A program made the position numbers and the translations under genes. A model generated the notes under the pieces. That model made no database searches. It worked only from the letters and a program-made list of their open reading frames with translations, and was not told where the DNA came from. Positions 1 through 64,000 of a DNA stretch of 64,000 nt are shown here, one piece after another. Location of the stretch: assembly GCF_006349365.1 (NCBI RefSeq), contig NZ_CP040899.1, positions 868,001-932,000 of the forward strand, read 5' to 3'. Origin of the DNA: Georgenia wutianyii. Its GTDB lineage: Bacteria > Actinomycetota > Actinomycetes > Actinomycetales > Actinomycetaceae. Position 1 is the stretch's first letter. Each line of letters begins with the position of its first letter.

Positions 1-22
1 GCCCCGAGCAGGGGAGCACCCG

Positions 23-538
23 ATGAGCGACACCAACCAGATCACCGTGCGCGGCAGGGTCGGCACCGAGCCCGACATCACCATCACCCCCAGCGGCAGG
101 CAGGTGACCAAGTTCCGGCTCGGTTCCACCCGCGGCTACCGCGACACCGCGGGGGAGTGGCGCGACCACCCCACGGAGTGGTTCACCGTCAAGGTGTGGG
201 GCGGAGCGAGCGACGCGGTGAGCCAGTCCCTCCACCGCGGCATGCCGGTCGTCGTCCAGGGCGTGCTCAGCACGGAGGAGTGGATCTCCGGGGACGACCG
301 CAACCAGCACACCAACGTCATCACGGCCACCACCGTCGCCGTCGAGGTGAGGTACGGGCTCGTCACCTTCAACAAGGTCACCCGCATCGGGCCCCCGGAG
401 GCCGTCCCCGCCGTCGTCGACGGCCCGCCGGCCGAGGAGCCGCCCGGGCTCGCGGACCCCGAGGAGGAGGGGGCGTCGCCGGAGGAGGCCGCGGAGCTCG
501 CCGTCGAGCGGGACGAGTGGGCCAGGGCCGAGGTGTAG
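23..538 (+). CDS. ssb: single-stranded DNA-binding protein paralogue (SsbB-like)
   Basis: 171-residue protein with an N-terminal OB fold (about residues 5-120). It opens with the SSB pattern ITVRGRVGTEPDITITPSG and contains TEWFTVKVWGG and VVVQGVLSTEEW. Family role: binds single-stranded DNA during replication, repair or recombination. The tail (about 125-171) is acidic and Pro/Glu-rich but ends in WARAEV instead of the DDDxPF tip that recruits partner proteins, which suggests the secondary SsbB type. The ATG follows an AGGGGAG ribosome site. In mycobacteria an SSB-like gene also precedes ettA (Rv2478c-Rv2477c). Confident for the fold, moderate for the paralogue role. Confidence 0.9.
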   Translation: MSDTNQITVRGRVGTEPDITITPSGRQVTKFRLGSTRGYRDTAGEWRDHPTEWFTVKVWGGASDAVSQSLHRGMPVVVQGVLSTEEWISGDDRNQHTNVITATTVAVEVRYGLVTFNKVTRIGPPEAVPAVVDGPPAEEPPGLADPEEEGASPEEAAELAVERDEWARAEV

Positions 539-599
539 CGGCCGATCGCCGGGAGCGAAGCGTGCGTCGTCGTCGTGCGCCCGCGCGCCCGCCGTGGCC

Positions 600-664
600 T
601 ACCCTGGAGGATTGCAGGCGGCCGGGGCTCTCCCGGCCGGCAATCCTCGAAGCACTGGGAGTGA
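600..664 (+). promoter_or_regulatory. ettA promoter and hairpin leader
   Basis: A -10-like TACCCT (600-605) is followed at once by a nested inverted repeat. GAGGATTGC (607-615) pairs with GCAATCCTC (640-648), and CGGCCGGG (619-626) pairs with CCCGGCCG (632-639) around a 5-nt loop, with AGG (616-618) bulged. It ends 17 bp before the ettA GTG at 666. Position and strength suggest a structured 5' UTR. The exact transcription start, and so how much of the lower stem is transcribed, is inferred. Confidence 0.5.
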
Positions 665-665
665 A

Positions 666-2347
<1,682 letters not shown>

Positions 2348-2348
<1 letters not shown>

Positions 2349-2812
2349 TGACGCGGCTGACCGTCCCCGTCAGGCTCCGCTGGTCGGACATCGACGGGTA
2401 CGGGCACGTCAACAACGCCGCGGTGCTCACCCTCCTCGAGGAGGCGCGCATCGCGGTGTTCTGGGCGGGCGCGGACGACGACGCCGGTGCCGGAGGCAGG
2501 ATCCTCGCCTCCGGCCCCGGCGCGGACACCGCGACGTTCATCGCCCACCAGGAGATCGAGTACGCCGCGCCGCTGGAGTACTCGACCACGCCGCTCCAGG
2601 TGGAGCTCTGGCTCGCCCGCATGGGCGGGGCGAGCCTCGACGTCTGCTACGAGGTGCCGGGCGCGCAGGGCGTCGCCGTGCGCGCGATGACGACGCTCGT
2701 CCTCGTCGACCCGGCCACCGGCCGCCCGCGCCGCATCACCGCGGAGGAGCGGGCCGCCTGGGCCCACCTCGTCGAGGAGCCCGTCCGCTTCCGCCGCTCC
2801 CTCTCCCGCTGA
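2348..2812 (+). CDS. acyl-CoA thioesterase, 4HBT hotdog fold
   Basis: 154 residues with a single hotdog domain. The N-terminal RLRWSDIDGYGHVNNAAVL is the 4-hydroxybenzoyl-CoA thioesterase signature, with D/N and H in the usual catalytic positions. It probably hydrolyses a short or aromatic acyl-CoA, but the substrate cannot be read from sequence. The ATG overlaps the ettA stop (TGATG), so the two are translationally coupled; a thioesterase also lies near ettA in mycobacteria (Rv2475c). An 18-bp-repeat array follows directly downstream. Confidence 0.85.
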
Positions 2813-2819
2813 CCGGCGG

Positions 2820-3011
2820 CGACCAGAACTCCGCTCTCGCGACCAACTCCGCTCTCGCGACGAACTCCGCTCTCGCGCACAACTCCGCTCTCGCGGGAGG
2901 GGGTACTACCTTCCCGCGAGAGCGGAGTTTTGCGTGACAGCCGACTTTTGGGCGAGAGTCGACTTTTGCGTGAGAGCGGACTTTTGCGCGAGAGCGGAGT
3001 TGCGCGAGCGG
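2820..3011. repeat. 18-bp-period repeat array in two opposed arms (family 1)
   Basis: Four head-to-tail units of about 18 bp ending in AACTCCGCTCTCGCG (about 2826-2895) face about five reverse-complement units (about 2913-3011; CGAGAGCGGAGTT and CGAGAGTCGACTT variants). The innermost arms, AACTCCGCTCTCGCGGGA (2881-2898) and TCCCGCGAGAGCGGAGTT (2912-2929), pair perfectly over 18 bp. Transcripts from either side could fold into a very long hairpin. The array lies between two convergent genes, so a bidirectional terminator role is plausible. Related arrays occur at 15971-16186 and 16387-16441. Confidence 0.85.
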
Positions 3012-3049
3012 CGGCGGCGTCGTTGCGTGCGGAACTCGGCTGTCGCGGG

Positions 3050-5077
3050 TTACCGGCGGCGGGTCTTGTGGTGGCGCAGGGTGAGGGCGGCGAGGGCGAG
3101 GAAGGCGGCGAGAGCCAGCCACGCCATCGCCGAGCCGGGCGCCTCGACGGTGAGGGGCGGTGCGGCGCCCTCGGTCGCGGCACCCAGGGTGTCGGTCGAC
3201 GGCGCGGTCGGCGGGACCGGCAGCGGTTCGTCGAGCGCGGCGAGGGTGAGCACGGTGAGCGAGGCCGTCCACCCCAGCGTCGACACGGCCGCGGGCCGGC
3301 CCTGCGGGTCGACCTTCTCCGGGAATGCGCCGACGGCGGTGCGGTGGTCGTCCATCCACTCGACGAGCGCGTCGGCCTTGGCCCGCTGCCCGTCGGTGGC
3401 CCAGGCGAGGGCGAAGAACATCGTCTCCGGGGTCCACGTCATGTCGTCGCCCCACCGCTCCCCGGGTTGCACCCCGCCGGTGTCCTGGACGATGACGTCC
3501 CACGTCGTGTCGAGCTCGGCGCGCACCTCCTCAGTCATCGCGTTGAACGGCGGTGCGAGCCAGGCGACCGCGGAGTCCTTGCCGCTGCCGTCGAGGATCG
3601 TGCGCTGGTAGCCGATGGATCCGAAGGACAGCTCGATGCCGATCGCGAGGCGGTCCGCCGCCCGGAACCAGCGGGCCGCGTCGAGGCCCTGCCCGGCCTG
3701 CTCGGCGATCGCCCCCGCGGCGCGCAGGCCGGCGAGCAGCGGCGCCGCGGTGCCGAGGTTGGGCGCCGGGTAGGCACTCTCCCAGTAGTCGGGCCGGGCG
3801 GGTGGGATGCCGTTCTCGTCGAGGCTCGCGGCGGCGTGGTCCGCGGCGGCCCGGACCATCGGGTAGAGCTCGGCCAGCGCCTCCTCGCGCTCGGCCGGCG
3901 AGGCCACCTGGAGGTACTGCCAGGTCGCCCACGGCAGCCAGCCGTTGGCGTCCAGCTGCCACGGGCGGGCGTCGGGCGGGCCGGACCCGTCGAGCAGCGT
4001 GCGTGCCTCCCACGTGCCGTCGGCCCGCTGGGTCTCGGCGTTGTACCGCAGGATCCGGTAGGCCTCCTCGGTGAAGCCCGCGCGGGCGAAGGCGACGGCG
4101 GTGAAGGCCGAGTCGCGCGGCCACGAGTACTTCCAGATCGTGTGCCAGGCGGCGGCGACCGCGCCGTTGTCCTGGAGCAGCAGGCGCATGTCGAGCAGCG
4201 CCCGCTCGGCCATCTCCCGTTCCGCCGAGGTCCGTCCCGGGACCGTCCCGGCAGCCAGCCACGCCCGGCTCTCCTCGACCTGCGCCAGCGCCTCCGGGCT
4301 CCCGGCGGGCACGACGGCCGGGTCTGCGGCCGCACCGGGCAGGTGGAGCCAGCTCCCGTCGGCGAGCTCCAGGACGCTCGAGCCGGGCAGGTACCGGGCC
4401 CCGGCGACCTCGAAGGCGGTGAGGGCGTACGGTCGGCCCTCGGTGCCGACGAGTCCGGCGGGCTGGACACCGAGCGTCTGCGCGGGCAGGTGGCGCCAGC
4501 ACGAGTTGTCCGCCGCGCAGCGCCCGGGCTCCCCGACGTAGAACGCCAGGCGCCAGCCGCCGAAGTCCGCCGCGGCCCCGGCGCCGTACCGCGCCCAGCC
4601 GCCCCAGTGCGCACGGTCGTAGTTCCAGCTCGCCGGCTCGCCCGGGTCGCCGGTGCGGGTGCCCCACCACTCGACGGCGTCGTCGGTCCCGTGCGCCTGG
4701 AGGACAACGGCGTACTCCTCGCCGGGGACGACGGGCGCTCCGCCGAGGTCGAGCTCGAGCCAGCCCTCGCCCGGCCCGAGGTCCACCGACGCGGCGGCCA
4801 CCTCCGTCGTCTGGTCGGCGACGTCGGTGCGGACCGACGCGGTGAGCTGCCCGCCGCTCGAGCGGCTGACCACCCACGCGCCCACCGCCCCCAGCGAGGC
4901 GCCGGAGGGGATGAACGTCTGCGCGGCGGCGTGGTCCTCACCGCGCAGGGAGAAGAGCGCGTCGGTGTGCTCCGGCTGGGACTCGTGGGCCGGGACGGCA
5001 GCCGCCGGCACGCCCCACGACACGACGGCGACGGCGCCGGCGAGTGCGGCGAGGAGCAGTCGTCGACGCGTCGTCAC
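3050..5077 (-). CDS. secreted membrane-anchored GH15-like glucanase
   Basis: 675 residues. It has a Sec signal peptide (about 1-27, twin-Arg-like RRR then a hydrophobic core), a beta-rich N-terminal region to about 250, and an (alpha/alpha)6 glucoamylase-type domain (about 260-620) with WKYSWPRDSAF at 315-325 and WGDDMTWTPETMFFALAW late in the domain. One C-terminal membrane helix (about 646-665) ends in RHHKTRRR, so the enzyme is probably tethered outside the cell. The family hydrolyses terminal alpha-glucosyl bonds; the substrate here is unproven. No LPXTG motif is present. GTG start: the -10-like TAGGGT lies exactly 6 bp before it, suggesting a leaderless mRNA. Confidence 0.72.
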   Translation of the reverse strand: MTTRRRLLLAALAGAVAVVSWGVPAAAVPAHESQPEHTDALFSLRGEDHAAAQTFIPSGASLGAVGAWVVSRSSGGQLTASVRTDVADQTTEVAAASVDLGPGEGWLELDLGGAPVVPGEEYAVVLQAHGTDDAVEWWGTRTGDPGEPASWNYDRAHWGGWARYGAGAAADFGGWRLAFYVGEPGRCAADNSCWRHLPAQTLGVQPAGLVGTEGRPYALTAFEVAGARYLPGSSVLELADGSWLHLPGAAADPAVVPAGSPEALAQVEESRAWLAAGTVPGRTSAEREMAERALLDMRLLLQDNGAVAAAWHTIWKYSWPRDSAFTAVAFARAGFTEEAYRILRYNAETQRADGTWEARTLLDGSGPPDARPWQLDANGWLPWATWQYLQVASPAEREEALAELYPMVRAAADHAAASLDENGIPPARPDYWESAYPAPNLGTAAPLLAGLRAAGAIAEQAGQGLDAARWFRAADRLAIGIELSFGSIGYQRTILDGSGKDSAVAWLAPPFNAMTEEVRAELDTTWDVIVQDTGGVQPGERWGDDMTWTPETMFFALAWATDGQRAKADALVEWMDDHRTAVGAFPEKVDPQGRPAAVSTLGWTASLTVLTLAALDEPLPVPPTAPSTDTLGAATEGAAPPLTVEAPGSAMAWLALAAFLALAALTLRHHKTRRR

Positions 5078-5117
5078 CGGCCAACCCTACGGGTGGCGCC
5101 GACGCCGTCCAAGCGCC

Positions 5118-6119
5118 TCAGGACAGCAGCTCGAGGACCGCCTGCTCCGCCGGGGCGAGTCCTGTCCGCACCGCGGCCTCACCCGGGGTCAGGGCGTCCG
5201 GCGGGATCGTGTGGCCGCGCTCGAAGGCGTCGATGACCTGCGGGTCGATGTAGGACGCCCGGCTCACTGCCGGGGTGTTGCCGAGGTCCTCGGCCACCCG
5301 TTTGACCGCCGTGGTGACGGCTGCCTGCCGCTTGCGCGCGGTGGCGACGTCCTGGGCCCGCGCGAGGGTGACGGCGGCGAGGACCGTCCCGCGCCACGTG
5401 CGGAAGTCCTTGGCGCTCGCGTCCGGGCCGAGGAGGTCCTTGATGTAGGCGTTGACGTCGGAGGAGGTGAGATCGGCCCAGCCGCGCCCGTTGCGGTAGG
5501 CGAGCAGCTCCTCCCCACCGCCGCGGCGCCGGCGCAGGGTGGTGAGCGGGGCGGTGAGGTCCTCGTCCTGCAGCGACAGGGAGCGGGGCATCCCGGACTT
5601 GGCGGTGTACTCGAAGGTCAGCGTGCCGTCGGAGCGGATCCGCAGGTGGTCCTTGCGCAGCGTCGCCAGCCCGTAGGTCTCGTGCCGGGCGGCGTAGGTC
5701 TCCCCGCCGATGCGGAAGGCGCCGCGGTCCAGCAGCCGGAAGGCGATGGCCAGCGCCTGGTCCCGGGAGAGCCGGGGCAGGGCGAGGTGCTCGGCGACCT
5801 GCGCCCGCGCGTCGGCCAGCCGCCCCGCGACCTCGAGCACGTGCCGGTGCTTGGCCCGCTCCCGCCGCGCCCGCCACACCTCGTGGTAGAGGTACTGGCG
5901 GCGCCCGGCGTCGTCGAGGCCCACCGCCTGGATGTGACCGGCGGGGTCGGGGCAGATCCACACCTCCCGCCAGGCCGGCGGGATGACGAGCCTCTTGCAG
6001 CGGTCGAGGATCTCGGGGTCCTCGACGCGGCGGCCCTCGTGGTCGAGGTAGACGAAGCCCCGGCCCGCCCGACGGCGGCCGAGGCCGGGGGAGTCGACGC
6101 TGACCTTACGCAGTCTCAT
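5118..6119 (-). CDS. DNA topoisomerase IB (poxvirus/bacterial type)
   Basis: 333 residues, typical of compact bacterial type IB enzymes, which relax supercoils through a 3'-phosphotyrosine. The N-terminal signature RLVIPPAWREVWICPDP and YLYHEVWRARRERAKHRH are clear. The catalytic domain shows the Arg region FRTWRGT, the Lys region LRKDHLRI and the active-site tyrosine in SRASYIDPQV. The ATG is preceded by a four-codon mini-ORF (GTG ATG AAC GCA TGA, 6130-6116) whose stop overlaps the start. That mini-ORF has a CACAAT box 6 bp before its GTG, so translation may be coupled. Confidence 0.93.
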   Translation of the reverse strand: MRLRKVSVDSPGLGRRRAGRGFVYLDHEGRRVEDPEILDRCKRLVIPPAWREVWICPDPAGHIQAVGLDDAGRRQYLYHEVWRARRERAKHRHVLEVAGRLADARAQVAEHLALPRLSRDQALAIAFRLLDRGAFRIGGETYAARHETYGLATLRKDHLRIRSDGTLTFEYTAKSGMPRSLSLQDEDLTAPLTTLRRRRGGGEELLAYRNGRGWADLTSSDVNAYIKDLLGPDASAKDFRTWRGTVLAAVTLARAQDVATARKRQAAVTTAVKRVAEDLGNTPAVSRASYIDPQVIDAFERGHTIPPDALTPGEAAVRTGLAPAEQAVLELLS

Positions 6120-6176
6120 GCGTTCATCACGGCGCCATTGTGCGAGTCCCGGCGAGGACGCGCTCGCCGGGCCGAC

Positions 6177-7085
6177 TCACGCCGCGTGGACGCGGACCAT
6201 GCCCTCCTGGGCGAGGGAGGCGACGAGCGCGCCGGACCGGTTGTAGACCTTGGCCAGCCCCAGGCCCCGCCCGCCCTGGGCGCTCGGGGCGTCCTGGACG
6301 TAGAGCAGCCACTCGTCGGCCCGCACGTCGCGGTGCCACCACATCGCGTGGTCGAGGCTCGCGACGGACAGCCCGGGGGAGGTCCACACGAGCTCGTGGC
6401 GGCGCAGCACCGGCTCGAGCATCACCTGGTCGCACGCGTAGGCGAGCAGCGCCCGGTGGAGGAGCTGGTCACCGTCGACGCGGCCGCGCGAGCGCATCCA
6501 CAGCGCCTGGCGGCTGAGCGGCGAGCGTCCCCGCGGCACGTAGATCGAGCCCTCGACGTGGCGGATGTCGAAGGCGCCGTGCCGGGCGAAGAAGCGCGCC
6601 GCCGGGTGGTCGTAGCGCGCGAACAGGTCCGCCGAGCTCTCCAGCCCCTCCGGGCCGGGGACCTCGGGCGGCTCCTCGGCGTGCTCCAGGCCGGGCTGGC
6701 GCTCCTGGAAGGAGGTGATCATGGAGAGGATCGGCAGGCCGTCCTGGATCGCGTGGGTGCGCCGCGCGCTGAACGACCCGCCGTCGCGCAGCCGCTCGAC
6801 CTCGAAGGTGATCGGCCGGTCGAGCTTGCCGGGGCGCAGGAAGTAGCCGTGCACCGAGTGCGGCAGCCGCTCGGCCGGCAGCCCGGCGTCGGCGACCGTC
6901 TGGCCGGCGGCGACGATTGCCTGGGCGAGCACCTGACCGCCGTAGACCCGGCCGCTCAGGTGGTCCAGCGACCCGCCCGTGCACTGGTCGTGGCCGGTGC
7001 GCTCCAGGCGCAGGAGACCGAGGACGGCCTCCAGCGCCTCGGTGGGCTCACCGGCGTCCGGGACGTCGGCCTCGGCGGGGCTCAC
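6177..7085 (-). CDS. tesB: acyl-CoA thioesterase II
   Basis: 302 residues forming the TesB double hotdog. The N-terminal half carries GGSLDHLSGRVYGGQVLAQA and VHGYFLRPGKLDRPI, the C-terminal half has ASLDHAMWWHRDVRADEWLLY. The catalytic Asp/Thr/Gln positions are expected in the second half. It releases free fatty acids and CoA from medium- to long-chain acyl-CoA in the cytosol. The GTG at 7085 gives the standard TesB start and overlaps the glbO stop by 4 bp, making it the last gene of the ptsI-glbO-tesB operon. Confidence 0.93.
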   Translation of the reverse strand: MSPAEADVPDAGEPTEALEAVLGLLRLERTGHDQCTGGSLDHLSGRVYGGQVLAQAIVAAGQTVADAGLPAERLPHSVHGYFLRPGKLDRPITFEVERLRDGGSFSARRTHAIQDGLPILSMITSFQERQPGLEHAEEPPEVPGPEGLESSADLFARYDHPAARFFARHGAFDIRHVEGSIYVPRGRSPLSRQALWMRSRGRVDGDQLLHRALLAYACDQVMLEPVLRRHELVWTSPGLSVASLDHAMWWHRDVRADEWLLYVQDAPSAQGGRGLGLAKVYNRSGALVASLAQEGMVRVHAA

Positions 7086-7477
7086 GGTGCCTCCATGGTG
7101 TTGACGAGGGAGAAGGCGGCGCGCTGGAGGTAGTCCCACAGGAGCGCCTCGAGGTCGGCCGGCAGACCGAGCTCGTCGACCCCGTCGCGCATGTGCTGCA
7201 GCCAGCGGTCCCGCGCCAGCGGCGTGACGGCGTAGGGCGCGTGCCGCATCCGCAGCCGCGGGTGGCCACGGGTGTCGGAGTAGGTGCTCGGCCCGCCCCA
7301 GTACTGCTCGAGGAACATCGTCAGACGCTCGACGGCGCCCTCGAGGTCGTCCTCGGGGTACATCGGGGCCAGGACGTCGTCGGTGCGCACGCCCTCGTAG
7401 AAGCGGCGGACGAGGCGCTCGAAGGTCGGGCGCCCGCCCATGGCCTGGTAGACCGTCACCTGGTCGGCGGCGCTCAC
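7082..7477 (-). CDS. glbO: group II truncated haemoglobin
   Basis: 131 residues, a trHbN/O-size globin on the 2-over-2 fold. VYQAMGGRPTFERLVRRFYEGV begins helices A/B, YPEDDLEGAVERLTMFLEQYWGG carries the trHbO Trp/Tyr pattern, and the proximal haem His lies in RMRHAPYAVTPLARDRWLQHM. The family binds O2/CO and can detoxify NO or peroxides. It overlaps ptsI and tesB by 4 bp each. The mycobacterial glbO (Rv2470) lies in the equivalent region. Being tied to PTS enzyme I and a thioesterase may reflect only operon economy. Confidence 0.95.
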   Translation of the reverse strand: MSAADQVTVYQAMGGRPTFERLVRRFYEGVRTDDVLAPMYPEDDLEGAVERLTMFLEQYWGGPSTYSDTRGHPRLRMRHAPYAVTPLARDRWLQHMRDGVDELGLPADLEALLWDYLQRAAFSLVNTMEAP

Positions 7478-9168
7478 AGCCCCAGCTCGTCGAGCACCGG
7501 CAGCTGGCCGCGGACCAGGGCCCGCGCGTGCTCGGCGGAGTCCGCGCCGAGGGCGAGCTGGGCGAGCTCACGGCAGCGCTCCAGGCTCGTCGCGGCGAGG
7601 ACGGCGGCGACGTCGGGCAGCGAGCGCGGCGACATCGACAGCGAGGAGACACCGAGGCCGACGAGGACGACCGCCATCGCGGGGTCCGCCGCGGCCTCGC
7701 CGCACACCCCGACCGGCCGGCCCTGCTGGTCGCCGCCGCGGCAGGTGGCGTCGATCATCCGCAGGACGGCGGGCTGGAAGGAGTCCGACAGCGAGGCGAG
7801 GGAGCCGAGCAGCCGGTCGGCGGCCATCGTGTACTGGGTGAGGTCGTTGGTGCCGATGGAGGCGAAGGCGGCGCGGGCGAGGATCGGCCCGGACATGAGC
7901 GCGGCGCTCGGCACCTCGACCATGACGCCGGCGGTCTCCAGGCCGTGCTTGGCGCAGGCGGCGACGAAGTCCTCCGCGTCCTCGACGGTGGCGACCATCG
8001 GGGCCATGACCCAGACCTCGGCGCTCTCCGCGGACGCGGCCTCGGCGATCGCGATGAGCTGGTGGTCCAGGATGCGCGGGTTGCGCCACGAGGTGCGCAG
8101 GCCGCGTACGCCGAGCGCCGGGTTGGGCTCGGCGGTGTCGGTGAGGAACGGCATCGGCTTGTCGGCACCGGCGTCGAGGGTGCGCACGACGACCTTCTTG
8201 CCGGGGAACGCCGAGAGCACCTTGCGGTACTCCTTGACCTGCTCGGCGATGCTCGGCTCCTCGGCGCGGTCGAGGAAGCAGAACTCGGTGCGGAACAGGC
8301 CCACGCCCTCCGCCCCGGCCTCGGCGGCCTTGGCGGCGCCGGCAGGCTCGCCGACGTTCGCGAGCAGCTGGACGTGGTGGCCGTCGCTCGTGCGCCCGTG
8401 GCCGTCGAAGGTCCGCACCTGCGCGGCGAGTGCCTCGGCGGCAGCGACCTCCTCGGGGCTCGGGTCGAGGACGGCGGTGCCGGCGGCGCCGTCGACGAGA
8501 ACGAGGCGGCCGTCCTCGAGCGTCTCGACCGCGCCGGCCGCGCCGACGACGGCGGGGATGCCGAGCGAGCGGGCGAGGATCGCCGTGTGGGACGTCGGGC
8601 CGCCCTCGGCGGTGACGATCGCGCGGACCCTGGCCGGGTCGAGCAGCGCGGTGTCGGCCGGTGCGAGGTCGAGCGCCACGAGCACGAACGGCTCCTCGAG
8701 CTGAGGGATGCCCGGCATCGGCAGGCCCTGGAGCCCGGCGACGATGCGGTCGCGGACGTCGCGGACGTCCCGCGCGCGCTCGGCCATGTACCCGCCGAGG
8801 GCGCTGAGCTGGTCGGCGACGCCGTTGGCCGCCTCCCACACCGCCAGGGCCGGGGTCTTGCGCTCGTCGCGCACCTTGGCCTGCGCGGCGGTGACGAGGG
8901 TCGGGTCGGCGGCCATCTGCGCCGTCGTCGCGAGGATCTCGGCGGCCTCGCCGTGGGCGGCGGCGGCCGAGGCGTTGAGGGTGTCGGCGACCTTCGTGGC
9001 GTGCTCGGCGACCTGCGCCGCCGCGGCCTCGACGTCCGCCTCCGCGGGCAGCCGGTCCGCCGCGTCCGGGGCGGGGATCGCCCCGGCGAGCTGAGCCACC
9101 GGGCCGGCGGCACGCCCCGGGCTCACGCCGATACCCCGGACCTGTGTGCGGGCGTGCTCAGTGCTCAA
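7474..9168 (-). CDS. ptsI: phosphoenolpyruvate-protein phosphotransferase, PTS enzyme I
   Basis: 564 residues, full length for EI. It transfers phosphate from PEP to HPr, the first step of all PTS sugar uptake. The active-site His sits in GGPTSHTAILARSLGIP (about residue 193). GLFRTEFCFLDR, RTLDAGADKPMPF and the C-terminal PEP-binding Cys motif GVCGEAAADP are present. The start is TTG, chosen from GGGAG 8 bp upstream and the N-terminus STEHARTQVRGIGVSPGRA. No HPr gene is in this window, so EI must work with an HPr encoded elsewhere; the IIA/IIB/IIC genes at 11.8-15.3 kb are likely clients. Confidence 0.96.
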   Translation of the reverse strand: MSTEHARTQVRGIGVSPGRAAGPVAQLAGAIPAPDAADRLPAEADVEAAAAQVAEHATKVADTLNASAAAAHGEAAEILATTAQMAADPTLVTAAQAKVRDERKTPALAVWEAANGVADQLSALGGYMAERARDVRDVRDRIVAGLQGLPMPGIPQLEEPFVLVALDLAPADTALLDPARVRAIVTAEGGPTSHTAILARSLGIPAVVGAAGAVETLEDGRLVLVDGAAGTAVLDPSPEEVAAAEALAAQVRTFDGHGRTSDGHHVQLLANVGEPAGAAKAAEAGAEGVGLFRTEFCFLDRAEEPSIAEQVKEYRKVLSAFPGKKVVVRTLDAGADKPMPFLTDTAEPNPALGVRGLRTSWRNPRILDHQLIAIAEAASAESAEVWVMAPMVATVEDAEDFVAACAKHGLETAGVMVEVPSAALMSGPILARAAFASIGTNDLTQYTMAADRLLGSLASLSDSFQPAVLRMIDATCRGGDQQGRPVGVCGEAAADPAMAVVLVGLGVSSLSMSPRSLPDVAAVLAATSLERCRELAQLALGADSAEHARALVRGQLPVLDELGL

Positions 9169-9378
9169 GATCGTGCTCCCGTCGCGTGGTGCATGCTGTG
9201 CTTATTGTGCGCCCCTGGCGGGGTGTGGTCGCAGGTGCCGGTACGGGCCGGTGCCGGGTCACATTCTCCCTGACGGAGCGTCTCGACGGGCTCGCCGCCC
9301 GGCCCGCCGTACGGTCGACCTTATCGCCCGAAAGTGTGATGCGTGCCGTCCCGGGGGACTACCGGGGTGCCAGTCTGG

Positions 9379-9421
9379 CAAGATCGACAGCGTGCCGAGG
9401 ACCATGGCAAGGAGCAGCTGA
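9379..9421 (+). promoter_or_regulatory. malQ promoter with possible leaderless mini-ORF
   Basis: A CAAGAT box (9379-9384) lies 7 bp before a GTG (9392) that opens nine codons (VPRTMARSS) and stops at 9419-9421, 4 bp before the malQ GTG. The distance from the -10-like box is right for a leaderless transcript. The AAGGAG that serves malQ lies inside the mini-ORF. The rest of the 257-bp ptsI-malQ gap (9169-9425) shows no other gene. Confidence 0.35.
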
Positions 9422-9425
9422 GCAC

Positions 9426-11570
9426 GTGAACACCGCAACCCCGACGGCACCTGACCTGCCGAGCGGCGACCTCCAGCGGCTGGCGGCCGCCTACGGCGTC
9501 GCGACCGACTTCTGGGACTTCACCGGTCACCACCGCACCGTCTCCGCGACGACCATCCGCGCAGTGCTGGCGGCGCTCGGCGTCGTCGTCGACAGCGAGG
9601 ACGACGTCGCCACCGCGCTGTCCGACGTCGAGCTCGCGCCGTGGCGCTCCGTCCTGCCCCCCAGCCTCGTGCTGCGGCAGAGCCGGGACCACGAGCTGGC
9701 CGTCCACGTCCCGGACGGGACCCCCGTGACCGTGCACGTGGCGCTCGAGGACGGGCAGCGCCGGGACCTCGAGCAGCTCCCGGTGTGGGTCGAGCCGCGC
9801 GACGTCGACGGCGTGCGCACCGGGCGTGCCACCTTCCGCATCCCCGCCGGGCTGCCGCTCGGCTGGCACGAGGTCGTCGCCGTCGTCGGCGAGGAGGAGC
9901 TGGCCCGCTGCACGCTCGCCGTGTCCCCGGACGCGCTCACCCCGCCGGCCGGGCTGCCCGAGCGCACGTGGGGCGTCATGGCCCAGCTGTACTCGGTGCG
10001 CTCGCGCGCGTCGTGGGGCGTCGGCGACCTCGCCGACCTCGCCGAGCTCGGCAGCTTCTTCGGGGACCAGGGCGCAGACTTCCTGCTCATCAACCCCCTC
10101 CACGCCGCCGAGCCGGTCGGCCCGATGACCCCCTCGCCCTACCTCCCGGTGACCCGGCGGTTCGTCAACCCGCTGTACATCCGCCCCGAGGACATCCGCG
10201 AGTGCGCCTACCTGCCGGGCCCGCAGCGCGCGCTCGTCGAGTGGGCGGCCGAGGAGGTCCGCGGCTCCGTCAGCGACCCCAGCCCCATCGACCGCGACGC
10301 CGCGTGGGCCGCCAAGCGCCAGGCGCTGGAGGTCATCTACGCCGCCGGCCGCTCACCGGCCCGCCAGCGCCGTCTGGACGCCTTCCGCGCCGCGCAGGGG
10401 CAGGGTCTGGAGGACTTCGCCCTCTGGTGCGCCCTCACCGAGCGCTACGAGGGCAAGGAGTGGCCCGAGGGCCTGGACGACCTCTCCTCGCCCGCCCTCT
10501 ACAAGGCACGCGTCGAGCTCGCCGACCGGATCGACTACTACGTGTGGCTCCAGTGGGTGGCCGACACCCAGCTCGCCGACGCCCAGCGCACGGCCACCGA
10601 GGCGGGGATGGCGTTCGGCGTCATGCACGACCTCGCCGTCGGCGTGCACCCGGGCGGGGCCGACGCGTGGACGATGAAGGACGTCCTCGCGCGCGGCATC
10701 GGCGTCGGTGCGCCGCCGGACATGTACAACCAGCAGGGGCAGAACTGGTCCCAGCCGCCGATGCGTCCCGACGCGCTCGCCCGCACGGGCTACGCCGCGT
10801 TCCGCGACATGCTGCGCACGGTCCTGCGGCACGCCGGGGCGATCCGCGTCGACCACATCCTCGGCCTGTTCCGGCTGTGGTGGATCCCGGACGGCCACGG
10901 CGCCGCCGAGGGCACCTACGTCCGCTACGACCACGAGGCGATGGTCGGCGTCCTGCTCCTGGAGGCGCAGCGCGTCGGCGCCGTCGTCATCGGTGAGGAC
11001 CTCGGCACCGTCGAGCCGTGGGTGCGCGACTACCTCGCCGAGCGCGGCGTGCTCGGCACCTCGGTCCTGTGGTTCGAGAAGACCGACGACGGCGGGCCGC
11101 TGCGGCCCGAGCACTACCGCGAGCTCGTGCTCGCCACCGTCAACACCCACGACCTGCCGCCGACGGCGGGCTACCTCGCCGAGGAGCACGTCGACCTGCG
11201 CGAGCGCCTGGGTCTGCTCACCGAGCCGGTGCCGGTCGTCCGCGCCGAGGCGCGGCGTGAGCGCGACCGGATGGTCGCCCGGCTGCGTGAGTACGGGCTG
11301 CTGCCCGAGAAGCCGACCGAGCGCCAGCTCGTCGAGGCGCTGCACGCCTACGTCACCCGTACCCCCTCGCGCATGGTCGGCGTCGCGCTCGTCGACGCGG
11401 TGGGGGAGCGGCGCGCCCAGAACCAGCCCGGGACCGACGAGGAGTACCCGAACTGGAAGCTGCCGCTGGCCGACGGATCGGAGCACGTCGTCCTCGTCGA
11501 GGACCTCGCCGAGAACGCCCGTCTGCGCTCCCTGCTCGACGTCGTCCGCGAGGAGATCGCGCGCGACTGA
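9426..11570 (+). CDS. malQ: 4-alpha-glucanotransferase (amylomaltase, GH77)
   Basis: 714 residues, the usual length for actinobacterial MalQ with its N-terminal extension. It transfers alpha-1,4-glucan segments between maltodextrins and releases glucose. The GH77 core begins near ERTWGVMAQLYSVRSRASWG. The nucleophile Asp is in GAIRVDHILGLFRLWW (about 475), the acid/base Glu in VVIGEDLGTVEPWV, and the third acidic residue in NTHDLPPTAGYL. The GTG at 9426 is the first in-frame start after an AAGGAG 11 bp upstream. Transcription probably ends at the hairpin at 11583-11614. Confidence 0.96.
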   Translation: MNTATPTAPDLPSGDLQRLAAAYGVATDFWDFTGHHRTVSATTIRAVLAALGVVVDSEDDVATALSDVELAPWRSVLPPSLVLRQSRDHELAVHVPDGTPVTVHVALEDGQRRDLEQLPVWVEPRDVDGVRTGRATFRIPAGLPLGWHEVVAVVGEEELARCTLAVSPDALTPPAGLPERTWGVMAQLYSVRSRASWGVGDLADLAELGSFFGDQGADFLLINPLHAAEPVGPMTPSPYLPVTRRFVNPLYIRPEDIRECAYLPGPQRALVEWAAEEVRGSVSDPSPIDRDAAWAAKRQALEVIYAAGRSPARQRRLDAFRAAQGQGLEDFALWCALTERYEGKEWPEGLDDLSSPALYKARVELADRIDYYVWLQWVADTQLADAQRTATEAGMAFGVMHDLAVGVHPGGADAWTMKDVLARGIGVGAPPDMYNQQGQNWSQPPMRPDALARTGYAAFRDMLRTVLRHAGAIRVDHILGLFRLWWIPDGHGAAEGTYVRYDHEAMVGVLLLEAQRVGAVVIGEDLGTVEPWVRDYLAERGVLGTSVLWFEKTDDGGPLRPEHYRELVLATVNTHDLPPTAGYLAEEHVDLRERLGLLTEPVPVVRAEARRERDRMVARLREYGLLPEKPTERQLVEALHAYVTRTPSRMVGVALVDAVGERRAQNQPGTDEEYPNWKLPLADGSEHVVLVEDLAENARLRSLLDVVREEIARD

Positions 11571-11582
11571 CGCTCGCGCTCT

Positions 11583-11614
11583 AAGGGCCCGGCACCACTC
11601 GGTGCCGGGCCCTT
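11583..11614 (+). terminator. malQ terminator hairpin
   Basis: AAGGGCCCGGCACC, ACTC loop, GGTGCCGGGCCCTT: a 14-bp perfect stem beginning 12 bp after the malQ stop. There is no long T-run, which is usual for high-GC actinobacterial terminators. The same 14-bp arm recurs at 11815. Confidence 0.85.
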
Positions 11615-11814
11615 CGCGTGCGTGGCCGCCGGTGCCGGAGCGGGCGTGGGTGCCGCCGTGGCCTGGGGTGCGTGCGGGCGTCGTCGGCGTGGGTGGTGCC
11701 GTCGTGCCCGGCGCGAGTTCCGGCGCCGTCGTGGGCGCCGCCCGTGCAGGTGCCGGGGCTTCTCGTGGGTGCCTGACCCGGTCCGGCGGCGTCGGCGTTG
11801 TCCCGGGCACGCGA

Positions 11815-11846
11815 AAGGGCCCGGCACCTCGCGGTGCCGGGCCCTT
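11815..11846 (-). terminator. terminator hairpin of the PTS IIC gene
   Basis: The same 14-bp arms as the malQ hairpin around a TCGC loop, ending 14 bp beyond the IIC stop and oriented to serve the minus strand. The 200 bp between the two hairpins (11615-11814) is G/C/T-rich with no convincing gene. Confidence 0.8.
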
Positions 11847-11860
11847 CGTGGTGCGCGTGG

Positions 11861-13252
<1,392 letters not shown>

Positions 13253-13351
13253 GTCAGGCTCCTCATCGAGGGGCGACGGTGGGGGAACCGTCGGGATTTC
13301 TTACGTTCCGGGAGGGTTACCCGGGCGGGGTCGTAGACATCTCGTGAAGGA

Positions 13352-13401
13352 TGTCTGGACCAGTTGTGCATACTAGAGCGCCCTAAGATCGTGCGTGTCA
13401 A
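13352..13401 (-). promoter_or_regulatory. IIC promoter with DasR-like operator
   Basis: On the minus strand TTGACA (13401-13396) and TAGTAT (13375-13370) are separated by 20 bp. Just downstream lies TGTCTGGACCAGTT (13352-13365, plus strand), 9/12 to the streptomycete DasR core TGGTCTAGACCA. The 13-mer GTCTGGACCAGTT recurs exactly at 14498-14510 before the second IIB gene. It probably binds the adjacent GntR regulator. Confidence 0.55.
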
Positions 13402-13457
13402 GCGTCGGTAGGGCGCGCCGCAGAAGGCACGTCCGATCCGCTGTCGGAAGGACGGCC

Positions 13458-14231
13458 ATGAAGTACCTGACGGTGCGGGAACACCTGCGCTCGCTCATCG
13501 CCGAGGAGCTCGGCGTCGGTGACGCCATCCCCTCCGAGCGTGAGCTGTGCGGGCAGTTCGGGGTCTCCCGAATGACCGTCCGCCAGGCTGTGGACGCCCT
13601 CGTCGTCGAGGGTCTCCTCGAACGCGTCCAGGGGCGTGGGACCTTCGTCGCCCAGCCCAAGGTCGACCTCCAGCTCCGGCTCGCCTCCTTCCCCGAGGAG
13701 ATGCGGCGCCGGGGCATGGAGCCGGACCTGCGCGTGCTCGCCGCCGAGCTCACCGCCGCTACCCCCCAGCTGGCCGCGGCGCTCGAGCTGCCCGTCGGGG
13801 CCGACGTCTACTACCTGCGCCGCCTGCGGCTGGCCGACGGGCTGCCGATGGCGGTGGAGCAGAACTGGGTGCCCGCCGCGCTCGTGCCCGACCTCCTCGA
13901 GCCGGAGCCCGCGTCGAGCGTCTACGACGCGCTCGCCGAGCGCGAGCTCGCCCCGACGTGGGGAGAGGACGTCATCGAGGCGGTCCAGCTGGACGAGGAG
14001 GTTGCCGGGCACCTCGGGATCAGCCCCGGCGCCGCCGGGCTGCAGATCCGCCGCCGCACCTTCTCTGGGGATCTGGCCGTGGACTACGGCGTGTCGGTGT
14101 ACCGCGGTGACCGATACTCGCTGTGGGTCCCGGTCAGCGCGCCCGGTCCCACCCTGGTGCCCTCCCGGCGTCGTCTCGCCGCGGTGGTCGGTACCCGGAA
14201 CGAACCGAACCCGAAGGAGGGACTGGCGTGA
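13458..14231 (+). CDS. GntR/HutC-family regulator (DasR/NagR-like)
   Basis: 257 residues. The N-terminal winged helix-turn-helix (about 5-70) has IPSERELCGQFGVSRMTVRQAVDALVVEGLLERVQGRGTFVA in the family pattern, followed by a UTRA effector domain (about 90-240; YYLRRLRLADGLPMAVEQNWVP). Family members sense phosphorylated amino sugars and repress sugar-uptake genes. The ATG is supported by GGAAGGA 6 bp upstream. It is divergent from the IIC gene and overlaps the first IIB gene by 4 bp, so it probably controls this PTS through the two GTCTGGACCAGTT sites. The effector is inferred, not shown. Confidence 0.88.
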   Translation: MKYLTVREHLRSLIAEELGVGDAIPSERELCGQFGVSRMTVRQAVDALVVEGLLERVQGRGTFVAQPKVDLQLRLASFPEEMRRRGMEPDLRVLAAELTAATPQLAAALELPVGADVYYLRRLRLADGLPMAVEQNWVPAALVPDLLEPEPASSVYDALAERELAPTWGEDVIEAVQLDEEVAGHLGISPGAAGLQIRRRTFSGDLAVDYGVSVYRGDRYSLWVPVSAPGPTLVPSRRRLAAVVGTRNEPNPKEGLA

Positions 14232-14479
14232 AGGACATCCACGCGATCCTCGCCGGCCTGGGCGGCATCGACAACATTCGCGAGCTCGAGTCCTGCATCA
14301 CCCGCCTTCGCGTCGAGGTCGAGGACCCCCAGCAGGTCGACCCCGACGCGCTGCGTGCGGCCGGGGCGCACGGCTCGCTCCAGCGGGGGCGCATCGTCCA
14401 GGTCGTCGTCGGCCCCGAGCTCGACGCCCTCCTCGGGGACCTGAGCGAGGAGGCGTGGCGCCGCTCCGACGACGCCTGA
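14228..14479 (+). CDS. PTS glucose/GlcNAc IIB domain protein, copy 1
   Basis: 83-residue stand-alone IIB. The phospho-accepting cysteine is Cys23 in ELESCITRLRVEVEDP, and the rest matches the IIB fold (AGAHGSLQRGRIVQVVVGPELD). It passes phosphate from IIA to the sugar bound by IIC. The GTG overlaps the GntR stop by 4 bp. Compared with copy 2 it has a longer C-terminal tail (GDLSEEAWRRSDDA) and SLQRGRI in place of GVVQQGNA. Two IIBs with one IIA suggests either a duplicate of different specificity or a redundant copy. Confidence 0.9.
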   Translation: MKDIHAILAGLGGIDNIRELESCITRLRVEVEDPQQVDPDALRAAGAHGSLQRGRIVQVVVGPELDALLGDLSEEAWRRSDDA

Positions 14480-14497
14480 GGTCACGACGCCGCACAC

Positions 14498-14515
14498 GTC
14501 TGGACCAGTTAAGGT
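14498..14515 (+). promoter_or_regulatory. DasR-like operator overlapping promoter of IIB copy 2
   Basis: GTCTGGACCAGTT (14498-14510) is identical to the site in front of the IIC gene and runs into a -10-like TAAGGT (14510-14515). Overlap with the -10 box suits repression. Confidence 0.5.
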
Positions 14516-14585
14516 TTCCCTACGCGACGACGCATGGCGCGTCAGTCATCGACACACGGCCGCGGCCGTGGATGAGGAGCACACA

Positions 14586-14816
14586 ATGAGCAAGGCAGAG
14601 TCCATCCTCGCGGCCCTCGGTGGCGACGAGAACATCGTCGACCTCGAGGCGTGCATCACCCGGATCCGTGTCGAGGTCGAGGACTCGAGCAAGGTCGACG
14701 AGGCCGCGCTGCGCGCCGCCGGGGCCTTCGGCGTCGTCCAGCAGGGCAACGCCATCCAGGTCGTCGTGGGCCCCGAGGCCGACAACATCGTCGAGGACAT
14801 CGAGGACCTTCGGTGA
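14586..14816 (+). CDS. PTS glucose/GlcNAc IIB domain protein, copy 2 (NagF-like)
   Basis: 76-residue IIB with Cys23 in DLEACITRIRVEVEDS and AGAFGVVQQGNAIQVVVGPEAD, close to streptomycete NagF. Start ATG with GAGGAG about 8 bp upstream; an earlier in-frame ATG at 14568 is less well placed. It overlaps the IIA gene by 4 bp (GTGA). With its own operator and promoter it is the more likely partner of the IIC permease. Confidence 0.92.
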   Translation: MSKAESILAALGGDENIVDLEACITRIRVEVEDSSKVDEAALRAAGAFGVVQQGNAIQVVVGPEADNIVEDIEDLR

Positions 14817-15271
14817 CGGTGCGCGTCCTCGCGCCGGTCGCGGGCACCGTCGTCGCCATGTCCGACGTGCCCGACCCCGTCTTCGCGGGCTCGATCGTCG
14901 GCCCCGGCATCGCGGTCGAGCCCGAGGGGGACGGTCAGGTCGACGTCCTGGCCCCCGTCGCCGGCACCATCGTCAAGCTTCACCCGCACGCCTTCGTCAT
15001 CCTCACCGCGGAGGGCAAGGGCGTCCTGGTCCACCTCGGCCTGGACACCGTCCAGCTCGAGGGCGAAGGGTTCATCCTGCACGCCCAGGAGAAGGACACC
15101 GTCAGCGAGGGACAGCTGCTCGTCAGCTGGAGCCCCGCGGAGGTCAAGGCCGGCGGTCGGTCCCCGGTGAGCCCCGTCGTCGCGCTCGAGGGCGCGGCGG
15201 ACTCCCTCACGCTCGCGGTCGAGCCCGGCGCGCACGTCGCGGCCGGAGACGACCTGTTCACCTGGGAGTGA
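14813..15271 (+). CDS. crr: PTS glucose-type IIA component
   Basis: 152 residues, the usual IIA-Glc beta-barrel. VRVLAPVAGTVVAMSDVPDPVFA and APVAGTIVKLHPHAF carry the structural HPHAF motif. The phosphorylated His is in KGVLVHLGLDTVQLEGEGF. It accepts phosphate from HPr and donates it to IIB. The GTG overlaps the preceding IIB stop and its own stop overlaps the HAD start, so IIB-IIA-HAD form a tightly coupled transcript. Confidence 0.95.
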   Translation: MTVRVLAPVAGTVVAMSDVPDPVFAGSIVGPGIAVEPEGDGQVDVLAPVAGTIVKLHPHAFVILTAEGKGVLVHLGLDTVQLEGEGFILHAQEKDTVSEGQLLVSWSPAEVKAGGRSPVSPVVALEGAADSLTLAVEPGAHVAAGDDLFTWE

Positions 15272-15954
15272 GGACCGTCGAGGACCTGCGGCTCCGGGTC
15301 GGCACCTTCCTGCGCCGGCCCGGTGCCGCCGTGCTGCTCGACCTCGACGGCACGCTCGTCGACTCCGAGCCGATGCAGCGCGCTGCCTTCCACGCCTACT
15401 TCGCCTCCCGGGGCTGGGACGTCGGCCATGAGGTCGTGGGCCAGTTCATGGGGCGGCGCGGGCACGAGTCCTTCGCCGCCATCGACGGGCCGTGGCGCGG
15501 GGAGGACCCGCGGGAGCTCACCGCTGCCGTGCTCTCCCACCTCGACCACGAGGCCAACCCGCCGGTCGCCGTCCCGGGCGCCGCGGAGGCCATTCGCGGG
15601 TGGCGGGCAGCCGGCCTCCCGGTCTCGCTCGTGACCTCGGCGTTCCGCTCGTGGGCCGAGGAGGCGCTCGAGCTGCTCGGCGTCGCCGACCTCGGGGTCC
15701 GGCTCGTCACGGCGGAGGACACGCCCGTCGGCAAGCCGCAGCCCGCGCCGTTCCTCCTGGGCGCCGAACGGCTCGGGGTCGACCCGGCCGACTGCCTGGC
15801 CGCCGAGGACTCGGTCGCCGGGATCGCCTCCGCCCGTGGCGCCGGCGTCGGGTTCGTCGTCGGCGTGACGACGAGCCTGGGCCACGACGTCCTCGCCCAG
15901 GCCGGAGCCGACGCCGTCGTCCCCGACCTCACCCTCCTCGCACCCACCCCCTGA
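15268..15954 (+). CDS. HAD-superfamily phosphatase, beta-phosphoglucomutase-like
   Basis: 228 residues. HAD motif I is VLLDLDGTLVDSEP (about 22-35), motif II VTSAFR, motif III Lys in PVGKPQPAPFLLGA, and motif IV AAEDSVAGIASARGAG. The cap insertion is between motifs I and II, as in sugar-phosphate phosphatases and beta-phosphoglucomutases. GTG start overlaps the IIA stop (GTGA). Coupling to a PTS suggests dephosphorylation or clearing of a sugar phosphate, but the substrate cannot be assigned. Confidence 0.85.
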   Translation: MRTVEDLRLRVGTFLRRPGAAVLLDLDGTLVDSEPMQRAAFHAYFASRGWDVGHEVVGQFMGRRGHESFAAIDGPWRGEDPRELTAAVLSHLDHEANPPVAVPGAAEAIRGWRAAGLPVSLVTSAFRSWAEEALELLGVADLGVRLVTAEDTPVGKPQPAPFLLGAERLGVDPADCLAAEDSVAGIASARGAGVGFVVGVTTSLGHDVLAQAGADAVVPDLTLLAPTP

Positions 15955-15970
15955 CCCACCCCACCCCTCC

Positions 15971-16186
15971 CGCGAGAGCCGACTTCCGCACGACAGCGGA
16001 TTAGCGCGCGACAGCGGAGTTGTGTGCGAGAGCCGACTTCCGCACGACAGCGGAGTTGTGTGCGACAGCGGAGTTGCACGCGAGAGCCGACTTCCGCGCG
16101 ACAGCGGAGTTGCACGCGAGAGCCGACTTCCGCGCGGCAGCGGAGTTGTGCACGACGGCGGAGCCTCGCGTGGGAGCGGCTGCTCG
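15971..16186. repeat. 18-bp tandem repeat array (family 1), forward arm
   Basis: About twelve consecutive 18-bp units with no spacers. Two types alternate: CGAGAGCCGACTTCCGCR and CGACAGCGGAGTTGNRNR. Units degrade towards the right end (CGACGGCGGAGCCTCGCG, then TGGGAGCGGCTGCTCGAC). A period of 18 keeps one reading frame open as six-residue repeats, which explains open frames here; no ribosome site or codon-like bias supports a gene. The array starts 17 bp after the HAD stop, in a convergent gap. Confidence 0.88.
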
Positions 16187-16316
16187 ACGTCCGCATGACC
16201 AGGGTCTTGTCGCGCCGGCGACGCTGCCCGCCGGCGGAGCCCGAAGATCACTGCCGCCCACACTCCCGGCGCCGATCCGTCACAGGGGACGCGCCGCGTG
16301 CGCGCCGTGACCCGAA
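16187..16316. other. intergenic stretch without recognisable gene
   Basis: 130 bp between the forward array and the hairpin at 16317. I see no ribosome site followed by a convincing frame and no repeat unit. It is the middle of the 515-bp gap between the HAD gene and pepN. Confidence 0.6.
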
Positions 16317-16360
16317 CGGCCGACCGCCCCATGCCTGGTCAGGCACGGGGCGGTCGGCCG
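16317..16360. terminator. strong hairpin between HAD gene and pepN
   Basis: CGGCCGACCGCCCC (16317-16330) pairs perfectly with GGGGCGGTCGGCCG (16347-16360). The intervening bases add a TGCCT/AGGCA inner stem around GGTC. With two convergent genes it could end transcripts from either side. Confidence 0.8.
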
Positions 16361-16386
16361 TAGTCCGTCATCCCCTGGCGGCTGTC

Positions 16387-16441
16387 ACACACAACTCCGC
16401 TCTCGCGCAGAATCCCGCTCTCGTGCGGAAGTCGGCTGTCG
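16387..16441. repeat. 18-bp repeat array (family 1), reverse arm
   Basis: Three 18-bp units in the opposite orientation to 15971-16186: ACAACTCCGCTCTCGCGC, AGAATCCCGCTCTCGTGC, GGAAGTCGGCTGTCGCGG. They lie 29 bp before the 3' end of pepN. With the forward array they bracket the hairpin at 16317, the same opposed-arm layout as at 2820-3011. Confidence 0.82.
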
Positions 16442-16469
16442 CGGAGAGAGGGGTGGGATTGGGGGAGGG

Positions 16470-19058
16470 TCAGGGCTGGGTGGTGCGGTCGGCGGCCTGG
16501 GCGGCGAGGGCACGGCGGACGGCGTCGCGGTCCTCGCTCACCAGCCGGCGCAGCGCGGGCGCGGCGTCGGGGTGGGCGGCGAGCCACTCGTCGGTCCGGG
16601 CGAGGAGGTCGACGCCGTGGACGTCGGCCAGCCCCGCGAGCGGGAACGGGTACATGCCCGTGACGACGGTCTGGGCCATCTCGTTGGTCCGCTCGGCCCA
16701 CACCCGCTCGAGGGAGTCGAAGTAGCGGTCGACGAACGGCACGAGCAGCGCCGGGTCGTGGACGTCGGTGAACCCGTCGACGACGGCGTTCTGGAGGGCG
16801 TTCGGCAGTCGCTCGGAGTCGACGACCGACTCCCACACCTGCTCCTTGGCCTCGCGCGTCGGGATGATGGCCCCGGCCCGCGCGGCGGCCTGACGCCCGG
16901 CGGCGGTGTTGTCGCGACGGGACTCCGCGGCGATCTCCTCCTCACCCGCGCGCCCGCCGGCCGCGAGGGAGGTGAGCAGCGCCCAGCGCAGGTCGGTGTC
17001 CACGGCCAGGCCGGGCAGCGTCGTCGTGCCGTCGAGCAGGCCGGCGACGGTGTCGAGCTGGGACTCGGTCACCGCCTCGTGGGCGAACGCCCGGACGAGC
17101 TGGAGCTGGCTGTCCGATCCAGCCTCGGCGGCCTGCGCGATCTCCCACAGCCGGTCGGCGACCCGCGGGGTGAGCTCGGCGCGACTCTCCGGCGCGCTGT
17201 AGCCGCGCAGCGCGAGACCGAGCTGGCGCAGCAGGACGAGCAGGACGGTGGAGTCGGTCTGGGCTCCGACGTTGCGCAGCACGAGCTCGATGTACTCGCG
17301 GGCCGGCAGCTCGCCGTCACGGGTCATGTCCCAGGCCGCCGCCCAGATGAGGGAGCGGGCGAGGGAGTCCTCGAAGTGGGCGAGGTGCTCGACGGCGGTG
17401 CGCAGCGAGTCCTCGTCCAGGCGGACCTTCGCGTAGGCGAGGTCCTCGTCGTTGAGGAGGATGAGCGCCGGGCGCGGACGCCCGACGAGCTCGGGGATCT
17501 CGGTCCGCGCGCCGTCGACGTCGGTCTCGACGCGCAGCACGCGCTCCAGGCGGGTGGCGCCGTCGCGCTCGACGACGTCGTACCCGCCGATGACGAGGCG
17601 GTGCGGGCGCTGGACGGGGTACTCCTCGGGCACCTCCTGGGTGACGACGAAGGAGGTGATGACGCCGTCGTCGTCGGTCGTCAGCTCGGGCCGCAGCAGG
17701 GTGACGCCCGCGCGCTCGAGCCACACCTGGGACCAGGCGGTGAGGTCGCGGCCGCTGGTCGCCTCGAGCTCGGTGAGCAGGTCGCGCAGCTCGGTGTTGC
17801 CCCACTCGTGCTTGGCGAAGTACCGGCGCACGCCGGCGAGGAACTCCTCGCGTCCCACCCAGGCGACGAGCTGCTTGAGCACCGAGGCGCCCTTGGCGTA
17901 GGTGATGCCGTCGAAGTTCACCTCGACGTCCTCGAGGTCGTTGATCTCCGCGACGATCGGGTGCGTGGAGGGGAGCTGGTCCTGCCGGTAGGCCCAGCCC
18001 TTCTCCAGGGAGGAGAAGGTGGTCCACGCCTCGGTCCACTCGGTGGCCTCGGCGGTGGCGAGGGTGGACATGTACTCGGCGAAGGACTCGTTGAGCCACA
18101 GGTCGTTCCACCACCGCATGGTCACGAGGTCGCCGAACCACATGTGGGCGAGCTCGTGGAGGATGGTGACGACGCGCCGCTCGACGGTGGCCTCGGGGAC
18201 CTTGGAGCGGAAGACGTAGTTCTCCAGGAAGGTGACGGCGCCCGCGTTCTCCATCGCGCCGGCGTTGAACTCGGGGACGAAGAGCTGGTCGTACTTCTCG
18301 AACGGGTAGGGGCGGTCGAACGTCTTCTCGAAGAACGCGAAGCCGGCCCGGGTGATGTCCATGACGTTCTCGGCGTCGAGGTGCTCGGCGAGCGACGCGC
18401 GGCAGAACACGCCGAGGGGGATGGTCCGGCCGTCGGAGCTCGTGAGCTCGCCGGTGACCCGGTGGTAGGGGCCGGCGACGATCGCCGTGATGTAGCTGGA
18501 GATCCGCGGCGTCGGGGCGAAGTGCCAGACGGCGGCGCTCTCGTCGCCGTCCGCGGCCTGCGGCTCGGGGGTCGGGGAGTTGGACACGACGGTCCAGTGC
18601 TTGGGGGCGCGCACGCTGAAGCGGAACTCGGCCTTGAGGTCGGGCTGCTCGAAGACGGCGAACACGCGCCGGGAGTCGGCGACCTCGAACTGGCTGTAGA
18701 GGTAGACCTCGTCGTCGACCGGGTCGACGAAGCGGTGCAGGCCCTCGCCGGTGTGCATGTAGCGGCAGTCGGCGACGACGACGAGCTCGTTGCGCTCGGC
18801 AAGGCCCTCGACAGCGACGCGCGCGCCGTCCCAGGCGCGGGGGTCGACCTGGCGGCCGTTGAGCTCGATCTCGTGGACGGCGTCGGCGATGAGGTCGACG
18901 AAGGTGCTCGCCCCCGGCGTCGCGGTGAAGGTGATCCGCGTGCGCGAGGCGAAGATCCGGTCCCCCCGGGTGAGGTCGAGGTCGACGTCGTAGCTCTCGA
19001 CGGCGACGGTCGCGGCGCGGTCCGCGGCCTCCTGACGGGTGAGGTTCTCTCCGGGCAC
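16470..19058 (-). CDS. pepN: aminopeptidase N (M1 family)
   Basis: 862 residues, full length for actinobacterial PepN. The zinc site is HELAH (about 300-304) with the third ligand Glu in WLNESFAEYM; the substrate-binding GAMEN motif is in FNAGAMENAGAVTFLENY (about 265). An ERAP1-like C-terminal half follows. It removes N-terminal residues from peptides in the cytosol; no signal peptide is seen. The GTG at 19058 is chosen because GAAGGAG lies 8 bp upstream and the protein starts PGENLTRQEAADRAATVAVESYDVDLDL, typical of the family; longer in-frame starts run into the neighbouring gene region. Rv2467 is the mycobacterial equivalent. Confidence 0.96.
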   Translation of the reverse strand: MPGENLTRQEAADRAATVAVESYDVDLDLTRGDRIFASRTRITFTATPGASTFVDLIADAVHEIELNGRQVDPRAWDGARVAVEGLAERNELVVVADCRYMHTGEGLHRFVDPVDDEVYLYSQFEVADSRRVFAVFEQPDLKAEFRFSVRAPKHWTVVSNSPTPEPQAADGDESAAVWHFAPTPRISSYITAIVAGPYHRVTGELTSSDGRTIPLGVFCRASLAEHLDAENVMDITRAGFAFFEKTFDRPYPFEKYDQLFVPEFNAGAMENAGAVTFLENYVFRSKVPEATVERRVVTILHELAHMWFGDLVTMRWWNDLWLNESFAEYMSTLATAEATEWTEAWTTFSSLEKGWAYRQDQLPSTHPIVAEINDLEDVEVNFDGITYAKGASVLKQLVAWVGREEFLAGVRRYFAKHEWGNTELRDLLTELEATSGRDLTAWSQVWLERAGVTLLRPELTTDDDGVITSFVVTQEVPEEYPVQRPHRLVIGGYDVVERDGATRLERVLRVETDVDGARTEIPELVGRPRPALILLNDEDLAYAKVRLDEDSLRTAVEHLAHFEDSLARSLIWAAAWDMTRDGELPAREYIELVLRNVGAQTDSTVLLVLLRQLGLALRGYSAPESRAELTPRVADRLWEIAQAAEAGSDSQLQLVRAFAHEAVTESQLDTVAGLLDGTTTLPGLAVDTDLRWALLTSLAAGGRAGEEEIAAESRRDNTAAGRQAAARAGAIIPTREAKEQVWESVVDSERLPNALQNAVVDGFTDVHDPALLVPFVDRYFDSLERVWAERTNEMAQTVVTGMYPFPLAGLADVHGVDLLARTDEWLAAHPDAAPALRRLVSEDRDAVRRALAAQAADRTTQP

Positions 19059-19194
19059 GGTCCCTGCTCCTTCTGCGGTGTGTGCGCGCTTGTCGCGGCC
19101 CCCTCGATCCTGCCACGGCGGGCGACCGGGACACATCCGCATATGGTGGGCGCGGCGGTGCGCCGCCCCTATCCGCCCCTCAAGGAGGACGCAC

Positions 19195-19818
19195 ATGAGC
19201 GAGGCCGTGACCACCCGGGAGGTCGCAGACTTCTGGTTCGACCCGGTCTGTCCCTGGGCCTGGATGACGTCGCGCTGGATCGGAGAGGTCGAGAAGGTGC
19301 GACCGGTGGGGGTCCGCTGGCACATCATGTCCCTCGCCGTGCTCAACGAGGGGCGCGAGCTGCCCGAGGAGTACCGCGAGGTCATGGCCAAGGCGTGGGG
19401 CCCGGCGCGCGTGGTCAACGCCGCGCGCGAGCTGCACGGCGAGGACGTCGTCAAGCCGCTCTACGACGCGCTCGGCACCCGCTTCCACCCAGGCGGCCGG
19501 GACACCGGTGACCCGGAGGTGCTCGTCGAGGCGCTCGAGGAGGCCGGCCTGCCGGCCGAGCTGGCCCGCTACGCGACCTCCGACGAGCTCGACGAGTCGC
19601 TGCGCGCGTCCCACCGCGAGGGCATCACCCGGGTGGGCGAGGACGTCGGCACGCCGGTCGTCGCCTTCGACGGCGTCGCGTTCTTCGGGCCGGTCGTCAC
19701 GCCCGCGCCGAAGGGGGAGGACGCCGGACGGCTGTGGGACGGCTGCGTCCTCGTCGCCGGCACGCCCGGGTTCTTCGAGCTCAAGCGCACCCGCACCCAG
19801 GGCCCCCGGTTCGACTGA
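19195..19818 (+). CDS. DsbA-fold oxidoreductase, Rv2466c-like (monothiol variant)
   Basis: 207 residues, strongly similar over its length to mycobacterial Rv2466c, a mycothiol/mycoredoxin-dependent reductase of the DsbA family. Shared stretches include VADFWFDPVCPW, WHIMSLAVLNE, AKAWGPARV and VGEDVGTPVVAF. The nucleophile Cys19 is kept in CPWAW, but the resolving Cys22 of the CPWC motif is Ala. The enzyme would then need an external thiol such as mycothiol to complete its cycle. ATG preceded by AAGGAGG (19182-19188). It lies next to pepN, as in mycobacteria. Confidence 0.9.
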   Translation: MSEAVTTREVADFWFDPVCPWAWMTSRWIGEVEKVRPVGVRWHIMSLAVLNEGRELPEEYREVMAKAWGPARVVNAARELHGEDVVKPLYDALGTRFHPGGRDTGDPEVLVEALEEAGLPAELARYATSDELDESLRASHREGITRVGEDVGTPVVAFDGVAFFGPVVTPAPKGEDAGRLWDGCVLVAGTPGFFELKRTRTQGPRFD

Positions 19819-19856
19819 CCCGAAGGCCCGGCTCTCCCTCCCTCCGTCCCCGACGC

Positions 19857-19958
19857 CGAGAGCCGGGTCCTGCACACGCTGAGGCGTGCAGGACCCAGCT
19901 CTCGCGGGGAGGGGTGTTCTCGCGCCGGCCTGACGCGTGCAGATCCAGCGCTCGGCGG
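19857..19958. repeat. family-2 palindrome plus degenerate half-copy
   Basis: CGAGAGC-C-GGGTCCTGCAC (19857-19875) pairs with GTGCAGGACCC-A-GCTCTCG (19886-19904), one C/A mismatch. A partial right arm (GTGCAGATCCAGCGCTCGGC, about 19937-19956) follows. It sits between convergent genes and probably folds as a bidirectional terminator. The arm begins with the same CGAGAGCCG core as the family-1 units. Confidence 0.8.
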
Positions 19959-19978
19959 GGGCGGGGGACCGCGGGTCG

Positions 19979-21424
19979 TCAGCCGGCGGTGTACTGCTCC
20001 AGGACGAGGGCGGCCTCGGCGCGGTAGCGCTCGCGGACCTCGGGGGTGGGCTGGGCGCTGAGCACGCGCGTGCCCTCCCGCTCCCACGTCGGGGGCTCCT
20101 CGGCGCCGGAGAGCACCCACGCCGCCTGGCGTGCGGCGCCGTCGGCGACGTACTCGCCCGGCTCGGGCAGCTCGACGTCCTGTCCCAGCACCGCCGGGGC
20201 GACGGCCTGCACCGCGGCCGAGCGGGCGGCCCCGCCGATGAGGCTGATCCGCCGGACGTCCACACCCTGCGCCTGCACCGCGGCCATCCCCTCGGCGAGG
20301 TGGCACAGCATGCCCTCGACGGCGGCGCGCGCGAGGTTCTCCCGCGTCATCGACTCGCGGGTCATGCCGCGCAGCGAGCCCGTCGCCTGCGGCAGGTTGG
20401 GGGTGCGCTCGCCGTCGAGGTAGGGCACGTGGACGAGCCCGCCGGCCCCGGGCTCGGCGGCGAGGGCGAGCTCGCTGAGCCCGGCGTGGTCCACGCCGAG
20501 CAGCCGGGCGGTCGCGTCGAGCACCCGTGAGGCGTTGAGCGTCGTCGCCATGGGCAGGAAGTTGCCCGTCGCGTCGGCGAAGCCGGTGACCAGCCCGCTG
20601 GGGTCGCGCACCGGGTCGGCGGCGACGGCGGAGACCACCCCGGAGGTGCCGAGGGAGATCGTCACGTGCCCGGTTCCCATGCCGACGCCGAGAGCGGCGG
20701 CCGCGTTGTCCCCGGCGCCGGGGCCGAGCAGCGCGCCGGTCCCGCCGACCCGTCCGGCGACGTCGGAGGGGCCGAGCACGCGGGGGAGGACGACGTCCTC
20801 GCGCCCGAGGGCCAGGGCGAGCAGGTCACGCCGGTAGGTGCCGGTCGCGGGGTCGAAGTAGCCCGTGCCGGAGGCGTCCGAGCGGTCGGTCACGAGGTCC
20901 GTCAGGACGCCGGTGCCGGCCAGGCGCCAGGTGAGCCAGTCGTGGGGGAGGGCGACGGCCGCCACCCGCGCGGCGTTGTCCGGCTCGTGCTCGGCGAGCC
21001 AGCGCAGCTTCGTCACGGTGAGCGAGGCGACGGGGACCGAGCCGATGGCCTCGACCCATGCGCGGCGCCCGGCCGCGACGTCGCCGTCGCCGAGCTCGGC
21101 GACGAGGTCCGCGGCGGCCTGGGCCGAGCGGGTGTCGTTCCACAGGAGCGCTGGCCGCACCACGCGGCCCTCGGCGTCGAGGGCGACGAGCCCGTGCTGC
21201 TGACCGCCGACGGCGACGGCGGCGACGTCGTCCAGGCCGCCCGCCTGGGCCAGCGCCTCCTGCAGGGCGACCCACCACGCCTCGGGGTCGACCTCGGTGC
21301 CGTCGGGGTGGCGGGCCTGCCCGCTGCGGACGAGCCGACCTGTCCGCGCGTCGCGGACGACGACCTTGCAGGACTGGGTCGAGCTGTCGATCCCGGCGAC
21401 GAGCCGACCGGTGAGCGGGGACAT
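19979..21424 (-). CDS. xylB: xylulokinase
   Basis: 481 residues, FGGY carbohydrate kinase fold. The N-terminal phosphate loop [27 protein letters not shown], the substrate-region [14 protein letters not shown] and the C-terminal ATP-site [22 protein letters not shown] are all recognisable. It converts D-xylulose to xylulose 5-phosphate. It is divergent from a ROK regulator that is followed by xylose isomerase, which makes the xylose assignment firm. No xylose transporter lies beside it. Confidence 0.94.
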
Positions 21425-21450
21425 GGCGCCACCTCTTTGGGAGCGAAGGG

Positions 21451-21492
21451 TTTGTTAGAGCATAGAACTAAAGCAGTCGGCGCCGGTAAGGT
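21451..21492. promoter_or_regulatory. xylB/ROK divergent control region
   Basis: AT-rich TTTGTT-N9-AACTAAA (21451-21472) lies between the divergent genes. A related AGTT...AACAAA element lies before xylA at 22760-22784, reminiscent of XylR operators (TTTGTT/AACAAA half-sites). The spacing differs, so this is tentative. TAAGGT (21487-21492) lies 6 bp before the ROK ATG, suggesting a leaderless transcript. Confidence 0.4.
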
Positions 21493-21498
21493 CAAGGC

Positions 21499-22743
21499 AT
21501 GACGGCACTCGACGACCTGCGCAGCGACCCGCCGACGACGGTGGGCGTGGGGCAGGCCGCGCTGCGCGACCAGAACCTCGCCGTCGTCGCCACCCTGGCC
21601 TTCGCCGCACCGGAGCCGGTCTCCCGGGCGGCGATCGCCGCGGCGAGCGGTCTCACCCGGTCCACCGTCTCGCGGCTCGTCGACGAGCTCCTCGCCGGCG
21701 GGGTGCTGCGTGAGCTCCCGCGGCAGGTGGCCGGTCGGGGCCGGCCGGCCACGCCTCTCGCCCCGGCGCGCGGCACTCTCGTCGGGCTGGGCCTGGAGGT
21801 CTCGCCCAGCTACCTCGGCGCCCGGCTCGTCGACCTCAACGGAGACGTCCTCGCCGAGCAGGTCCTCCCCGCCCACCTGGAGCGGAGCGACGCGCATGAG
21901 GTCCTCGCCCGCCTCTCCCGGCTCGCCTCGCAGGTGCTCGCCGACAGCTCGGAGGGCTGGTCCACCCTTGCTGGGGTGCGCCTCGCCGTGCCGGGCCTGG
22001 TCGATTCCGCGGGCCTCGTCCTGCGGGCACCGAACCTCGGCTGGCGCGAGGTCTCGCCAGGCGACCACCTCGACGCCGCCGTCCTCGCCGCGGCCGGCGG
22101 GCGTCCTGGGCCGCCGCCGGCGGTGGGGGTGGGCAACGAGGCCGACTTCGCCGCGCTCGCCCACGCCCTGGAGGTCCCGGGCCGCCCGGCGGGCAGCGCG
22201 AGCTTCTTCTACGTCTCCGCCGACATCGGCATCGGTGGCGCGTGCGTGGTCGACGGCGCGCCCGCGCGTGGGCGGCACGGGTGGGCGGGGGAGATCGGGC
22301 ACACGCTCATCGACCCCGCCGGGCCCGTGTGCACGTGCGGTGCGCGTGGCTGCCTCGAGCAGTACGCCGGGCGTGACGCGCTGCTCGCCGCGGCGGGACT
22401 GGCCCCGGACGTGGAGGTCGAGGCGCTCGCGGCCGCGGCTTCCGAGCCGGGACGTGCGCGGGAGGCCGTCGCGCAGGCGGGCCGTGCGCTCGGAGTGGCG
22501 ATCTCCAACGTCGTCAACTTGCTCGACGTCGCCGACGTCGTCCTCGGGGGCCAGTTCGTCCCGCTCCTGCCGGCCCTGCGGCCGGCCATGGAGGAGGAGC
22601 TGCGCAGCCGGGTGCTCGCCGCGCCGTGGCTGGACGTGACGCTGCGAGCGGGCGAGGGCGGGATGCCGTCACTGACCGGGGCCGCCTACGCGGTGCTCGG
22701 GGACGTCGTCGCCGGTCCGAGCGCCTGGCTGCAGGTGGCTTGA
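21499..22743 (+). CDS. ROK-family transcriptional regulator (XylR-type)
   Basis: 414 residues. The N-terminal winged helix (about 15-80; ALRDQNLAVVATLAFA, SRAAIAAASGLTRSTVSRLVDELLAGG) precedes a ROK sugar-kinase-like domain. The ROK zinc motif is GEIGHTLIDPAGPVCTCGARGCLEQYAG (His plus three Cys), with VSADIGIGGACV upstream. Such proteins bind xylose or a related sugar and repress xyl genes. Its position between xylB and xylA fits XylR. The start is ATG, 6 bp after a TAAGGT box. Confidence 0.9.
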   Translation: MTALDDLRSDPPTTVGVGQAALRDQNLAVVATLAFAAPEPVSRAAIAAASGLTRSTVSRLVDELLAGGVLRELPRQVAGRGRPATPLAPARGTLVGLGLEVSPSYLGARLVDLNGDVLAEQVLPAHLERSDAHEVLARLSRLASQVLADSSEGWSTLAGVRLAVPGLVDSAGLVLRAPNLGWREVSPGDHLDAAVLAAAGGRPGPPPAVGVGNEADFAALAHALEVPGRPAGSASFFYVSADIGIGGACVVDGAPARGRHGWAGEIGHTLIDPAGPVCTCGARGCLEQYAGRDALLAAAGLAPDVEVEALAAAASEPGRAREAVAQAGRALGVAISNVVNLLDVADVVLGGQFVPLLPALRPAMEEELRSRVLAAPWLDVTLRAGEGGMPSLTGAAYAVLGDVVAGPSAWLQVA

Positions 22744-22759
22744 CACGGCCCTCCGAACC

Positions 22760-22784
22760 TAGTTAATTTCACTACACAACAAAT
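22760..22784 (+). promoter_or_regulatory. possible XylR operator before xylA
   Basis: TAGTT-N13-AACAAAT, one of the few AT-rich stretches in the window, ends 18 bp before the xylA start. It shares TAGTT and AACAAA with the complement of the element at 21451-21472, although the central spacing differs (13 versus 9). Confidence 0.35.
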
Positions 22785-22802
22785 CTCGACGAGGAGTCAA
22801 CC

Positions 22803-23984
22803 ATGGTGCGAAAGCCCACCCCTGACGACCGCTTCTCCTTCGGTATCTGGACCGTCGGCTGGACTGCCCACGACGCGTTCGGATCGGCGAGCCGGCCGGC
22901 GCTCGACCCGTGGGAGTACGCGACGAAGCTCGCCGAGCTCGGCGCGTGGGGCGTGACCTTCCACGACGACGACGTCGTGCCCTTCGGCTCCGACGACGCC
23001 GAGCGCGAGCGGATCCTCACCCGCTTCAAGCAGGCCACCGACGACGCCGGCCTCGTCATCGAGATGGTGACGACCAACACCTTCAGCCACCCCGTCTTCA
23101 AGGACGGCGCGTTCACCGCCAACGACCGCTCCGTGCGTCGTTACGGCCTGCGCAAGGTGCTGCGCAACGTCGACCTCGCCGCCGAGCTGGGCGCCTCGAC
23201 CTTCGTCATGTGGGGCGGGCGTGAGGGCAGCGAGTACGACGGCGTCAAGGACGTCAAGGCCGCGCTCGACCGCTACCGCGAGGGCATCGACACCGTCGCC
23301 GGCTACATCAAGGAGAAGGGCTACGACCTGCGCATCGCGCTCGAGCCCAAGCCGAACGAGCCCCGCGGCGACATCCTCCTGCCGACCGTCGGCCACGCGC
23401 TCGGCTTCATCGCCGAGCTCGAGAACGGCGACATCGTCGGCCTCAACCCGGAGACCGGCCACGAGCAGATGGCGGGCCTGAACTACACCCACGCCCTCGC
23501 GCAGGCGCTGTGGTCCGGCAAGCTCTTCCACATCGACCTCAACGGCCAGCGGTCCATCAAGTACGACCAGGACCTCGTCTTCGGTCACGGCGACCTGCTG
23601 TCGGCGTTCTTCACCGTCGACCTGATCGAGAACGGCTTCCCGGGCGGCGGCCCCCGCTACGAGGGCCCGCGCCACTTCGACTACAAGCCCTCGCGCACCG
23701 AGTACATGCAGGGCGTGTGGGACTCCGCCGAGGCGAACATGGCGATGTACCTCATGCTCGCCGAGAAGGCCGCGGCCTACCGCGCCGACCCGCGCGTGCA
23801 GGAGGCGTTCGCCGAGTCCGGCGTGCTCGAGCTGTCCCAGCCCACCCTCGGTGAGGGCGAGACCCTCACCGACCTGCTCGCCGACCGCAGCACCTTCGAG
23901 GACTTCGACGTCGAGGCCGCCGCGCGTCGCGAGTACCGCTTCGTGCGCCTCAACCAGCTCGCGATGGAGCACCTCATCGGCTGA
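22803..23984 (+). CDS. xylA: xylose isomerase
   Basis: 393 residues, the short class I actinobacterial isomerase (as in Streptomyces and Arthrobacter). The catalytic His and Asp are in [14 protein letters not shown], Lys/Glu in [15 protein letters not shown], and metal ligands in [19 protein letters not shown] and [19 protein letters not shown]. It interconverts D-xylose and D-xylulose with Mg/Mn/Co and feeds XylB. Start ATG after GAGGAG. Palindromic repeats begin 8 bp past the stop. Confidence 0.97.
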
Positions 23985-23991
23985 CCGGCCG

Positions 23992-24047
23992 CCAGACGCC
24001 GAGAGCCGGATCATGCACCATGCATGATCCGGCTCTCGTGCGTCTGG
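23992..24047. repeat. family-2 palindrome, extended stem
   Basis: GAGAGCCGGATCATGCA (24001-24017) pairs perfectly with TGCATGATCCGGCTCTC (24021-24037) around CCA. Outside it CCAGACGC (23992-23999) pairs with GCGTCTGG (24040-24047), giving about 25 paired bases. It follows the xylA stop by 7 bp and probably ends its transcript. Confidence 0.9.
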
Positions 24048-24080
24048 GTGCGTGCGTCTCGGGGGAAGGACCGCGCGGCG

Positions 24081-24103
24081 TGCACGATCCAGCTCTCGGC
24101 GGG
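24081..24103. repeat. solitary family-2 half-element
   Basis: A lone right arm, TGCACGATCCAGCTCTCGGC (24081-24100), without a matching left arm nearby. It is probably a decayed copy of the palindrome at 24204. Confidence 0.7.
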
Positions 24104-24162
24104 ATGCGTGGGCCGGCGTGTGCGCGGCTGAGCGTGCGGTCCCGCCCGTGCTGCCTACCCCC

Positions 24163-24205
24163 CATGCACCACCACATGCGCCCCACATGCACCACCACAT
24201 GCGCC
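24163..24205. repeat. 20-bp direct repeat, two copies
   Basis: CATGCACCACCACATGCGCC occurs at 24163-24182 and again at 24186-24205. The second copy runs straight into the palindrome at 24204. No gene is visible in the surrounding gap. Confidence 0.85.
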
Positions 24206-24244
24206 GAGAGCTGGATCGTGCGCGGTGCACGATCCAGCTCTCGG
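24204..24244. repeat. family-2 palindrome
   Basis: CCGAGAGCTGGATCGTGC (24204-24221) and GCACGATCCAGCTCTCGG (24227-24244), 18 perfect pairs around a GCGGT loop. It ends 17 bp past the pmmB stop, suited to terminate the minus-strand gene. The centre carries compensated changes relative to the 24001 copy (CGTGC/GCACG for CATGC/GCATG). Confidence 0.9.
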
Positions 24245-24260
24245 TGGGAGGGGCTGGGTG

Positions 24261-25958
24261 TCAGAGGCCGATGAGGGTGCCGAGCTCGGCCTTCATCGTC
24301 TCCAGGCGTTCCGCGGCGGCCCGACGGGTGTCGGGCAGCTCGTCGCGCTCGTGCACCGGCACGATGACCTCGAGGTAGCACTTGAGCTTGGGCTCGGTGC
24401 CGCTCGGCCGGACGATCGCCCGGTCCCCGCGCTCGGTGAGGTAGACCAGGCCCTCGGTCGGGGGCAGGCCGTCCGCGCCGGCGCTGAGGTCGGTGGTGCG
24501 CACGACGGGCGAGCCCGCGAGCGTCGCCGGGCCCTGGCTCCGCAGCCGCTCCATGGCCTGCGGGATGAGGCTGAGGTCGGCCACCCGCAGCGTGAGCGGG
24601 GCGGTGGCGTGCAGCCCGTACTGCAGGGCGAGGTCGTCCAGCGCGTCGGTGAGGGTCCGGCCCTTGTCGACGAGCTGGCTGGCGAGGAACGCCACCCGCA
24701 CGGCGGCGCTGATGCCGTCCTTGTCGCGCACGGCCTCGGGGTCCACGCAGTAGCCCAGCGCCTCCTCGTAGCCGAACACGAGGCCCGGCACCCGGCTGAT
24801 CCACTTGAACCCGGTGAGGGTCGTGCGGTGCTCCAGCCCGTGGGACTCGGCGATCCGCGCGAGCAGCCGCGAGGAGACCAGGGAGCTGGCGAGCACGCCG
24901 CGCCCCTCGACCGCCGCGCTGATCGCGGACTGCTTGCCGAGCAGCGCCCCGACCTCGTCGCCGGTGAGCTGGCGCCAGCCGCCGAGCGCGGACTGGTCCG
25001 GCACCGCGACCGAGCAGCGGTCGGCGTCGGGGTCGTTGGCGATGATGAGGTCGGCGTCGACCTTCTGCGCGAGGCGGAAGGCGAGGTCGAGCGCGCCGGG
25101 CTCCTCGGGGTTGGGGAACGCGACCGTCGGGAAGTCCGGGTCGGGCTCGGCCTGCTCGGCGACGACGTGGAGGTCGGTGAACCCGGCCCGCCGGAGCGTC
25201 TCGGACGCCACCGCCGCCCCCACCCCGTGCATCGGGGTGTAGACGATGCGCAGGCTGCGCGCGTACCCGGTGGGCACGAGCGAGGAGGCGCGGGCGATGT
25301 AGTCCTCGACGATCGAGGGGTCGAGCACCTGCCACCCGTCGGGCGGCAGCGGCACGTCCGGCACCGCGCCGACGGCGTCGATGCGGGCGGCGATCTGCGC
25401 GTCCGCGGGGGTGACGAGCTGGGCGCCCTGCCCGGAGTCGGTGACGACCCGCCCACCGAGGTAGACCTTGTAGCCGTTGTCCTCCTTCGGGTTGTGGGAG
25501 GCGGTGACCATGACTCCGGCGTCGGCACCGAGCGCGCGCACGGCGTAGGCGAGCACCGGGGTGGGGCCGGGACCGGGCATGAGCATCGCCTCGCCGCCCG
25601 CGCCGGTGACGACGGCGGCGGCGTCCTGCGCGAAGCGCTCGGAGCCGTGCCGGGCGTCGTAGCCGATGACGACGCGCGGGGCCGCGCCGTCGAGCTGCTC
25701 GGTGAGCCAGGCGGTGAGCCCGGCGGTGGTGCGGATGATGACGGCCCGGTTCATCCGGTTCGGGCCGCCGGCGACCGCGCCGCGCAGTCCTGCCGTGCCG
25801 AAGACGAGCGGCCCGGAGAAGCGGTCCTCGAGCTCGGCCCGGGCCTCCTGCGCCTCGGGCCCGTCACCGGTGGCCTCCTCGAGCAGCGTGCCGACCTCGT
25901 TCGCGGTGAACGGGTCCGGGTCCTCGGCGATCCAACGCCGGATGACCTCGACATCCAT
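24261..25958 (-). CDS. pmmB: phospho-sugar mutase (phosphomannomutase/phosphoglucomutase)
   Basis: 565 residues, alpha-D-phosphohexomutase fold. FGTAGLRGAVAGGPNRMNR opens domain 1, the phosphoserine lies in VMVTASHNPKEDNGYKVYLGG (about 153), the metal loop is in NDPDADRCSVAVPD, sugar recognition in GYEEALGY and phosphate binding in RPSGTEPKLKCY. It interconverts hexose 1- and 6-phosphates. It heads a minus-strand pair with deoD, in the same order as mycobacterial pmmB and deoD (Rv3308-Rv3307). Mannose versus glucose preference cannot be decided. Confidence 0.93.
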   Translation of the reverse strand: MDVEVIRRWIAEDPDPFTANEVGTLLEEATGDGPEAQEARAELEDRFSGPLVFGTAGLRGAVAGGPNRMNRAVIIRTTAGLTAWLTEQLDGAAPRVVIGYDARHGSERFAQDAAAVVTGAGGEAMLMPGPGPTPVLAYAVRALGADAGVMVTASHNPKEDNGYKVYLGGRVVTDSGQGAQLVTPADAQIAARIDAVGAVPDVPLPPDGWQVLDPSIVEDYIARASSLVPTGYARSLRIVYTPMHGVGAAVASETLRRAGFTDLHVVAEQAEPDPDFPTVAFPNPEEPGALDLAFRLAQKVDADLIIANDPDADRCSVAVPDQSALGGWRQLTGDEVGALLGKQSAISAAVEGRGVLASSLVSSRLLARIAESHGLEHRTTLTGFKWISRVPGLVFGYEEALGYCVDPEAVRDKDGISAAVRVAFLASQLVDKGRTLTDALDDLALQYGLHATAPLTLRVADLSLIPQAMERLRSQGPATLAGSPVVRTTDLSAGADGLPPTEGLVYLTERGDRAIVRPSGTEPKLKCYLEVIVPVHERDELPDTRRAAAERLETMKAELGTLIGL

Positions 25959-25974
25959 GTGTGTGCTCCCTTTC

Positions 25975-26799
25975 TCAGATACGACGGACGATCTGCGCCA
26001 GCAGCCGGGAGATCCGTGGCCCGGCCGCGCGGCCGGCCTCGAGGACCTCCTCGTGCGACAGCGGGTCGGCGCTGATGCCGGCCGCCAGGTTCGTCACGAG
26101 CGACAGACCGAGGATCTCCAGGCCGACGTGGCGGGCGGCGATCGCCTCGAGCGCGGTCGACATGCCGACGAGCGTGCCGCCGAGCATGGCGGCCATGCGC
26201 ACCTCGGCGGGGGTCTCGTAGTGCGGGCCGGGGAACTGGACGTACACGCCCTCGGTCAGCGTCGGGTCGACCTCGCGGGCGATGTCGCGCAGCCGGGAGG
26301 AGTACAGGTCGGTGAGGTCGACGAACGTCGCGCCCTCGATCGGCGAGGCCGCCGTGAGGTTGAGGTGGTCGGCGATGAGGACCGGGGTGCCGGGCAGCAG
26401 GGCCGGGTCGAGCCCGCCGCAGCCGTTCGTCAGGACGAGCTGGCGCACGCCCGCGGCCGCCGCGGTGCGCACACCGTGGGCGACGGCGCGCACGTCGCGC
26501 GACTCGTAGTAGTGGGTGCGGGAGCCGAGGACCAGCGCGTGCCGGCCGTCCTCGATGCGGATCGAGCGGATGGAGCCGCCGTGCCCGGCGACGGCCGGTG
26601 CCCGGAAGCCGGGGACCTGCTCGGCGGGGATGTCGGCGACGGTCTCACCGAGGAGGTCGGCGGCGCCTCCCCATCCCGAGCCGAGGACGAGCGCGACGTC
26701 GTGCTGTGCGATGCCGGTGAGCTCCGCGAGCCGTTCGGCCGCCTTGTGGGCGAGCTCGAACGGAGCGCGCGGATCCGAGGAGTCAACAGGGGTGTCCAT
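25975..26799 (-). CDS. deoD: purine nucleoside phosphorylase (trimeric type)
   Basis: 274 residues. DVALVLGSGWGGAADLLGE, GHGGSIRSI, LTNGCGGLDPALLPGTPVLIADHLNLT, GVYVQFPGPHYETPAEVRM and GMSTALEAIAARHVGLEILGLSLVTN are the trimeric PNP signatures (inosine/guanosine class). It cleaves purine nucleosides with phosphate for salvage. The ATG at 26799 is chosen over one upstream because TACCGT lies 6 bp before it, the leaderless layout seen at several genes here. Divergent from lpdA. Confidence 0.94.
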   Translation of the reverse strand: MDTPVDSSDPRAPFELAHKAAERLAELTGIAQHDVALVLGSGWGGAADLLGETVADIPAEQVPGFRAPAVAGHGGSIRSIRIEDGRHALVLGSRTHYYESRDVRAVAHGVRTAAAAGVRQLVLTNGCGGLDPALLPGTPVLIADHLNLTAASPIEGATFVDLTDLYSSRLRDIAREVDPTLTEGVYVQFPGPHYETPAEVRMAAMLGGTLVGMSTALEAIAARHVGLEILGLSLVTNLAAGISADPLSHEEVLEAGRAAGPRISRLLAQIVRRI

Positions 26800-26865
26800 G
26801 CCCCGACGGTACCGCCCGCCCGGGTGGAGGGGCATCGCGGGGGACAAAGGCGGCACAATGCCAGG

Positions 26866-28371
26866 GTGATGACCTCAGCCGACGAGCACCAGCCCGCCGG
26901 GGACCGCCCGGAGCCCCCCGCACCCGCCGAGGGGAGGCGCACCCAGGAGACCGCCGGCAGCTCGCCGGTGCGTGCCGGCAGTCGGGTGGTGATCATCGGC
27001 GGCGGGCCGGGCGGCTACGAGGCCGCCCTCGTCGCGGCGCAGCTCGGCGCCCGGGTCAGCGTCGTCGAGCGGCAGGGGATGGGCGGGGCCGCGGTCCTCA
27101 CCGACGTCGTCCCTTCCAAGACCCTCATCGCCACCGCGGAGTGGATGACGGCGACCGACCAGTCCGCCGAGCTCGGCATCCGCGGCGGCGCCGAGGGCGC
27201 CTCGGTGGACATGGCGGCGGTCAACCGTCGCGTCCTCACGCTCGCCGCCCGCCAGTCCCAGGACATCCGCGCGCGGCTCGAGCGGGAGGGCGTCCGCGTC
27301 GTCGACGGCGTCGGCCGTCTCGTCGGGGACCTGCGCGCCGACGGCACCCGCATCGTCCGCGCGAGGACCGAGGACGGCGAGGAGGACCTCGTCGCCGAGA
27401 TCGTCCTCGTCGCCACCGGCGCCCACCCGCGGGTGCTGCCCGACGCCCTGCCCGACGGCGAGCGGATCCTCACCTGGGCACAGATGTACAACCTCACCGA
27501 GCTGCCCGAGCACCTCGTCGTCGTCGGCTCGGGCGTCACCGGTGCCGAGTTCGCCGGCGCCTACAACGGGCTGGGTGTGCCGGTCACCCTCGTCTCCAGC
27601 CGTGACCGCGTGCTGCCGGGGGAGGACGAGGACGCCGCCGAGCTCATCGAGACGGTGTTCCGCCGTCGCGGCATGAACGTCCTGTCCCGCTCGCGGGCCG
27701 CGGCCGTGCGCCGGGTGGGTGGCGGCGTCGAGGTCGAGCTCACCGACGGCCGCGTCATCGCCGCCTCGCACTGCCTGCTCGCCGTCGGCGGCGTCCCGAA
27801 CACCGAGGGGCTGGGCCTGGAGGACGTCGGCGTCGCGCTCACCGAGCAGGGCCACGTGCGCGTGGACCGTGTCTCGCGCACGACGGCGGTGCGCGTCTAC
27901 GCCGCCGGGGACTGCACCGGCGTCCTGCCGCTCGCGTCCGTCGCCGCCATGCAGGGCCGCATCGCCATGTGGCACGCCCTGGGTGACGCGGTCGCCCCGC
28001 TCGACCTCGACGCCGTCACCGCCAACATCTTCACCGCCCCGGAGATCGCCACCATCGGCGTCACCGAGAAGGACGTGCAGGAGGGGAAGGTCGACGCCGT
28101 CGTCACCCAGCTGCCGCTCGCGCGCAACCCGCGCGCGAAGATGCTCGGCATCCGGGAGGGCTTCGTCAAGGTCATGGCCGACCGGCACTCCGGCGCCGTC
28201 ATCGGCGGGGTGGTCGTCGCCCCGCGGGCGAGCGAGCTCATCTTCCCGCTCGCGATCGCGGTGACCCAGCGGATCACCGTCGACCAGCTCGCCAACGTCT
28301 TCACGATCTACCCCTCGCTCACCGGCTCGATCGCCGAGGCCGCCCGCACCCTCCACCAGACCGGGAACTGA
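26866..28371 (+). CDS. lpdA: FAD-dependent NAD(P)H-quinone dehydrogenase, LpdA (Rv3303c-like)
   Basis: About 501 residues, pyridine nucleotide-disulfide oxidoreductase fold. FAD-binding [21 protein letters not shown]-binding [19 protein letters not shown] and [21 protein letters not shown] are clear. The redox-active CxxxxC of true lipoamide dehydrogenases is absent ([13 protein letters not shown]), matching the quinone-reducing LpdA of mycobacteria. A Pro-rich 30-residue N-terminal tail precedes the fold. GTG at 26866 (or the adjacent ATG at 26869) is favoured because CACAAT lies 6 bp upstream. Confidence 0.92.
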
Positions 28372-28373
28372 CC

Positions 28374-29480
28374 GTGCCCCACCCCTTGCTGCCCGACCTG
28401 CGCACCGCCGACGTCGTCGAGCTCACCCGCGCGCTGTGCGACATCCCCTCCGTCTCCGGGGAGGAGGGGCCGCTCGCCGACGCGATCGAGGCGGCGCTCG
28501 CGCCACTGCCGCACCTCGAGGTGCTCCGCGACGGGGACGCCGTCCTCGCCCGGACGGTTCTCGGGCGGCCGCGGCGGGCGGTCGTCGCCGGCCACATCGA
28601 CACGGTGCCCGTCGCCGGGAACCTGCCGAGCGAGCTGCGCGAGGTCGAGGGCCAGGAGGTGCTGTGGGGCCGGGGCAGCGTCGACATGCTCGGCGGGGTC
28701 GCCGTCGCCCTCCACCTCGCCGCCCGGCTCACCGCCCCGGCGTGGGACGTCACGTGGGTGTTCTACGACAACGAGGAGGTCGAGGCGGAGCGCAACGGGC
28801 TGGGTCGCCTCGCCCGCAACCACCCCGACTGGCTCGCCGCCGACTTCGCCGTCCTCGGTGAGCCGAGCAACGGCGGCATCGAGGGCGGGTGCAACGGGAC
28901 GCTGCGCGTCGCGGTGCGCACCACCGGGCGGGCCGCCCACTCGGCCCGGGCCTGGCGCGGGGTCAACGCCATCCACCTCATGGCCCCGGCCCTCACCCGG
29001 CTGTCCGCCTACGAGCCGCGCTCGGTCGAGGTCGACGGCCTCGTCTACCGCGAGGGCCTGTCGGCCGTGGGGATCTCCGGGGGCATCGCGGGCAACGTCG
29101 TGCCCGACGCCTGCGAGCTCCTCGTCAACTACCGCTTCGCCCCCTCCCGGTCCCTCGCGGAGGCCGAGGCGCACGTCCGGGAGGTGTTCGCGGGTTACGA
29201 CGTCACCGTCGTCGACGCGGCGGCGGGCGCGCGTCCCGGGCTCGACGCCCCGGGAGTGGCGGAGTTCGTCGACGCCGTCGCCCGGGTCACCGGGGGTGGC
29301 CCCGCGCCGAAGTACGGGTGGACCGACGTCGCCCGTTTCGCCGCCCTCGGGGTGCCCGCCGTGAACTTCGGCCCGGGCGACCCCTCCCTCGCCCACGCCG
29401 ACGACGAGCACTGCCCGACCGTCCAGATCCGCGACTGCGCCACCGCGCTGGAGGCGTGGCTGACCGAAGGAGCGTCATGA
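28374..29480 (+). CDS. dapE: succinyl-diaminopimelate desuccinylase
   Basis: 368 residues, M20 metallopeptidase family, actinobacterial DapE type. Zinc ligands lie in [13 protein letters not shown] (His about 74), [10 protein letters not shown] and the Glu pair of [12 protein letters not shown], with the last His in [11 protein letters not shown]. The lid domain carries [20 protein letters not shown]. It makes LL-diaminopimelate for lysine and peptidoglycan. GTG start 2 bp after lpdA, and a 4-bp overlap with the next gene, so it is in the same transcript. No other dap gene is adjacent. Confidence 0.94.
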
Positions 29481-30319
29481 GGTCCTACAGCAAGAACGAC
29501 CGTCCCGCCTCGCTGCGGACCCGGCCGGCCGACGGCCGCGACTCCGAGGTCTACCGCAAGGGCCCGGTCACCCTGCGCGGCCAGCAGATCCCCGAGGAGA
29601 CCTCCGACGAGCGCCTGCTCGCCGCGGACGGTGACTCGGACTGGGTGCACTCCGACCCGTGGCGGGTGATGCGGATCCAGAGCGAGTTCGTCGAGGGCTT
29701 CGGCGCGCTCGCCGAGCTCGGCCCGGCGATCAGCGTGTTCGGCTCGGCGCGCATCCCGGACGGTGCCCCGCAGTACGTGCTCGCCGAGGAGATCGGCCGC
29801 CGGCTCGTCGAGTCGGGCTACGCCGTCATCACCGGCGGCGGGCCCGGCGTCATGGAGGCGGCGAACAAGGGTGCGTGCGAGGCCGGCGGGGTGTCCGTGG
29901 GGCTGGGCATCGAGCTGCCCTTCGAGCAGGGCATGAACGAGTGGGTCGACCTCGGCGTCAACTTCCGCTACTTCTTCGCCCGCAAGACGATGTTCGTCAA
30001 GTACTCCCTCGGGTTCATCGCGCTGCCCGGCGGCTTCGGGACGATGGACGAGCTGTGGGAGGCCCTCACCCTCGTCCAGACCGGCAAGGTGCGCTCCTTC
30101 CCCATCGTCCTCGTCGGGTCCGACTACTGGGGCGGGCTGCTCGAGTGGACCCGCACGACGATGGTCGAGGCCGGCACGATCTCCGCCGAGGACGTCGAGC
30201 TCATCCAGCTCGTCGACACCGCGGAGGAGGCGGTCGACCGCATCCAGCACCGCCTCGAGCTGCTCGACGACGAGGCGCAGGCGGTCGCCCGGGCGGCGGA
30301 GGAGACGCGGCGCGGCTGA
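29477..30319 (+). CDS. TIGR00730/LOG-family Rossmann-fold protein
   Basis: 280 residues. The signature [15 protein letters not shown] and the [15 protein letters not shown] motif define the lysine-decarboxylase-like LOG family, whose characterised members hydrolyse nucleoside 5'-monophosphates (cytokinin activation). An N-terminal extension of about 75 residues is basic and low in complexity. ATG overlaps the dapE stop (ATGA). In mycobacteria a LOG protein (Rv1205) also lies close to dapE (Rv1202). The substrate here is unknown. Confidence 0.88.
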
Positions 30320-30373
30320 GCGCGGGCATTCTTCCGCAGCCACCTCTCTCACCCCGCGCGGGGGAGGGGTGGA

Positions 30374-30379
30374 CTAGAC
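30374..30379 (+). promoter_or_regulatory. -10 box of the DUF3117 gene
   Basis: TAGACT in GGACTAGACTGGATCC, about 58 bp before the DUF3117 start, follows a GC-rich inverted CCCCGCGCGGGG (about 30353-30364) that could end the upstream transcript. The fit to the actinobacterial TANNNT box is good; no clear -35 is seen. Confidence 0.4.
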
Positions 30380-30436
30380 TGGATCCTGGTGTGCTGTACA
30401 ACCTGCGGCACGACACGAGACAGAATGGGGAGCCAG

Positions 30437-30604
30437 ATGGCCGCGATGAAGCCGAGGACCGGGGACGGGCCGATGGAGGTCACGAAGGAGGGACGCGGCA
30501 TCGTCATGCGCGTTCCCCTCGAGGGTGGCGGCCGTCTCGTCGTCGAGCTGACGCCCGCCGAGGCCGGCGAGCTCAGCGAGGCCCTCAGCGCCGTCGCCTC
30601 CTGA
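30437..30604 (+). CDS. DUF3117 small protein
   Basis: 55 residues, exactly the family length, beginning AAMKPRTGDGPMEVTKEG and continuing RGIVMRVPLEGGGRLVVELT. This sequence is almost invariant across Actinobacteria (Rv1211 in mycobacteria, also near dapE). The role is not known with confidence. The ATG at 30437 is preferred over the one at 30425 because family members begin MAAMKPRTGDGP and a GGGGAG lies just upstream. Confidence 0.92.
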   Translation: MAAMKPRTGDGPMEVTKEGRGIVMRVPLEGGGRLVVELTPAEAGELSEALSAVAS

Positions 30605-30611
30605 CCATCAG

Positions 30612-32174
30612 ATGACCGCTCTGAGCGAGCTCGGCCTCACCGAGCTGCCCGAGGTCCTGGCCGCCGACGACTCGCCGGAGGCCGCCGACCGGTGGCTCAC
30701 GACCGCTGACGCCCTCGTCGTCGCGGTCGCCCCGCCGGTGTCCGGGGAGGAGGGCGTCGACCCCCGTCCCGGCACCGCGGACGCCGCGGCCCGGTACGGC
30801 ATCGACCTCGCCGACCTCGTCGCCCGGCACGACCTCACCGGCGCGGCCGGTGAGTCGGCCGTGCTCGACCTGCCCAGGCCACTGCCCGGTCGCAGCTTCG
30901 GGTGGGAGGGCCTGCCCTCCCGGCTCGTCGTCGTCGGCGTCGGTGACGCCGGCCCCGACGCGATGCGCACGGTCGGCTCGGTCCTGTGCCGCACGACGGC
31001 GGGCCTCGGCACCGTCGTCACGGCCGTCGGCGCGCTGGCCGGCTCCGCCGCGCTCGCGGCGCTGCTCGAGGGCTTCTGGCTGACCGCCTACCGCGGCCCG
31101 CGCCGCGCGGCGTCCCCGCGGCCCGGCAAGCCGGCCGCGGAACGCCTCGTCCTCCTCGGCAACACCGAGGACGCCGGGGTCGTGGCGGCCGCACGCGTGG
31201 CCGCCACCGCGACGGTCCGCGCCCGCTTCCTGGCCGCGACGCCGTCGAACGTCAAGAACCCGCAGTGGCTCGCCGAGCGCGCGGTGGAGCTCGCCTCCAC
31301 CACGCCCCGCGTCACCGCCGTGGTGCACGACGAGGCGTGGATCCGCGCCCAGGGGATGGGTGCCCTGCTCGCCGTCGGCTCCGGGTCGGCGACCCCGCCG
31401 CGGCTCGTCACCGTCACCTACGACCCCGGCACCCGCGGTGCGCGCACCGTCGCGCTCGTCGGCAAGGGCATCACGTTCGACACCGGCGGCATCTCGATCA
31501 AGCCGCGCGAGTCGATGGTCGGGATGAAGACCGACATGGCCGGCGCCGCCGCAGTGCTCGCCGCCGTCCTCGCGGCAGCCGAGCTCGGCCTGCCCCACCG
31601 GGTGGTCGGCGTGCTCGCGCTCGCCGAGAACGCCGTCGGCGCGGGCTCCTACCGGCCCGGCGACGTCGTGCGCGCCTACGACGGCACGAGCATCGAGGTC
31701 TCGAACACCGACGCCGAGGGCCGCATGGTCCTCGCCGACGCGATGGCCTGGGTGCGGCAGACCGCCCGTCCCGACGTCCTCGTCGACGTCGCGACGCTCA
31801 CCGGCGCCGTCACCCTCGGCCTGGGCCGCACCCACGCCGGCCTGTACGCGACCGACGACACGCTGGCGGCCGCGCTGACGAGCGCCGGTGAGGTGAGCGG
31901 GGAGCGCGTGTGGCGCCTGCCGCTCGTCGAGTCCTACCGCGCGAGCCTGGACTCCTCCGTCGCCGACATCTCCCACCAGTCGCGTGACCCGCACATCATG
32001 GGCGGGTCGATCACCGCGGCGCTGTTCCTCCAGCGGTTCGCCGGGGACACCCCGTGGGCGCACCTCGACATCGCCGGCGCCGGCCGCGCGACCAAGGCTC
32101 GCCACGAGATCCCGGAGGGCCCCACAGGCTACGGAGCCCGCCTCCTCCTGCGCTGGCTCACCGACCTGGCCTGA
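30612..32174 (+). CDS. pepA: leucyl aminopeptidase (M17)
   Basis: 520 residues. The catalytic half holds VGKGITFDTGGISIKPRESM, MKTDMAGAAAVLAAV, and the signature NTDAEGRMVLADAM, providing the two-metal site and the catalytic Lys and Arg. The N-terminal 170 residues form the macrodomain-like region. It cleaves N-terminal residues from cytosolic peptides as a hexamer. ATG 8 bp after the DUF3117 stop, so the two are probably co-transcribed. A family-2 palindrome follows 55 bp after its stop. Confidence 0.95.
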   Translation: MTALSELGLTELPEVLAADDSPEAADRWLTTADALVVAVAPPVSGEEGVDPRPGTADAAARYGIDLADLVARHDLTGAAGESAVLDLPRPLPGRSFGWEGLPSRLVVVGVGDAGPDAMRTVGSVLCRTTAGLGTVVTAVGALAGSAALAALLEGFWLTAYRGPRRAASPRPGKPAAERLVLLGNTEDAGVVAAARVAATATVRARFLAATPSNVKNPQWLAERAVELASTTPRVTAVVHDEAWIRAQGMGALLAVGSGSATPPRLVTVTYDPGTRGARTVALVGKGITFDTGGISIKPRESMVGMKTDMAGAAAVLAAVLAAAELGLPHRVVGVLALAENAVGAGSYRPGDVVRAYDGTSIEVSNTDAEGRMVLADAMAWVRQTARPDVLVDVATLTGAVTLGLGRTHAGLYATDDTLAAALTSAGEVSGERVWRLPLVESYRASLDSSVADISHQSRDPHIMGGSITAALFLQRFAGDTPWAHLDIAGAGRATKARHEIPEGPTGYGARLLLRWLTDLA

Positions 32175-32228
32175 CGAGCACGCCCGACGCGGCCACCGCG
32201 CCGCGCCACACGCGCCTCACACCACACG

Positions 32229-32273
32229 CGCCGAGAGCTGGATCATGCACAGTGCATGATCCAGCTCTCGGCG
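32229..32273. repeat. family-2 palindrome
   Basis: A 21-bp perfect stem: the left arm 32229-32249, containing CCGAGAGCTGGATCATGCA, pairs with 32253-32273 around a CAG loop. It lies between convergent pepA and ectC. It is the most symmetric of the set and a likely bidirectional terminator. Confidence 0.9.
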
Positions 32274-32329
32274 GTTGAGGGGCGTGCCCCGGGGACACCT
32301 GTGCGAGGTTGTCCGGCGCCGGGGCTGCG

Positions 32330-32722
32330 TCAGTCGTCCTCGGTGAGGAGGGGGTAGACGCCGTTCTCGTCGTGGACCTCGCGGCCGGTGACCGGGGGGT
32401 TGAAGACGCAGATCGTGCGGATCTCGGTCCGCGGGCGCACGACGTGCTTGTCGTGCTCATCGAGCAGGTACGTCGTGCCCGGGCGCAGCTCGTGCGTCTC
32501 ACTCGTGCCGAGGTCGGTGATCGTCCCCTCGCCCTCGATGACCATCACGGCCTCGATGTGGTTGGCGTACCAGAACTCGTTCTCGGTGCCGGCGTACAAG
32601 GTGGTCTCGTGGACCGAGAACCCGGCCTTGTCCCGCGCGAGGATGATGCGCTTGGAGCGCCAGCTCGGCGTCCGGACGTCGAACTCGGTGTCGTCGAGGT
32701 CGTGGAAGCTGCGGACGATCAT
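32330..32722 (-). CDS. ectC: L-ectoine synthase, solitary
   Basis: 130 residues, the full EctC length, cupin fold. [82 protein letters not shown] match EctC throughout. EctC cyclises N-gamma-acetyl-diaminobutyrate to the osmolyte ectoine. GAAGGAG lies 8 bp before the ATG. Neither ectA nor ectB is adjacent; instead it lies 89 bp downstream of sugC at the end of a trehalose-type ABC operon. It may use precursor made elsewhere or imported, or work in reverse. Confidence 0.94.
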
Positions 32723-32811
32723 GAGGGGGTCTCCTTCTCGAGGACGGTGACGACGGCCTGCTGGAGTGCGCATCCCGCCCTCGAGCTCTCGACGGTCGAG
32801 GGGGCCCGGCG

Positions 32812-34083
32812 TCAGGACGCGGCCGCGGCGGACTCCCGCTCGGCGCGCTTGCGCGCCCGCTCGAGGGCCCGGGTGCGCTGCTCGCGCGCGTCCTTCTCGA
32901 GCGTGGCGGCCCGCTCCTCGTCGCGGGTGAGGTTGTCCCCGGACTGGGCGTCGAAGACGTGCATCTCGGTGGGGTCGAACCACAGCTCGGCGGTGTCGCC
33001 CGCGCGCACGGTGCTCACCGAGTCCAGGGAGATGATGAGCTGGGAGCGCATCCCCTCGCCGTCGAGGTCCCGGTCGAGGTCCTCGAGCTGCTGGCGGACG
33101 GCGTCGTGCGTCTCGAACGGGATGTAGGCGTAGAGGACCTCCCCGAGCCACTCGGTGACGTCGACGTCCGCCTCGAAGTGCACACCGGCGCCCGCGCGGT
33201 CCGGCTCCAGGGTGTCGGCGTCCTCGAAGGAGTCGGGGCGGATGCCGACGATGACGATGTCGCGGTCCCCGACGGCGGCGCGGAGCCGGTCGTCGAGGGG
33301 CACCTCCGCGATGGGCAGGCGCAGGACGTCGCCCTCGACGATGCCCGGCAGGAAGTTCATCGGCGGGGAGCCGATGAACCCGGCGACGAAGAGGTTGACC
33401 GGCTGGTCGTACAGCCCGCGAGGACTGGCCACCTGCTGCAGCTCGCCGCGGCGCAGCACGGCCACCCGGTCCCCGAGGGTCATCGCCTCGGTCTGGTCGT
33501 GGGTGACGTACACGGTCGTCGTGGCGAGGTTGCGCTGCAGCCGGGCGATCTCCGTGCGCATCTGCCCGCGGAGCTTGGCGTCGAGGTTGGACAGCGGCTC
33601 GTCGAAGAGGAACGCCTTGGCACGCCGCACGATCGCACGGCCCATCGCCACGCGCTGGCGCTGCCCGCCGGAGAGGTTGGCGGGCTTGCGCTGCAGGTGC
33701 TCGTCCAGCTCGAGGAGCTTGGAGGCGTTCCGCACGCGCTCGTCGATCTGCTCCTCGGTGTACTGGCCCTTGGCCAGCCGCAGCGGGAAGGCGATGTTCT
33801 CGTAGACCGTGAGGTGGGGGTACAGGGCGTAGTTCTGGAAGACCATCGCGAGGTCCCGGTCGCGGGGCGCCTTGTCGTTGACGACCTCGTCCCCGATGCG
33901 CAGCTCGCCGTCGGTGATGTCCTCCAGCCCGACGATCATCCGCAGCAGGGTGGACTTCCCGCAGCCGGAGGGCCCGACGAGGATGACGAACTCGCCGTCG
34001 GCGATGTCGAGGTCCACCCCCTTGACGGCGGTGAAACCGTCCGGGTAGGTCTTGACGACGTTGTCGAGGGTGATCGATGCCAT
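32812..34083 (-). CDS. sugC: trehalose ABC transporter ATPase (SugC/MsiK type)
   Basis: 423 residues. The ABC domain has Walker [10 protein letters not shown] (37-45), Q-loop [10 protein letters not shown], signature [16 protein letters not shown], Walker [14 protein letters not shown], and the switch His in [12 protein letters not shown]-terminal OB-type regulatory region (about 240-380) is typical of the MalK/UgpC/MsiK family, followed by a charged Arg/Glu/Ala-rich extension of about 40 residues. It powers import through SugA and SugB. Start ATG with GGAGGA-like sequence upstream, 20 bp after sugB. Confidence 0.93.
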
Positions 34084-34103
34084 GGGAGGACTCCTTTGCG
34101 GGC

Positions 34104-34952
34104 TCAGCCCTTGACTGCGCCTTGGGTGAGGCCGGACACGATGCGCCGCTGGAAGAGCAGCACGACGATGACGACGGGCACGGTGACGACGATGGCCGCC
34201 GCCGAGATCGCGCCGGTGGGCTCCTCGAACTGCGAGGCGCCGGTGAAGAAGGACAGCGCCGCCGGGACCGGACGGGCGGCGCTGGTCGAGGTGAGCGAGA
34301 TGCCGTAGACGAAGTCGTTCCACGCGATGAAGAACGCGATGATCGCCGTGGTGAACACGCCGGGCGCCGCGAGCGGGACGACCGCCTTGCGGAAGGCCTG
34401 GAACGCGGTGGCGCCGTCCACCTGCGCCGCCTGCTCGAGCTCCCACGGGATCTGCCGGAAGAACGCGGCGAGGGTCCAGATCGAGATCGGCAGGGTGAGG
34501 GACAGGTAGGGGATGATGAGGCCGGGCCACGTGTCGTACAGGCCGATGGAGCGCCAGAGGTTGAACAGCGGCGTGACGATCGAGACGACCGGGAAGACCG
34601 AGACCGCCAGTGCCGTCGTGAGGATGACCCGCTTGCCGGGGAAGTCGAGCCGGGCGATGGCGTAGGCGCAGAACGTCGCGAGGACGACGGCGATGAACGT
34701 CGCGATGAGCGAGATGCCGATGGAGTTGCGCAGCGACGGGAGGAACAGGTCCTGGGCGCTGCCGCCCGGCGCGAGGATCGTCTCGTAGTTCTCCCAGGTC
34801 CACTCCTCGGGGAGGAACGTGCCGGAGAAGAGCCCCGCCTGCGTCTTGAAGGACGTCATGAGGATCGAGGCGACCGGGAAGAGCGACCACACGAGCACGA
34901 CGAGCGTGATGGCGATCCACCCGACCTTCTGCTTCGCGGACAGCCCTCTCAT
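34104..34952 (-). CDS. sugB: trehalose ABC transporter permease SugB (MalG type)
   Basis: 282 residues with six predicted membrane helices. The cytoplasmic coupling motif is [28 protein letters not shown] (EAA loop). The N-terminus [29 protein letters not shown] is the first helix. ATG at 34952 is preferred to the GTG at 34955 because GGGAGG is then 6 bp upstream; either overlaps the sugA stop. Works as a heterodimer with SugA. Confidence 0.93.
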
Positions 34953-35944
34953 CACTTGCCTCCCGTCGTGCCGGCGAGATCCACCTTGAAGCCCTTGACG
35001 GCCACCCCCGCGATGATGAGCACGCAGAGGAACAGCAGGACGGAGATCGCCGAGCCGAGCCCGATCTCCAGGCGACCGATCGAGGTGTTGTAGGCGAGCA
35101 GGGACAGCACCTCGGTGTCGTTCGCGCCGCGCGTCATGATGTAGACGTTGTCGAAGATCCGGAAGGCCTCCAGCGCCCGGAAGAGCACGGCGACCATGAT
35201 CGCCGCCTTCATGTTCGGCAGGATCACCCGGCGCAGCACCTGCCAGCCGGTCGCGCCGTCGACCTTGGCCGCCTCCTCGAGCTCTCCCGGCACCTGTGCC
35301 AGGCCGGAGAGGAGGAGCAGCGAGATGAACGGGGTGGTCTTCCAGACCTCCGAGGCGATGATGACGAACAGCGAGGTGCCCGCCTGGGCGAACCAGTTGA
35401 GGTTCTCGGTGATTCCCGGGACCCAGCTGAACCAGTGGTTGACGTAACCGGTGTCGATGTCGAAGGCGTACAGCCAGGCGAAGGCGGAGACGACGGTGAT
35501 GATGCCGTACGGCACGAGGATCGCCGTGCGGATGAGCCCGCGCAGGCGCTGGATCGCGCGGTGCATGACGAGGGCGAGCAGGAACCCGAGGATGAGCTCG
35601 ATGAGCACCGTGATGACGGTGATGAGCGCGGTGACCCCGAGCGAGCGCCAGAACACCGGCTCGCCGAGCACCACCTGGTAGTTGCGGAACCAGATGAGCT
35701 CGGTCTCGTCGGGGGCGGTGAGCCGCAGGCTGAACAGCGAGTCGTACAGCGCCTGGAGGATCGGGTAGAGCGTGACGAGCAGCATGATGACGAACGCCGG
35801 GCCGGCGAGGTACCAGCCGAGCCGGGCCTCCGACCGCGAGCGGTCCGAGGTCCGCCGGGAGCGGCGACGGCCGTTCGCGCGCGGCGTCGTTCCGTCGGGA
35901 CGCTGCCCGGCTGCCGGACCGGCAGCGGGGATGTTGGAGCTCAT
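34952..35944 (-). CDS. sugA: trehalose ABC transporter permease SugA (MalF type)
   Basis: 330 residues. A basic, unstructured N-terminal tail (about 1-40) precedes six membrane helices; the EAA coupling loop is [25 protein letters not shown]. Conserved [22 protein letters not shown] is typical of trehalose/maltose permeases in Actinobacteria. The ATG overlaps the lpqY stop (ATGA). It forms the membrane channel with SugB. Confidence 0.93.
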
Positions 35945-37203
35945 AGCAGCCTCTCGTCTCGCAGGACCGCGCTGATGAAGTCGGCCGACTCGCCCGGTGT
36001 GGTCTCGGGGTCGACCGAGGCCGGCGGGTACCACGTCTCCTGCAGGCCGATGGAGACCTCGTTGTAGTACGGCGTCTGCGGACGGGGGACGGCCAGCTCG
36101 AGGGACTCCCGGATGGTCTCCGCCATCGGGAACTCCTCGGTCACCCGCTCGTCCTCGTACGCCGAGACGGATGAGGGCGGGTTGCCGTTCGTCACGAAGT
36201 ACGTGGCCTGGTGCTCTGGCCGGACGATGCACCCGACGGCCTCGTAGGCGTCGTCGATGTGCTCGCTGAACGCGCTGACACCGAGGTTGATCCCGCCCAC
36301 GGGGGGAGCGGTGTCGGTGTCCTCGTCCACCCGCGGGTACAGCGCCCACCCGATGTCCTCGACGATCTCCGGGTTCGAGGCGTTGAGGGCCGGCCAGATG
36401 AAGGGCCAGTTGACCATGAAGGAGCCCTGGTCCCCCCGGAAGACGTTCATCGAGGCGTTCTCGTCGGCGGTCGGGAAGCCGGAGCCCGCCAGGCCCTCCT
36501 GGCCGATCCTGCGGAGCACGTCGGCCGCGGCGCGCCCGGCGTCGGAGTCGAGCGCGAACTCCACCTCCTCGGCCGTGGCCTCGGGGTTGGTGATGACCTC
36601 ACCGCCGGCCGAGGCGATGAGGGCGTTGATCCAGACGGTGAGCGACTCGGCCTTGGCGCCCTGCACCCCCAGGCGGACGTCGAGGTCGCTCGCGGTGTCG
36701 ATGAGCTGCTCCCAGGTGACCGGCTGCTCGAGGTCGAGCCCGGCCTCCTCCGCCACCGACTTGCGGTACCAGAGCAGCTGGGTGTTGGCCCAGAAGGGCA
36801 CGGTGACGAGCTCGTCGGCCCAGGTGGCGGAGTCGACGGCGCCCTGGACGACGTCCTCGGTCTCCTGCAGCTCCTCCGGCACCGGCGCGAGGAACCCGGC
36901 CTCGGCGAGCTCGGGGATGAACGGCGGGTCGAGGCTCATGATGTCGATCGAGGAGTCCGACGCCGCGAGGCGCCGGGCGAGCTGCTCGCGCTGGGAGGCG
37001 GCGTCGCGGGGGAGCAGCGAGGTCTCGATGACGTACTTGCCGTCCGCCTCCTCGCTGCAGATCTGCGCGAGCTCCTCCTGACCACCGTCGTCCGGGTTGA
37101 TGTACCAGGTCAGCACGGGTGGCCCGGACTCACCGGCGCAGGCACCGAGGCCCAGGGCCAGGGCGAGCGCCAGGGCCGTGGCTGTCGTCCGCGGTCGTCG
37201 CAC
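35941..37203 (-). CDS. lpqY: trehalose-binding lipoprotein (LpqY-like)
   Basis: 420-residue solute-binding protein. A lipoprotein signal ends at the lipobox LGAC. It resembles mycobacterial LpqY over its length: SLLPRDAASQREQLARRLAASDSSIDIMSLD, AEAGFLAPVP, FWANTQLLWYRKS, SLTVWINALIASAGG and NWPFIWPALN. It captures trehalose or a related glucoside at the cell surface for SugABC. GTG start after GAGGAGG; the basic n-region RRPRTTATALALALAL fits. The operon is lpqY-sugA-sugB-sugC-ectC, grouping two compatible-solute functions. Trehalose specificity is inferred from family resemblance. Confidence 0.9.
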   Translation of the reverse strand: MRRPRTTATALALALALGLGACAGESGPPVLTWYINPDDGGQEELAQICSEEADGKYVIETSLLPRDAASQREQLARRLAASDSSIDIMSLDPPFIPELAEAGFLAPVPEELQETEDVVQGAVDSATWADELVTVPFWANTQLLWYRKSVAEEAGLDLEQPVTWEQLIDTASDLDVRLGVQGAKAESLTVWINALIASAGGEVITNPEATAEEVEFALDSDAGRAAADVLRRIGQEGLAGSGFPTADENASMNVFRGDQGSFMVNWPFIWPALNASNPEIVEDIGWALYPRVDEDTDTAPPVGGINLGVSAFSEHIDDAYEAVGCIVRPEHQATYFVTNGNPPSSVSAYEDERVTEEFPMAETIRESLELAVPRPQTPYYNEVSIGLQETWYPPASVDPETTPGESADFISAVLRDERLL

Positions 37204-37327
37204 GATGCCCCTCCTCGGCGTCGAGACCGGTCTGCCGCGACCGGCTTCGTCACACAGGAAACACGTGGTGGGCGAAGTGCGCATCCGGAGGCGCGTCGGG
37301 GTGGAGGACGACGTCGGCGGGGCCCGT
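37204..37327 (-). promoter_or_regulatory. lpqY operon promoter region
   Basis: 124 bp between the phosphotransferase stop and the lpqY start. It holds the AT-richer GTGTTTCCTGTGTGACG on the minus strand and a CCGGTC-N6-GACCGG inverted repeat (about 37227-37244) in the leader. No hexamer pair is convincing. Any operator function is a guess. Confidence 0.3.
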
Positions 37328-38512
37328 TCAGTCGCGGGCGCGGGGCTCCTCGTCGGCCGGCTCGCGGGCCGCCTCCGGCTCCTCGTCCTCCTCCGGCTCC
37401 GCGGCGGTCTGCGTGTCGCCGGCGGGGGCGTCGGCCGGGGCCGCGACGTCCGCCCGGAGCGAGGGGAGCTCGGCGGTCGCGTTCGGGTCGAAGCCCGCCT
37501 CGTCGGCGTCCGTCTCCTCGGCGTCCTCGGTGGCCTCGGCCCAGTCCTCGGGCCGCCCGGGCACGACGACGGGCTCGCGGTGGCCGATCGGCTCGGCGTC
37601 GCGCACCTGCTCGGCGAGGTCGGCGAGCATCGCGGTGGCGTCGGCGACGACGGCGTCGTTCCCGGTGTTGACGCCGTGCACGAGCCAGCGGGCCAGGGCC
37701 AGCTCGCCGACGAGCTGGGCACGGTCGAGCAGGTAGGTGTCGGCGTTCTCGGGCCGGGCGAGGGCGTAGGCCTCCTCGATCGCGTCGAGGCAGTCCTCCG
37801 GGGCGCTGGCGAGCAGCCACGCGAGGTCGACCGCCGGGTCGCCGACGTGCGCCTCGGAGAAGCTGATGACCGCGCTCACCTCGCCGTCCAGGACGAGGAC
37901 GTGCTCCTCGGCGAGGTCACCGTGGACGGGGGTGGTGCGGAAACGCCACAGCGCGACGTCCTCCAGTGCCCGCTCCCACCGCTCGAGCACGAGGGTGGGC
38001 ACGTGCCCGGTGCGGGCGGCGATGTCGACCTCGGCGAGGCAGCGCTTGCGGTACTCCTCGGCGGTGTAGCTCGGCAGGCCGGCGTCCTCGACGACGCTCG
38101 CCGGCAGCTCGTGGAGAGCGGCGAGGCAGCGGCCGAGGTCCGCGGCGAGGCCGGGGCCCGGCCCGAGCCGCTCGAGGTCGAGCGGCCGGCCGCGCAGCTG
38201 GCGGTAGACCATCGCTCGGCCGCCCTCGGGCAGGGCCGCGAAGCCCGCGGGCTCCGGCACGGCGAAGGGCAGCGCGCCACTGGTCACGTACGGGGCGAGG
38301 GCGGCGAGCAGCACGACCTCCGCCTCCAGGGCGGCACCCGCGGAGGGGTGCAGGGGGCAGCGCACGACCCACTGCCGGCCGCCCGAGTCGAGCACCCCGG
38401 TGACCTGGAAGTCGGCCGTGGTGCTCTGGGGCGACCGGGTCGCCACGACGTCGAGCCCGGGCACCGCCGCCGTGGCGAGCGCCGCCAGAGCGAGGGGGGA
38501 TCTGCGTGCCAC
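37328..38512 (-). CDS. aminoglycoside/macrolide phosphotransferase-like kinase
   Basis: 394 residues. APH fold: nucleotide-binding QWVVRCPLHPSAGAALEAEV, RAMVYRQLRGRPLDLERL, the catalytic loop TTPVHGDLAEEHVLVLDGEV (HGD) and metal Asp in GDPAVDLAWLLAS. The last 90 residues are acidic, low-complexity and probably disordered. It could phosphorylate a macrolide, an aminoglycoside or a metabolite. Broad conservation next to nudC in Actinobacteria favours a housekeeping substrate. GTG start with TAGGGT 6 bp upstream. Confidence 0.78.
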   Translation of the reverse strand: MARRSPLALAALATAAVPGLDVVATRSPQSTTADFQVTGVLDSGGRQWVVRCPLHPSAGAALEAEVVLLAALAPYVTSGALPFAVPEPAGFAALPEGGRAMVYRQLRGRPLDLERLGPGPGLAADLGRCLAALHELPASVVEDAGLPSYTAEEYRKRCLAEVDIAARTGHVPTLVLERWERALEDVALWRFRTTPVHGDLAEEHVLVLDGEVSAVISFSEAHVGDPAVDLAWLLASAPEDCLDAIEEAYALARPENADTYLLDRAQLVGELALARWLVHGVNTGNDAVVADATAMLADLAEQVRDAEPIGHREPVVVPGRPEDWAEATEDAEETDADEAGFDPNATAELPSLRADVAAPADAPAGDTQTAAEPEEDEEPEAAREPADEEPRARD

Positions 38513-38580
38513 GGGCCAACCCTAGGCCGACCAGGCCCCTCAGCGCCCGACGCGGCACGGCGCGCCTCAACTTCGGCCGG

Positions 38581-38592
38581 TACGGTGCCGAC
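38581..38592 (+). promoter_or_regulatory. leaderless promoter of nudC
   Basis: TACGGT (38581-38586) followed by GCCGAC and then GTG at 38593, the same TANNNT-N6-start layout as the divergent kinase gene (TAGGGT-N6-GTG). No ribosome site precedes the GTG, which supports leaderless translation and this start choice. Confidence 0.55.
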
Positions 38593-39564
38593 GTGGTCCT
38601 CGCCCAGCTGCCCCTCGCCCGCACGACCGTCGACGCCGACGGCGCGGCCCGCGCCCGTCCCGACCTGCTCACCGAGCTGCGTCGGGACGACGCCACCCGT
38701 GTCGTCCTCGTCCACCGAGGGCTCCTCGGCGTGGCGGAGGACGACGGGCTCTCGCTGCTCCCGGTCGCGGACGTGCCGGACGCGGCGTGGACCGCCGAGC
38801 ACGTCCTCTACCTCGGCCGGCAGGGAACCGCGCGGTACGTCGCGCTCGTCCTGCCCGAGCACCTCGGCCAGGAGCGGGACCTCGACGGCGCACCCGTCGA
38901 CACCGACGCGCCGCTCGTGAGCCTCGCCGCCGGCGCCCGCTTCGCCCACCTGCGTGACGTCGGGGACCGGCTCTGCGACCGGGACACCGGGCTGGCGACG
39001 ACGGCGGTGGCGCTCGCGGCCTGGCACGAGCGCAACCCGCGCTGCCCACGGTGCGGGGAGGCGACGGAGGTCGTCGAGGCCGGCTGGGTCCGCCGGTGCC
39101 TCGTCGACCACTCGCTGCACTACCCGCGCACCGACGCCGCGGTGATCATGGCCGTGGTCGACGCCGCGGACCGGCTCCTCCTCGGGCACGCGGCGCACTG
39201 GCCGCAGCGGCGGTACTCCACGCTCGCCGGCTACGTCGAGCCCGGGGAGTCGCTCGAGGCCGCCGTGCGCCGGGAGGTCGCGGAGGAGACCGGCGTCGTC
39301 GTGGGCGACGTGCGGTACGTCGGCAGCCAGCCCTGGCCCTTCCCGTGCTCGCTCATGACGGCGTTCCGGGCGCAGGTCGCCGAGGGCGCAGGCACCGACG
39401 TCGTCGTGGACGGCGTCGAGCTCACCGCCGCCCGCTTCTTCAGTCGGGAGGAGCTCGGGGCGGCCGTGGCCGCCGGCGAGGTGCACCTGCCGACGCGCAC
39501 GTCCATCGCCCGCGCCCTCATCGAGGACTGGTTCGGGGGCCCGCTCCCGCAGCCGCCCGCCTGA
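38593..39564 (+). CDS. nudC: NAD(+)/NADH diphosphatase (NudC), Nudix
   Basis: 323 residues. The Nudix box GYVEPGESLEAAVRREVAEETGV is complete and SQPWPFPCSLM is the NudC array motif. NudC hydrolyses NADH to NMNH and AMP and can de-cap NAD-RNA. The zinc ribbon differs from the usual C4: CPRC is present, but the second knuckle reads RRCLVDHSLHYPR, leaving CxxD where CxxC is expected. Start GTG by the leaderless promoter. Neighbours mrx1, uvrD2 and whiB7 match Rv3199c-Rv3197A. Confidence 0.93.
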   Translation: MVLAQLPLARTTVDADGAARARPDLLTELRRDDATRVVLVHRGLLGVAEDDGLSLLPVADVPDAAWTAEHVLYLGRQGTARYVALVLPEHLGQERDLDGAPVDTDAPLVSLAAGARFAHLRDVGDRLCDRDTGLATTAVALAAWHERNPRCPRCGEATEVVEAGWVRRCLVDHSLHYPRTDAAVIMAVVDAADRLLLGHAAHWPQRRYSTLAGYVEPGESLEAAVRREVAEETGVVVGDVRYVGSQPWPFPCSLMTAFRAQVAEGAGTDVVVDGVELTAARFFSREELGAAVAAGEVHLPTRTSIARALIEDWFGGPLPQPPA

Positions 39565-39585
39565 CGGGGCCCCGCCTGACGGGGC

Positions 39586-39843
39586 TCAGCCCAGCCGGGT
39601 GCGGACCTCGGCGAGGGAGGGGTTGGTCGCCGCGGAGCCGTCCGGGAAGAGCACGGTCGGCACCGTCTGGTTGCCGCCGTTGACCTCCTCGACGAAGCCC
39701 GCCGCCTCCGGGTGCTCCTCGATGTTCACCTCGCGGTAGCCGATGCCCTCGCCCTCGAGCTGCTTCTTCAGCCGGCGGCAGTAGCCGCACCAGCTGGTCG
39801 TGTACATCGTGATGGTGCCGGGCTCGGGCGCGGTCGTGGTCAA
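39586..39843 (-). CDS. mrx1: mycoredoxin (glutaredoxin-like)
   Basis: 85 residues. The dithiol active site is CGYC (Cys19, Cys22) in TITMYTTSWCGYCRRLKKQL, with NQTVPTVLFPDGS providing the cis-Pro. Mycoredoxin uses mycothiol to reduce S-mycothiolated proteins. The start is TTG, supported by GAGGAG 6 bp upstream and the fit to family length; longer frames add an unrelated tail. A SigR/SigH-like promoter (39880-39906) precedes it. Convergent with nudC, with only 21 bp between them. Confidence 0.93.
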   Translation of the reverse strand: MTTTAPEPGTITMYTTSWCGYCRRLKKQLEGEGIGYREVNIEEHPEAAGFVEEVNGGNQTVPTVLFPDGSAATNPSLAEVRTRLG

Positions 39844-39879
39844 CGTGGCTCCTCGTGGTCGGAATGCTCTGCAGACCGT

Positions 39880-39906
39880 AACGCGCCCGCGCCCCCGCGC
39901 ATTTCC
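39880..39906 (-). promoter_or_regulatory. SigR/SigH-type promoter of mrx1
   Basis: On the minus strand GGAAAT (39906-39901), 18 bp, then GTT (39882-39880) continuing GTTACGG. This fits the oxidative-stress ECF consensus GGAAT-N18/19-GTT, and mrx1 is a known SigH/SigR target in mycobacteria and Streptomyces. The proposed site leaves a leader of roughly 30 nt. Confidence 0.6.
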
Positions 39907-39968
39907 TCCCGCGTCGCGGCTGGGGACGGCGCACCCGCGTGTCGGCGCAGGCTGAGACACTGGCGGGG

Positions 39969-42017
39969 ATGACGAGCACGACCATCCCCAGCAGCGAGGA
40001 GCTCCTCGCCGCCCTGGACGACGACCAGCGCGCCGTCGCCCAGCACCTCACCGGGCCGCTGTGCGTCCTGGCGGGCGCCGGCACGGGCAAGACCCGCGCG
40101 ATCACCTACCGCATCGCCCACGGCGTGCGCTCCGGGGCCTACAACCCCACCGCGGTGCTCGCCGTGACGTTCACCGCCCGGGCGGCGGGGGAGATGCGCT
40201 CGCGGCTGCGCGACCTCGGCGTCGGCGGGGTGCAGGCCCGGACCTTCCACGCCGCCGCCCTGCGCCAGCTGTCCTACTTCTGGCCCGCGGCCATCGGCGG
40301 CGGGGTGCCCAAGGTGCAGGAGCACAAGGCGCCGCTCGTCGCCGAGGCGTCCTCCCGGCTCGGGCTGGCGGTCGACCGCGTGAGCATCCGCGACCTCGCC
40401 GCCGAGATCGAGTGGGCCAAGGTCAGTCTCGTCACCGCCGAGGACTACGTCGCGCGCGCCGCGGCCGCCGGACGCGAGGGTGCCCCGGCCGGGCAGGACC
40501 GCGCCACCGTCGCGCGGCTGCTCGAGCTCTACGAGGACGTCAAGACCGAGCGCGGCGTCATCGACTTCGAGGACGTCCTCCTCCTCACCGTCGGGATCCT
40601 CGAGGAGCGCGCCGACGTCGCGGCCGAGGTGCGCCGGCAGTACCGACACTTCGTCGTCGACGAGTACCAGGACGTCTCCCCGCTCCAGCAGCGCCTGCTG
40701 GACCTGTGGCTGGGGGAGCGCAGCGAGCTGTGCGTCGTCGGGGACGTGTCCCAGACGATCTACTCCTTCACCGGGGCGAGCCCGCGCTTCCTCACCGACT
40801 TCTCCCGCCGCTTCCCCGGCGCCGCCGTCGTGCGGCTCGTGCGCGACTACCGCTCCACCCCGCAGGTCGTCTCGCTCGCCAACCAGGTGCTCGAACGGGC
40901 CGGGCGCCACCGCTCGAGCGCGGCGGTCCACCTTCAGGCGCAGCGCCCCTCCGGCCCCGCCGTCCGGTTCGAGGCCTTCGACGACGACGTCGCCGAGGCG
41001 GCCGGGGTCGCCGCGCAGATCGCCCGGCTGGAGAAGGGCGGGGTGCCGCGCCACGAGATCGCCGTCCTCTACCGGACCAACGGGCAGGCCGAGGCGGTGG
41101 AGCAGGCGCTCGCGCAGGCCGGCATCTCCTACCTCGTGCGCGGTGGCGAGCGCTTCTTCTCCCGGCGGGAGGTGCGCGAGGCCGTCGTGCTGCTGCGTGG
41201 GGCGGCCCGCTCGGCGGCGGGCCAGCCGATGCCCGAGGCCGTGCGGGACGTCCTCGGCACCGTCGGCTGGTCCGCCGACCCGCCGTCGGCCCGCGGCGCC
41301 GTCCGGGAGCGGTGGGAGTCGCTGCAGGCGCTCGTCGCGCTCGCCGACGACCTCGCCGCGACCCGGGACGCGGACCTTCCCGGGCTCGTCGCCGAGCTCG
41401 AGGAGCGGGCCGCCGTCCAGCACGCCCCGACCGTCTCGGGCGTCACCCTCGCCTCCCTCCACGCGGCCAAGGGGCTGGAGTGGGACGCGGTGTTCCTCAT
41501 CGGCGTGAGCGAGGGGCTGCTGCCCATCTCCCTCGCCGAGACGGAGGACGCCGTCGCCGAGGAGCGCCGGCTGCTGTACGTCGGGATCACCCGGGCGCGC
41601 GAGCACCTCATGCTCTCCTACGCCCGGGCGCGCACGGTCGGCGGGCGCGCCTCGCGCAAGCCGTCCCGCTTCCTCGACGGGCTGTGGCCCGACGGCGAGC
41701 GGGGCCGGCGCCGTCCCGCGGCCCGGACCTCGGGACGGGACCGGCTCGCCGAGGTCGCCGCGAGCGACCCCGAGGGCGCCGAGCTCGTCGGGCGGCTGCG
41801 TGCCTGGCGCGACCAGGTCGCCACGGCCACCGGCAAGCCGCGCCACAGCGTCCTGCACGACACCACGCTCGCGGCGATCGCCGAGGCCCGCCCCAAGGAC
41901 CTGCGCCAGCTCGGCTTCCTTCGCGGCGTCGGGGCGGCGAAGCTCGAGGCGTACGGCCCGGCCGTGCTCGCGATCGTGCGCGGCGAGGAAGTCCTCGTCG
42001 ACCCACCCGGAGCCTGA
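39969..42017 (+). CDS. uvrD2: ATP-dependent DNA helicase UvrD2 with HRDC domain
   Basis: 682 residues, SF1A helicase. Walker A LAGAGTGKTRAITYRIAHG, motif II VVDEYQDVSPLQQRLL, motif III GDVSQTIYSFTGAS, motif V HAAKGLEWDAVFLIGVSEGLLP and motif VI EERRLLYVGITRAREHLMLSYA are complete. A C-terminal HRDC domain (about 600-680) follows. The tetracysteine module reported between motor and HRDC in mycobacterial UvrD2 is not visible here. GACACT lies 7 bp before the ATG. Divergent from mrx1 and followed by whiB7, as in mycobacteria. Confidence 0.94.
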   Translation: MTSTTIPSSEELLAALDDDQRAVAQHLTGPLCVLAGAGTGKTRAITYRIAHGVRSGAYNPTAVLAVTFTARAAGEMRSRLRDLGVGGVQARTFHAAALRQLSYFWPAAIGGGVPKVQEHKAPLVAEASSRLGLAVDRVSIRDLAAEIEWAKVSLVTAEDYVARAAAAGREGAPAGQDRATVARLLELYEDVKTERGVIDFEDVLLLTVGILEERADVAAEVRRQYRHFVVDEYQDVSPLQQRLLDLWLGERSELCVVGDVSQTIYSFTGASPRFLTDFSRRFPGAAVVRLVRDYRSTPQVVSLANQVLERAGRHRSSAAVHLQAQRPSGPAVRFEAFDDDVAEAAGVAAQIARLEKGGVPRHEIAVLYRTNGQAEAVEQALAQAGISYLVRGGERFFSRREVREAVVLLRGAARSAAGQPMPEAVRDVLGTVGWSADPPSARGAVRERWESLQALVALADDLAATRDADLPGLVAELEERAAVQHAPTVSGVTLASLHAAKGLEWDAVFLIGVSEGLLPISLAETEDAVAEERRLLYVGITRAREHLMLSYARARTVGGRASRKPSRFLDGLWPDGERGRRRPAARTSGRDRLAEVAASDPEGAELVGRLRAWRDQVATATGKPRHSVLHDTTLAAIAEARPKDLRQLGFLRGVGAAKLEAYGPAVLAIVRGEEVLVDPPGA

Positions 42018-42080
42018 CGCTCTCGCCCGCAGCACAGCCGGCTCCGGGCCCCCGGGCGAAGTGCGCAGAACAGTCGCCGT

Positions 42081-42117
42081 AAATACCTTGCCCCCCGTCC
42101 GGAGGCGGGCGTAATGT
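42081..42117 (+). promoter_or_regulatory. whiB7 promoter with WhiB7-type AT-rich element
   Basis: AAAT (42081-42084), 3 bp, TTGCCC (-35, 42088-42093), 18 bp, TAATGT (-10, 42112-42117). An AT-rich patch a few bases upstream of -35 is the hallmark of WhiB7/SigA autoregulated promoters. The identical geometry occurs before the ABC-F gene at 59868-59904. Confidence 0.7.
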
Positions 42118-42139
42118 CCTCCACGTCCGTGACCGAACA

Positions 42140-42170
42140 GGGCCCGTGCCTAGCCAGCACACGGGGGCCC
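42140..42170 (+). promoter_or_regulatory. hairpin in early whiB7 leader
   Basis: CCCGTG (42143-42148) pairs with CACGGG (42160-42165), extended by GGG/CCC across a two-base bulge. It lies 10 bp before the ribosome site of the upstream ORF and could modulate its translation. Confidence 0.45.
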
Positions 42171-42196
42171 CATGTGCGAGAGGGAGGTGAACCGCA

Positions 42197-42346
42197 GTGA
42201 CCAAGAACGTAGCCGCCGGCCGAGCACGAGCCGAGTGGGCCGGGATGCTCCGGTTCACCAGTCCCGCTGCCGGCGTCGCCGGTATGCCGGCCCGCCCTCG
42301 CCCGTACCTCGCCCCCATCGGGGGCGGCACGTTCCGGACGTCGTAG
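42197..42346 (+). CDS. whiB7 leader upstream ORF (49 codons)
   Basis: GTG start preceded by GGGAGG (42182-42187) at 9 bp, ending at TAG 42344-42346. It encodes 49 residues beginning VTKNVAAGRARAEWAGMLRF and ending GGGTFRTS. It lies about 75 nt inside the whiB7 transcript and 108 bp before whiB7. Long leaders with an upstream ORF and attenuator are established for whiB7 in other Actinobacteria, where stalled translation relieves termination. The GCCCCC-ATC-GGGGGC hairpin (42311-42325) falls inside its last codons. The start is inferred from the ribosome site. Confidence 0.6.
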   Translation: MTKNVAAGRARAEWAGMLRFTSPAAGVAGMPARPRPYLAPIGGGTFRTS

Positions 42347-42383
42347 AACAGCACCCGTTCTCCGCCGGACCGCGCCGCTCCTC

Positions 42384-42417
42384 ACTGCGGTCCACCCCTC
42401 CCGGGGAATGCCGCAGT
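42384..42417 (+). terminator. putative attenuator hairpin of whiB7
   Basis: ACTGCGG (42384-42390) pairs with CCGCAGT (42411-42417), with an inner CCC/GGGG stem. It lies after the upstream ORF and 37 bp before whiB7, where a conditional terminator would act. No U-tract follows, so it may alternatively be a plain leader stem. Confidence 0.45.
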
Positions 42418-42454
42418 CGATCCCAGACCCGGCTTCGCACCCACGGAGACACTC

Positions 42455-42793
42455 GTGCAACTCACCACCCTTCTCGACCGCCTCAGCCAGGGGTCGTCAC
42501 AGTCGTGGCCGCTCCCCGAGGAGGCGATGGCCCTCGTCCTGGAGGAGTCCACCGCGCTCGCCCCGTGCCAGGAGGCACACGACCCGGACCTGTGGTTCGC
42601 CGAGCGTCAGGCGGATGTCGAGTTCGCCAAGACGCTGTGCCGCACCTGCCCCGTGCGCGAGGCCTGCCTCGCCGGTGCCCTCGAGCGCGCGGAGCCGTGG
42701 GGCGTGTGGGGCGGCGAGGTGTTCATCGGCGGTGAGGTCGTGGCCACGAAGCGTGGTCGCGGTCGTCCCCGCAAGCACCAGCCGGCGGCCTGA
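42455..42793 (+). CDS. whiB7: WhiB7 redox-sensing transcriptional regulator
   Basis: 112 residues. Four cluster-binding cysteines: Cys38, Cys62, Cys65, Cys71 (CRTCPVREAC). The WhiB turn is EPWGVWGGE (80-88) and an AT-hook RGRPRK sits at 102-107. The AT-hook separates WhiB7 from other WhiB proteins; it binds the AT-rich patch upstream of target -35 boxes together with SigA. WhiB7 activates intrinsic antibiotic-resistance genes on ribosomal stress. GTG start with GGAG 7 bp upstream. The context uvrD2-whiB7 matches Rv3198c-Rv3197A. Confidence 0.95.
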   Translation: MQLTTLLDRLSQGSSQSWPLPEEAMALVLEESTALAPCQEAHDPDLWFAERQADVEFAKTLCRTCPVREACLAGALERAEPWGVWGGEVFIGGEVVATKRGRGRPRKHQPAA

Positions 42794-42795
42794 CG

Positions 42796-43827
42796 TCACG
42801 CGGGGGCCGGCTGGGCACCGCCCGGCACCACCGCGAGGCCGGTGCACCCGCACTCCGGGTGCACCGGCCACTGCCGTGTCCGGGGCACCGGCCGGCGCGC
42901 GTCGACGGCCAGGCTCGTGCCCGACGTCGCGACGGGACGCCCGTCGAGGTGGGCGAGGACCTCGCCCACCGCGGTCCCGGCGGCGAGCAGCGCCGACGTC
43001 GCCTCGACCCCGCGGTCCGGGGCACCGAGGAGCTGGGTCGCCAGCGCCGGCCAGCGGTCGTCGGCGTCGGTGCGGTGCAGCTCGACGCACCGCCCGCACG
43101 GTCCGCCCCCGGGCGTGACGAGCGGCCCGACGAGGACGTCGACCTCGCGGACGACGACGAGCAGGTGGGTGACGTCCTCGCGCACGAGCGGCCGCAGCCG
43201 GACCGGGTCGCTGACGCCGTGGTCGACGAGCACGACGAGGTCGGGCCGGGTGCGCGGCGGCGCGGAGGTGCGCACGTGCGGGTAGGTGAGCCGCAGGATC
43301 CCCCGTGCCCGGTCGCCGCGCTGCTCCCCGACGTCGCGCAGGGTGTAGCCCCCGAGGCCGACGTCCTCGCGCCGCACCCGGGCGCGGTCCTCGGTGAGCA
43401 GGGTGCCGACGCCCGCCGCCGCGAGCCCGCTCGCCAGGAGCAGCCCGAGGCGGTCGAGCCCGAGCACCGCGACCACCGCCTCCTGGCGGCGCGTGAGGAC
43501 GTCGCGCGCGTCGCGCTGGGCGACGCGCGACCAGTGGTCGAGCTCGGCGCCCAGGCCGTGGTGGCCGACGGCGGGGTCTCGGTCGCGCTCGAGGGCGCCG
43601 CACGCCTCGAGCCGCGTGAGCAGCTCGCGCACCCGCGGCGCCCGGATCCCGAGCTCCCGGCCCCGGGCGAGGACGGCGCTCTCGCTCGTCTCCCGGCCCA
43701 GGCCCTCGAGGAGCCGCTGCTCCTCGACGCTCAGCCCGTCGAGGACGACGGCGAGCTCCGGGTCCGCGTGGACCTGGCTCGTGCCCTCGCGGCGCCACAG
43801 CACGTGGCTGCCTGGTCGTAGTCGCAT
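42796..43827 (-). CDS. ThiF/E1-like adenylyltransferase-fold protein
   Basis: 343 residues. The N-terminal third (about 1-105) is a winged-helix-like region. The middle resembles the E1/ThiF Rossmann core (AVVAVLGLDRLGLLLASGLAAAGVGTLLTEDR) but its nucleotide loop is degenerate. The Cys motif GGGPCGRCVELHRTDAD may bind zinc with HPECGC near the end. Related proteins are often labelled leader-peptide-binding, yet no RiPP genes are nearby. Start ATG at 43827, after a clear loss of coding character upstream. Function unknown. Its last codons contain the hairpin at 42837-42869. Confidence 0.65.
   Translation of the reverse strand: MRLRPGSHVLWRREGTSQVHADPELAVVLDGLSVEEQRLLEGLGRETSESAVLARGRELGIRAPRVRELLTRLEACGALERDRDPAVGHHGLGAELDHWSRVAQRDARDVLTRRQEAVVAVLGLDRLGLLLASGLAAAGVGTLLTEDRARVRREDVGLGGYTLRDVGEQRGDRARGILRLTYPHVRTSAPPRTRPDLVVLVDHGVSDPVRLRPLVREDVTHLLVVVREVDVLVGPLVTPGGGPCGRCVELHRTDADDRWPALATQLLGAPDRGVEATSALLAAGTAVGEVLAHLDGRPVATSGTSLAVDARRPVPRTRQWPVHPECGCTGLAVVPGGAQPAPA
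42837..42869. terminator. hairpin downstream of whiB7 inside the ThiF-like gene
   Basis: GGCCGGTGCACCCG (42837-42850), CACTC loop, CGGGTGCACCGGCC (42856-42869): 14 perfect pairs. It starts 44 bp after the whiB7 stop and lies within the 3' coding end of the convergent gene. It can act as whiB7's terminator while encoding HPECGCTG-region residues. Confidence 0.7.
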
Positions 43828-43948
43828 CCTCGCCCTCCCGCGCCCAGGATGGCACCGCGAGCGGTACGTCGAGGGTCCCGGCCCGCCTCCTGTGGACAAC
43901 GCCGGGGGAGCGCCCCGGCGCGTCGGTGGGTCGCCGTAGCCTGGAGAC

Positions 43949-44482
43949 ATGACGCAGATCGAGGTGAGGCGGAGCCGTCGCCGGACCAAGACCGTGCAGG
44001 CGTTCCGCGAGAACGGCCGCACGGTCGTGGCGATCCCCGACCGCTTCACCCGCGCGGAGGAGGAGGAGTGGGTGGCGCGGATGGTCGCGCGTCTCGAGCG
44101 CAGCGGGCAGCGCCGTCGCCCGTCGGACGCCGAGCTCGCCGAGCGCGCCGGGCGGCTCTCCGAGCGCTACCTCGAGGGCCGCGCCCGTCCGCAGACCGTG
44201 GCCTGGGTGAGCAACCAGGCCACCCGGTGGGGCTCGTGCACCCCGTCCACCGGCACCATCCGCATCTCCGACCAGCTCAAGGGCATGCCCTCGTGGGTGC
44301 TGGACTACGTCCTCGTCCACGAGCTCGCCCACCTGCTCGCAGCCGGGCACGGCCCGGACTTCTGGGCGTGGGTCGAGCGCTACCCGCACACCACCCGGGC
44401 GCGCGGGTTCCTCGAGGGCGTGTCCTTCGCCCGGCGCGAGGCCGGGCACGCGGCGCCCGGACCGGACGAGGAGCCGGCCTAG
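43949..44482 (+). CDS. YgjP-like M48-type metallopeptidase-domain protein
   Basis: 177 residues. The zinc motif is HELAH (about 124-128) in YVLVHELAHLLAAGHGPDFW, with a third ligand in the following His, and WGSCTPSTGTIRIS is the WGSC family signature. Some relatives nick or trim unknown substrates; the role here is unknown. ATG lies 6 bp after TAGCCT (43937-43942), suggesting a leaderless mRNA. Its stop shares CTAG with the stop of the convergent gene. Similar genes occur in this neighbourhood in other Actinobacteria. Confidence 0.88.
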   Translation: MTQIEVRRSRRRTKTVQAFRENGRTVVAIPDRFTRAEEEEWVARMVARLERSGQRRRPSDAELAERAGRLSERYLEGRARPQTVAWVSNQATRWGSCTPSTGTIRISDQLKGMPSWVLDYVLVHELAHLLAAGHGPDFWAWVERYPHTTRARGFLEGVSFARREAGHAAPGPDEEPA

Positions 44483-45960
44483 CCGGCGGGCCGCCCGCCA
44501 TCGTCGGGCTCGCCCTCGCCGGGCTCTCCCTCGCCGGGGCCAGCGGCCTCGTCGGTGCCCTCGTCCGCCGTCGGTGCCTCGACTCCCGGCTGCTCGGTGC
44601 CGGCGAAGATGCTCGCGAGAGCGGCATCGACGTCGTCCTGGCCGGCCGCGGCGGCGTCCCGGGCGGCGACGAAGCCGGCGGGGTCGTCGAGCTCCTCCGC
44701 GGTCGGCATGAGGTCGAAGTGCTCCCACAGGGAGTCACGGGCCTCCTGGCCGCGCTCGCGGCCGAGGTTGCTCCACAGCTCGGCGGCCTCACGCACCCGC
44801 CGGGGCCGCAGCTCGAGCCCGACGAGCGAGGCGAAGGTCTGCTCGGCCGGCCCGCCGGCCGCCCGGCGGCGGCGGATCATCTCGCGCAGCGGGACCGCGT
44901 GGGGGAGGTGCGGGGCCACCGCCTGGCCCGCGACGACCTCGACCCACCCCTCGACGAGGGCCAGCGCCGTCTCCAGCCGCAGCAGCGCAGCCTCCTGGGC
45001 CTCGCTGCGCTCGAGGACGAACACGCCGCCGGAGAACGCCTCACGCAGCGCCTCGGGGTCGTTCGGGTCGAGGGAGCGCATGGCCTCCTCGATGGCCCCG
45101 GTGTCGATGGAGATCTCCCGCGCGTAGGCCTCGACGGCGCCCAGGAGGTGGGCGCGCAGCCACGGCACGTGGGCGAAGAGGCGGGCGTGCGCGACCTCGC
45201 GCACGGCGAGGAACAGGCGCACCTCCTCCTCCGGGGCGTCGAGCCCCTCGGCGAAGGCGGCGACGTTGGCGGGGACGAGCGCGGTGTCCGGGGCCTCGAC
45301 GAGCGGCAGGCCGGTGTCGGACGTGCCGAAGGCCTCGCCGGCGAGCGTGCCGACGGCCTGGCCCACCTGCATGCCGAACACGGCGCCACCGAGCCGGCGG
45401 ATCATCCCGCCCGCACCGCCGGCGAGCCCCGCGGCGAGCGGGTGCTCCCCGAGCTCGCCGGCCTGCTCGTCGAGCACGCTCTCCATCGCCCGCGCCACCG
45501 AGGTGGCGATCGGCTCGGCGAGACGCTTCCACGTCGGCATGGTCCGCTGCGCCCAGTCGCTGCGGGACCACGCCTGCTTGGTGCCCGTCGTCGGTCCGAG
45601 CTCGGTGGCGGCGTCGAGCCAGAGGTCGGCGACCTGCAGCGCCTGGGTCACCTGCGCGGCCTGGGCGGCGGTGAGGGTCGGGTCCCCGGCCTGGCGCACG
45701 GCCTGGCCCGCGAGGTCCCCGGCCAGCGCCCAGTTCACCGGGTCGTTCCCGCCGGCAGCGAGCACCTGCTGCATCTGCTGGAGCATCATGGCGAGCTGGT
45801 TGCGGTCCTGCGGCAGGCCGGCCGCGGTGGCCATCGTCTCGGGGTCGAGGCCGGCGGCGCGCATGGCGCTCATCGCCTCCTCGGCTGCCTGCGGTCCGAG
45901 CATGGACCGCAGGAGCTCCTCCCAGCTGTCCTCACCGGGGCGACTCGGGTCCTCGCTCAT
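44479..45960 (-). CDS. zinc-dependent metalloprotease-like protein (DUF2342)
   Basis: 493 residues, similar to the Rv3195 family. REVAHARLFAHVPWLRAHLLGAVEAYAREI is the family's characteristic helix with a His-rich zinc-like site, though not a classic HExxH. GGAGGMIRRLGGAVFGMQVGQAVGTLAGE precedes it, and a long acidic C-terminal tail (about 430-493; Gly/Glu/Pro-rich) is probably disordered. ATG at 45960; the longer frame upstream lacks family similarity. Proteolytic activity is assumed by family name only. Confidence 0.82.
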   Translation of the reverse strand: MSEDPSRPGEDSWEELLRSMLGPQAAEEAMSAMRAAGLDPETMATAAGLPQDRNQLAMMLQQMQQVLAAGGNDPVNWALAGDLAGQAVRQAGDPTLTAAQAAQVTQALQVADLWLDAATELGPTTGTKQAWSRSDWAQRTMPTWKRLAEPIATSVARAMESVLDEQAGELGEHPLAAGLAGGAGGMIRRLGGAVFGMQVGQAVGTLAGEAFGTSDTGLPLVEAPDTALVPANVAAFAEGLDAPEEEVRLFLAVREVAHARLFAHVPWLRAHLLGAVEAYAREISIDTGAIEEAMRSLDPNDPEALREAFSGGVFVLERSEAQEAALLRLETALALVEGWVEVVAGQAVAPHLPHAVPLREMIRRRRAAGGPAEQTFASLVGLELRPRRVREAAELWSNLGRERGQEARDSLWEHFDLMPTAEELDDPAGFVAARDAAAAGQDDVDAALASIFAGTEQPGVEAPTADEGTDEAAGPGEGEPGEGEPDDGGRPAG

Positions 45961-46091
45961 CTCCGCTGCTCCAGTCCTCGGGGAGTTCCACGGTAACCCC
46001 GCCACCGTCGCGGTCAGGCTCCCCGCCGGGCCGTTTCGCCCAGGGCGAGACACGGTCGGCGGCGTGGTCGCCGCCGGGTGATGATGAGGCG

Positions 46092-47225
46092 GTGCGCCTT
46101 CGACCCGACCAGCCGCCCGCGACCCAGCCGCAGTGGCCCGACGACGACCGGCCGCTGCTCAGCCCCCGCACGGTGACGGCGGCGGTCGCGGGCGCGGTGA
46201 CGTTCGTCCTCGCGCTCACGATGCTCTTCGTCACCCCTCCGTACGCGATCCAGAGCCCCGGCCCCACCGTCGACACGCTCGGTGACGTGGACGAGGACGT
46301 CCCGCTCATCACCGTCGAGGGCGCCGAGACCTACCCGACGGACGGGGAGCTGCTGCTCACCACCGTCTCCACGCGCGGCGGGCCGGGGTACCCGGCGACC
46401 GCGGCGCAGGTCGTCGCCGGGTGGCTGTCGGGCAGCACGACCGTCGTCCCGCGGGAGTCGGCCTTCGACCCGGACCAGACCCGGGAGGAGGTCCAGGAGG
46501 AGTCCAGCCTCCAGATGAGCTCCTCGCAGACCAACGCGACCGTCGCCGCGCTCACCGAGCTCGGCACCGACGTGCCCACCCAGCTGACGGTCGCCGGGAC
46601 CTCCCCGCACGGCGCGTCGGCCGGGCTGCTGGAGTCCGGGGACCGTCTCCTGTCGATCTCCACGCCAGACGGCGGGCAGACCGAGCTCACCTCCTTCGCC
46701 GTGCTCGACGACGTCCTGGGCCGGACCCCGCCCGGGTCCACGGTCACCCTCGGGGTGGAGCGCGGTGGGGAGGAGACGACGGTCGACGTCGTCACGGGCG
46801 ACGACGGCAAGGGCGGCAGCCTGCTCGGCGTCATGATCTCCCCGGACGTCGAGCTCCCGTTCGAGGTCGACTTCGCCATCGAGAACATCGGCGGCCCGAG
46901 CGCCGGCCTCATGCTCACCCTCGCGATCATCGACAAGCTCACGCCCGAGCAGCTGACGAACGGCGAGGTGGTCGCCGGGACCGGCACCGTCGACCTCGCC
47001 GGCGACGTCGGCCCGATCGGCGGCATCCGGCAGAAGATGGCGGGTGCGGTCCGCGACGGCGCCACGCTGTTCCTCGCCCCGGTCGAGAACTGCGACGAGG
47101 TGACCGGCCACGTCCCCGACGGGCTCGAGGTCATCGCCGTCGACACGGTCTCGGACGCCGTCACGGCCCTCGAGGCGGTCGGCGCGGGGGACACCGGGGA
47201 CCTGCCGCGCTGCCCCGCCTCCTAG
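46092..47225 (+). CDS. membrane-anchored PDZ/Lon-type serine protease (YlbL-like)
   Basis: 377 residues. One N-terminal membrane helix (about 28-48; TVTAAVAGAVTFVLALTMLFV), a PDZ domain (about 170-240; SAGLLESGDRLLSIS) and a C-terminal S16 Lon-protease domain with the catalytic Ser in IGGPSAGLMLTLAI and Lys in IGGIRQKMAGAV. The active site would face outside the membrane. It corresponds to Rv3194c. GTG start at 46092; an ATG just upstream is out of frame. Confidence 0.92.
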   Translation: MRLRPDQPPATQPQWPDDDRPLLSPRTVTAAVAGAVTFVLALTMLFVTPPYAIQSPGPTVDTLGDVDEDVPLITVEGAETYPTDGELLLTTVSTRGGPGYPATAAQVVAGWLSGSTTVVPRESAFDPDQTREEVQEESSLQMSSSQTNATVAALTELGTDVPTQLTVAGTSPHGASAGLLESGDRLLSISTPDGGQTELTSFAVLDDVLGRTPPGSTVTLGVERGGEETTVDVVTGDDGKGGSLLGVMISPDVELPFEVDFAIENIGGPSAGLMLTLAIIDKLTPEQLTNGEVVAGTGTVDLAGDVGPIGGIRQKMAGAVRDGATLFLAPVENCDEVTGHVPDGLEVIAVDTVSDAVTALEAVGAGDTGDLPRCPAS

Positions 47226-47238
47226 GCGGGCCGGCCTT

Positions 47239-47790
47239 CTAGTCGAAGGTCGCGCGCAGCGCCTCGACGAGGCCGGGCACCGCGTCGGGCGAGCCGCCGA
47301 CGGCGTCGTCGGAGTCGTGGAGCCGGGAGCGCAGCGCGCACCAGGACTCGCCGGTGCGCAGCACGCCGACGGCGATCCGCACATCCTGCCGGTCGGGGTG
47401 GGCCTCGAGGTAGGCGACGGCGGCGTCGGGGTCGCGGGGCATGTCGGTCTCGGCCTCCGGCGGCACGACGATGCGCTCGACGACGATCGCGGCGCCGTCG
47501 ACCTCCGCCGGCCACGCGAGCTGGGCGAGCAGCTCCTCGAGCGTCGCCGCCTGCGGCAGGCCGTCCTGCTCGATCGACAGGAGGTGCTCGGGGTCGGCGG
47601 TGGCCGAGTCCACGGCGCCCTCGGGCAGCTCGCTCGCGATGGCGGGGTTGACGGCCAGGGCGTCCGCCGTGCGGACGAGGGAGAAGACGAGCACCGGGGA
47701 GTCCCACCCCAGCGAGCTCACGTGCCGTTCGATGTCGAGGACCGCCCCCTGGAGGGCGCGCTGGCGGGGGCTGAGGTCGGGAGCCGTCAT
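47239..47790 (-). CDS. PPA1309-family conserved protein
   Basis: 183 residues, all cytosolic by composition. SPRQRALQGAVLDIERHVSSLGWDSPVLVFSLVRT, QLAWPAEVDGAAIVVERIVVPPEAE and HPDRQDVRIAVGVLRTGESWCALR recur in Actinobacteria next to the UPF0182 and PDZ-Lon genes. No catalytic motif is apparent and no function is known. The ATG at 47790 starts the conserved part. Convergent with the protease gene, 13 bp apart. Confidence 0.82.
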   Translation of the reverse strand: MTAPDLSPRQRALQGAVLDIERHVSSLGWDSPVLVFSLVRTADALAVNPAIASELPEGAVDSATADPEHLLSIEQDGLPQAATLEELLAQLAWPAEVDGAAIVVERIVVPPEAETDMPRDPDAAVAYLEAHPDRQDVRIAVGVLRTGESWCALRSRLHDSDDAVGGSPDAVPGLVEALRATFD

Positions 47791-47893
47791 GCGGCCATGA
47801 TCCCCCACCGCTCCCCACCCGAACCACTCGCCCCCGACGGGGCGCGGCGCCGGAGGCGCAGCGTCGCCTGCCGGACGGCGGAACGGCGGGTGT

Positions 47894-47920
47894 GGGAACC
47901 TAGGTGCAGGGCCGCGCGTT
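47894..47920 (+). promoter_or_regulatory. SigR-like promoter before the UPF0182 gene
   Basis: GGGAAC (47894-47899), 18 bp, GTT (47918-47920), fitting the GGGAAT-N18-GTT oxidative-stress ECF pattern. It leaves a 50-60-nt leader to the GTG at 47982. It is the second such match in the window, the other being mrx1. Confidence 0.4.
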
Positions 47921-47981
47921 CGCCCCATGAGGGCGGGTCTTTGCCGCCCACCGCCAGTACGACGACCGAAGGTGCCACCTC

Positions 47982-50900
47982 GTGACAGCTGCCCCCGCCC
48001 CACGTCCACCGCGACCGGCCGGAGGCCGACGACGCGGTGCCCTCGTGCCCACGCTCATCGTCCTCGCGGCGCTCGCGGTGCTCCTCATGATCACCGCCCA
48101 GCTGTGGACCGAGGTGCTGTGGTTCTCCCACCTGTCCTTCGAGGACGTCCTGTGGCGTGAGTGGGGCACCCGTGCGGTGCTCTTCGTCCTCGGGTTCGTC
48201 CTCATGGCCGTGCCCGTGTGGCTCGGGCTGCGCCTCGCCTACCGGTCGCGGCCGATCTACGCCCCGGTCACCCCCGAGCAGCAGAACCTCGACCGCTACC
48301 GCGAGAGCGTGGAGCCGCTGCGCCGCCTCGTCATGATCGGCGCCCCGCTCGTCCTCGGCCTGTTCGCCGGCATCTCGGCGACCGCCAACTGGCGCGCGGT
48401 CCTCATGTGGCTCAACCGTGAGCCCTTCGGGCAGACGGACCCCGAGTTCGGCATGGACATCGGGTTCTTCGTCTTCACCCTGCCGCTCATGCGCACGATC
48501 GTCTCCTTCCTCATGACGGTCGTCCTCATCACGGCGGTGGCCTCGCTCGTCACGCACTACCTCTACGGCGGCATCCAGATCGGCGGCCGGCCGCAGCGGG
48601 TGACCAACGCGGCCCGGATCCAGCTGTCGATCATGGCCGGGGTGTTCGTCCTGCTCATCGCGGCGAACTACTGGCTTGACCGCTACTCCCTGCTCGTCGG
48701 CCAGAACGACCGGTTCGCCGGCGCGTCCTTCGCCGACATCAACGCCAACCTGCCCGCGCGCACGATCCTCGCGGTCATCGCCGTCATCATCGCGGTGCTC
48801 TTCTTCGTCTCCGCGTTCCGCGGCAGCTGGCTGCTGCCCGCCGCGGGCGTGGGCGTCATGATCGTCTCGGGCGTCGTCGTCGGCGGCATCTACCCGGCGA
48901 TCGTCCAGCGCTTCCAGGTGACGCCGAACGCGGTGGAGGCGGAGTCGCCGTTCATCCAGCGCAACATCGACGCGACGCTCGTGGCCTACGGCCTGGACGA
49001 CATCGAGACCGAGCCCTACGACGCGGTCACCGAGACCGAGGCCGGCCAGCTGCGCAACGACTCCGAGTCGACCGCCAGCATCCGCCTCCTCGACCCGAAC
49101 ATCGTCTCCCCGACGTTCCGCCAGCTGCAGCAGAACCGGCAGTACTACGACTTCGCGCAGACCCTGGCGGTCGACCGGTACGTGATCGACGGCGAGAAGC
49201 GCGACACCGTCATCGCGATCCGCGAGCTCAACCAGGAGGGCCTGGGCTCCGACCAGCGCACCTGGGTCAACGACCACACGGTCTACACGCACGGCTTCGG
49301 CGCCGTCGCCGCCTACGGCAACACGGTCGCCGCGGACGGTCAGCCGGCCTTCTTCGAGTACGGCATCCCCTCGATCGGTGAGCTCGGGGAGTACGAGGAG
49401 CGGGTCTACTTCGGCCAGAGCACCCCGGAGTACTCGATCGTCGGCGCCCCGGAGGGCACCTCGCCGTGGGAGCTGGACTACCCCAGCGACGACGCCCCGC
49501 AGGGCCAGGTGAACACCACCTACGACGGCGACGGCGGGCCGAGCCTCGGCAACTTCTGGAACCAGCTCCTCTACGCGATCCGCATGGGCTCGGAGCAGAT
49601 CCTCTTCTCCGACCGCGTGAACGCCGACTCGCAGATCCTCTACGACCGCGACCCGCACGAGCGCGTCCAGAAGGTCGCCCCGTACCTCACGCTCGACGCC
49701 CGCGCCTACCCCGCGATCGTCGACATGGACGGCGACGAGTCGACCCCGAAGGACCTCGTGTGGATCGTCGACGGGTACACGACGACGAACGAGTACCCCT
49801 ACTCCGCCCGTGAGTCCCTGGAGGACGCGACGACGGACGCGCTGACCGACGAGCTCGGCGGCGTCGTCGTCGGCCCGGCGCCGGAGGAGGTCAACTACAT
49901 CCGCAACTCCGTCAAGGCGGTCGTCAACGCCTACGACGGTGAGGTCACGCTCTACGAGTGGGACCCCGAGGACCCGATCCTCCAGACGTGGAAGAACGTC
50001 TTCCCCGACCACATCCAGCCGATCAGCGAGATCAGCGGCGACCTCATGAGCCACCTGCGCTACCCGGAGGACCTGTTCAAGGTCCAGCGCGAGCTGCTCA
50101 GCCGCTACCACGTCACCGACGCGGCCTCGTTCTACTCCGGCGGCAACTTCTGGAACATCCCGAACGACCCGACCGCCGGCGAGGGCGTCCCGCAGCCGCC
50201 GTACTACCTCACGCTGCAGATGCCGGGGCAGGAGAGCGCAGAGTTCTCCCTCACCTCGAGCTTCATCCCCGGTGGTCAGACCGACCGGAACATCCTCACC
50301 GGGTTCCTCGCGGTGGACTCCGAGACGGGCAACACCCCGGGGGAGGTGAGAGAGGGCTACGGGCAGCTGAGGCTGCTCGAGCTGCCCTCCGACGTCACCG
50401 TGCCCGGACCGGGACAGGTGCAGAACACCTTCAACTCCAACCCGACGATCTCCACCGAGCTCAACCTGCTCGAGCAGGGCGGGTCGCAGGTGCTGCGCGG
50501 GAACCTGCTCACCCTGCCCGTCGGTGGCGGTCTGCTCTACGTCCAGCCGGTGTACGTCCAGGCCTCGGCCGGCACCCAGTACCCGCTGCTGCAGTACGTC
50601 CTCGTCGCGTTCGGTGAGGAGATCGGCTTCGCGCCGACGCTCACCGAGGCGCTGGACCAGGTGTTCGGCGGTGACTCCGGTGCGGAGGGCGGTGACGCCG
50701 ACGTCGTCGGCGAGACGCCCGACGACCAGCCGGCGACCGACGAGCCCGGCGGCACGACCGAGGTCGACGCCGCGGCGCAGGAGCGGCTGACCCGGGCCCT
50801 GCAGGACGCCAACCAGGCGCTCGAGGACGGCCAGGCCGCCCTGAGCGAGGGGAACTGGGTGAACTACGGCCAGGCCCAGGAGCGCCTCCAGGAGGCGCTC

Positions 50901-51026
50901 GAGGCGGCCAGCGAGGCACAGGCCGAGCTCGACGCCGCCGCGGCCGGGACGCCGCCGCCCCCGGAGGACGGTGCCACCGCGCCGGCCGACGAGGCGACGA
51001 CACCGGCCGCCGACAGCGGAGGCTGA
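47982..51026 (+). CDS. UPF0182-family large membrane protein
   Basis: 1014 residues. The N-terminal 330 residues hold about seven membrane helices (LVPTLIVLAALAVLLMITA through SWLLPAAGVGVMIVSGVVVGGIY), the large middle part (about 340-900) is extracellular-like with FWNQLLYAIRMGSEQILFS and YPYSARESL, and the tail (about 920-1014) is an acidic, Ala/Glu coiled-coil-like stretch. It matches Rv3193c. Function unknown. GTG start with GAAGGTG upstream. Confidence 0.9.
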   Translation: MTAAPAPRPPRPAGGRRRGALVPTLIVLAALAVLLMITAQLWTEVLWFSHLSFEDVLWREWGTRAVLFVLGFVLMAVPVWLGLRLAYRSRPIYAPVTPEQQNLDRYRESVEPLRRLVMIGAPLVLGLFAGISATANWRAVLMWLNREPFGQTDPEFGMDIGFFVFTLPLMRTIVSFLMTVVLITAVASLVTHYLYGGIQIGGRPQRVTNAARIQLSIMAGVFVLLIAANYWLDRYSLLVGQNDRFAGASFADINANLPARTILAVIAVIIAVLFFVSAFRGSWLLPAAGVGVMIVSGVVVGGIYPAIVQRFQVTPNAVEAESPFIQRNIDATLVAYGLDDIETEPYDAVTETEAGQLRNDSESTASIRLLDPNIVSPTFRQLQQNRQYYDFAQTLAVDRYVIDGEKRDTVIAIRELNQEGLGSDQRTWVNDHTVYTHGFGAVAAYGNTVAADGQPAFFEYGIPSIGELGEYEERVYFGQSTPEYSIVGAPEGTSPWELDYPSDDAPQGQVNTTYDGDGGPSLGNFWNQLLYAIRMGSEQILFSDRVNADSQILYDRDPHERVQKVAPYLTLDARAYPAIVDMDGDESTPKDLVWIVDGYTTTNEYPYSARESLEDATTDALTDELGGVVVGPAPEEVNYIRNSVKAVVNAYDGEVTLYEWDPEDPILQTWKNVFPDHIQPISEISGDLMSHLRYPEDLFKVQRELLSRYHVTDAASFYSGGNFWNIPNDPTAGEGVPQPPYYLTLQMPGQESAEFSLTSSFIPGGQTDRNILTGFLAVDSETGNTPGEVREGYGQLRLLELPSDVTVPGPGQVQNTFNSNPTISTELNLLEQGGSQVLRGNLLTLPVGGGLLYVQPVYVQASAGTQYPLLQYVLVAFGEEIGFAPTLTEALDQVFGGDSGAEGGDADVVGETPDDQPATDEPGGTTEVDAAAQERLTRALQDANQALEDGQAALSEGNWVNYGQAQERLQEALEAASEAQAELDAAAAGTPPPPEDGATAPADEATTPAADSGG

Positions 51027-51069
51027 CAGGGCTCCGGCGGGCGGTGAGGCTACTCACAGCCCGCCGGAT

Positions 51070-51098
51070 TGCCCTGGGTGGGCATCGCCGCGTAAGGT
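51070..51098 (+). promoter_or_regulatory. tRNA promoter
   Basis: TTGCCC (51070-51075), 17 bp, TAAGGT (51093-51098), 12 bp before the tRNA 5' end. A well-spaced housekeeping promoter. Confidence 0.6.
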
Positions 51099-51110
51099 GG
51101 TGCTTACCGA

Positions 51111-51187
51111 CGCGGGGTGGAGCAGTTCGGTAGCTCGCCGGGCTCATAACCCGGAGGTCGCAGGTTCAAATCCTGCCCCCGCTACCA
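51111..51187 (+). tRNA. initiator tRNA-Met (CAT), CCA encoded
   Basis: 77 nt folding into a full cloverleaf: acceptor CGCGGGG with CCCCGCT, D-arm GAGC...GCTC, anticodon loop CTCATAA, T-arm GCAGG-TTCAAAT-CCTGC, 3' CCA encoded. The three consecutive G:C pairs at the base of the anticodon stem (GGG/CCC) and the unpaired C1:U72 identify it as the initiator rather than elongator tRNA-Met. Confidence 0.97.
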
Positions 51188-51190
51188 GGA

Positions 51191-51220
51191 GAAGGCCCGG
51201 ACCATCAGGTCCGGGCCTTC
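51191..51220 (+). terminator. tRNA terminator hairpin
   Basis: GAAGGCCCGGACC, ATCA loop, GGTCCGGGCCTTC: 13-bp perfect stem beginning 4 bp after the tRNA CCA and followed by TGC. Confidence 0.85.
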
Positions 51221-51268
51221 TGCGTTGCCCGGTGCGGCGCCGCCGGTGCGCCGGCCCGGGGCGACGGC

Positions 51269-52018
51269 TCAGCGGCCGTGGTGCGGGACGCGGATGAGCG
51301 GGACGGGGAAGCGGGCTGCGCGGATGGGGTCGAGGGTGTCGTCGGTGATGCCGGCCGTGAAGTCCTCGAAGCCGAAGACCTTGAAGAGGGCCTCACGCCC
51401 GAACTTGGTCGAGTCCGCGACGAAGAAGGACTGCGCGGCGATCGACTGCATCTTGCGCTTGAGCTCGATGGCGTAGCTGCTGCTCGCGTAGATCCCGTCG
51501 TCCATCACGCAGCCAGCCCCGAAGATCGCCACGTTGACCCGCATCGTCTCCAGCTGCTGGATCGACATGGGTCCCCACATCGACGTGCTGGCCGGCAGCA
51601 GCTCCCCGCCGACGAAGACGAGGTTGATGTGGGGCTTGGTGGAGATCTCCAGGCCGACGGCGAGATCGTTCGTCACGACGGTGAGGCGGGCGTGGTCCAG
51701 GTGCCGCGCGACCTCCAGGCAGGTCGTACCGCCCTCGAGGAGGATGGTCTGCCCCTCGTAGATCCGCTCGGCCATGGCGGCACCGATCGCACGCTTCTCC
51801 GCGCGTTGGGTGCCCTGCTCGGTGAGGGCCTCGGGCTCCTCGTCGGCGAGGACGGCGGCGGCGCCCCCGTGGGTCCGCACCACCACACCGTCGCTGGCGA
51901 GACGGTCGAGGTCACGCCGGATCGTGGAGGCATCCACGCCGAAGTGTTCGGCGAGCGTCTTCACGCTCTGGAAGCCGCGCTCTTCGACGAGCTCGGCGAT
52001 CTGCTGGCGGCGCGACAT
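51269..52018 (-). CDS. DeoR-family transcriptional repressor
   Basis: 249 residues. N-terminal helix-turn-helix (RRQQIAELVEERGFQSVKTLAEHFGVDASTIRRDLDRLASDG, about 3-55) with the DeoR signature, then a sugar-phosphate-binding domain with EGGTTCLEVARHL, VVTNDLAVGLEI and FVADSTKFGREALFKV. DeoR proteins respond to phosphorylated sugars. It is divergent from the ABC/DhaK operon and is its probable repressor; the effector would be a phosphorylated product of the DhaK kinase. ATG after GGAAGG. Confidence 0.92.
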   Translation of the reverse strand: MSRRQQIAELVEERGFQSVKTLAEHFGVDASTIRRDLDRLASDGVVVRTHGGAAAVLADEEPEALTEQGTQRAEKRAIGAAMAERIYEGQTILLEGGTTCLEVARHLDHARLTVVTNDLAVGLEISTKPHINLVFVGGELLPASTSMWGPMSIQQLETMRVNVAIFGAGCVMDDGIYASSSYAIELKRKMQSIAAQSFFVADSTKFGREALFKVFGFEDFTAGITDDTLDPIRAARFPVPLIRVPHHGR

Positions 52019-52065
52019 CGTTGACCTTCCGCTGAATCGGACCTCATGTTAGCAAACGCATCGGT

Positions 52066-52183
52066 GCACGATAACACGCACGCGATGCACGGACCCACGC
52101 GACGAGCGCGCAGAGTCCGATTGGACGTGCGCAAGAAACGCGCTTATGGTGACGAGAGTCAGGCAACCTGACGCACGATTAAC
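52066..52183 (+). promoter_or_regulatory. divergent control region of the ABC-dhaK operon
   Basis: TTGGAC (52121-52126), 18 bp, TATGGT (52145-52150) is a good promoter for the transporter. GTCAGG-CAA-CCTGAC (52158-52172) lies just after the expected start site. The direct repeats GCACGATAAC (52066-52075) and GCACGATTAAC (52173-52183) flank the promoter. Both are candidate DeoR operators; which one binds cannot be told. Confidence 0.5.
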
Positions 52184-52237
52184 CAGGACGATGCGCGGAC
52201 GCGGGGGTCCAAGCGCTCGATCACGAGGGAGTGACGA

Positions 52238-53287
52238 ATGAGGAACAAGAAGCTCACCACCGGAGTCGTTGCCGCTGGGCTGGCCACCATGCTCCTGGCA
52301 GCCTGTGGCTCCGTGAACGACGGTGCGGCGCCCGCGGGCGACGCCACCGCCGGCGGCAGCGGCGAGGCCGCGGACATGACGATGGTCACCGTCGTCAAGG
52401 TCAAGGGCATCGCGTGGTTCGACCGGATGGACGAGGGCGTGCTCGCCTATGGGGAGCGCACCGGGATCGACACGCGCACCGAGGGAGGTGACGACGTCTC
52501 CCCGGAGAAGCAGATCCAGATCATCCAGGACCTCATCGCGCAGAAGCCGACCGCCATCACGGTGGTGCCCAACTCCCCGGAGGCGCTGTCGGCCGTCCTC
52601 GCCCAGGCCCAGGCCCAGGGCATCATCACGGTCGCGCACGAGGCGACCGGCATCGAGAACGTCGACATCGACATCGAGGCCTTCGACAACGCTGACTACG
52701 GCGTCGACATCATGGACAACCTCGCCCAGTGCATGGGCGAGGAGGGCGAGTACGTCCAGTTCGTCGGCGGTCTCACCGCGAAGACCCACATGGAGTGGGT
52801 GACCGCGGCGTACGACCACCAGCTCGAGAACTACCCGAACATGACCCGGGTCGAGGCGCCGATCGAGAGCACCGACAACGAGACCGCCGCCTACGAGAAG
52901 GCCAAGGAGATCCTCGCGAAGTACCCCAACCTCAAGGGCTTCCAGGGATCCGCCGGCAACGACGTGCCGGGCATCGCCCGCGCGATCGAGGAGGCCGGCC
53001 TCGAGGACTCGACCTGCAACATGGGCACCTCCATCCCGTCCGCCGCGGCCAAGTTCCTCGAGACGGGCTCCATCGACAAGATCTTCTTCTGGGACCCCGC
53101 CCTCGCCGGTGAGGCCCAGCTCGAGATCGCCCGCATCCTCGCCGGGGGTGGCTCGATCGAGGTCGGCACCGACCTGGGCATCGAGGGCTACGAGAGCCTG
53201 CGGAAGATGGACGGCTACGACAACGTGTTCGTCGGCAACGCCGGCATCTCCGCCGACGCGGAAGAGGCCAAGAACTACGCGTTCTGA
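52238..53287 (+). CDS. sugar ABC transporter substrate-binding lipoprotein
   Basis: 349 residues, periplasmic-binding fold of the ribose/autoinducer-2 group. A lipoprotein signal (RNKKLTTGVVAAGLATMLLAAC) has lipobox LAAC. The fold shows KVKGIAWFDRMDEGVLAYGE, IIQDLIAQKPTAITVVPNSPEAL and FQGSAGNDVPGIARAIEEAG. It would bind a short sugar or polyol outside the membrane. It is followed by a hairpin, then ATPase and permeases. The ligand is not predictable from sequence; the DhaK neighbour suggests a keto-triose, tetrose or branched pentulose. Confidence 0.9.
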   Translation: MRNKKLTTGVVAAGLATMLLAACGSVNDGAAPAGDATAGGSGEAADMTMVTVVKVKGIAWFDRMDEGVLAYGERTGIDTRTEGGDDVSPEKQIQIIQDLIAQKPTAITVVPNSPEALSAVLAQAQAQGIITVAHEATGIENVDIDIEAFDNADYGVDIMDNLAQCMGEEGEYVQFVGGLTAKTHMEWVTAAYDHQLENYPNMTRVEAPIESTDNETAAYEKAKEILAKYPNLKGFQGSAGNDVPGIARAIEEAGLEDSTCNMGTSIPSAAAKFLETGSIDKIFFWDPALAGEAQLEIARILAGGGSIEVGTDLGIEGYESLRKMDGYDNVFVGNAGISADAEEAKNYAF

Positions 53288-53292
53288 CCGGT

Positions 53293-53335
53293 CCAGCGTG
53301 TGCGGGGCGGAGGACCTCCCGCCCCGCACCGCTGG
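53293..53335 (+). terminator. intercistronic hairpin after the binding-protein gene
   Basis: GTGCGGGGCGG (53300-53310) pairs with CCGCCCCGCAC (53319-53329), extended by CCAGCG/CGCTGG. It lies 6 bp after the stop and 60 bp before the ATPase gene. Such stems partly terminate or stabilise the upstream message, which keeps the binding protein in excess. Confidence 0.7.
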
Positions 53336-53394
53336 TGGCGCTTCCCGACGGCGGGCGGCGCGGCAGCACGAGATCCGTTGAGAGGCGCACAAGC

Positions 53395-54909
53395 ATGAGC
53401 ACCACAGCCCCTTCGGGGCCTCCGGCACCCGTCCTCGAGGTGCGCAACATCGTCAAGACCTTCGGCGGGGTGACCGCCCTGGGTGGCGTCTCGCTCGACC
53501 TGCGACCCGGTGAGGTGCTCTGCCTCGCGGGTGAGAACGGCAGCGGCAAGTCCACCCTGATCAAGGTGATCTCCGGGGCGGAGCGACCCGACTCCGGCGA
53601 GATCGTCATCGACGGCAAGACCTTCACGGCGATGGACACGACCGACGCGATCAAGAGCGGGATCCAGGTCATCTACCAGGACTTCTCGCTCTTCCCGAAC
53701 CTCACGGCGGCGGAGAACATCGTCTTCACCTCCGCCGTCGCCTCCCGCCACCGGCTGTACGCCCCGCGGGCCGCCCGGCCCGCCGCCGAGCGGGTCGTCG
53801 CGGACCTGGGCCTCACCCTCGACCTCGACGCCGACGTCGAGAAGCTCTCGGTGGCGGACAAGCAGCTCACGGCCATCTGCCGCTCGCTCGTGAACGACGC
53901 CCGCGTCATCATCATGGACGAGCCGACGACAGCCCTCACCCACACCGAGGTCGCGCGCCTGTTCACCATCGTCGAGCGGCTCCGGGCACGGGGCGTGGCG
54001 TTCATCTTCGTCTCGCACAAGCTCGACGAGGTGCTGGCGATCTCCGACAGGGTCACCGTGCTGCGCTCGGGAAAGCACGTCGTCACCCGCCCCGCAGCCG
54101 AGCTGTCCCTCCGCTCGATCGCCGAGCACATGACCGGCCACGAGCTCGACGAGACCCGGAGGGTGAGCGGTCTTCCCGACGGCACCGATGTGGTGCTCGA
54201 CGTCGAGAACCTCACCCTGCCCGGCGCGTACCACGACGTCTCCTTCAACCTGCGCCGCGGCGAGATCCTCGGGCTCACCGGCCTCCTCGGCTCGGGGCGC
54301 ACCGAGATCGCCGAGTCGCTGTTCGGGGTCCACCCGCCGCAGTCCGGGAGCGTGACGGTCGACGGCGTCCCCGTGCGGCTGCGCAGCGTCGACGACGCGA
54401 TCGCGGCCGGCATCGGGTACGTGCCCGAGGACCGGCTCACCCAAGGGCTGTTCCTCGAGAAGTCGATCGCGAGCAACATCATCGCCAGCTCGGCCGAGCA
54501 GCACCGCACGAGGTGGCGCTCGCTGGACAAGGGGGCCATCGGCCGGACGATCGACAGCCTGTTCTCCCGGCTCCGGATCAAGGCCCCCAACGTCCAGGCC
54601 CCGGTCCGCTCGCTGTCCGGCGGCAACGCCCAGCGCGTCGTCCTGGCCAAGTGGCTCGCCCGCAGGCCCAAGGTGCTCATGCTCAACGGTCCGACGGTGG
54701 GCGTGGACGTCGGCTCGAAGTCCGAGATCCTCGAGATCCTGCGTGCCCAGGCCGCCGAGGGGATGGGCGTGCTCGTCATCTCCGACGACGCCCCCGAGCT
54801 CGTCGCCTGCTGCCACCGGGTCCTCGTGGTCCGGCACGGCCGCATCGTCGACGTCCTCGAGGGCACTGACATCGACGTCGACACGATCCGGAAGAAGGTT
54901 GCCGCATGA
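53395..54909 (+). CDS. sugar ABC transporter ATPase, double ABC (RbsA type)
   Basis: 504 residues with two ABC domains. The first has Walker A GENGSGKST, a Q-loop YQDFSLFPNL and Walker B VIIMDEPTTALTHTE. The second has LTGLLGSGRTEIAESLFG, signature LSGGNAQRVVLAKWLARRPK and LNGPTVGVDVGSKSE. The second Walker A lacks the catalytic Lys and its Walker B DEP is replaced by NGP, as is common in RbsA-type proteins with one active site. It powers the two permeases that follow. ATG at 53395 with weak GAGAGG upstream; overlaps the next gene by 4 bp. Confidence 0.92.
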   Translation: MSTTAPSGPPAPVLEVRNIVKTFGGVTALGGVSLDLRPGEVLCLAGENGSGKSTLIKVISGAERPDSGEIVIDGKTFTAMDTTDAIKSGIQVIYQDFSLFPNLTAAENIVFTSAVASRHRLYAPRAARPAAERVVADLGLTLDLDADVEKLSVADKQLTAICRSLVNDARVIIMDEPTTALTHTEVARLFTIVERLRARGVAFIFVSHKLDEVLAISDRVTVLRSGKHVVTRPAAELSLRSIAEHMTGHELDETRRVSGLPDGTDVVLDVENLTLPGAYHDVSFNLRRGEILGLTGLLGSGRTEIAESLFGVHPPQSGSVTVDGVPVRLRSVDDAIAAGIGYVPEDRLTQGLFLEKSIASNIIASSAEQHRTRWRSLDKGAIGRTIDSLFSRLRIKAPNVQAPVRSLSGGNAQRVVLAKWLARRPKVLMLNGPTVGVDVGSKSEILEILRAQAAEGMGVLVISDDAPELVACCHRVLVVRHGRIVDVLEGTDIDVDTIRKKVAA

Positions 54910-55982
54910 GCGCGCACGAGTCACGGACGGCATGGCTGCGTCGCCTGCGGGGACGCAACAACGAGGGCGTCCTCGCGCTCGTCCTCATCGTCCTCGTCAT
55001 CGGGATGTCCATCGCCAACCCCGTCTTCTTCTCGGGGCCGACGGCGTTCAGCATCCTGCGCAGCGCGATCGTCCCCCTGATCTTCGCCCTGGGCGTGCTG
55101 CTCGTCATCATCTCCGGTGGCATCGACATGTCCTTCGCGGCCATCGCGGTGGCCGCCGCCTACACGACGATCCACGTGCAGGTGAACGGCGGTTTCGACC
55201 TCGGCCTCGTCGGTGCGTTCGCTCTCGCCCTGCTCATCGGGGCGACGCTGGGGTCGATCAACGGGTTCCTCATCGCCCGCTTCCGGCTCAACACGATGAT
55301 CGTCACCCTCGGCACCCGGGGGATCTTCACCGGAGCGCTGCTCACCTACGTGGGGTCGCGCTACATCGCCAACCTCCCGGCCGGGATGGAGTCGGTGGCG
55401 ACCACGAACATCGCCTCGGTGCAGTCCCCGACCGGCACCGCCTACCTGCACGTCATGGTCGTGCCCGCGATCGTCCTCGCCCTGCTCATCGGCTGGGTGC
55501 TCCGACGGACGATGTTCGGTCGCAGCATCTACGCGCTCGGCGGTGACATCGAGGCCGCCCGCCGTGCCGGCATCCGGGTGGTGCGCACCCAGGTGTGGAT
55601 GTACGTCCTCGTCGGGGCCATGGCCGCGGTGGGCGGCATGATCTACATGATCATGGGCCGCTCGGGCACGCCGCAGGAGCTGGTCGGCGACGAGCTCGAC
55701 ATCATCGCCGCCGTCGTCCTGGGCGGAGCGTCCATCTTCGGAGGCCGCGGCTCGGTCACCGGCACGGTCCTCGGCGTGCTGCTCATCCAGGTCATCAACA
55801 ACAGCCTCATCCTCGCCGGCGTGCCGAGCGCCTGGCAGCGAGCTGCCGTCGGTCTGCTCCTCGTCCTCGGCGTCGGTGTCCAGGCCCTCGCCGCCCGCCG
55901 TGCCGCACGCACCGTCCGCACGCTCGACACCGACGACCCCACCGCGAACCCCGCACCCCGAACCGAGAAGGTGACGGCATGA
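54906..55982 (+). CDS. sugar ABC transporter permease (RbsC-like), copy 1
   Basis: 358 residues with about nine or ten membrane helices. It holds SGGIDMSFAAIAVAAAY, GSINGFLIARFRLNTMIVTLGT, ALGGDIEAARRAGIRVVRTQVWMY and VVLGGASIFGGRGSVTGTVLGVLLI, the ribose-permease signatures. The polar N-terminus (about 1-22) and acidic tail are cytosolic. Start and stop overlap both neighbours by 4 bp. Confidence 0.92.
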   Translation: MSAHESRTAWLRRLRGRNNEGVLALVLIVLVIGMSIANPVFFSGPTAFSILRSAIVPLIFALGVLLVIISGGIDMSFAAIAVAAAYTTIHVQVNGGFDLGLVGAFALALLIGATLGSINGFLIARFRLNTMIVTLGTRGIFTGALLTYVGSRYIANLPAGMESVATTNIASVQSPTGTAYLHVMVVPAIVLALLIGWVLRRTMFGRSIYALGGDIEAARRAGIRVVRTQVWMYVLVGAMAAVGGMIYMIMGRSGTPQELVGDELDIIAAVVLGGASIFGGRGSVTGTVLGVLLIQVINNSLILAGVPSAWQRAAVGLLLVLGVGVQALAARRAARTVRTLDTDDPTANPAPRTEKVTA

Positions 55983-57049
55983 ACGACACCCAGGCCTCGT
56001 TGGGCCGCCTCAACCGCACGGTCGACTCCCGCTGGCGAGAGCTCCTCGGTCGCGCGAACGTGGACCGCAGCGCCCGGCGGATGCTCCTCCTCGTCGTCGT
56101 GGCGTTCGGGATCTTCACGGTCCTCAACCCCGCGGTGTTCCTCAACCCCATCAACCTGCAGAACATCGCGCTCGCCTCGCCCGAGATCGGCATCCTCGCC
56201 CTGGCGATGATGCTCGCGATGCTCAGCGGGGGCATCGACCTCTCGCTCGTCTCGATCGCGAACCTCACCGCGATCACCATCTCCACGCTCTACACGGCGA
56301 TCGCGACGAACGACCCGACCCAGGCGGACCAGCTGTTCCCGGTCATCGTGCTGGTGGGCGTGGCCGTCGGGCTGTGCGGAGGGGTGGTCAACGGCCTGCT
56401 CATCGCGCGGGTGGGGATCACCCCGATCCTTGCCACGCTGGGCACGATGCAGATCTACAACGGCATCGCCGTCGCGTGGACCGGGGGCAAGACCCTCTAC
56501 GGCTCCCCGGCCGGGCTCACCGCCTTCGGACAGTCGACGATGGGCGGGATCCCCACGCTGTTCATCGTCTTCGTCGTCGTCGCGCTGGCGATCGGCCTGG
56601 TGATCAACCGGACACCGCTCGGGCTCAAGGTCACCCTCCAGGGCGCCAACCCCGCCGCGGCGTACTACTCCGGCATCAACAGCACCCGCGTGCTCATGGG
56701 CACCTACATGCTCACCGGTCTGCTCGGCTCGATCGCCGGCGTGCTGTTCATCGGGCGCAACCCCACCGCGTCCGCCGACTACGGCGCCTCCTACGTCCTG
56801 CTCGTCGTCGTCATCGCGGTCCTGGCCGGGACCAACCCCAACGGCGGCTTCGCCACCGTGTTCGGCGTCGTCCTGGCCACGCTCGTGCTCCAGATCGTCC
56901 AGAGCGGGTTCACCGCGATGCGCCTGTCCACCTTCGAGTACTCCATGGCCCAGGGCCTCATCCTCGTCGCGGTCATGGTCTTCGACCAGATCAAGTGGCG
57001 CGGTAGGCGCCGCCGGCCACGTCGCGCCGTCGCGGCGAGTGCCGCGTAG
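55979..57049 (+). CDS. sugar ABC transporter permease (RbsC-like), copy 2
   Basis: 356 residues, the same fold as copy 1: LSGGIDLSLVSIANLTAITIS, VNGLLIARVGITPILATLGTMQIYNG, LQGANPAAAYYSGINSTRVL and VLAGTNPNGGFATVFGVVLATLVLQ. Two distinct permeases suggest a heterodimeric channel, as in the autoinducer-2 and other ribose-family importers. Start ATGA overlap with copy 1. A 57-bp gap with GAAAGGAA separates it from dhaK. Confidence 0.92.
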   Translation: MNDTQASLGRLNRTVDSRWRELLGRANVDRSARRMLLLVVVAFGIFTVLNPAVFLNPINLQNIALASPEIGILALAMMLAMLSGGIDLSLVSIANLTAITISTLYTAIATNDPTQADQLFPVIVLVGVAVGLCGGVVNGLLIARVGITPILATLGTMQIYNGIAVAWTGGKTLYGSPAGLTAFGQSTMGGIPTLFIVFVVVALAIGLVINRTPLGLKVTLQGANPAAAYYSGINSTRVLMGTYMLTGLLGSIAGVLFIGRNPTASADYGASYVLLVVVIAVLAGTNPNGGFATVFGVVLATLVLQIVQSGFTAMRLSTFEYSMAQGLILVAVMVFDQIKWRGRRRRPRRAVAASAA

Positions 57050-57106
57050 CCCCACCCACGAACGGTCGGCCGGCAGCCCCGGCGGACTGCACACGAAAGG
57101 AACGTC

Positions 57107-58108
57107 ATGCGGAAGATCATCAACAAGCCCGAGAACTTCGTCGACGAGATGGTGGAGGGCATCCTCCTGGCCCACCCGGACCAGCTGAAGACCCCTGGCG
57201 ACGACCGCCGCATCCTCGTGCGGGCCGACGCCCCCGTCGCCGGCAAGGTCGGCATCGTCACCGGAGGTGGCTCCGGGCACCTGCCGCTGTTCAAGGGCTA
57301 CGTGGGCAAGGGCCTCGCGTCGGGCGTCGCGATCGGCAACGTGTTCAGCTCCCCGAGCGCCCAGCAGTGCTTCGAGGCCACCAAGGCGGTCGACGGCGGC
57401 CGTGGCGTCCTCTACCTGTACGGCAACTACGGGGGTGACGTCTTCAACTTCGACCTCGCCGCGGACCTCGCCGAGCTCGAGGACATCGAGACCCGCACCG
57501 TCCTCGGCCGCGACGACGTCGCGAGCCAGCCGAAGGACCGCAAGCACGACCGCCGCGGGGTCGCCGGGATCTTCTTCGCCTACAAGGCGGCCGGAGCGGC
57601 CGCGGAGCGCGGCGACAGCCTGGAGCAGGTGGCGGCGGTGGCGGAGGACGTCGTCGAGCACACGGCGACGATGGGCATCGGGCTCGCCCCGACGATCCTG
57701 CCGACCACCGGTGAGCCCAGCTTCGTGCTGCCCGAGGGCGAGATGGAGGTCGGTATCGGCATCCACGGCGAGCCCGGCTTCCACCGTGGGCCCCTGGAGA
57801 CGGCCGACGAGATCACCGAGCGGATCGTGGCCGCCCTGGTGGCGGACCTCGAGCTCACGGACGGTGACCGGGTGGCCGTGCTCGTCAACGGCCTGGGCGC
57901 CACGCCCCTCGAGGAGCTGTACGTCATGTACCGCCGGGTCCACCAGGTTCTCCAGGACCTCGGCGTGACCATCGAACGCAGGTACATCGGTGAGTACGCG
58001 ACCAGCCTGGAGATGGCGGGCGCGTCCATCTCGCTCCTCGCGCTCGACGACGACCGGCTCGCCCTGCTCGACGCCCCCGCGGCGTCCCCGTTCTTCCAGG
58101 AGGTCTGA
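57107..58108 (+). CDS. dhaK: dihydroxyacetone kinase-type subunit DhaK
   Basis: 333 residues. It binds the keto-sugar covalently through His in VGIGIHGEPGFHRGPL (about 217). VGIVTGGGSGHLPLFKGYVGKG and GNYGGDVFNFDLAADLAE carry the Gly-rich loop and the catalytic Asp. Family: phosphorylates dihydroxyacetone, and relatives act on erythrulose or apulose. No PTS partner DhaM is adjacent, so with DhaL it may use ATP directly. GAAAGGAA lies upstream of the ATG. Its operon with an importer argues for a transported keto-sugar substrate. Confidence 0.93.
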   Translation: MRKIINKPENFVDEMVEGILLAHPDQLKTPGDDRRILVRADAPVAGKVGIVTGGGSGHLPLFKGYVGKGLASGVAIGNVFSSPSAQQCFEATKAVDGGRGVLYLYGNYGGDVFNFDLAADLAELEDIETRTVLGRDDVASQPKDRKHDRRGVAGIFFAYKAAGAAAERGDSLEQVAAVAEDVVEHTATMGIGLAPTILPTTGEPSFVLPEGEMEVGIGIHGEPGFHRGPLETADEITERIVAALVADLELTDGDRVAVLVNGLGATPLEELYVMYRRVHQVLQDLGVTIERRYIGEYATSLEMAGASISLLALDDDRLALLDAPAASPFFQEV

Positions 58109-58113
58109 GAACC

Positions 58114-58740
58114 ATGCACTCCACCACCCTCATCGGCACGATCCAGCGCAGCCTCGCCGAGCTGGTCGGCTACGCCGACGAGCTGCGCGACCTCGACCAG
58201 GCGCTGGGTGACGGCGACCTCGGCATCACGGTCACGCTCGGCGCGAACGCCGTCATCGAGGCGCTGAACCACATCTCGCCCGAGGCGACCCCGGCCGAGA
58301 TCGCGCGCGCGGCCGCCAAGGCGTTCGCCAACGCGAACCCCTCCACCATGGCGGCGCTGGTCGCCGGCGGACTCCTCGCGGGCTCCAAGTCCTGGGCCGA
58401 CGTCGAGGACGTCGACGTCGCCGCTGCAGCGGCGTTCGTCCGGGCGGCGGGGGAGAACATCGCCCAGCGCGGCAAGACACAGCTCGGCGACAAGACGATC
58501 CTCGACGCCATCATGCCCGCCGCCGACGCGCTGGCAGGGGCCCGGGACGGCGAGACGGGGATCGCCGACGCGATCGCGGCGGCCGAGCAGGCCGTCGTCG
58601 AGACCCGTGGCCTCCAGTCCCGGCGTGGCCGGGCCTCCTGGCTCCAGGAGCGCAGCATCGGCCTGCAGGACCCGGGAGCGACGGCGATGCTGCGCTTCCT
58701 GCAGTCCTGGCAGCAGGCCGGGGTCGCGGCTGTCGGATGA
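58114..58740 (+). CDS. dhaL: dihydroxyacetone kinase-type subunit DhaL
   Basis: 208 residues, all-alpha nucleotide-binding barrel. The Mg/ADP-binding aspartates lie in LDQALGDGDLGITVT; the usual GDGDHG is GDGDLG here, so the His after the third Asp is Leu. GKTQLGDKTILDAIMPAADAL and RGRASWLQERSIGLQDPGATA complete the site. It supplies the phosphoryl group to substrate bound on DhaK. Five bases after dhaK, and 4-bp overlap with the next gene. Confidence 0.92.
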   Translation: MHSTTLIGTIQRSLAELVGYADELRDLDQALGDGDLGITVTLGANAVIEALNHISPEATPAEIARAAAKAFANANPSTMAALVAGGLLAGSKSWADVEDVDVAAAAAFVRAAGENIAQRGKTQLGDKTILDAIMPAADALAGARDGETGIADAIAAAEQAVVETRGLQSRRGRASWLQERSIGLQDPGATAMLRFLQSWQQAGVAAVG

Positions 58741-59615
58741 GCGCCGTCGCCGTCCTCGGGCTGGGGACGATGGGGCGGGGCATGGCCACCAACCTCGTCT
58801 CCGCCGGTCACGCGGTGACCGTGTGGAACCGCTCGGAGGTGTCCGGCGTGGCCGGCGCGCGCTCGGCAGGGTCGATCGCCGAGGCCGTGCGGGGCCAGGA
58901 CGTCGTGCTCTACTGCCTGTCCGACGACGCCGCCGTGCGCGACGTCGCGCTCGGGGCGGGGGGTGTGCTCGCGCACGTCGCGGCACCGACGGTGGTGGTG
59001 GACATGTCCACCGTCAGCCTCTCGCTGAGCGAGGAGGAGCACGCCGCGTTCGCCGAGCGGGACGTCGACCTGCTCGACGCCCCCGTCTTCGGCTCCAGGG
59101 GCGAGGCGGCGTCCGGCGGGCTGTGGGTGGTGGTCGGCGGCGACGCCGGTGCCCTCGACCGGGCGCGGCCGGCGCTCGAGGCCGTCAGCGCCACGGTGCA
59201 CCACCTGGGGCCCGCCACCTCGGGCGTGCGCATGAAGCTGGTGGGAAACCTGCTCGTCGCGGCGCAGCTCCAGTCCCTGGGTGAGGCGCTCACGCTGGCG
59301 CGCGCGGCCGGGCTCGACTTGCGCACGGTGCTCGACGTCGTCTCGGTGGCGGACTTCCGCACGCCGATCTACGACGGTGTCGGTGCGGCCGTGCTCGCCG
59401 ACGACTACTCCCCGGCGTTCGCGCTCCGCCTCATGCACAAGGACGTGGGCCTCATCGAGGACCTGGCCGGACGGGTGGGCGCACCGGTTCCGGGCGTCGG
59501 GGTCGTGGCGCAGACGCTGGAGGACGCGATGGCGGCCGGGCTCGGTGGGCAGAACGCCTCGGCGCTGATCCGCGTGCTCGCCGGCCGCGCCGGCGTGTCC
59601 CTGGCACAGCCCTGA
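58737..59615 (+). CDS. NAD(P)-dependent 3-hydroxyisobutyrate-dehydrogenase-family oxidoreductase
   Basis: 292 residues. The Rossmann loop is VLGLGTMGRGMATNLVSAGH, substrate motif DAPVFGSRGEAASGGLWVVVGG (a variant of the D-x-P-V-S-G-G sequence) and catalytic Lys in GVRMKLVGNLLV. Members oxidise short beta-hydroxyacids or reduce semialdehydes such as tartronate semialdehyde. It overlaps dhaL by 4 bp, so it belongs to the operon. It may oxidise a hydroxyacid linked to the imported sugar, but no step is proven. Confidence 0.88.
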   Translation: MSAVAVLGLGTMGRGMATNLVSAGHAVTVWNRSEVSGVAGARSAGSIAEAVRGQDVVLYCLSDDAAVRDVALGAGGVLAHVAAPTVVVDMSTVSLSLSEEEHAAFAERDVDLLDAPVFGSRGEAASGGLWVVVGGDAGALDRARPALEAVSATVHHLGPATSGVRMKLVGNLLVAAQLQSLGEALTLARAAGLDLRTVLDVVSVADFRTPIYDGVGAAVLADDYSPAFALRLMHKDVGLIEDLAGRVGAPVPGVGVVAQTLEDAMAAGLGGQNASALIRVLAGRAGVSLAQP

Positions 59616-59616
59616 C

Positions 59617-59666
59617 CCGTCCGCGGGCAGCACGTCCGGAACGCCGGACGTGCCGCCCGCGGACGG
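59617..59666 (+). terminator. strong terminator of the ABC-dhaK operon
   Basis: CCGTCCGCGGGC (59617-59628) pairs with GCCCGCGGACGG (59655-59666), and CACGTCCGG pairs with CCGGACGTG inside: 21 pairs with one AG/CC internal mismatch, an AACG loop, beginning 2 bp after the stop. Confidence 0.9.
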
Positions 59667-59867
59667 CCGGTCACGACGCCGGCTCGGCACGGGGCGTGGT
59701 GACGGCCCGAGAGGTGGCGGCGCCCGGCCGCGCGCGTCCCTCGCGGCGCGAGCACGACGATGTCGTGGACAACGCCCGGGTCGCGGGCCGCCGCGCAGGA
59801 CCCGGAGGTCCTCGGCCGTCTCGGCGACGTGGGTCCGGGTGGCCGCACGCGGCTGGACCGCGCCCGG
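59667..59867. other. intergenic stretch before the ABC-F promoter
   Basis: About 200 bp of GC-rich sequence between the operon terminator and the promoter. I see no credible gene, repeat or operator. Confidence 0.6.
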
Positions 59868-59904
59868 AAATCGCTTGGCCGCGCGGGTGGCGCCCCTGCA
59901 CACT
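59868..59904 (+). promoter_or_regulatory. WhiB7-type promoter of the ABC-F gene
   Basis: AAAT (59868-59871), 3 bp, TTGGCC (59875-59880), 18 bp, CACACT (59899-59904). The geometry AAAT-N3-TTG-N18-box is the same as for whiB7 at 42081-42117, and I found no third AAAT-N3-TTG near a gene start. ABC-F resistance proteins belong to the WhiB7 regulon elsewhere. Confidence 0.6.
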
Positions 59905-59960
59905 GCCTCGTGTCCCCGCGGGCCGGCCGCGTGTGTGAGGGGACGGAGCAGAGGACTGCG

Positions 59961-59996
59961 ATGACAGGACCGGAGACCACCTCTCCAGCGCGCTGA
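59961..59996 (+). CDS. leader peptide of the ABC-F gene (11 codons)
   Basis: ATG preceded by AGAGGA at 5 bp, encoding MTGPETTSPAR then TGA. It lies about 50 nt into the predicted transcript and 48 bp before the ABC-F start. Directly after it a CGCCC/GGGCG stem (59997-60011) could occlude the downstream region. Short peptides in this position regulate ABC-F and other ribosome-protection genes by antibiotic-induced stalling. Translation has not been shown. Confidence 0.5.
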   Translation: MTGPETTSPAR

Positions 59997-60044
59997 CGCC
60001 CCCCCCGGGCGCGGCGCGACGTCCCGCACCCGGAAGGTCCTCCC

Positions 60045-61601
60045 GTGTCCACCAGCCCCTCCGTCGTCCTGCACGACGTGTCCTTCGCCTGGCCCGACGG
60101 CACCTCCGCCCTCGACCGGGTGAGCGGCGCGTTCGGTCGCGGGCGCACCGGGCTCGTCGGTGCCAACGGCGCCGGCAAGTCCACGCTGCTCCGCCTCGTC
60201 GCCGGCCGGCTCACGCCCACCGGCGGCTCGCTCGCCGTCACCGGCAGCGTCGACCACCTGCCGCAACGGCTCACCCGCGCACCCGGAGCGACCCTCGCCG
60301 ACCTCCTCGGCGTGCGCGTCACCCGCGACGCGCTGCGCGCCGTCGAGGCAGGGTCGGTCGACCCGGCCCACTACGACGCCGTCGGCACCGACTGGGACGT
60401 CGAGGGCCGCGCGGCCGCCCAGCTCGCGGCCCTCGACCTGCCCGCCGACCTCGACCGCCCGGTCACCGCGCTGTCGGGAGGGGAGGCGGTGCTCGCCGCC
60501 CTCGCCGGGCTGCTGCTGCGCCGGGCGGACGTCGCGCTGCTCGACGAGCCGACGAACAACCTCGACCTCGACTCGCGCGAGCGCGTCTACGACGTCGTGC
60601 GGCAGTGGCACGGCACGCTGGTCGTGGTCAGCCACGACCTCACGCTGCTCGACCTCGTGGACGAGACGGCCGAGCTGCGCGCCGGCGCGCTCACGACGTT
60701 CGGCGGCCCGTACAGCGACTACCGGGAGTGGGTGGGCACGCAGCAGGAGGCTGCCCGCCAGGCGCTGCGCACCGCCGACCAGGCGCTGCGCAAGGTGCAG
60801 CGTGAGCAGGTGAGGGCCGAGGAGCGGTTCGCGCACAGCCGTCGGCAGGGGCGCACCGACCGTGCCGAGGGCAGGTACCCGCCCATCGTCCTCGGCGGTC
60901 GCAAGAACGCGGCGGAGCGCTCGCAGGGCGCGCGCAGGGACGCGCTGGCCGGCCGGCTGGAGGCGGCCCGTGCGACGGTCGACCTCACCGCGGACGCGGT
61001 GCGGGACGACGACACGATCCGCGTCGACCTGCCCGACCCGCACGTGCCCCGCGGCCGCCGGCTCGCGCGTCTGCCGAGCAGCGACGGACGCGACGTCGTC
61101 CTCCAGGGGCCCGAGCGCATCGCCCTCGTCGGGGCGAACGGCGTGGGGAAGACGACGCTGCTGCGCGGCCTGGTCCCGCGGCTCACGGTCCGCGTCGGCT
61201 ACCTCCCGCAGCAGGTCGACCTCCCCGAGGACGCCTCGGTGCTCGACGTCGTGCGCGTGGCCGCCCCGGACGTGCCACCGGGTGAGGTCCGCCGCCGGCT
61301 GGCCCGGCTGCTCGTCCGCGGGGACACGGTCGACCGCCCCGTCGGGAGCCTGTCCGGTGGAGAGCGCTTCCGTGTCGCGCTCGCGCGGCTGCTGCTCGCC
61401 GACCCGCCGCCGGAGCTGCTCGTCCTCGACGAGCCGACGAACGACCTCGACATCCCGAGCGTCGACCGGCTCGTCGGGGCGCTCACCGTCTACCGCGGGG
61501 GGCTGCTCGTCGTGAGCCACGACGGTGCCTTCCTCGACCGTCTCGCCCTCGACGCCGTCGTCCGCCTCACCGCCGACGGGCGGCTCGAGCAGGTGGCCTG
61601 A
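60045..61601 (+). CDS. ABC-F family ATPase (ribosome-protection type candidate)
   Basis: 518 residues, two ABC domains and no membrane segment. Domain 1: Walker A GANGAGKSTLL, LSGGEAVLAALAGLLL, LLDEPTNNLDLD. Domain 2: GANGVGKTTLLRG, LSGGERFRVALARLLL, LVLDEPTNDLDIP. The linker (about 240-330) is Arg/Gln/Ala-rich (RTADQALRKVQREQVRAEERFAHSRRQGRTDR). It differs from EttA in this window: shorter, and a different N-terminus. The leader peptide and WhiB7-type promoter support drug- or stress-inducible ribosome protection. GTG start, GGAAGG 7 bp upstream. Confidence 0.85.
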   Translation: MSTSPSVVLHDVSFAWPDGTSALDRVSGAFGRGRTGLVGANGAGKSTLLRLVAGRLTPTGGSLAVTGSVDHLPQRLTRAPGATLADLLGVRVTRDALRAVEAGSVDPAHYDAVGTDWDVEGRAAAQLAALDLPADLDRPVTALSGGEAVLAALAGLLLRRADVALLDEPTNNLDLDSRERVYDVVRQWHGTLVVVSHDLTLLDLVDETAELRAGALTTFGGPYSDYREWVGTQQEAARQALRTADQALRKVQREQVRAEERFAHSRRQGRTDRAEGRYPPIVLGGRKNAAERSQGARRDALAGRLEAARATVDLTADAVRDDDTIRVDLPDPHVPRGRRLARLPSSDGRDVVLQGPERIALVGANGVGKTTLLRGLVPRLTVRVGYLPQQVDLPEDASVLDVVRVAAPDVPPGEVRRRLARLLVRGDTVDRPVGSLSGGERFRVALARLLLADPPPELLVLDEPTNDLDIPSVDRLVGALTVYRGGLLVVSHDGAFLDRLALDAVVRLTADGRLEQVA

Positions 61602-61616
61602 CGGGGCACGAGCGGG

Positions 61617-62186
61617 TCAGGCGCGCAGGTCTCGCACGAGCGCCCAGCCCAGGGCGCCCAGCCCGGCGACGGCGAGGACGGTGAGCCACGGGACGGGTGC
61701 GGCGTCGTCGAGCAGGAGGGCGAGCGCCGCGGCCGCCTGGGCGACGGCCTGCACGGCGAGGAACCCGCCCACCGCGTCCCGCAGCACGCCGAGCTCGACC
61801 CGTCCCTGCCAGGCGACGGCGTCGGTGAGGGCGCCGAGCCGCAGGAGCGAGTGGGTGAGGAGCACGAGCACCGGCAGCTGCCACGGGTGCGCACCGGACA
61901 CCGCGAGCATCCCCACGAGGACCGCCGCGGCGAGCGAGACGAGCGCCGCGTGCGGGCGCGCCGCGACGAGGAGGCCCGCGACGAGAAGCACCCACCACTG
62001 CGCCTGGCTCGCCGTCAGGGCCACACCTGCGGCGAGGCACAGGAGCAGGAGCGCGAGCCGCAGGACGAGGGCGGGCACGCTGCGCGCGGTGCGCACCGAG
62101 GTCCGCGGCGGCGGAGTGCCGCGCCCGCGGGCGGACAGCGCGCGCCACGAGGACCGGGCCTCCTGCAGTGCCGGGCGGGCCCTCAT
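61617..62186 (-). CDS. hypothetical membrane protein in the moxR operon
   Basis: 189 residues. An Arg-rich N-terminus (about 1-36) precedes four to five predicted helices (SVPALVLRLALLLLCLAAGVALT, WWVLLVAGLLVAA, LVSLAAAVLVGMLAV, VPWLTVLAVAGLGALGWALV). No known domain is recognised. ATG overlaps the DUF58 stop by 4 bp, so it belongs to the MoxR-DUF58 operon. Convergent with the ABC-F gene, 15 bp apart. Confidence 0.72.
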   Translation of the reverse strand: MRARPALQEARSSWRALSARGRGTPPPRTSVRTARSVPALVLRLALLLLCLAAGVALTASQAQWWVLLVAGLLVAARPHAALVSLAAAVLVGMLAVSGAHPWQLPVLVLLTHSLLRLGALTDAVAWQGRVELGVLRDAVGGFLAVQAVAQAAAALALLLDDAAPVPWLTVLAVAGLGALGWALVRDLRA

Positions 62187-63517
62187 CGCGGCGCCCCGTG
62201 CCGCTGCCGGGCGAGCGTGGCCAGCCGGGCACTGCCACCGGCCGGTGCGTCCTGCGCCCACGGCACGACCTCGACCCCGCTGCGGCGCAGCATCGTCAGC
62301 CGGTCCTCGCGGCGCAGCGAGACCATGCGGTGGGCCATGAGGAGGTGGACCCGCAGCTGCGCGCCCCGCACGGGCGGCAGGACGTCCACGGCGAGGACCC
62401 GGTGGCCCTGGTGGCGCCACTCGACCGCCATCCGGGCGGCCTCCTCGTCGAGGAACGTCGACAGCACGACGACGAGCGCCCCGGACGGCACCTGGGGTGC
62501 CCGCACCCGCGGCCGGGGCGTGCCCTCCGGCGCGGACAGCGCCAGCCGCCGCACGATCCGCTCGAGGTGCCGGCGCCCGCCACCGGGCCGGACCGGCCGG
62601 CGACGCAGGCCGAGGTCCTCCAGCCCCACCCGGTCGCCATGGTCGAGGTAGGCGCGCGCGAGGGAGGCGGCGGCCTCCCTCGCCATGTCGAGGGACGTGA
62701 CGTCGCTGGTGAGCACCTCCCGGCCGCCGGCCCACGTCGCGACGTCGGGCCCGACGTCGTCGCGCGAGTCGATGACGAGGACGACCGTCGCCTCCGCGGT
62801 CGACTGGGTGCGGCGCACGTAGAGGTCCTGCAGCCGGCCGCCGTGGACCCCGCGGCGGGCGCTGGTGCGCCAGTCGATGCGGCGCAGGCGGTCCCCGGGG
62901 GTGAAGAGACTGACGTCGTGGAGCTCCTCGCCGTCGCCGATGCGCCGTGCCGGGTGCGGTCCGACGAGGCCCTGGAGCCGGAAGGGGAGCGGCAGCTCGG
63001 CGAGCGGCCGGTGGCCGGGCAGGACGAGGACGCTCACCGGTCCCACCGTGACGACCTCGCCGGCGGTGGCCTGCCCGGCCCCCAGCCCGACGACGTCGAG
63101 CCGGAAGAGCTCGTTCTCCCCGGTGCGCACGCTCGTCGTCGTGAGCGTGAGGTCCCGTGGCTCGCCCGGCGTCAGCCGCACGAGCCGCTCCTCGGGGCGG
63201 GTGCCGGGGCTGGAGGCGCGCACCCGGGCGGCGCGCACCCCCTGGGGCGCGGTGACCCGGGCAGGTGCGCGCAGCTCGCTGCGCACGGTGAGCTGGCCCG
63301 GTGCGCGCAGGTCGACCTCGAGCGGCCCGCGTGGACGCTGCGACCACTGCCACACCCCGCCGACGAGGGGGGCGACGCCGAGGGCGGCGACGTCCGGTCG
63401 CGCGAGCACGGCCCCGGCGACGAGCACGAGGGTTCCGAGGACGAGCGGGGCGGTGAGGTGGGTGAGCGGCAGCCAGCGACTGGTGGACCCGTGCCGCACC
63501 GGACGGGGGGCGCTCAC
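62183..63517 (-). CDS. DUF58-domain protein
   Basis: 444 residues. Two N-terminal membrane helices (about 18-58), then a beta-rich region with RRIGDGEELHDVSLFTPGDRLRRIDWRTSARRG, the DUF58 signature, and a von Willebrand A-like C-terminal half (ATVVLVIDSRDDVG is the MIDAS-like strand). DUF58 proteins act as partners of MoxR AAA+ ATPases, which remodel or insert metals into protein targets. It overlaps both neighbours by 4 bp. Confidence 0.88.
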   Translation of the reverse strand: MSAPRPVRHGSTSRWLPLTHLTAPLVLGTLVLVAGAVLARPDVAALGVAPLVGGVWQWSQRPRGPLEVDLRAPGQLTVRSELRAPARVTAPQGVRAARVRASSPGTRPEERLVRLTPGEPRDLTLTTTSVRTGENELFRLDVVGLGAGQATAGEVVTVGPVSVLVLPGHRPLAELPLPFRLQGLVGPHPARRIGDGEELHDVSLFTPGDRLRRIDWRTSARRGVHGGRLQDLYVRRTQSTAEATVVLVIDSRDDVGPDVATWAGGREVLTSDVTSLDMAREAAASLARAYLDHGDRVGLEDLGLRRRPVRPGGGRRHLERIVRRLALSAPEGTPRPRVRAPQVPSGALVVVLSTFLDEEAARMAVEWRHQGHRVLAVDVLPPVRGAQLRVHLLMAHRMVSLRREDRLTMLRRSGVEVVPWAQDAPAGGSARLATLARQRHGAPR

Positions 63518-64000
63518 CTGACGGGCACGCCCTGTCGGGTGCTCGCGGGGCCCGGCACCGAGGCGAGCAGGGCGTCGACGACGCTGCGCGGCTGCGTGCC
63601 CCCGGCCCAGGCGGCCGCCGTGAGGGTGAGGCGGTGGGCCAGCGCGGGCACGGCGACGGCCTTGACGTCCTCCGGGGTGACGAAGTCTCGCCCGTCGAGC
63701 ACCGCGAGCGCCCGCCCCACGAGCACGAGCGCCTGGGAGCCGCGAGGGGAGGCACCGACCTCCACCGCCTGGTGCCCGCGGGTGGCCGCGGCGAGCGCGA
63801 CGCAGTACTCGATGACGTCGCGCTCGACGTCGACCGCCTCGACCCCGGCCTGCATGGCCAGCAGCTGCTCGGGCGTCACGACCTGCCCGACGTCCGCCCG
63901 TTCCCGGCGGCGGGCCAGCCGGCGGTGCAGGACCTCGGTCTCCGCCTCCGCCGTGGGGTAGCCGACGGCGAGCCGGACCATGAACCGGTCGAGCTGCGCC
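63514..64000 (-). CDS. MoxR-family AAA+ ATPase, C-terminal part
   Basis: About 160 residues are present; the N-terminal Walker motifs lie beyond the right edge. The visible part begins AQLDRFMVRLAVGYPTAEAE, the sensor-1/arginine-finger region of MoxR, and continues with the lid domain (VEVGASPRGSQALVLVGRALAVLDGRDFVTPEDVKAVAVPAL, the sensor-2 Arg in GASPRGSQAL). It pairs with DUF58 downstream. The stop overlaps the DUF58 start by 4 bp. Confidence 0.93.
   Translation of the reverse strand, partial: AQLDRFMVRLAVGYPTAEAETEVLHRRLARRRERADVGQVVTPEQLLAMQAGVEAVDVERDVIEYCVALAAATRGHQAVEVGASPRGSQALVLVGRALAVLDGRDFVTPEDVKAVAVPALAHRLTLTAAAWAGGTQPRSVVDALLASVPGPASTRQGVPVR

Follow-up and report, generated by a model that had tools for sequence, protein, structure and literature searches.

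A chromosomal ABC-F gene with a WhiB7-type promoter and a conserved short-ORF leader in Georgenia wutianyii

The ABC-F locus and its promoter

The analyzed window (the whole stretch of DNA under study, 64,000 nucleotides) carries a gene for an ABC-F ATPase (Table 1), a family noted for protecting ribosomes against antibiotics. The protein resembles solved ABC-F proteins of both the housekeeping and the resistance type. Because its score against the ribosomal protection family NF000355 of NCBIfam (275.6 bits) lies under the cut-off of 380, we class it as ABC-F and infer a resistance role, which is likely. Just 5' of the gene (57107-59615) are DhaK and DhaL, the subunits of dihydroxyacetone kinase, and a 3-hydroxyisobutyrate dehydrogenase-like gene. 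The intergenic region that follows (59616-60044) contains the promoter, AAAT-N3-TTGGCC-N18-CACACT, at 59868-59904, and whiB7 itself is located 18 kb from it. Between the whiB7 promoter and its gene there is a long leader (42118-42454) with a short ORF found by eye (GTG at 42197, 49 codons), an arrangement that has been described for whiB7 genes.

Table 1. Coordinates of the features in the window
Feature	Position	Strand	Basis
whiB7 promoter, same geometry as that of the ABC-F gene	42081..42117	+	AAAT at 42081, N3, TTGCCC, 18 bp, TAATGT
whiB7	42455..42793	+	Motifs GVWGGE and RGRGRPRK (hook)
AT box AAAT of the WhiB7-type promoter	59868..59871	+	Motif counts; W-rich box in three genus orthologs
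-35 element TTGGCC, 3 bp 3' of the AT box	59875..59880	+	Orthologs have TTGCCC/TTGCCT
-10 element CACACT, 18-bp spacer	59899..59904	+	Orthologs have CAGGCT
Predicted transcript start and 5' hairpin GTCCCC...GGGGAC	59911..59944	+	Folding; start placed by the 7-8 bp rule given in PMC7157823
Shine-Dalgarno-like AGAGGA of the leader ORF	59950..59955	+	Sequence
Leader ORF MTGPETTSPAR*, 11 codons and stop, 36 nt	59961..59996	+	ORF; gap-free in 4/4 genus sequences
GC hairpin, end of the leader ORF (CGCGCTGACGCCC) with GGGCGCGGCGCG	59989..60018	+	Folding; element CGCGCTGA in 32/58 upstream regions
Shine-Dalgarno-like GGAAGG of the ABC-F gene	60032..60037	+	Sequence
ABC-F ATPase, 518 aa, GTG start	60045..61601	+	Related to ribosomal protection proteins

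The original prediction held that this promoter copies the geometry of the whiB7 promoter and that both spacings were unlikely to coincide by chance. The first point is borne out, as AAAT, N3, a TTG-type -35 and an 18-bp spacer are found at both. The second agrees with the counts of the pattern AAATNNNTTGNCC, which matches twice within the 64-kb window against 0.01 expected from shuffles. The genome-wide search that the prediction called for gave the same picture, with exactly two sites in the whole genome (3,454,625 bases, GC-rich, one contig), one at whiB7 and the other at the ABC-F gene, and none in the reversed control. As AAATNNNTTGNCC was derived from these two promoters, its count alone is circular, and the independent test is the comparison with other genomes. 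A looser pattern, AAAW-N3-TTG-N3-N15..18-YANNNT, has three matches in the genome (none in the control), at whiB7, at the ABC-F gene and before a methyltransferase-like ORF, and 15 across six genomes of the genus against two in the control.

The third of these sites lies at genome positions 2321549-2321585 on the minus strand (L170, 2319800-2321900), and its -10 ends 42 nt 5' of an ORF (MPLIPGELDTHVW...) that we take to be methyltransferase-like from the motifs of that fold; no leader ORF was seen by eye between them. This gene is a possible further WhiB7 target. Another WhiB7-type site, AAATCCGTTGTCC-N18-CAGGCT, occurs in two genus genomes (G001 and G005) near position 1501 of loci L083 and L087, on the minus strand and about 130 nt 5' of a conserved membrane-protein ORF (MVDLITALPEAF...), presumably DedA-like. 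The same motif is present in a third genus genome, at G003:C120:347539, and no counterpart of it is among the AAAW-pattern matches of the window's own genome.

The published consensus of WblC/WhiB7 promoters consists of GAAAWY, 3 bp, a -35 TKGMNN, a spacer of 16-19 bp and a -10 TANNNT (PMC7157823). In GGAAATCGCTTGGCC and in its relatives, a W-rich box stands 3 bp 5' of a TTG/TGG -35. The spacer of the ABC-F promoter, at 18 bp, falls within the consensus range, while its -35 has G as the fourth base, a position given as M in the consensus, and its -10, CACACT (CAGGCT in the relatives), departs from TANNNT.

ABC-F orthologs were found in three of the five other genus genomes compared (76-78% identity), and none at E 1e-60 in G003 or in the 57%-complete G004. 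All three orthologs are preceded by a W-rich box (AATT, AATT, TATT), N3, TTGCC[CT], 18 bp and CAGGCT, and box-N3-TTG-N18-CANNCT is thus common to the four genus sequences; searches with AAAW miss the orthologs because AATT or TATT replaces AAAT. The sequence directly upstream of the gene in these relatives is unlike the DhaK/DhaL surroundings of the window and, by eye, similar among the three of them, so promoter, leader and gene have been held together despite changed surroundings.

Leader ORF, hairpin and the element CGCGCTGA

The original prediction also had the transcript encode MTGPETTSPAR and then form a GC stem before the ABC-F start, and both features are in place (Table 1). The final codons of the ORF, GCG CGC TGA, are one arm of the hairpin, and its stop codon lies inside the hairpin, 48 nt 5' of the ABC-F start. 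The Shine-Dalgarno-like AGAGGA is present in three of the four genus sequences, and AGGA in all four (by eye). The three orthologs have a leader ORF of the same 36 nt, MTDLRSA[PTA]PAR*, followed by the hairpin arms. When the four sequences are aligned, the ORF has no gaps in its 36 columns, 27 of which are invariant, and the flanking stretches are gapped on both sides. Between our sequence and the relatives there are no synonymous and six replacement codons, so that the length, start and end of the ORF are conserved and the inner peptide is not. Peptide-specific stalling finds no support, given this variation of the interior by replacement codons.

Folding was less informative about a possible switch. 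Taken as a whole, the leader is not predicted to fold more stably than shuffled sequence (z -0.87). The Shine-Dalgarno of the ABC-F gene is partly paired, with a predicted unpaired fraction of 0.32 that becomes 0.33-0.54 when a ribosome is placed along the codons of the leader ORF. Across 11 leaders folded with the ribosome on each codon, no consistent change of Shine-Dalgarno exposure was obtained and our leader differed from the others, and a simple Shine-Dalgarno masking switch was rejected for lack of a consistent shift. An intrinsic terminator was likewise discarded, as no U-tract terminator was found in the leader. The covariance models of Rfam 15 gave no match up to E 1 in 59700-60200, and in eight related loci the sole match was a tRNA. 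In one whiB7-negative genome, a tRNA gene (L131:1386-1457:+, RF00005) adjoins the ABC-F gene.

To follow the leader through the order, ABC-F relatives were collected at E 1e-110 or better, which 55 of 396 genomes had. The 58 upstream regions read came in three sets (13, 26 and 19 of 20 fetched; L160 was excluded, its contig ending there), which omit six of the 57 match rows of this search (the second match in G217 and those in G392, G231, G465, G462 and G517). The element CGCGCTGA, the end of our leader ORF, is present in 32 of the 58 regions, against a shuffle mean of 1.25 and maximum of 5. Short ORFs resembling ours also occur in ABC-F leaders of other families. In family f8 the element again ends the leader ORF (VTDTAHGPTTSR, MTGNRSAPRPAR), and one f8 leader (L120) has almost the entire 5' hairpin of ours, with two differences in 36 bases by eye. 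In family f19 the ORF ends earlier (e.g., LKLIDASAI*, or just two codons) and the element is retained, for which reason it seems to be an RNA element and not merely the end of a peptide.

Among 33 regions that carry the element, one variant spelling included, 19 have its complement (GTCAGCGC, GTCGGCGC, GTCAGTGC) near the start of ABC-F, compared with 3 of the 25 that lack it (A:B association, P = 3.7e-4, for a complement pattern written after the sequences had been read). Tested singly, duplexes between CGCGCTGA and sequence 3' of it outperformed shuffles (P under 0.05) at 12 of 33 places. None of the four places of our genus did so; there the canonical complement is missing and the element pairs with a different GC arm. 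A B:C hairpin was considered as a general competitor and set aside as weak, with a partner-swap test of P = 0.048 over 24 leaders, one of them (L099) anchored wrongly, and as not seen in our own genus. Among 213 genomes of the family, 15 contained GCGCTGA...TCAGCGC...CTGAC, and the places in G064 and G100 are at the ABC-F gene. Neither the promoter nor CGCGCTGA appeared in the 11 distant actinobacterial ABC-F genes read out of 80 loci (33-37% identity; 0/11). A second class of leader, with the ORF MEIEVDRA* or MELIEVDRA* (L096, L098, L131 and L138) and without CGCGCTGA, is placed elsewhere in the ABC-F tree.

It is unlikely, in our opinion, that the promoter is the only control, with the short ORF and the hairpin as side effects of GC richness in the 5' region and the drug response passing entirely through WhiB7. 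Such an explanation would agree with a leader stability not above shuffles, with the absence of a terminator or a clear folding switch, with own-genus duplexes that are not better than shuffles and with an ORF interior that differs by replacement codons alone. However, the length of the ORF is constant in the four genus sequences, with gap columns confined to the flanks, and CGCGCTGA, together with its partner, is met again in other families, even without WhiB7-type promoters.

Co-occurrence with whiB7 and proposed regulation

At E 1e-14, whiB7 was detected in 25 of the 57 genomes, and the C-terminal hook was recognized by pattern in 28 of the 29 whiB7 matches (the exception was L177). With the promoter defined as [W4 or AAA]-N3-T[TG]G-N3-N16..19-NANNNT, it was found upstream of ABC-F in 15 of the 26 cases where the genome has whiB7 and in none of the 32 where it does not (Fisher 2.6e-7, for related species and a post hoc pattern). 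Shuffles averaged 0.1 matches in the positive group and 0.5 in the negative, and the positive regions gave none when reversed or read on the opposite strand. The split persisted with a narrower pattern (7/26 versus 0/32) and with the box and -35 alone (14/26 versus 2/32). The narrowest pattern, the first one used, picked up six of the 58 regions, where shuffles averaged 0.12 with a maximum of 3, and overlooked our own promoter because of its TTGG. All these patterns were fixed post hoc, with the sequences already read. As the whiB7-negative regions are more AT-rich (63% versus 72% GC), GC content acts against the 15/26 versus 0/32 split.

Eleven of the 26 whiB7-positive regions lack the promoter pattern, and six of those (L130, L134 and L140-L143) belong to a part of the tree that is also without CGCGCTGA, the one with the MEIEVDRA* leader. 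On the gene tree, which covers the 39 of 58 regions with the gene inside the locus, whiB7 shows six changes and the promoter four; of three well-supported independent pairs, one agrees and two show no difference, too few for a test. CGCGCTGA has no such split, being present in 15 of 26 whiB7-positive and 17 of 32 whiB7-negative regions. Since the element occurs in both groups and the promoter solely in the whiB7-positive one, it is the leader that seems widespread, with the WhiB7 promoter as an apparent add-on.

This near-equal frequency of the element, the CACACT -10 and the few phylogenetically independent contrasts could suggest that an attenuator controls ABC-F alone and that the AT box is a chance or plain promoter feature. 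We give this explanation slightly less credit than that of a promoter acting by itself, as it has to contend with a motif that is near-unique in the genome, a spacing conserved in the four genus sequences and promoters confined to whiB7-carrying genomes among the 58 regions. These same three observations bear on the original claim that the ABC-F gene is a WhiB7 regulon member, which by comparison is well supported.

Our preferred reading, which we consider probable, is one of two inputs: the ABC-F gene, located on the chromosome and belonging to the WhiB7 regulon, would answer both WhiB7 and, by way of its leader, stalled ribosomes. WhiB7, produced under ribosome stress, would bind the AT box, as the geometry, conservation and co-occurrence with whiB7 suggest, and would help the housekeeping sigma factor to initiate at the weak -35 and -10, raising initiation at the promoter. 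We propose this step because of the comparison together with the published WblC/WhiB7 promoter model (PMC7157823). The message would then open with the leader, in which the last codons of the 11-codon ORF double as a hairpin arm in front of the site where ribosomes bind for ABC-F. Ribosomes reaching the leader stop codon would cover this arm, and one held early by a drug would free it for downstream pairing, so the position of the ribosome on the short ORF may gate the transcript or its translation and in this way set the amount of ABC-F. The gating step is put forward because of the conservation and by analogy with known ABC-F leaders (PMC12421871, PMC10201436), and termination that depends on Rho or needs no U-tract might be compatible with it. 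Occupancy of the AT box by WhiB7, translation of the leader ORF, the switch with its direction, and the identity of the sensed drugs are all proposals of this model. Two-level control, as originally predicted, is supported as regards the promoter and the conserved place and length of the leader ORF; the drug-dependent relief stays a conjecture, with no U-tract terminator and no consistent Shine-Dalgarno switch behind it. A hairpin that only stabilizes the message, or a barrier coupling ORF and gene by reinitiation, in either case with no drug sensing, would explain a leader stop codon inside the hairpin at that distance from the ABC-F start, but it is very improbable, as ABC-F possesses its own GGAAGG site and CGCGCTGA persists in f19, where the ORF ends earlier.

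More tentatively, and as slightly less likely than not, the CGCGCTGA leader may represent an undescribed family of ribosome-sensing attenuators, attached to one group of ABC-F genes across the order and predating the WhiB7 input, which whiB7-less lineages would keep under an ordinary promoter and whiB7 lineages under one responsive to WhiB7. In that case the whiB7-deletion experiment would already have been performed by evolution, and what is sensed would be the position of the ribosome and not a specific stalling peptide.

Relation to known systems

The combination of a WhiB7 activator with a uORF on an ABC-F gene is not new in kind. In Streptomyces coelicolor, are5sc codes for an ABC-F of the ARE5 subfamily, belongs to the WblC/WhiB7 regulon and has the uORF MLV and a predicted terminator/antiterminator (PMC12421871). 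Our locus would share with it the two-level design of a WhiB7-family activator and a uORF leader, a likeness in control that does not imply the ARE5 subfamily for the ABC-F of the window. Unlike the are5sc leader as described there, ours has 11 codons, ends in a GC hairpin with CGCGCTGA, shows no terminator and is known from its sequence alone.

In mycobacteria, the ABC-F genes MAB_2355c and MAB_1846 are activated by WhiB7 (PMC10727445), and rv1473/ocrA is under WhiB7 control according to the title of the work cited for it. They are similar to ours in having a resistance-type ABC-F under WhiB7-type activation, which in our case is read from the sequence, and differ from it in that no leader ORF is named for them in the accounts consulted. 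The ABC-F genes vmlR, cplR and lsaA of Bacillota are controlled by uORF attenuators of three to four residues, with a U-tract terminator in cplR (PMC10201436). These share with our leader a short uORF and a hairpin before the ABC-F site; they differ in the length of the uORF, in the terminator of cplR and in that the description names no WhiB7, and stalling is a feature of the Bacillota systems. The leader of whiB7/wblC is also a uORF leader beneath a WhiB7-type promoter (PMC10727445), but it controls the regulator itself and has a rho-independent terminator.

No description of the CGCGCTGA leader was found in the literature, mainly in the main text of freely readable papers, and the leader seems to be undescribed and common to several related genera. 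It adds a leader unmatched by Rfam 15. Should the preferred reading hold, a general alarm (WhiB7) and the gene's own ribosome sensor would be stacked on one resistance-type gene, as two layers gained and lost separately. The set of leaders, drawn from whiB7-positive and whiB7-negative genomes alike, makes the division of labor between these layers directly testable with reporters.
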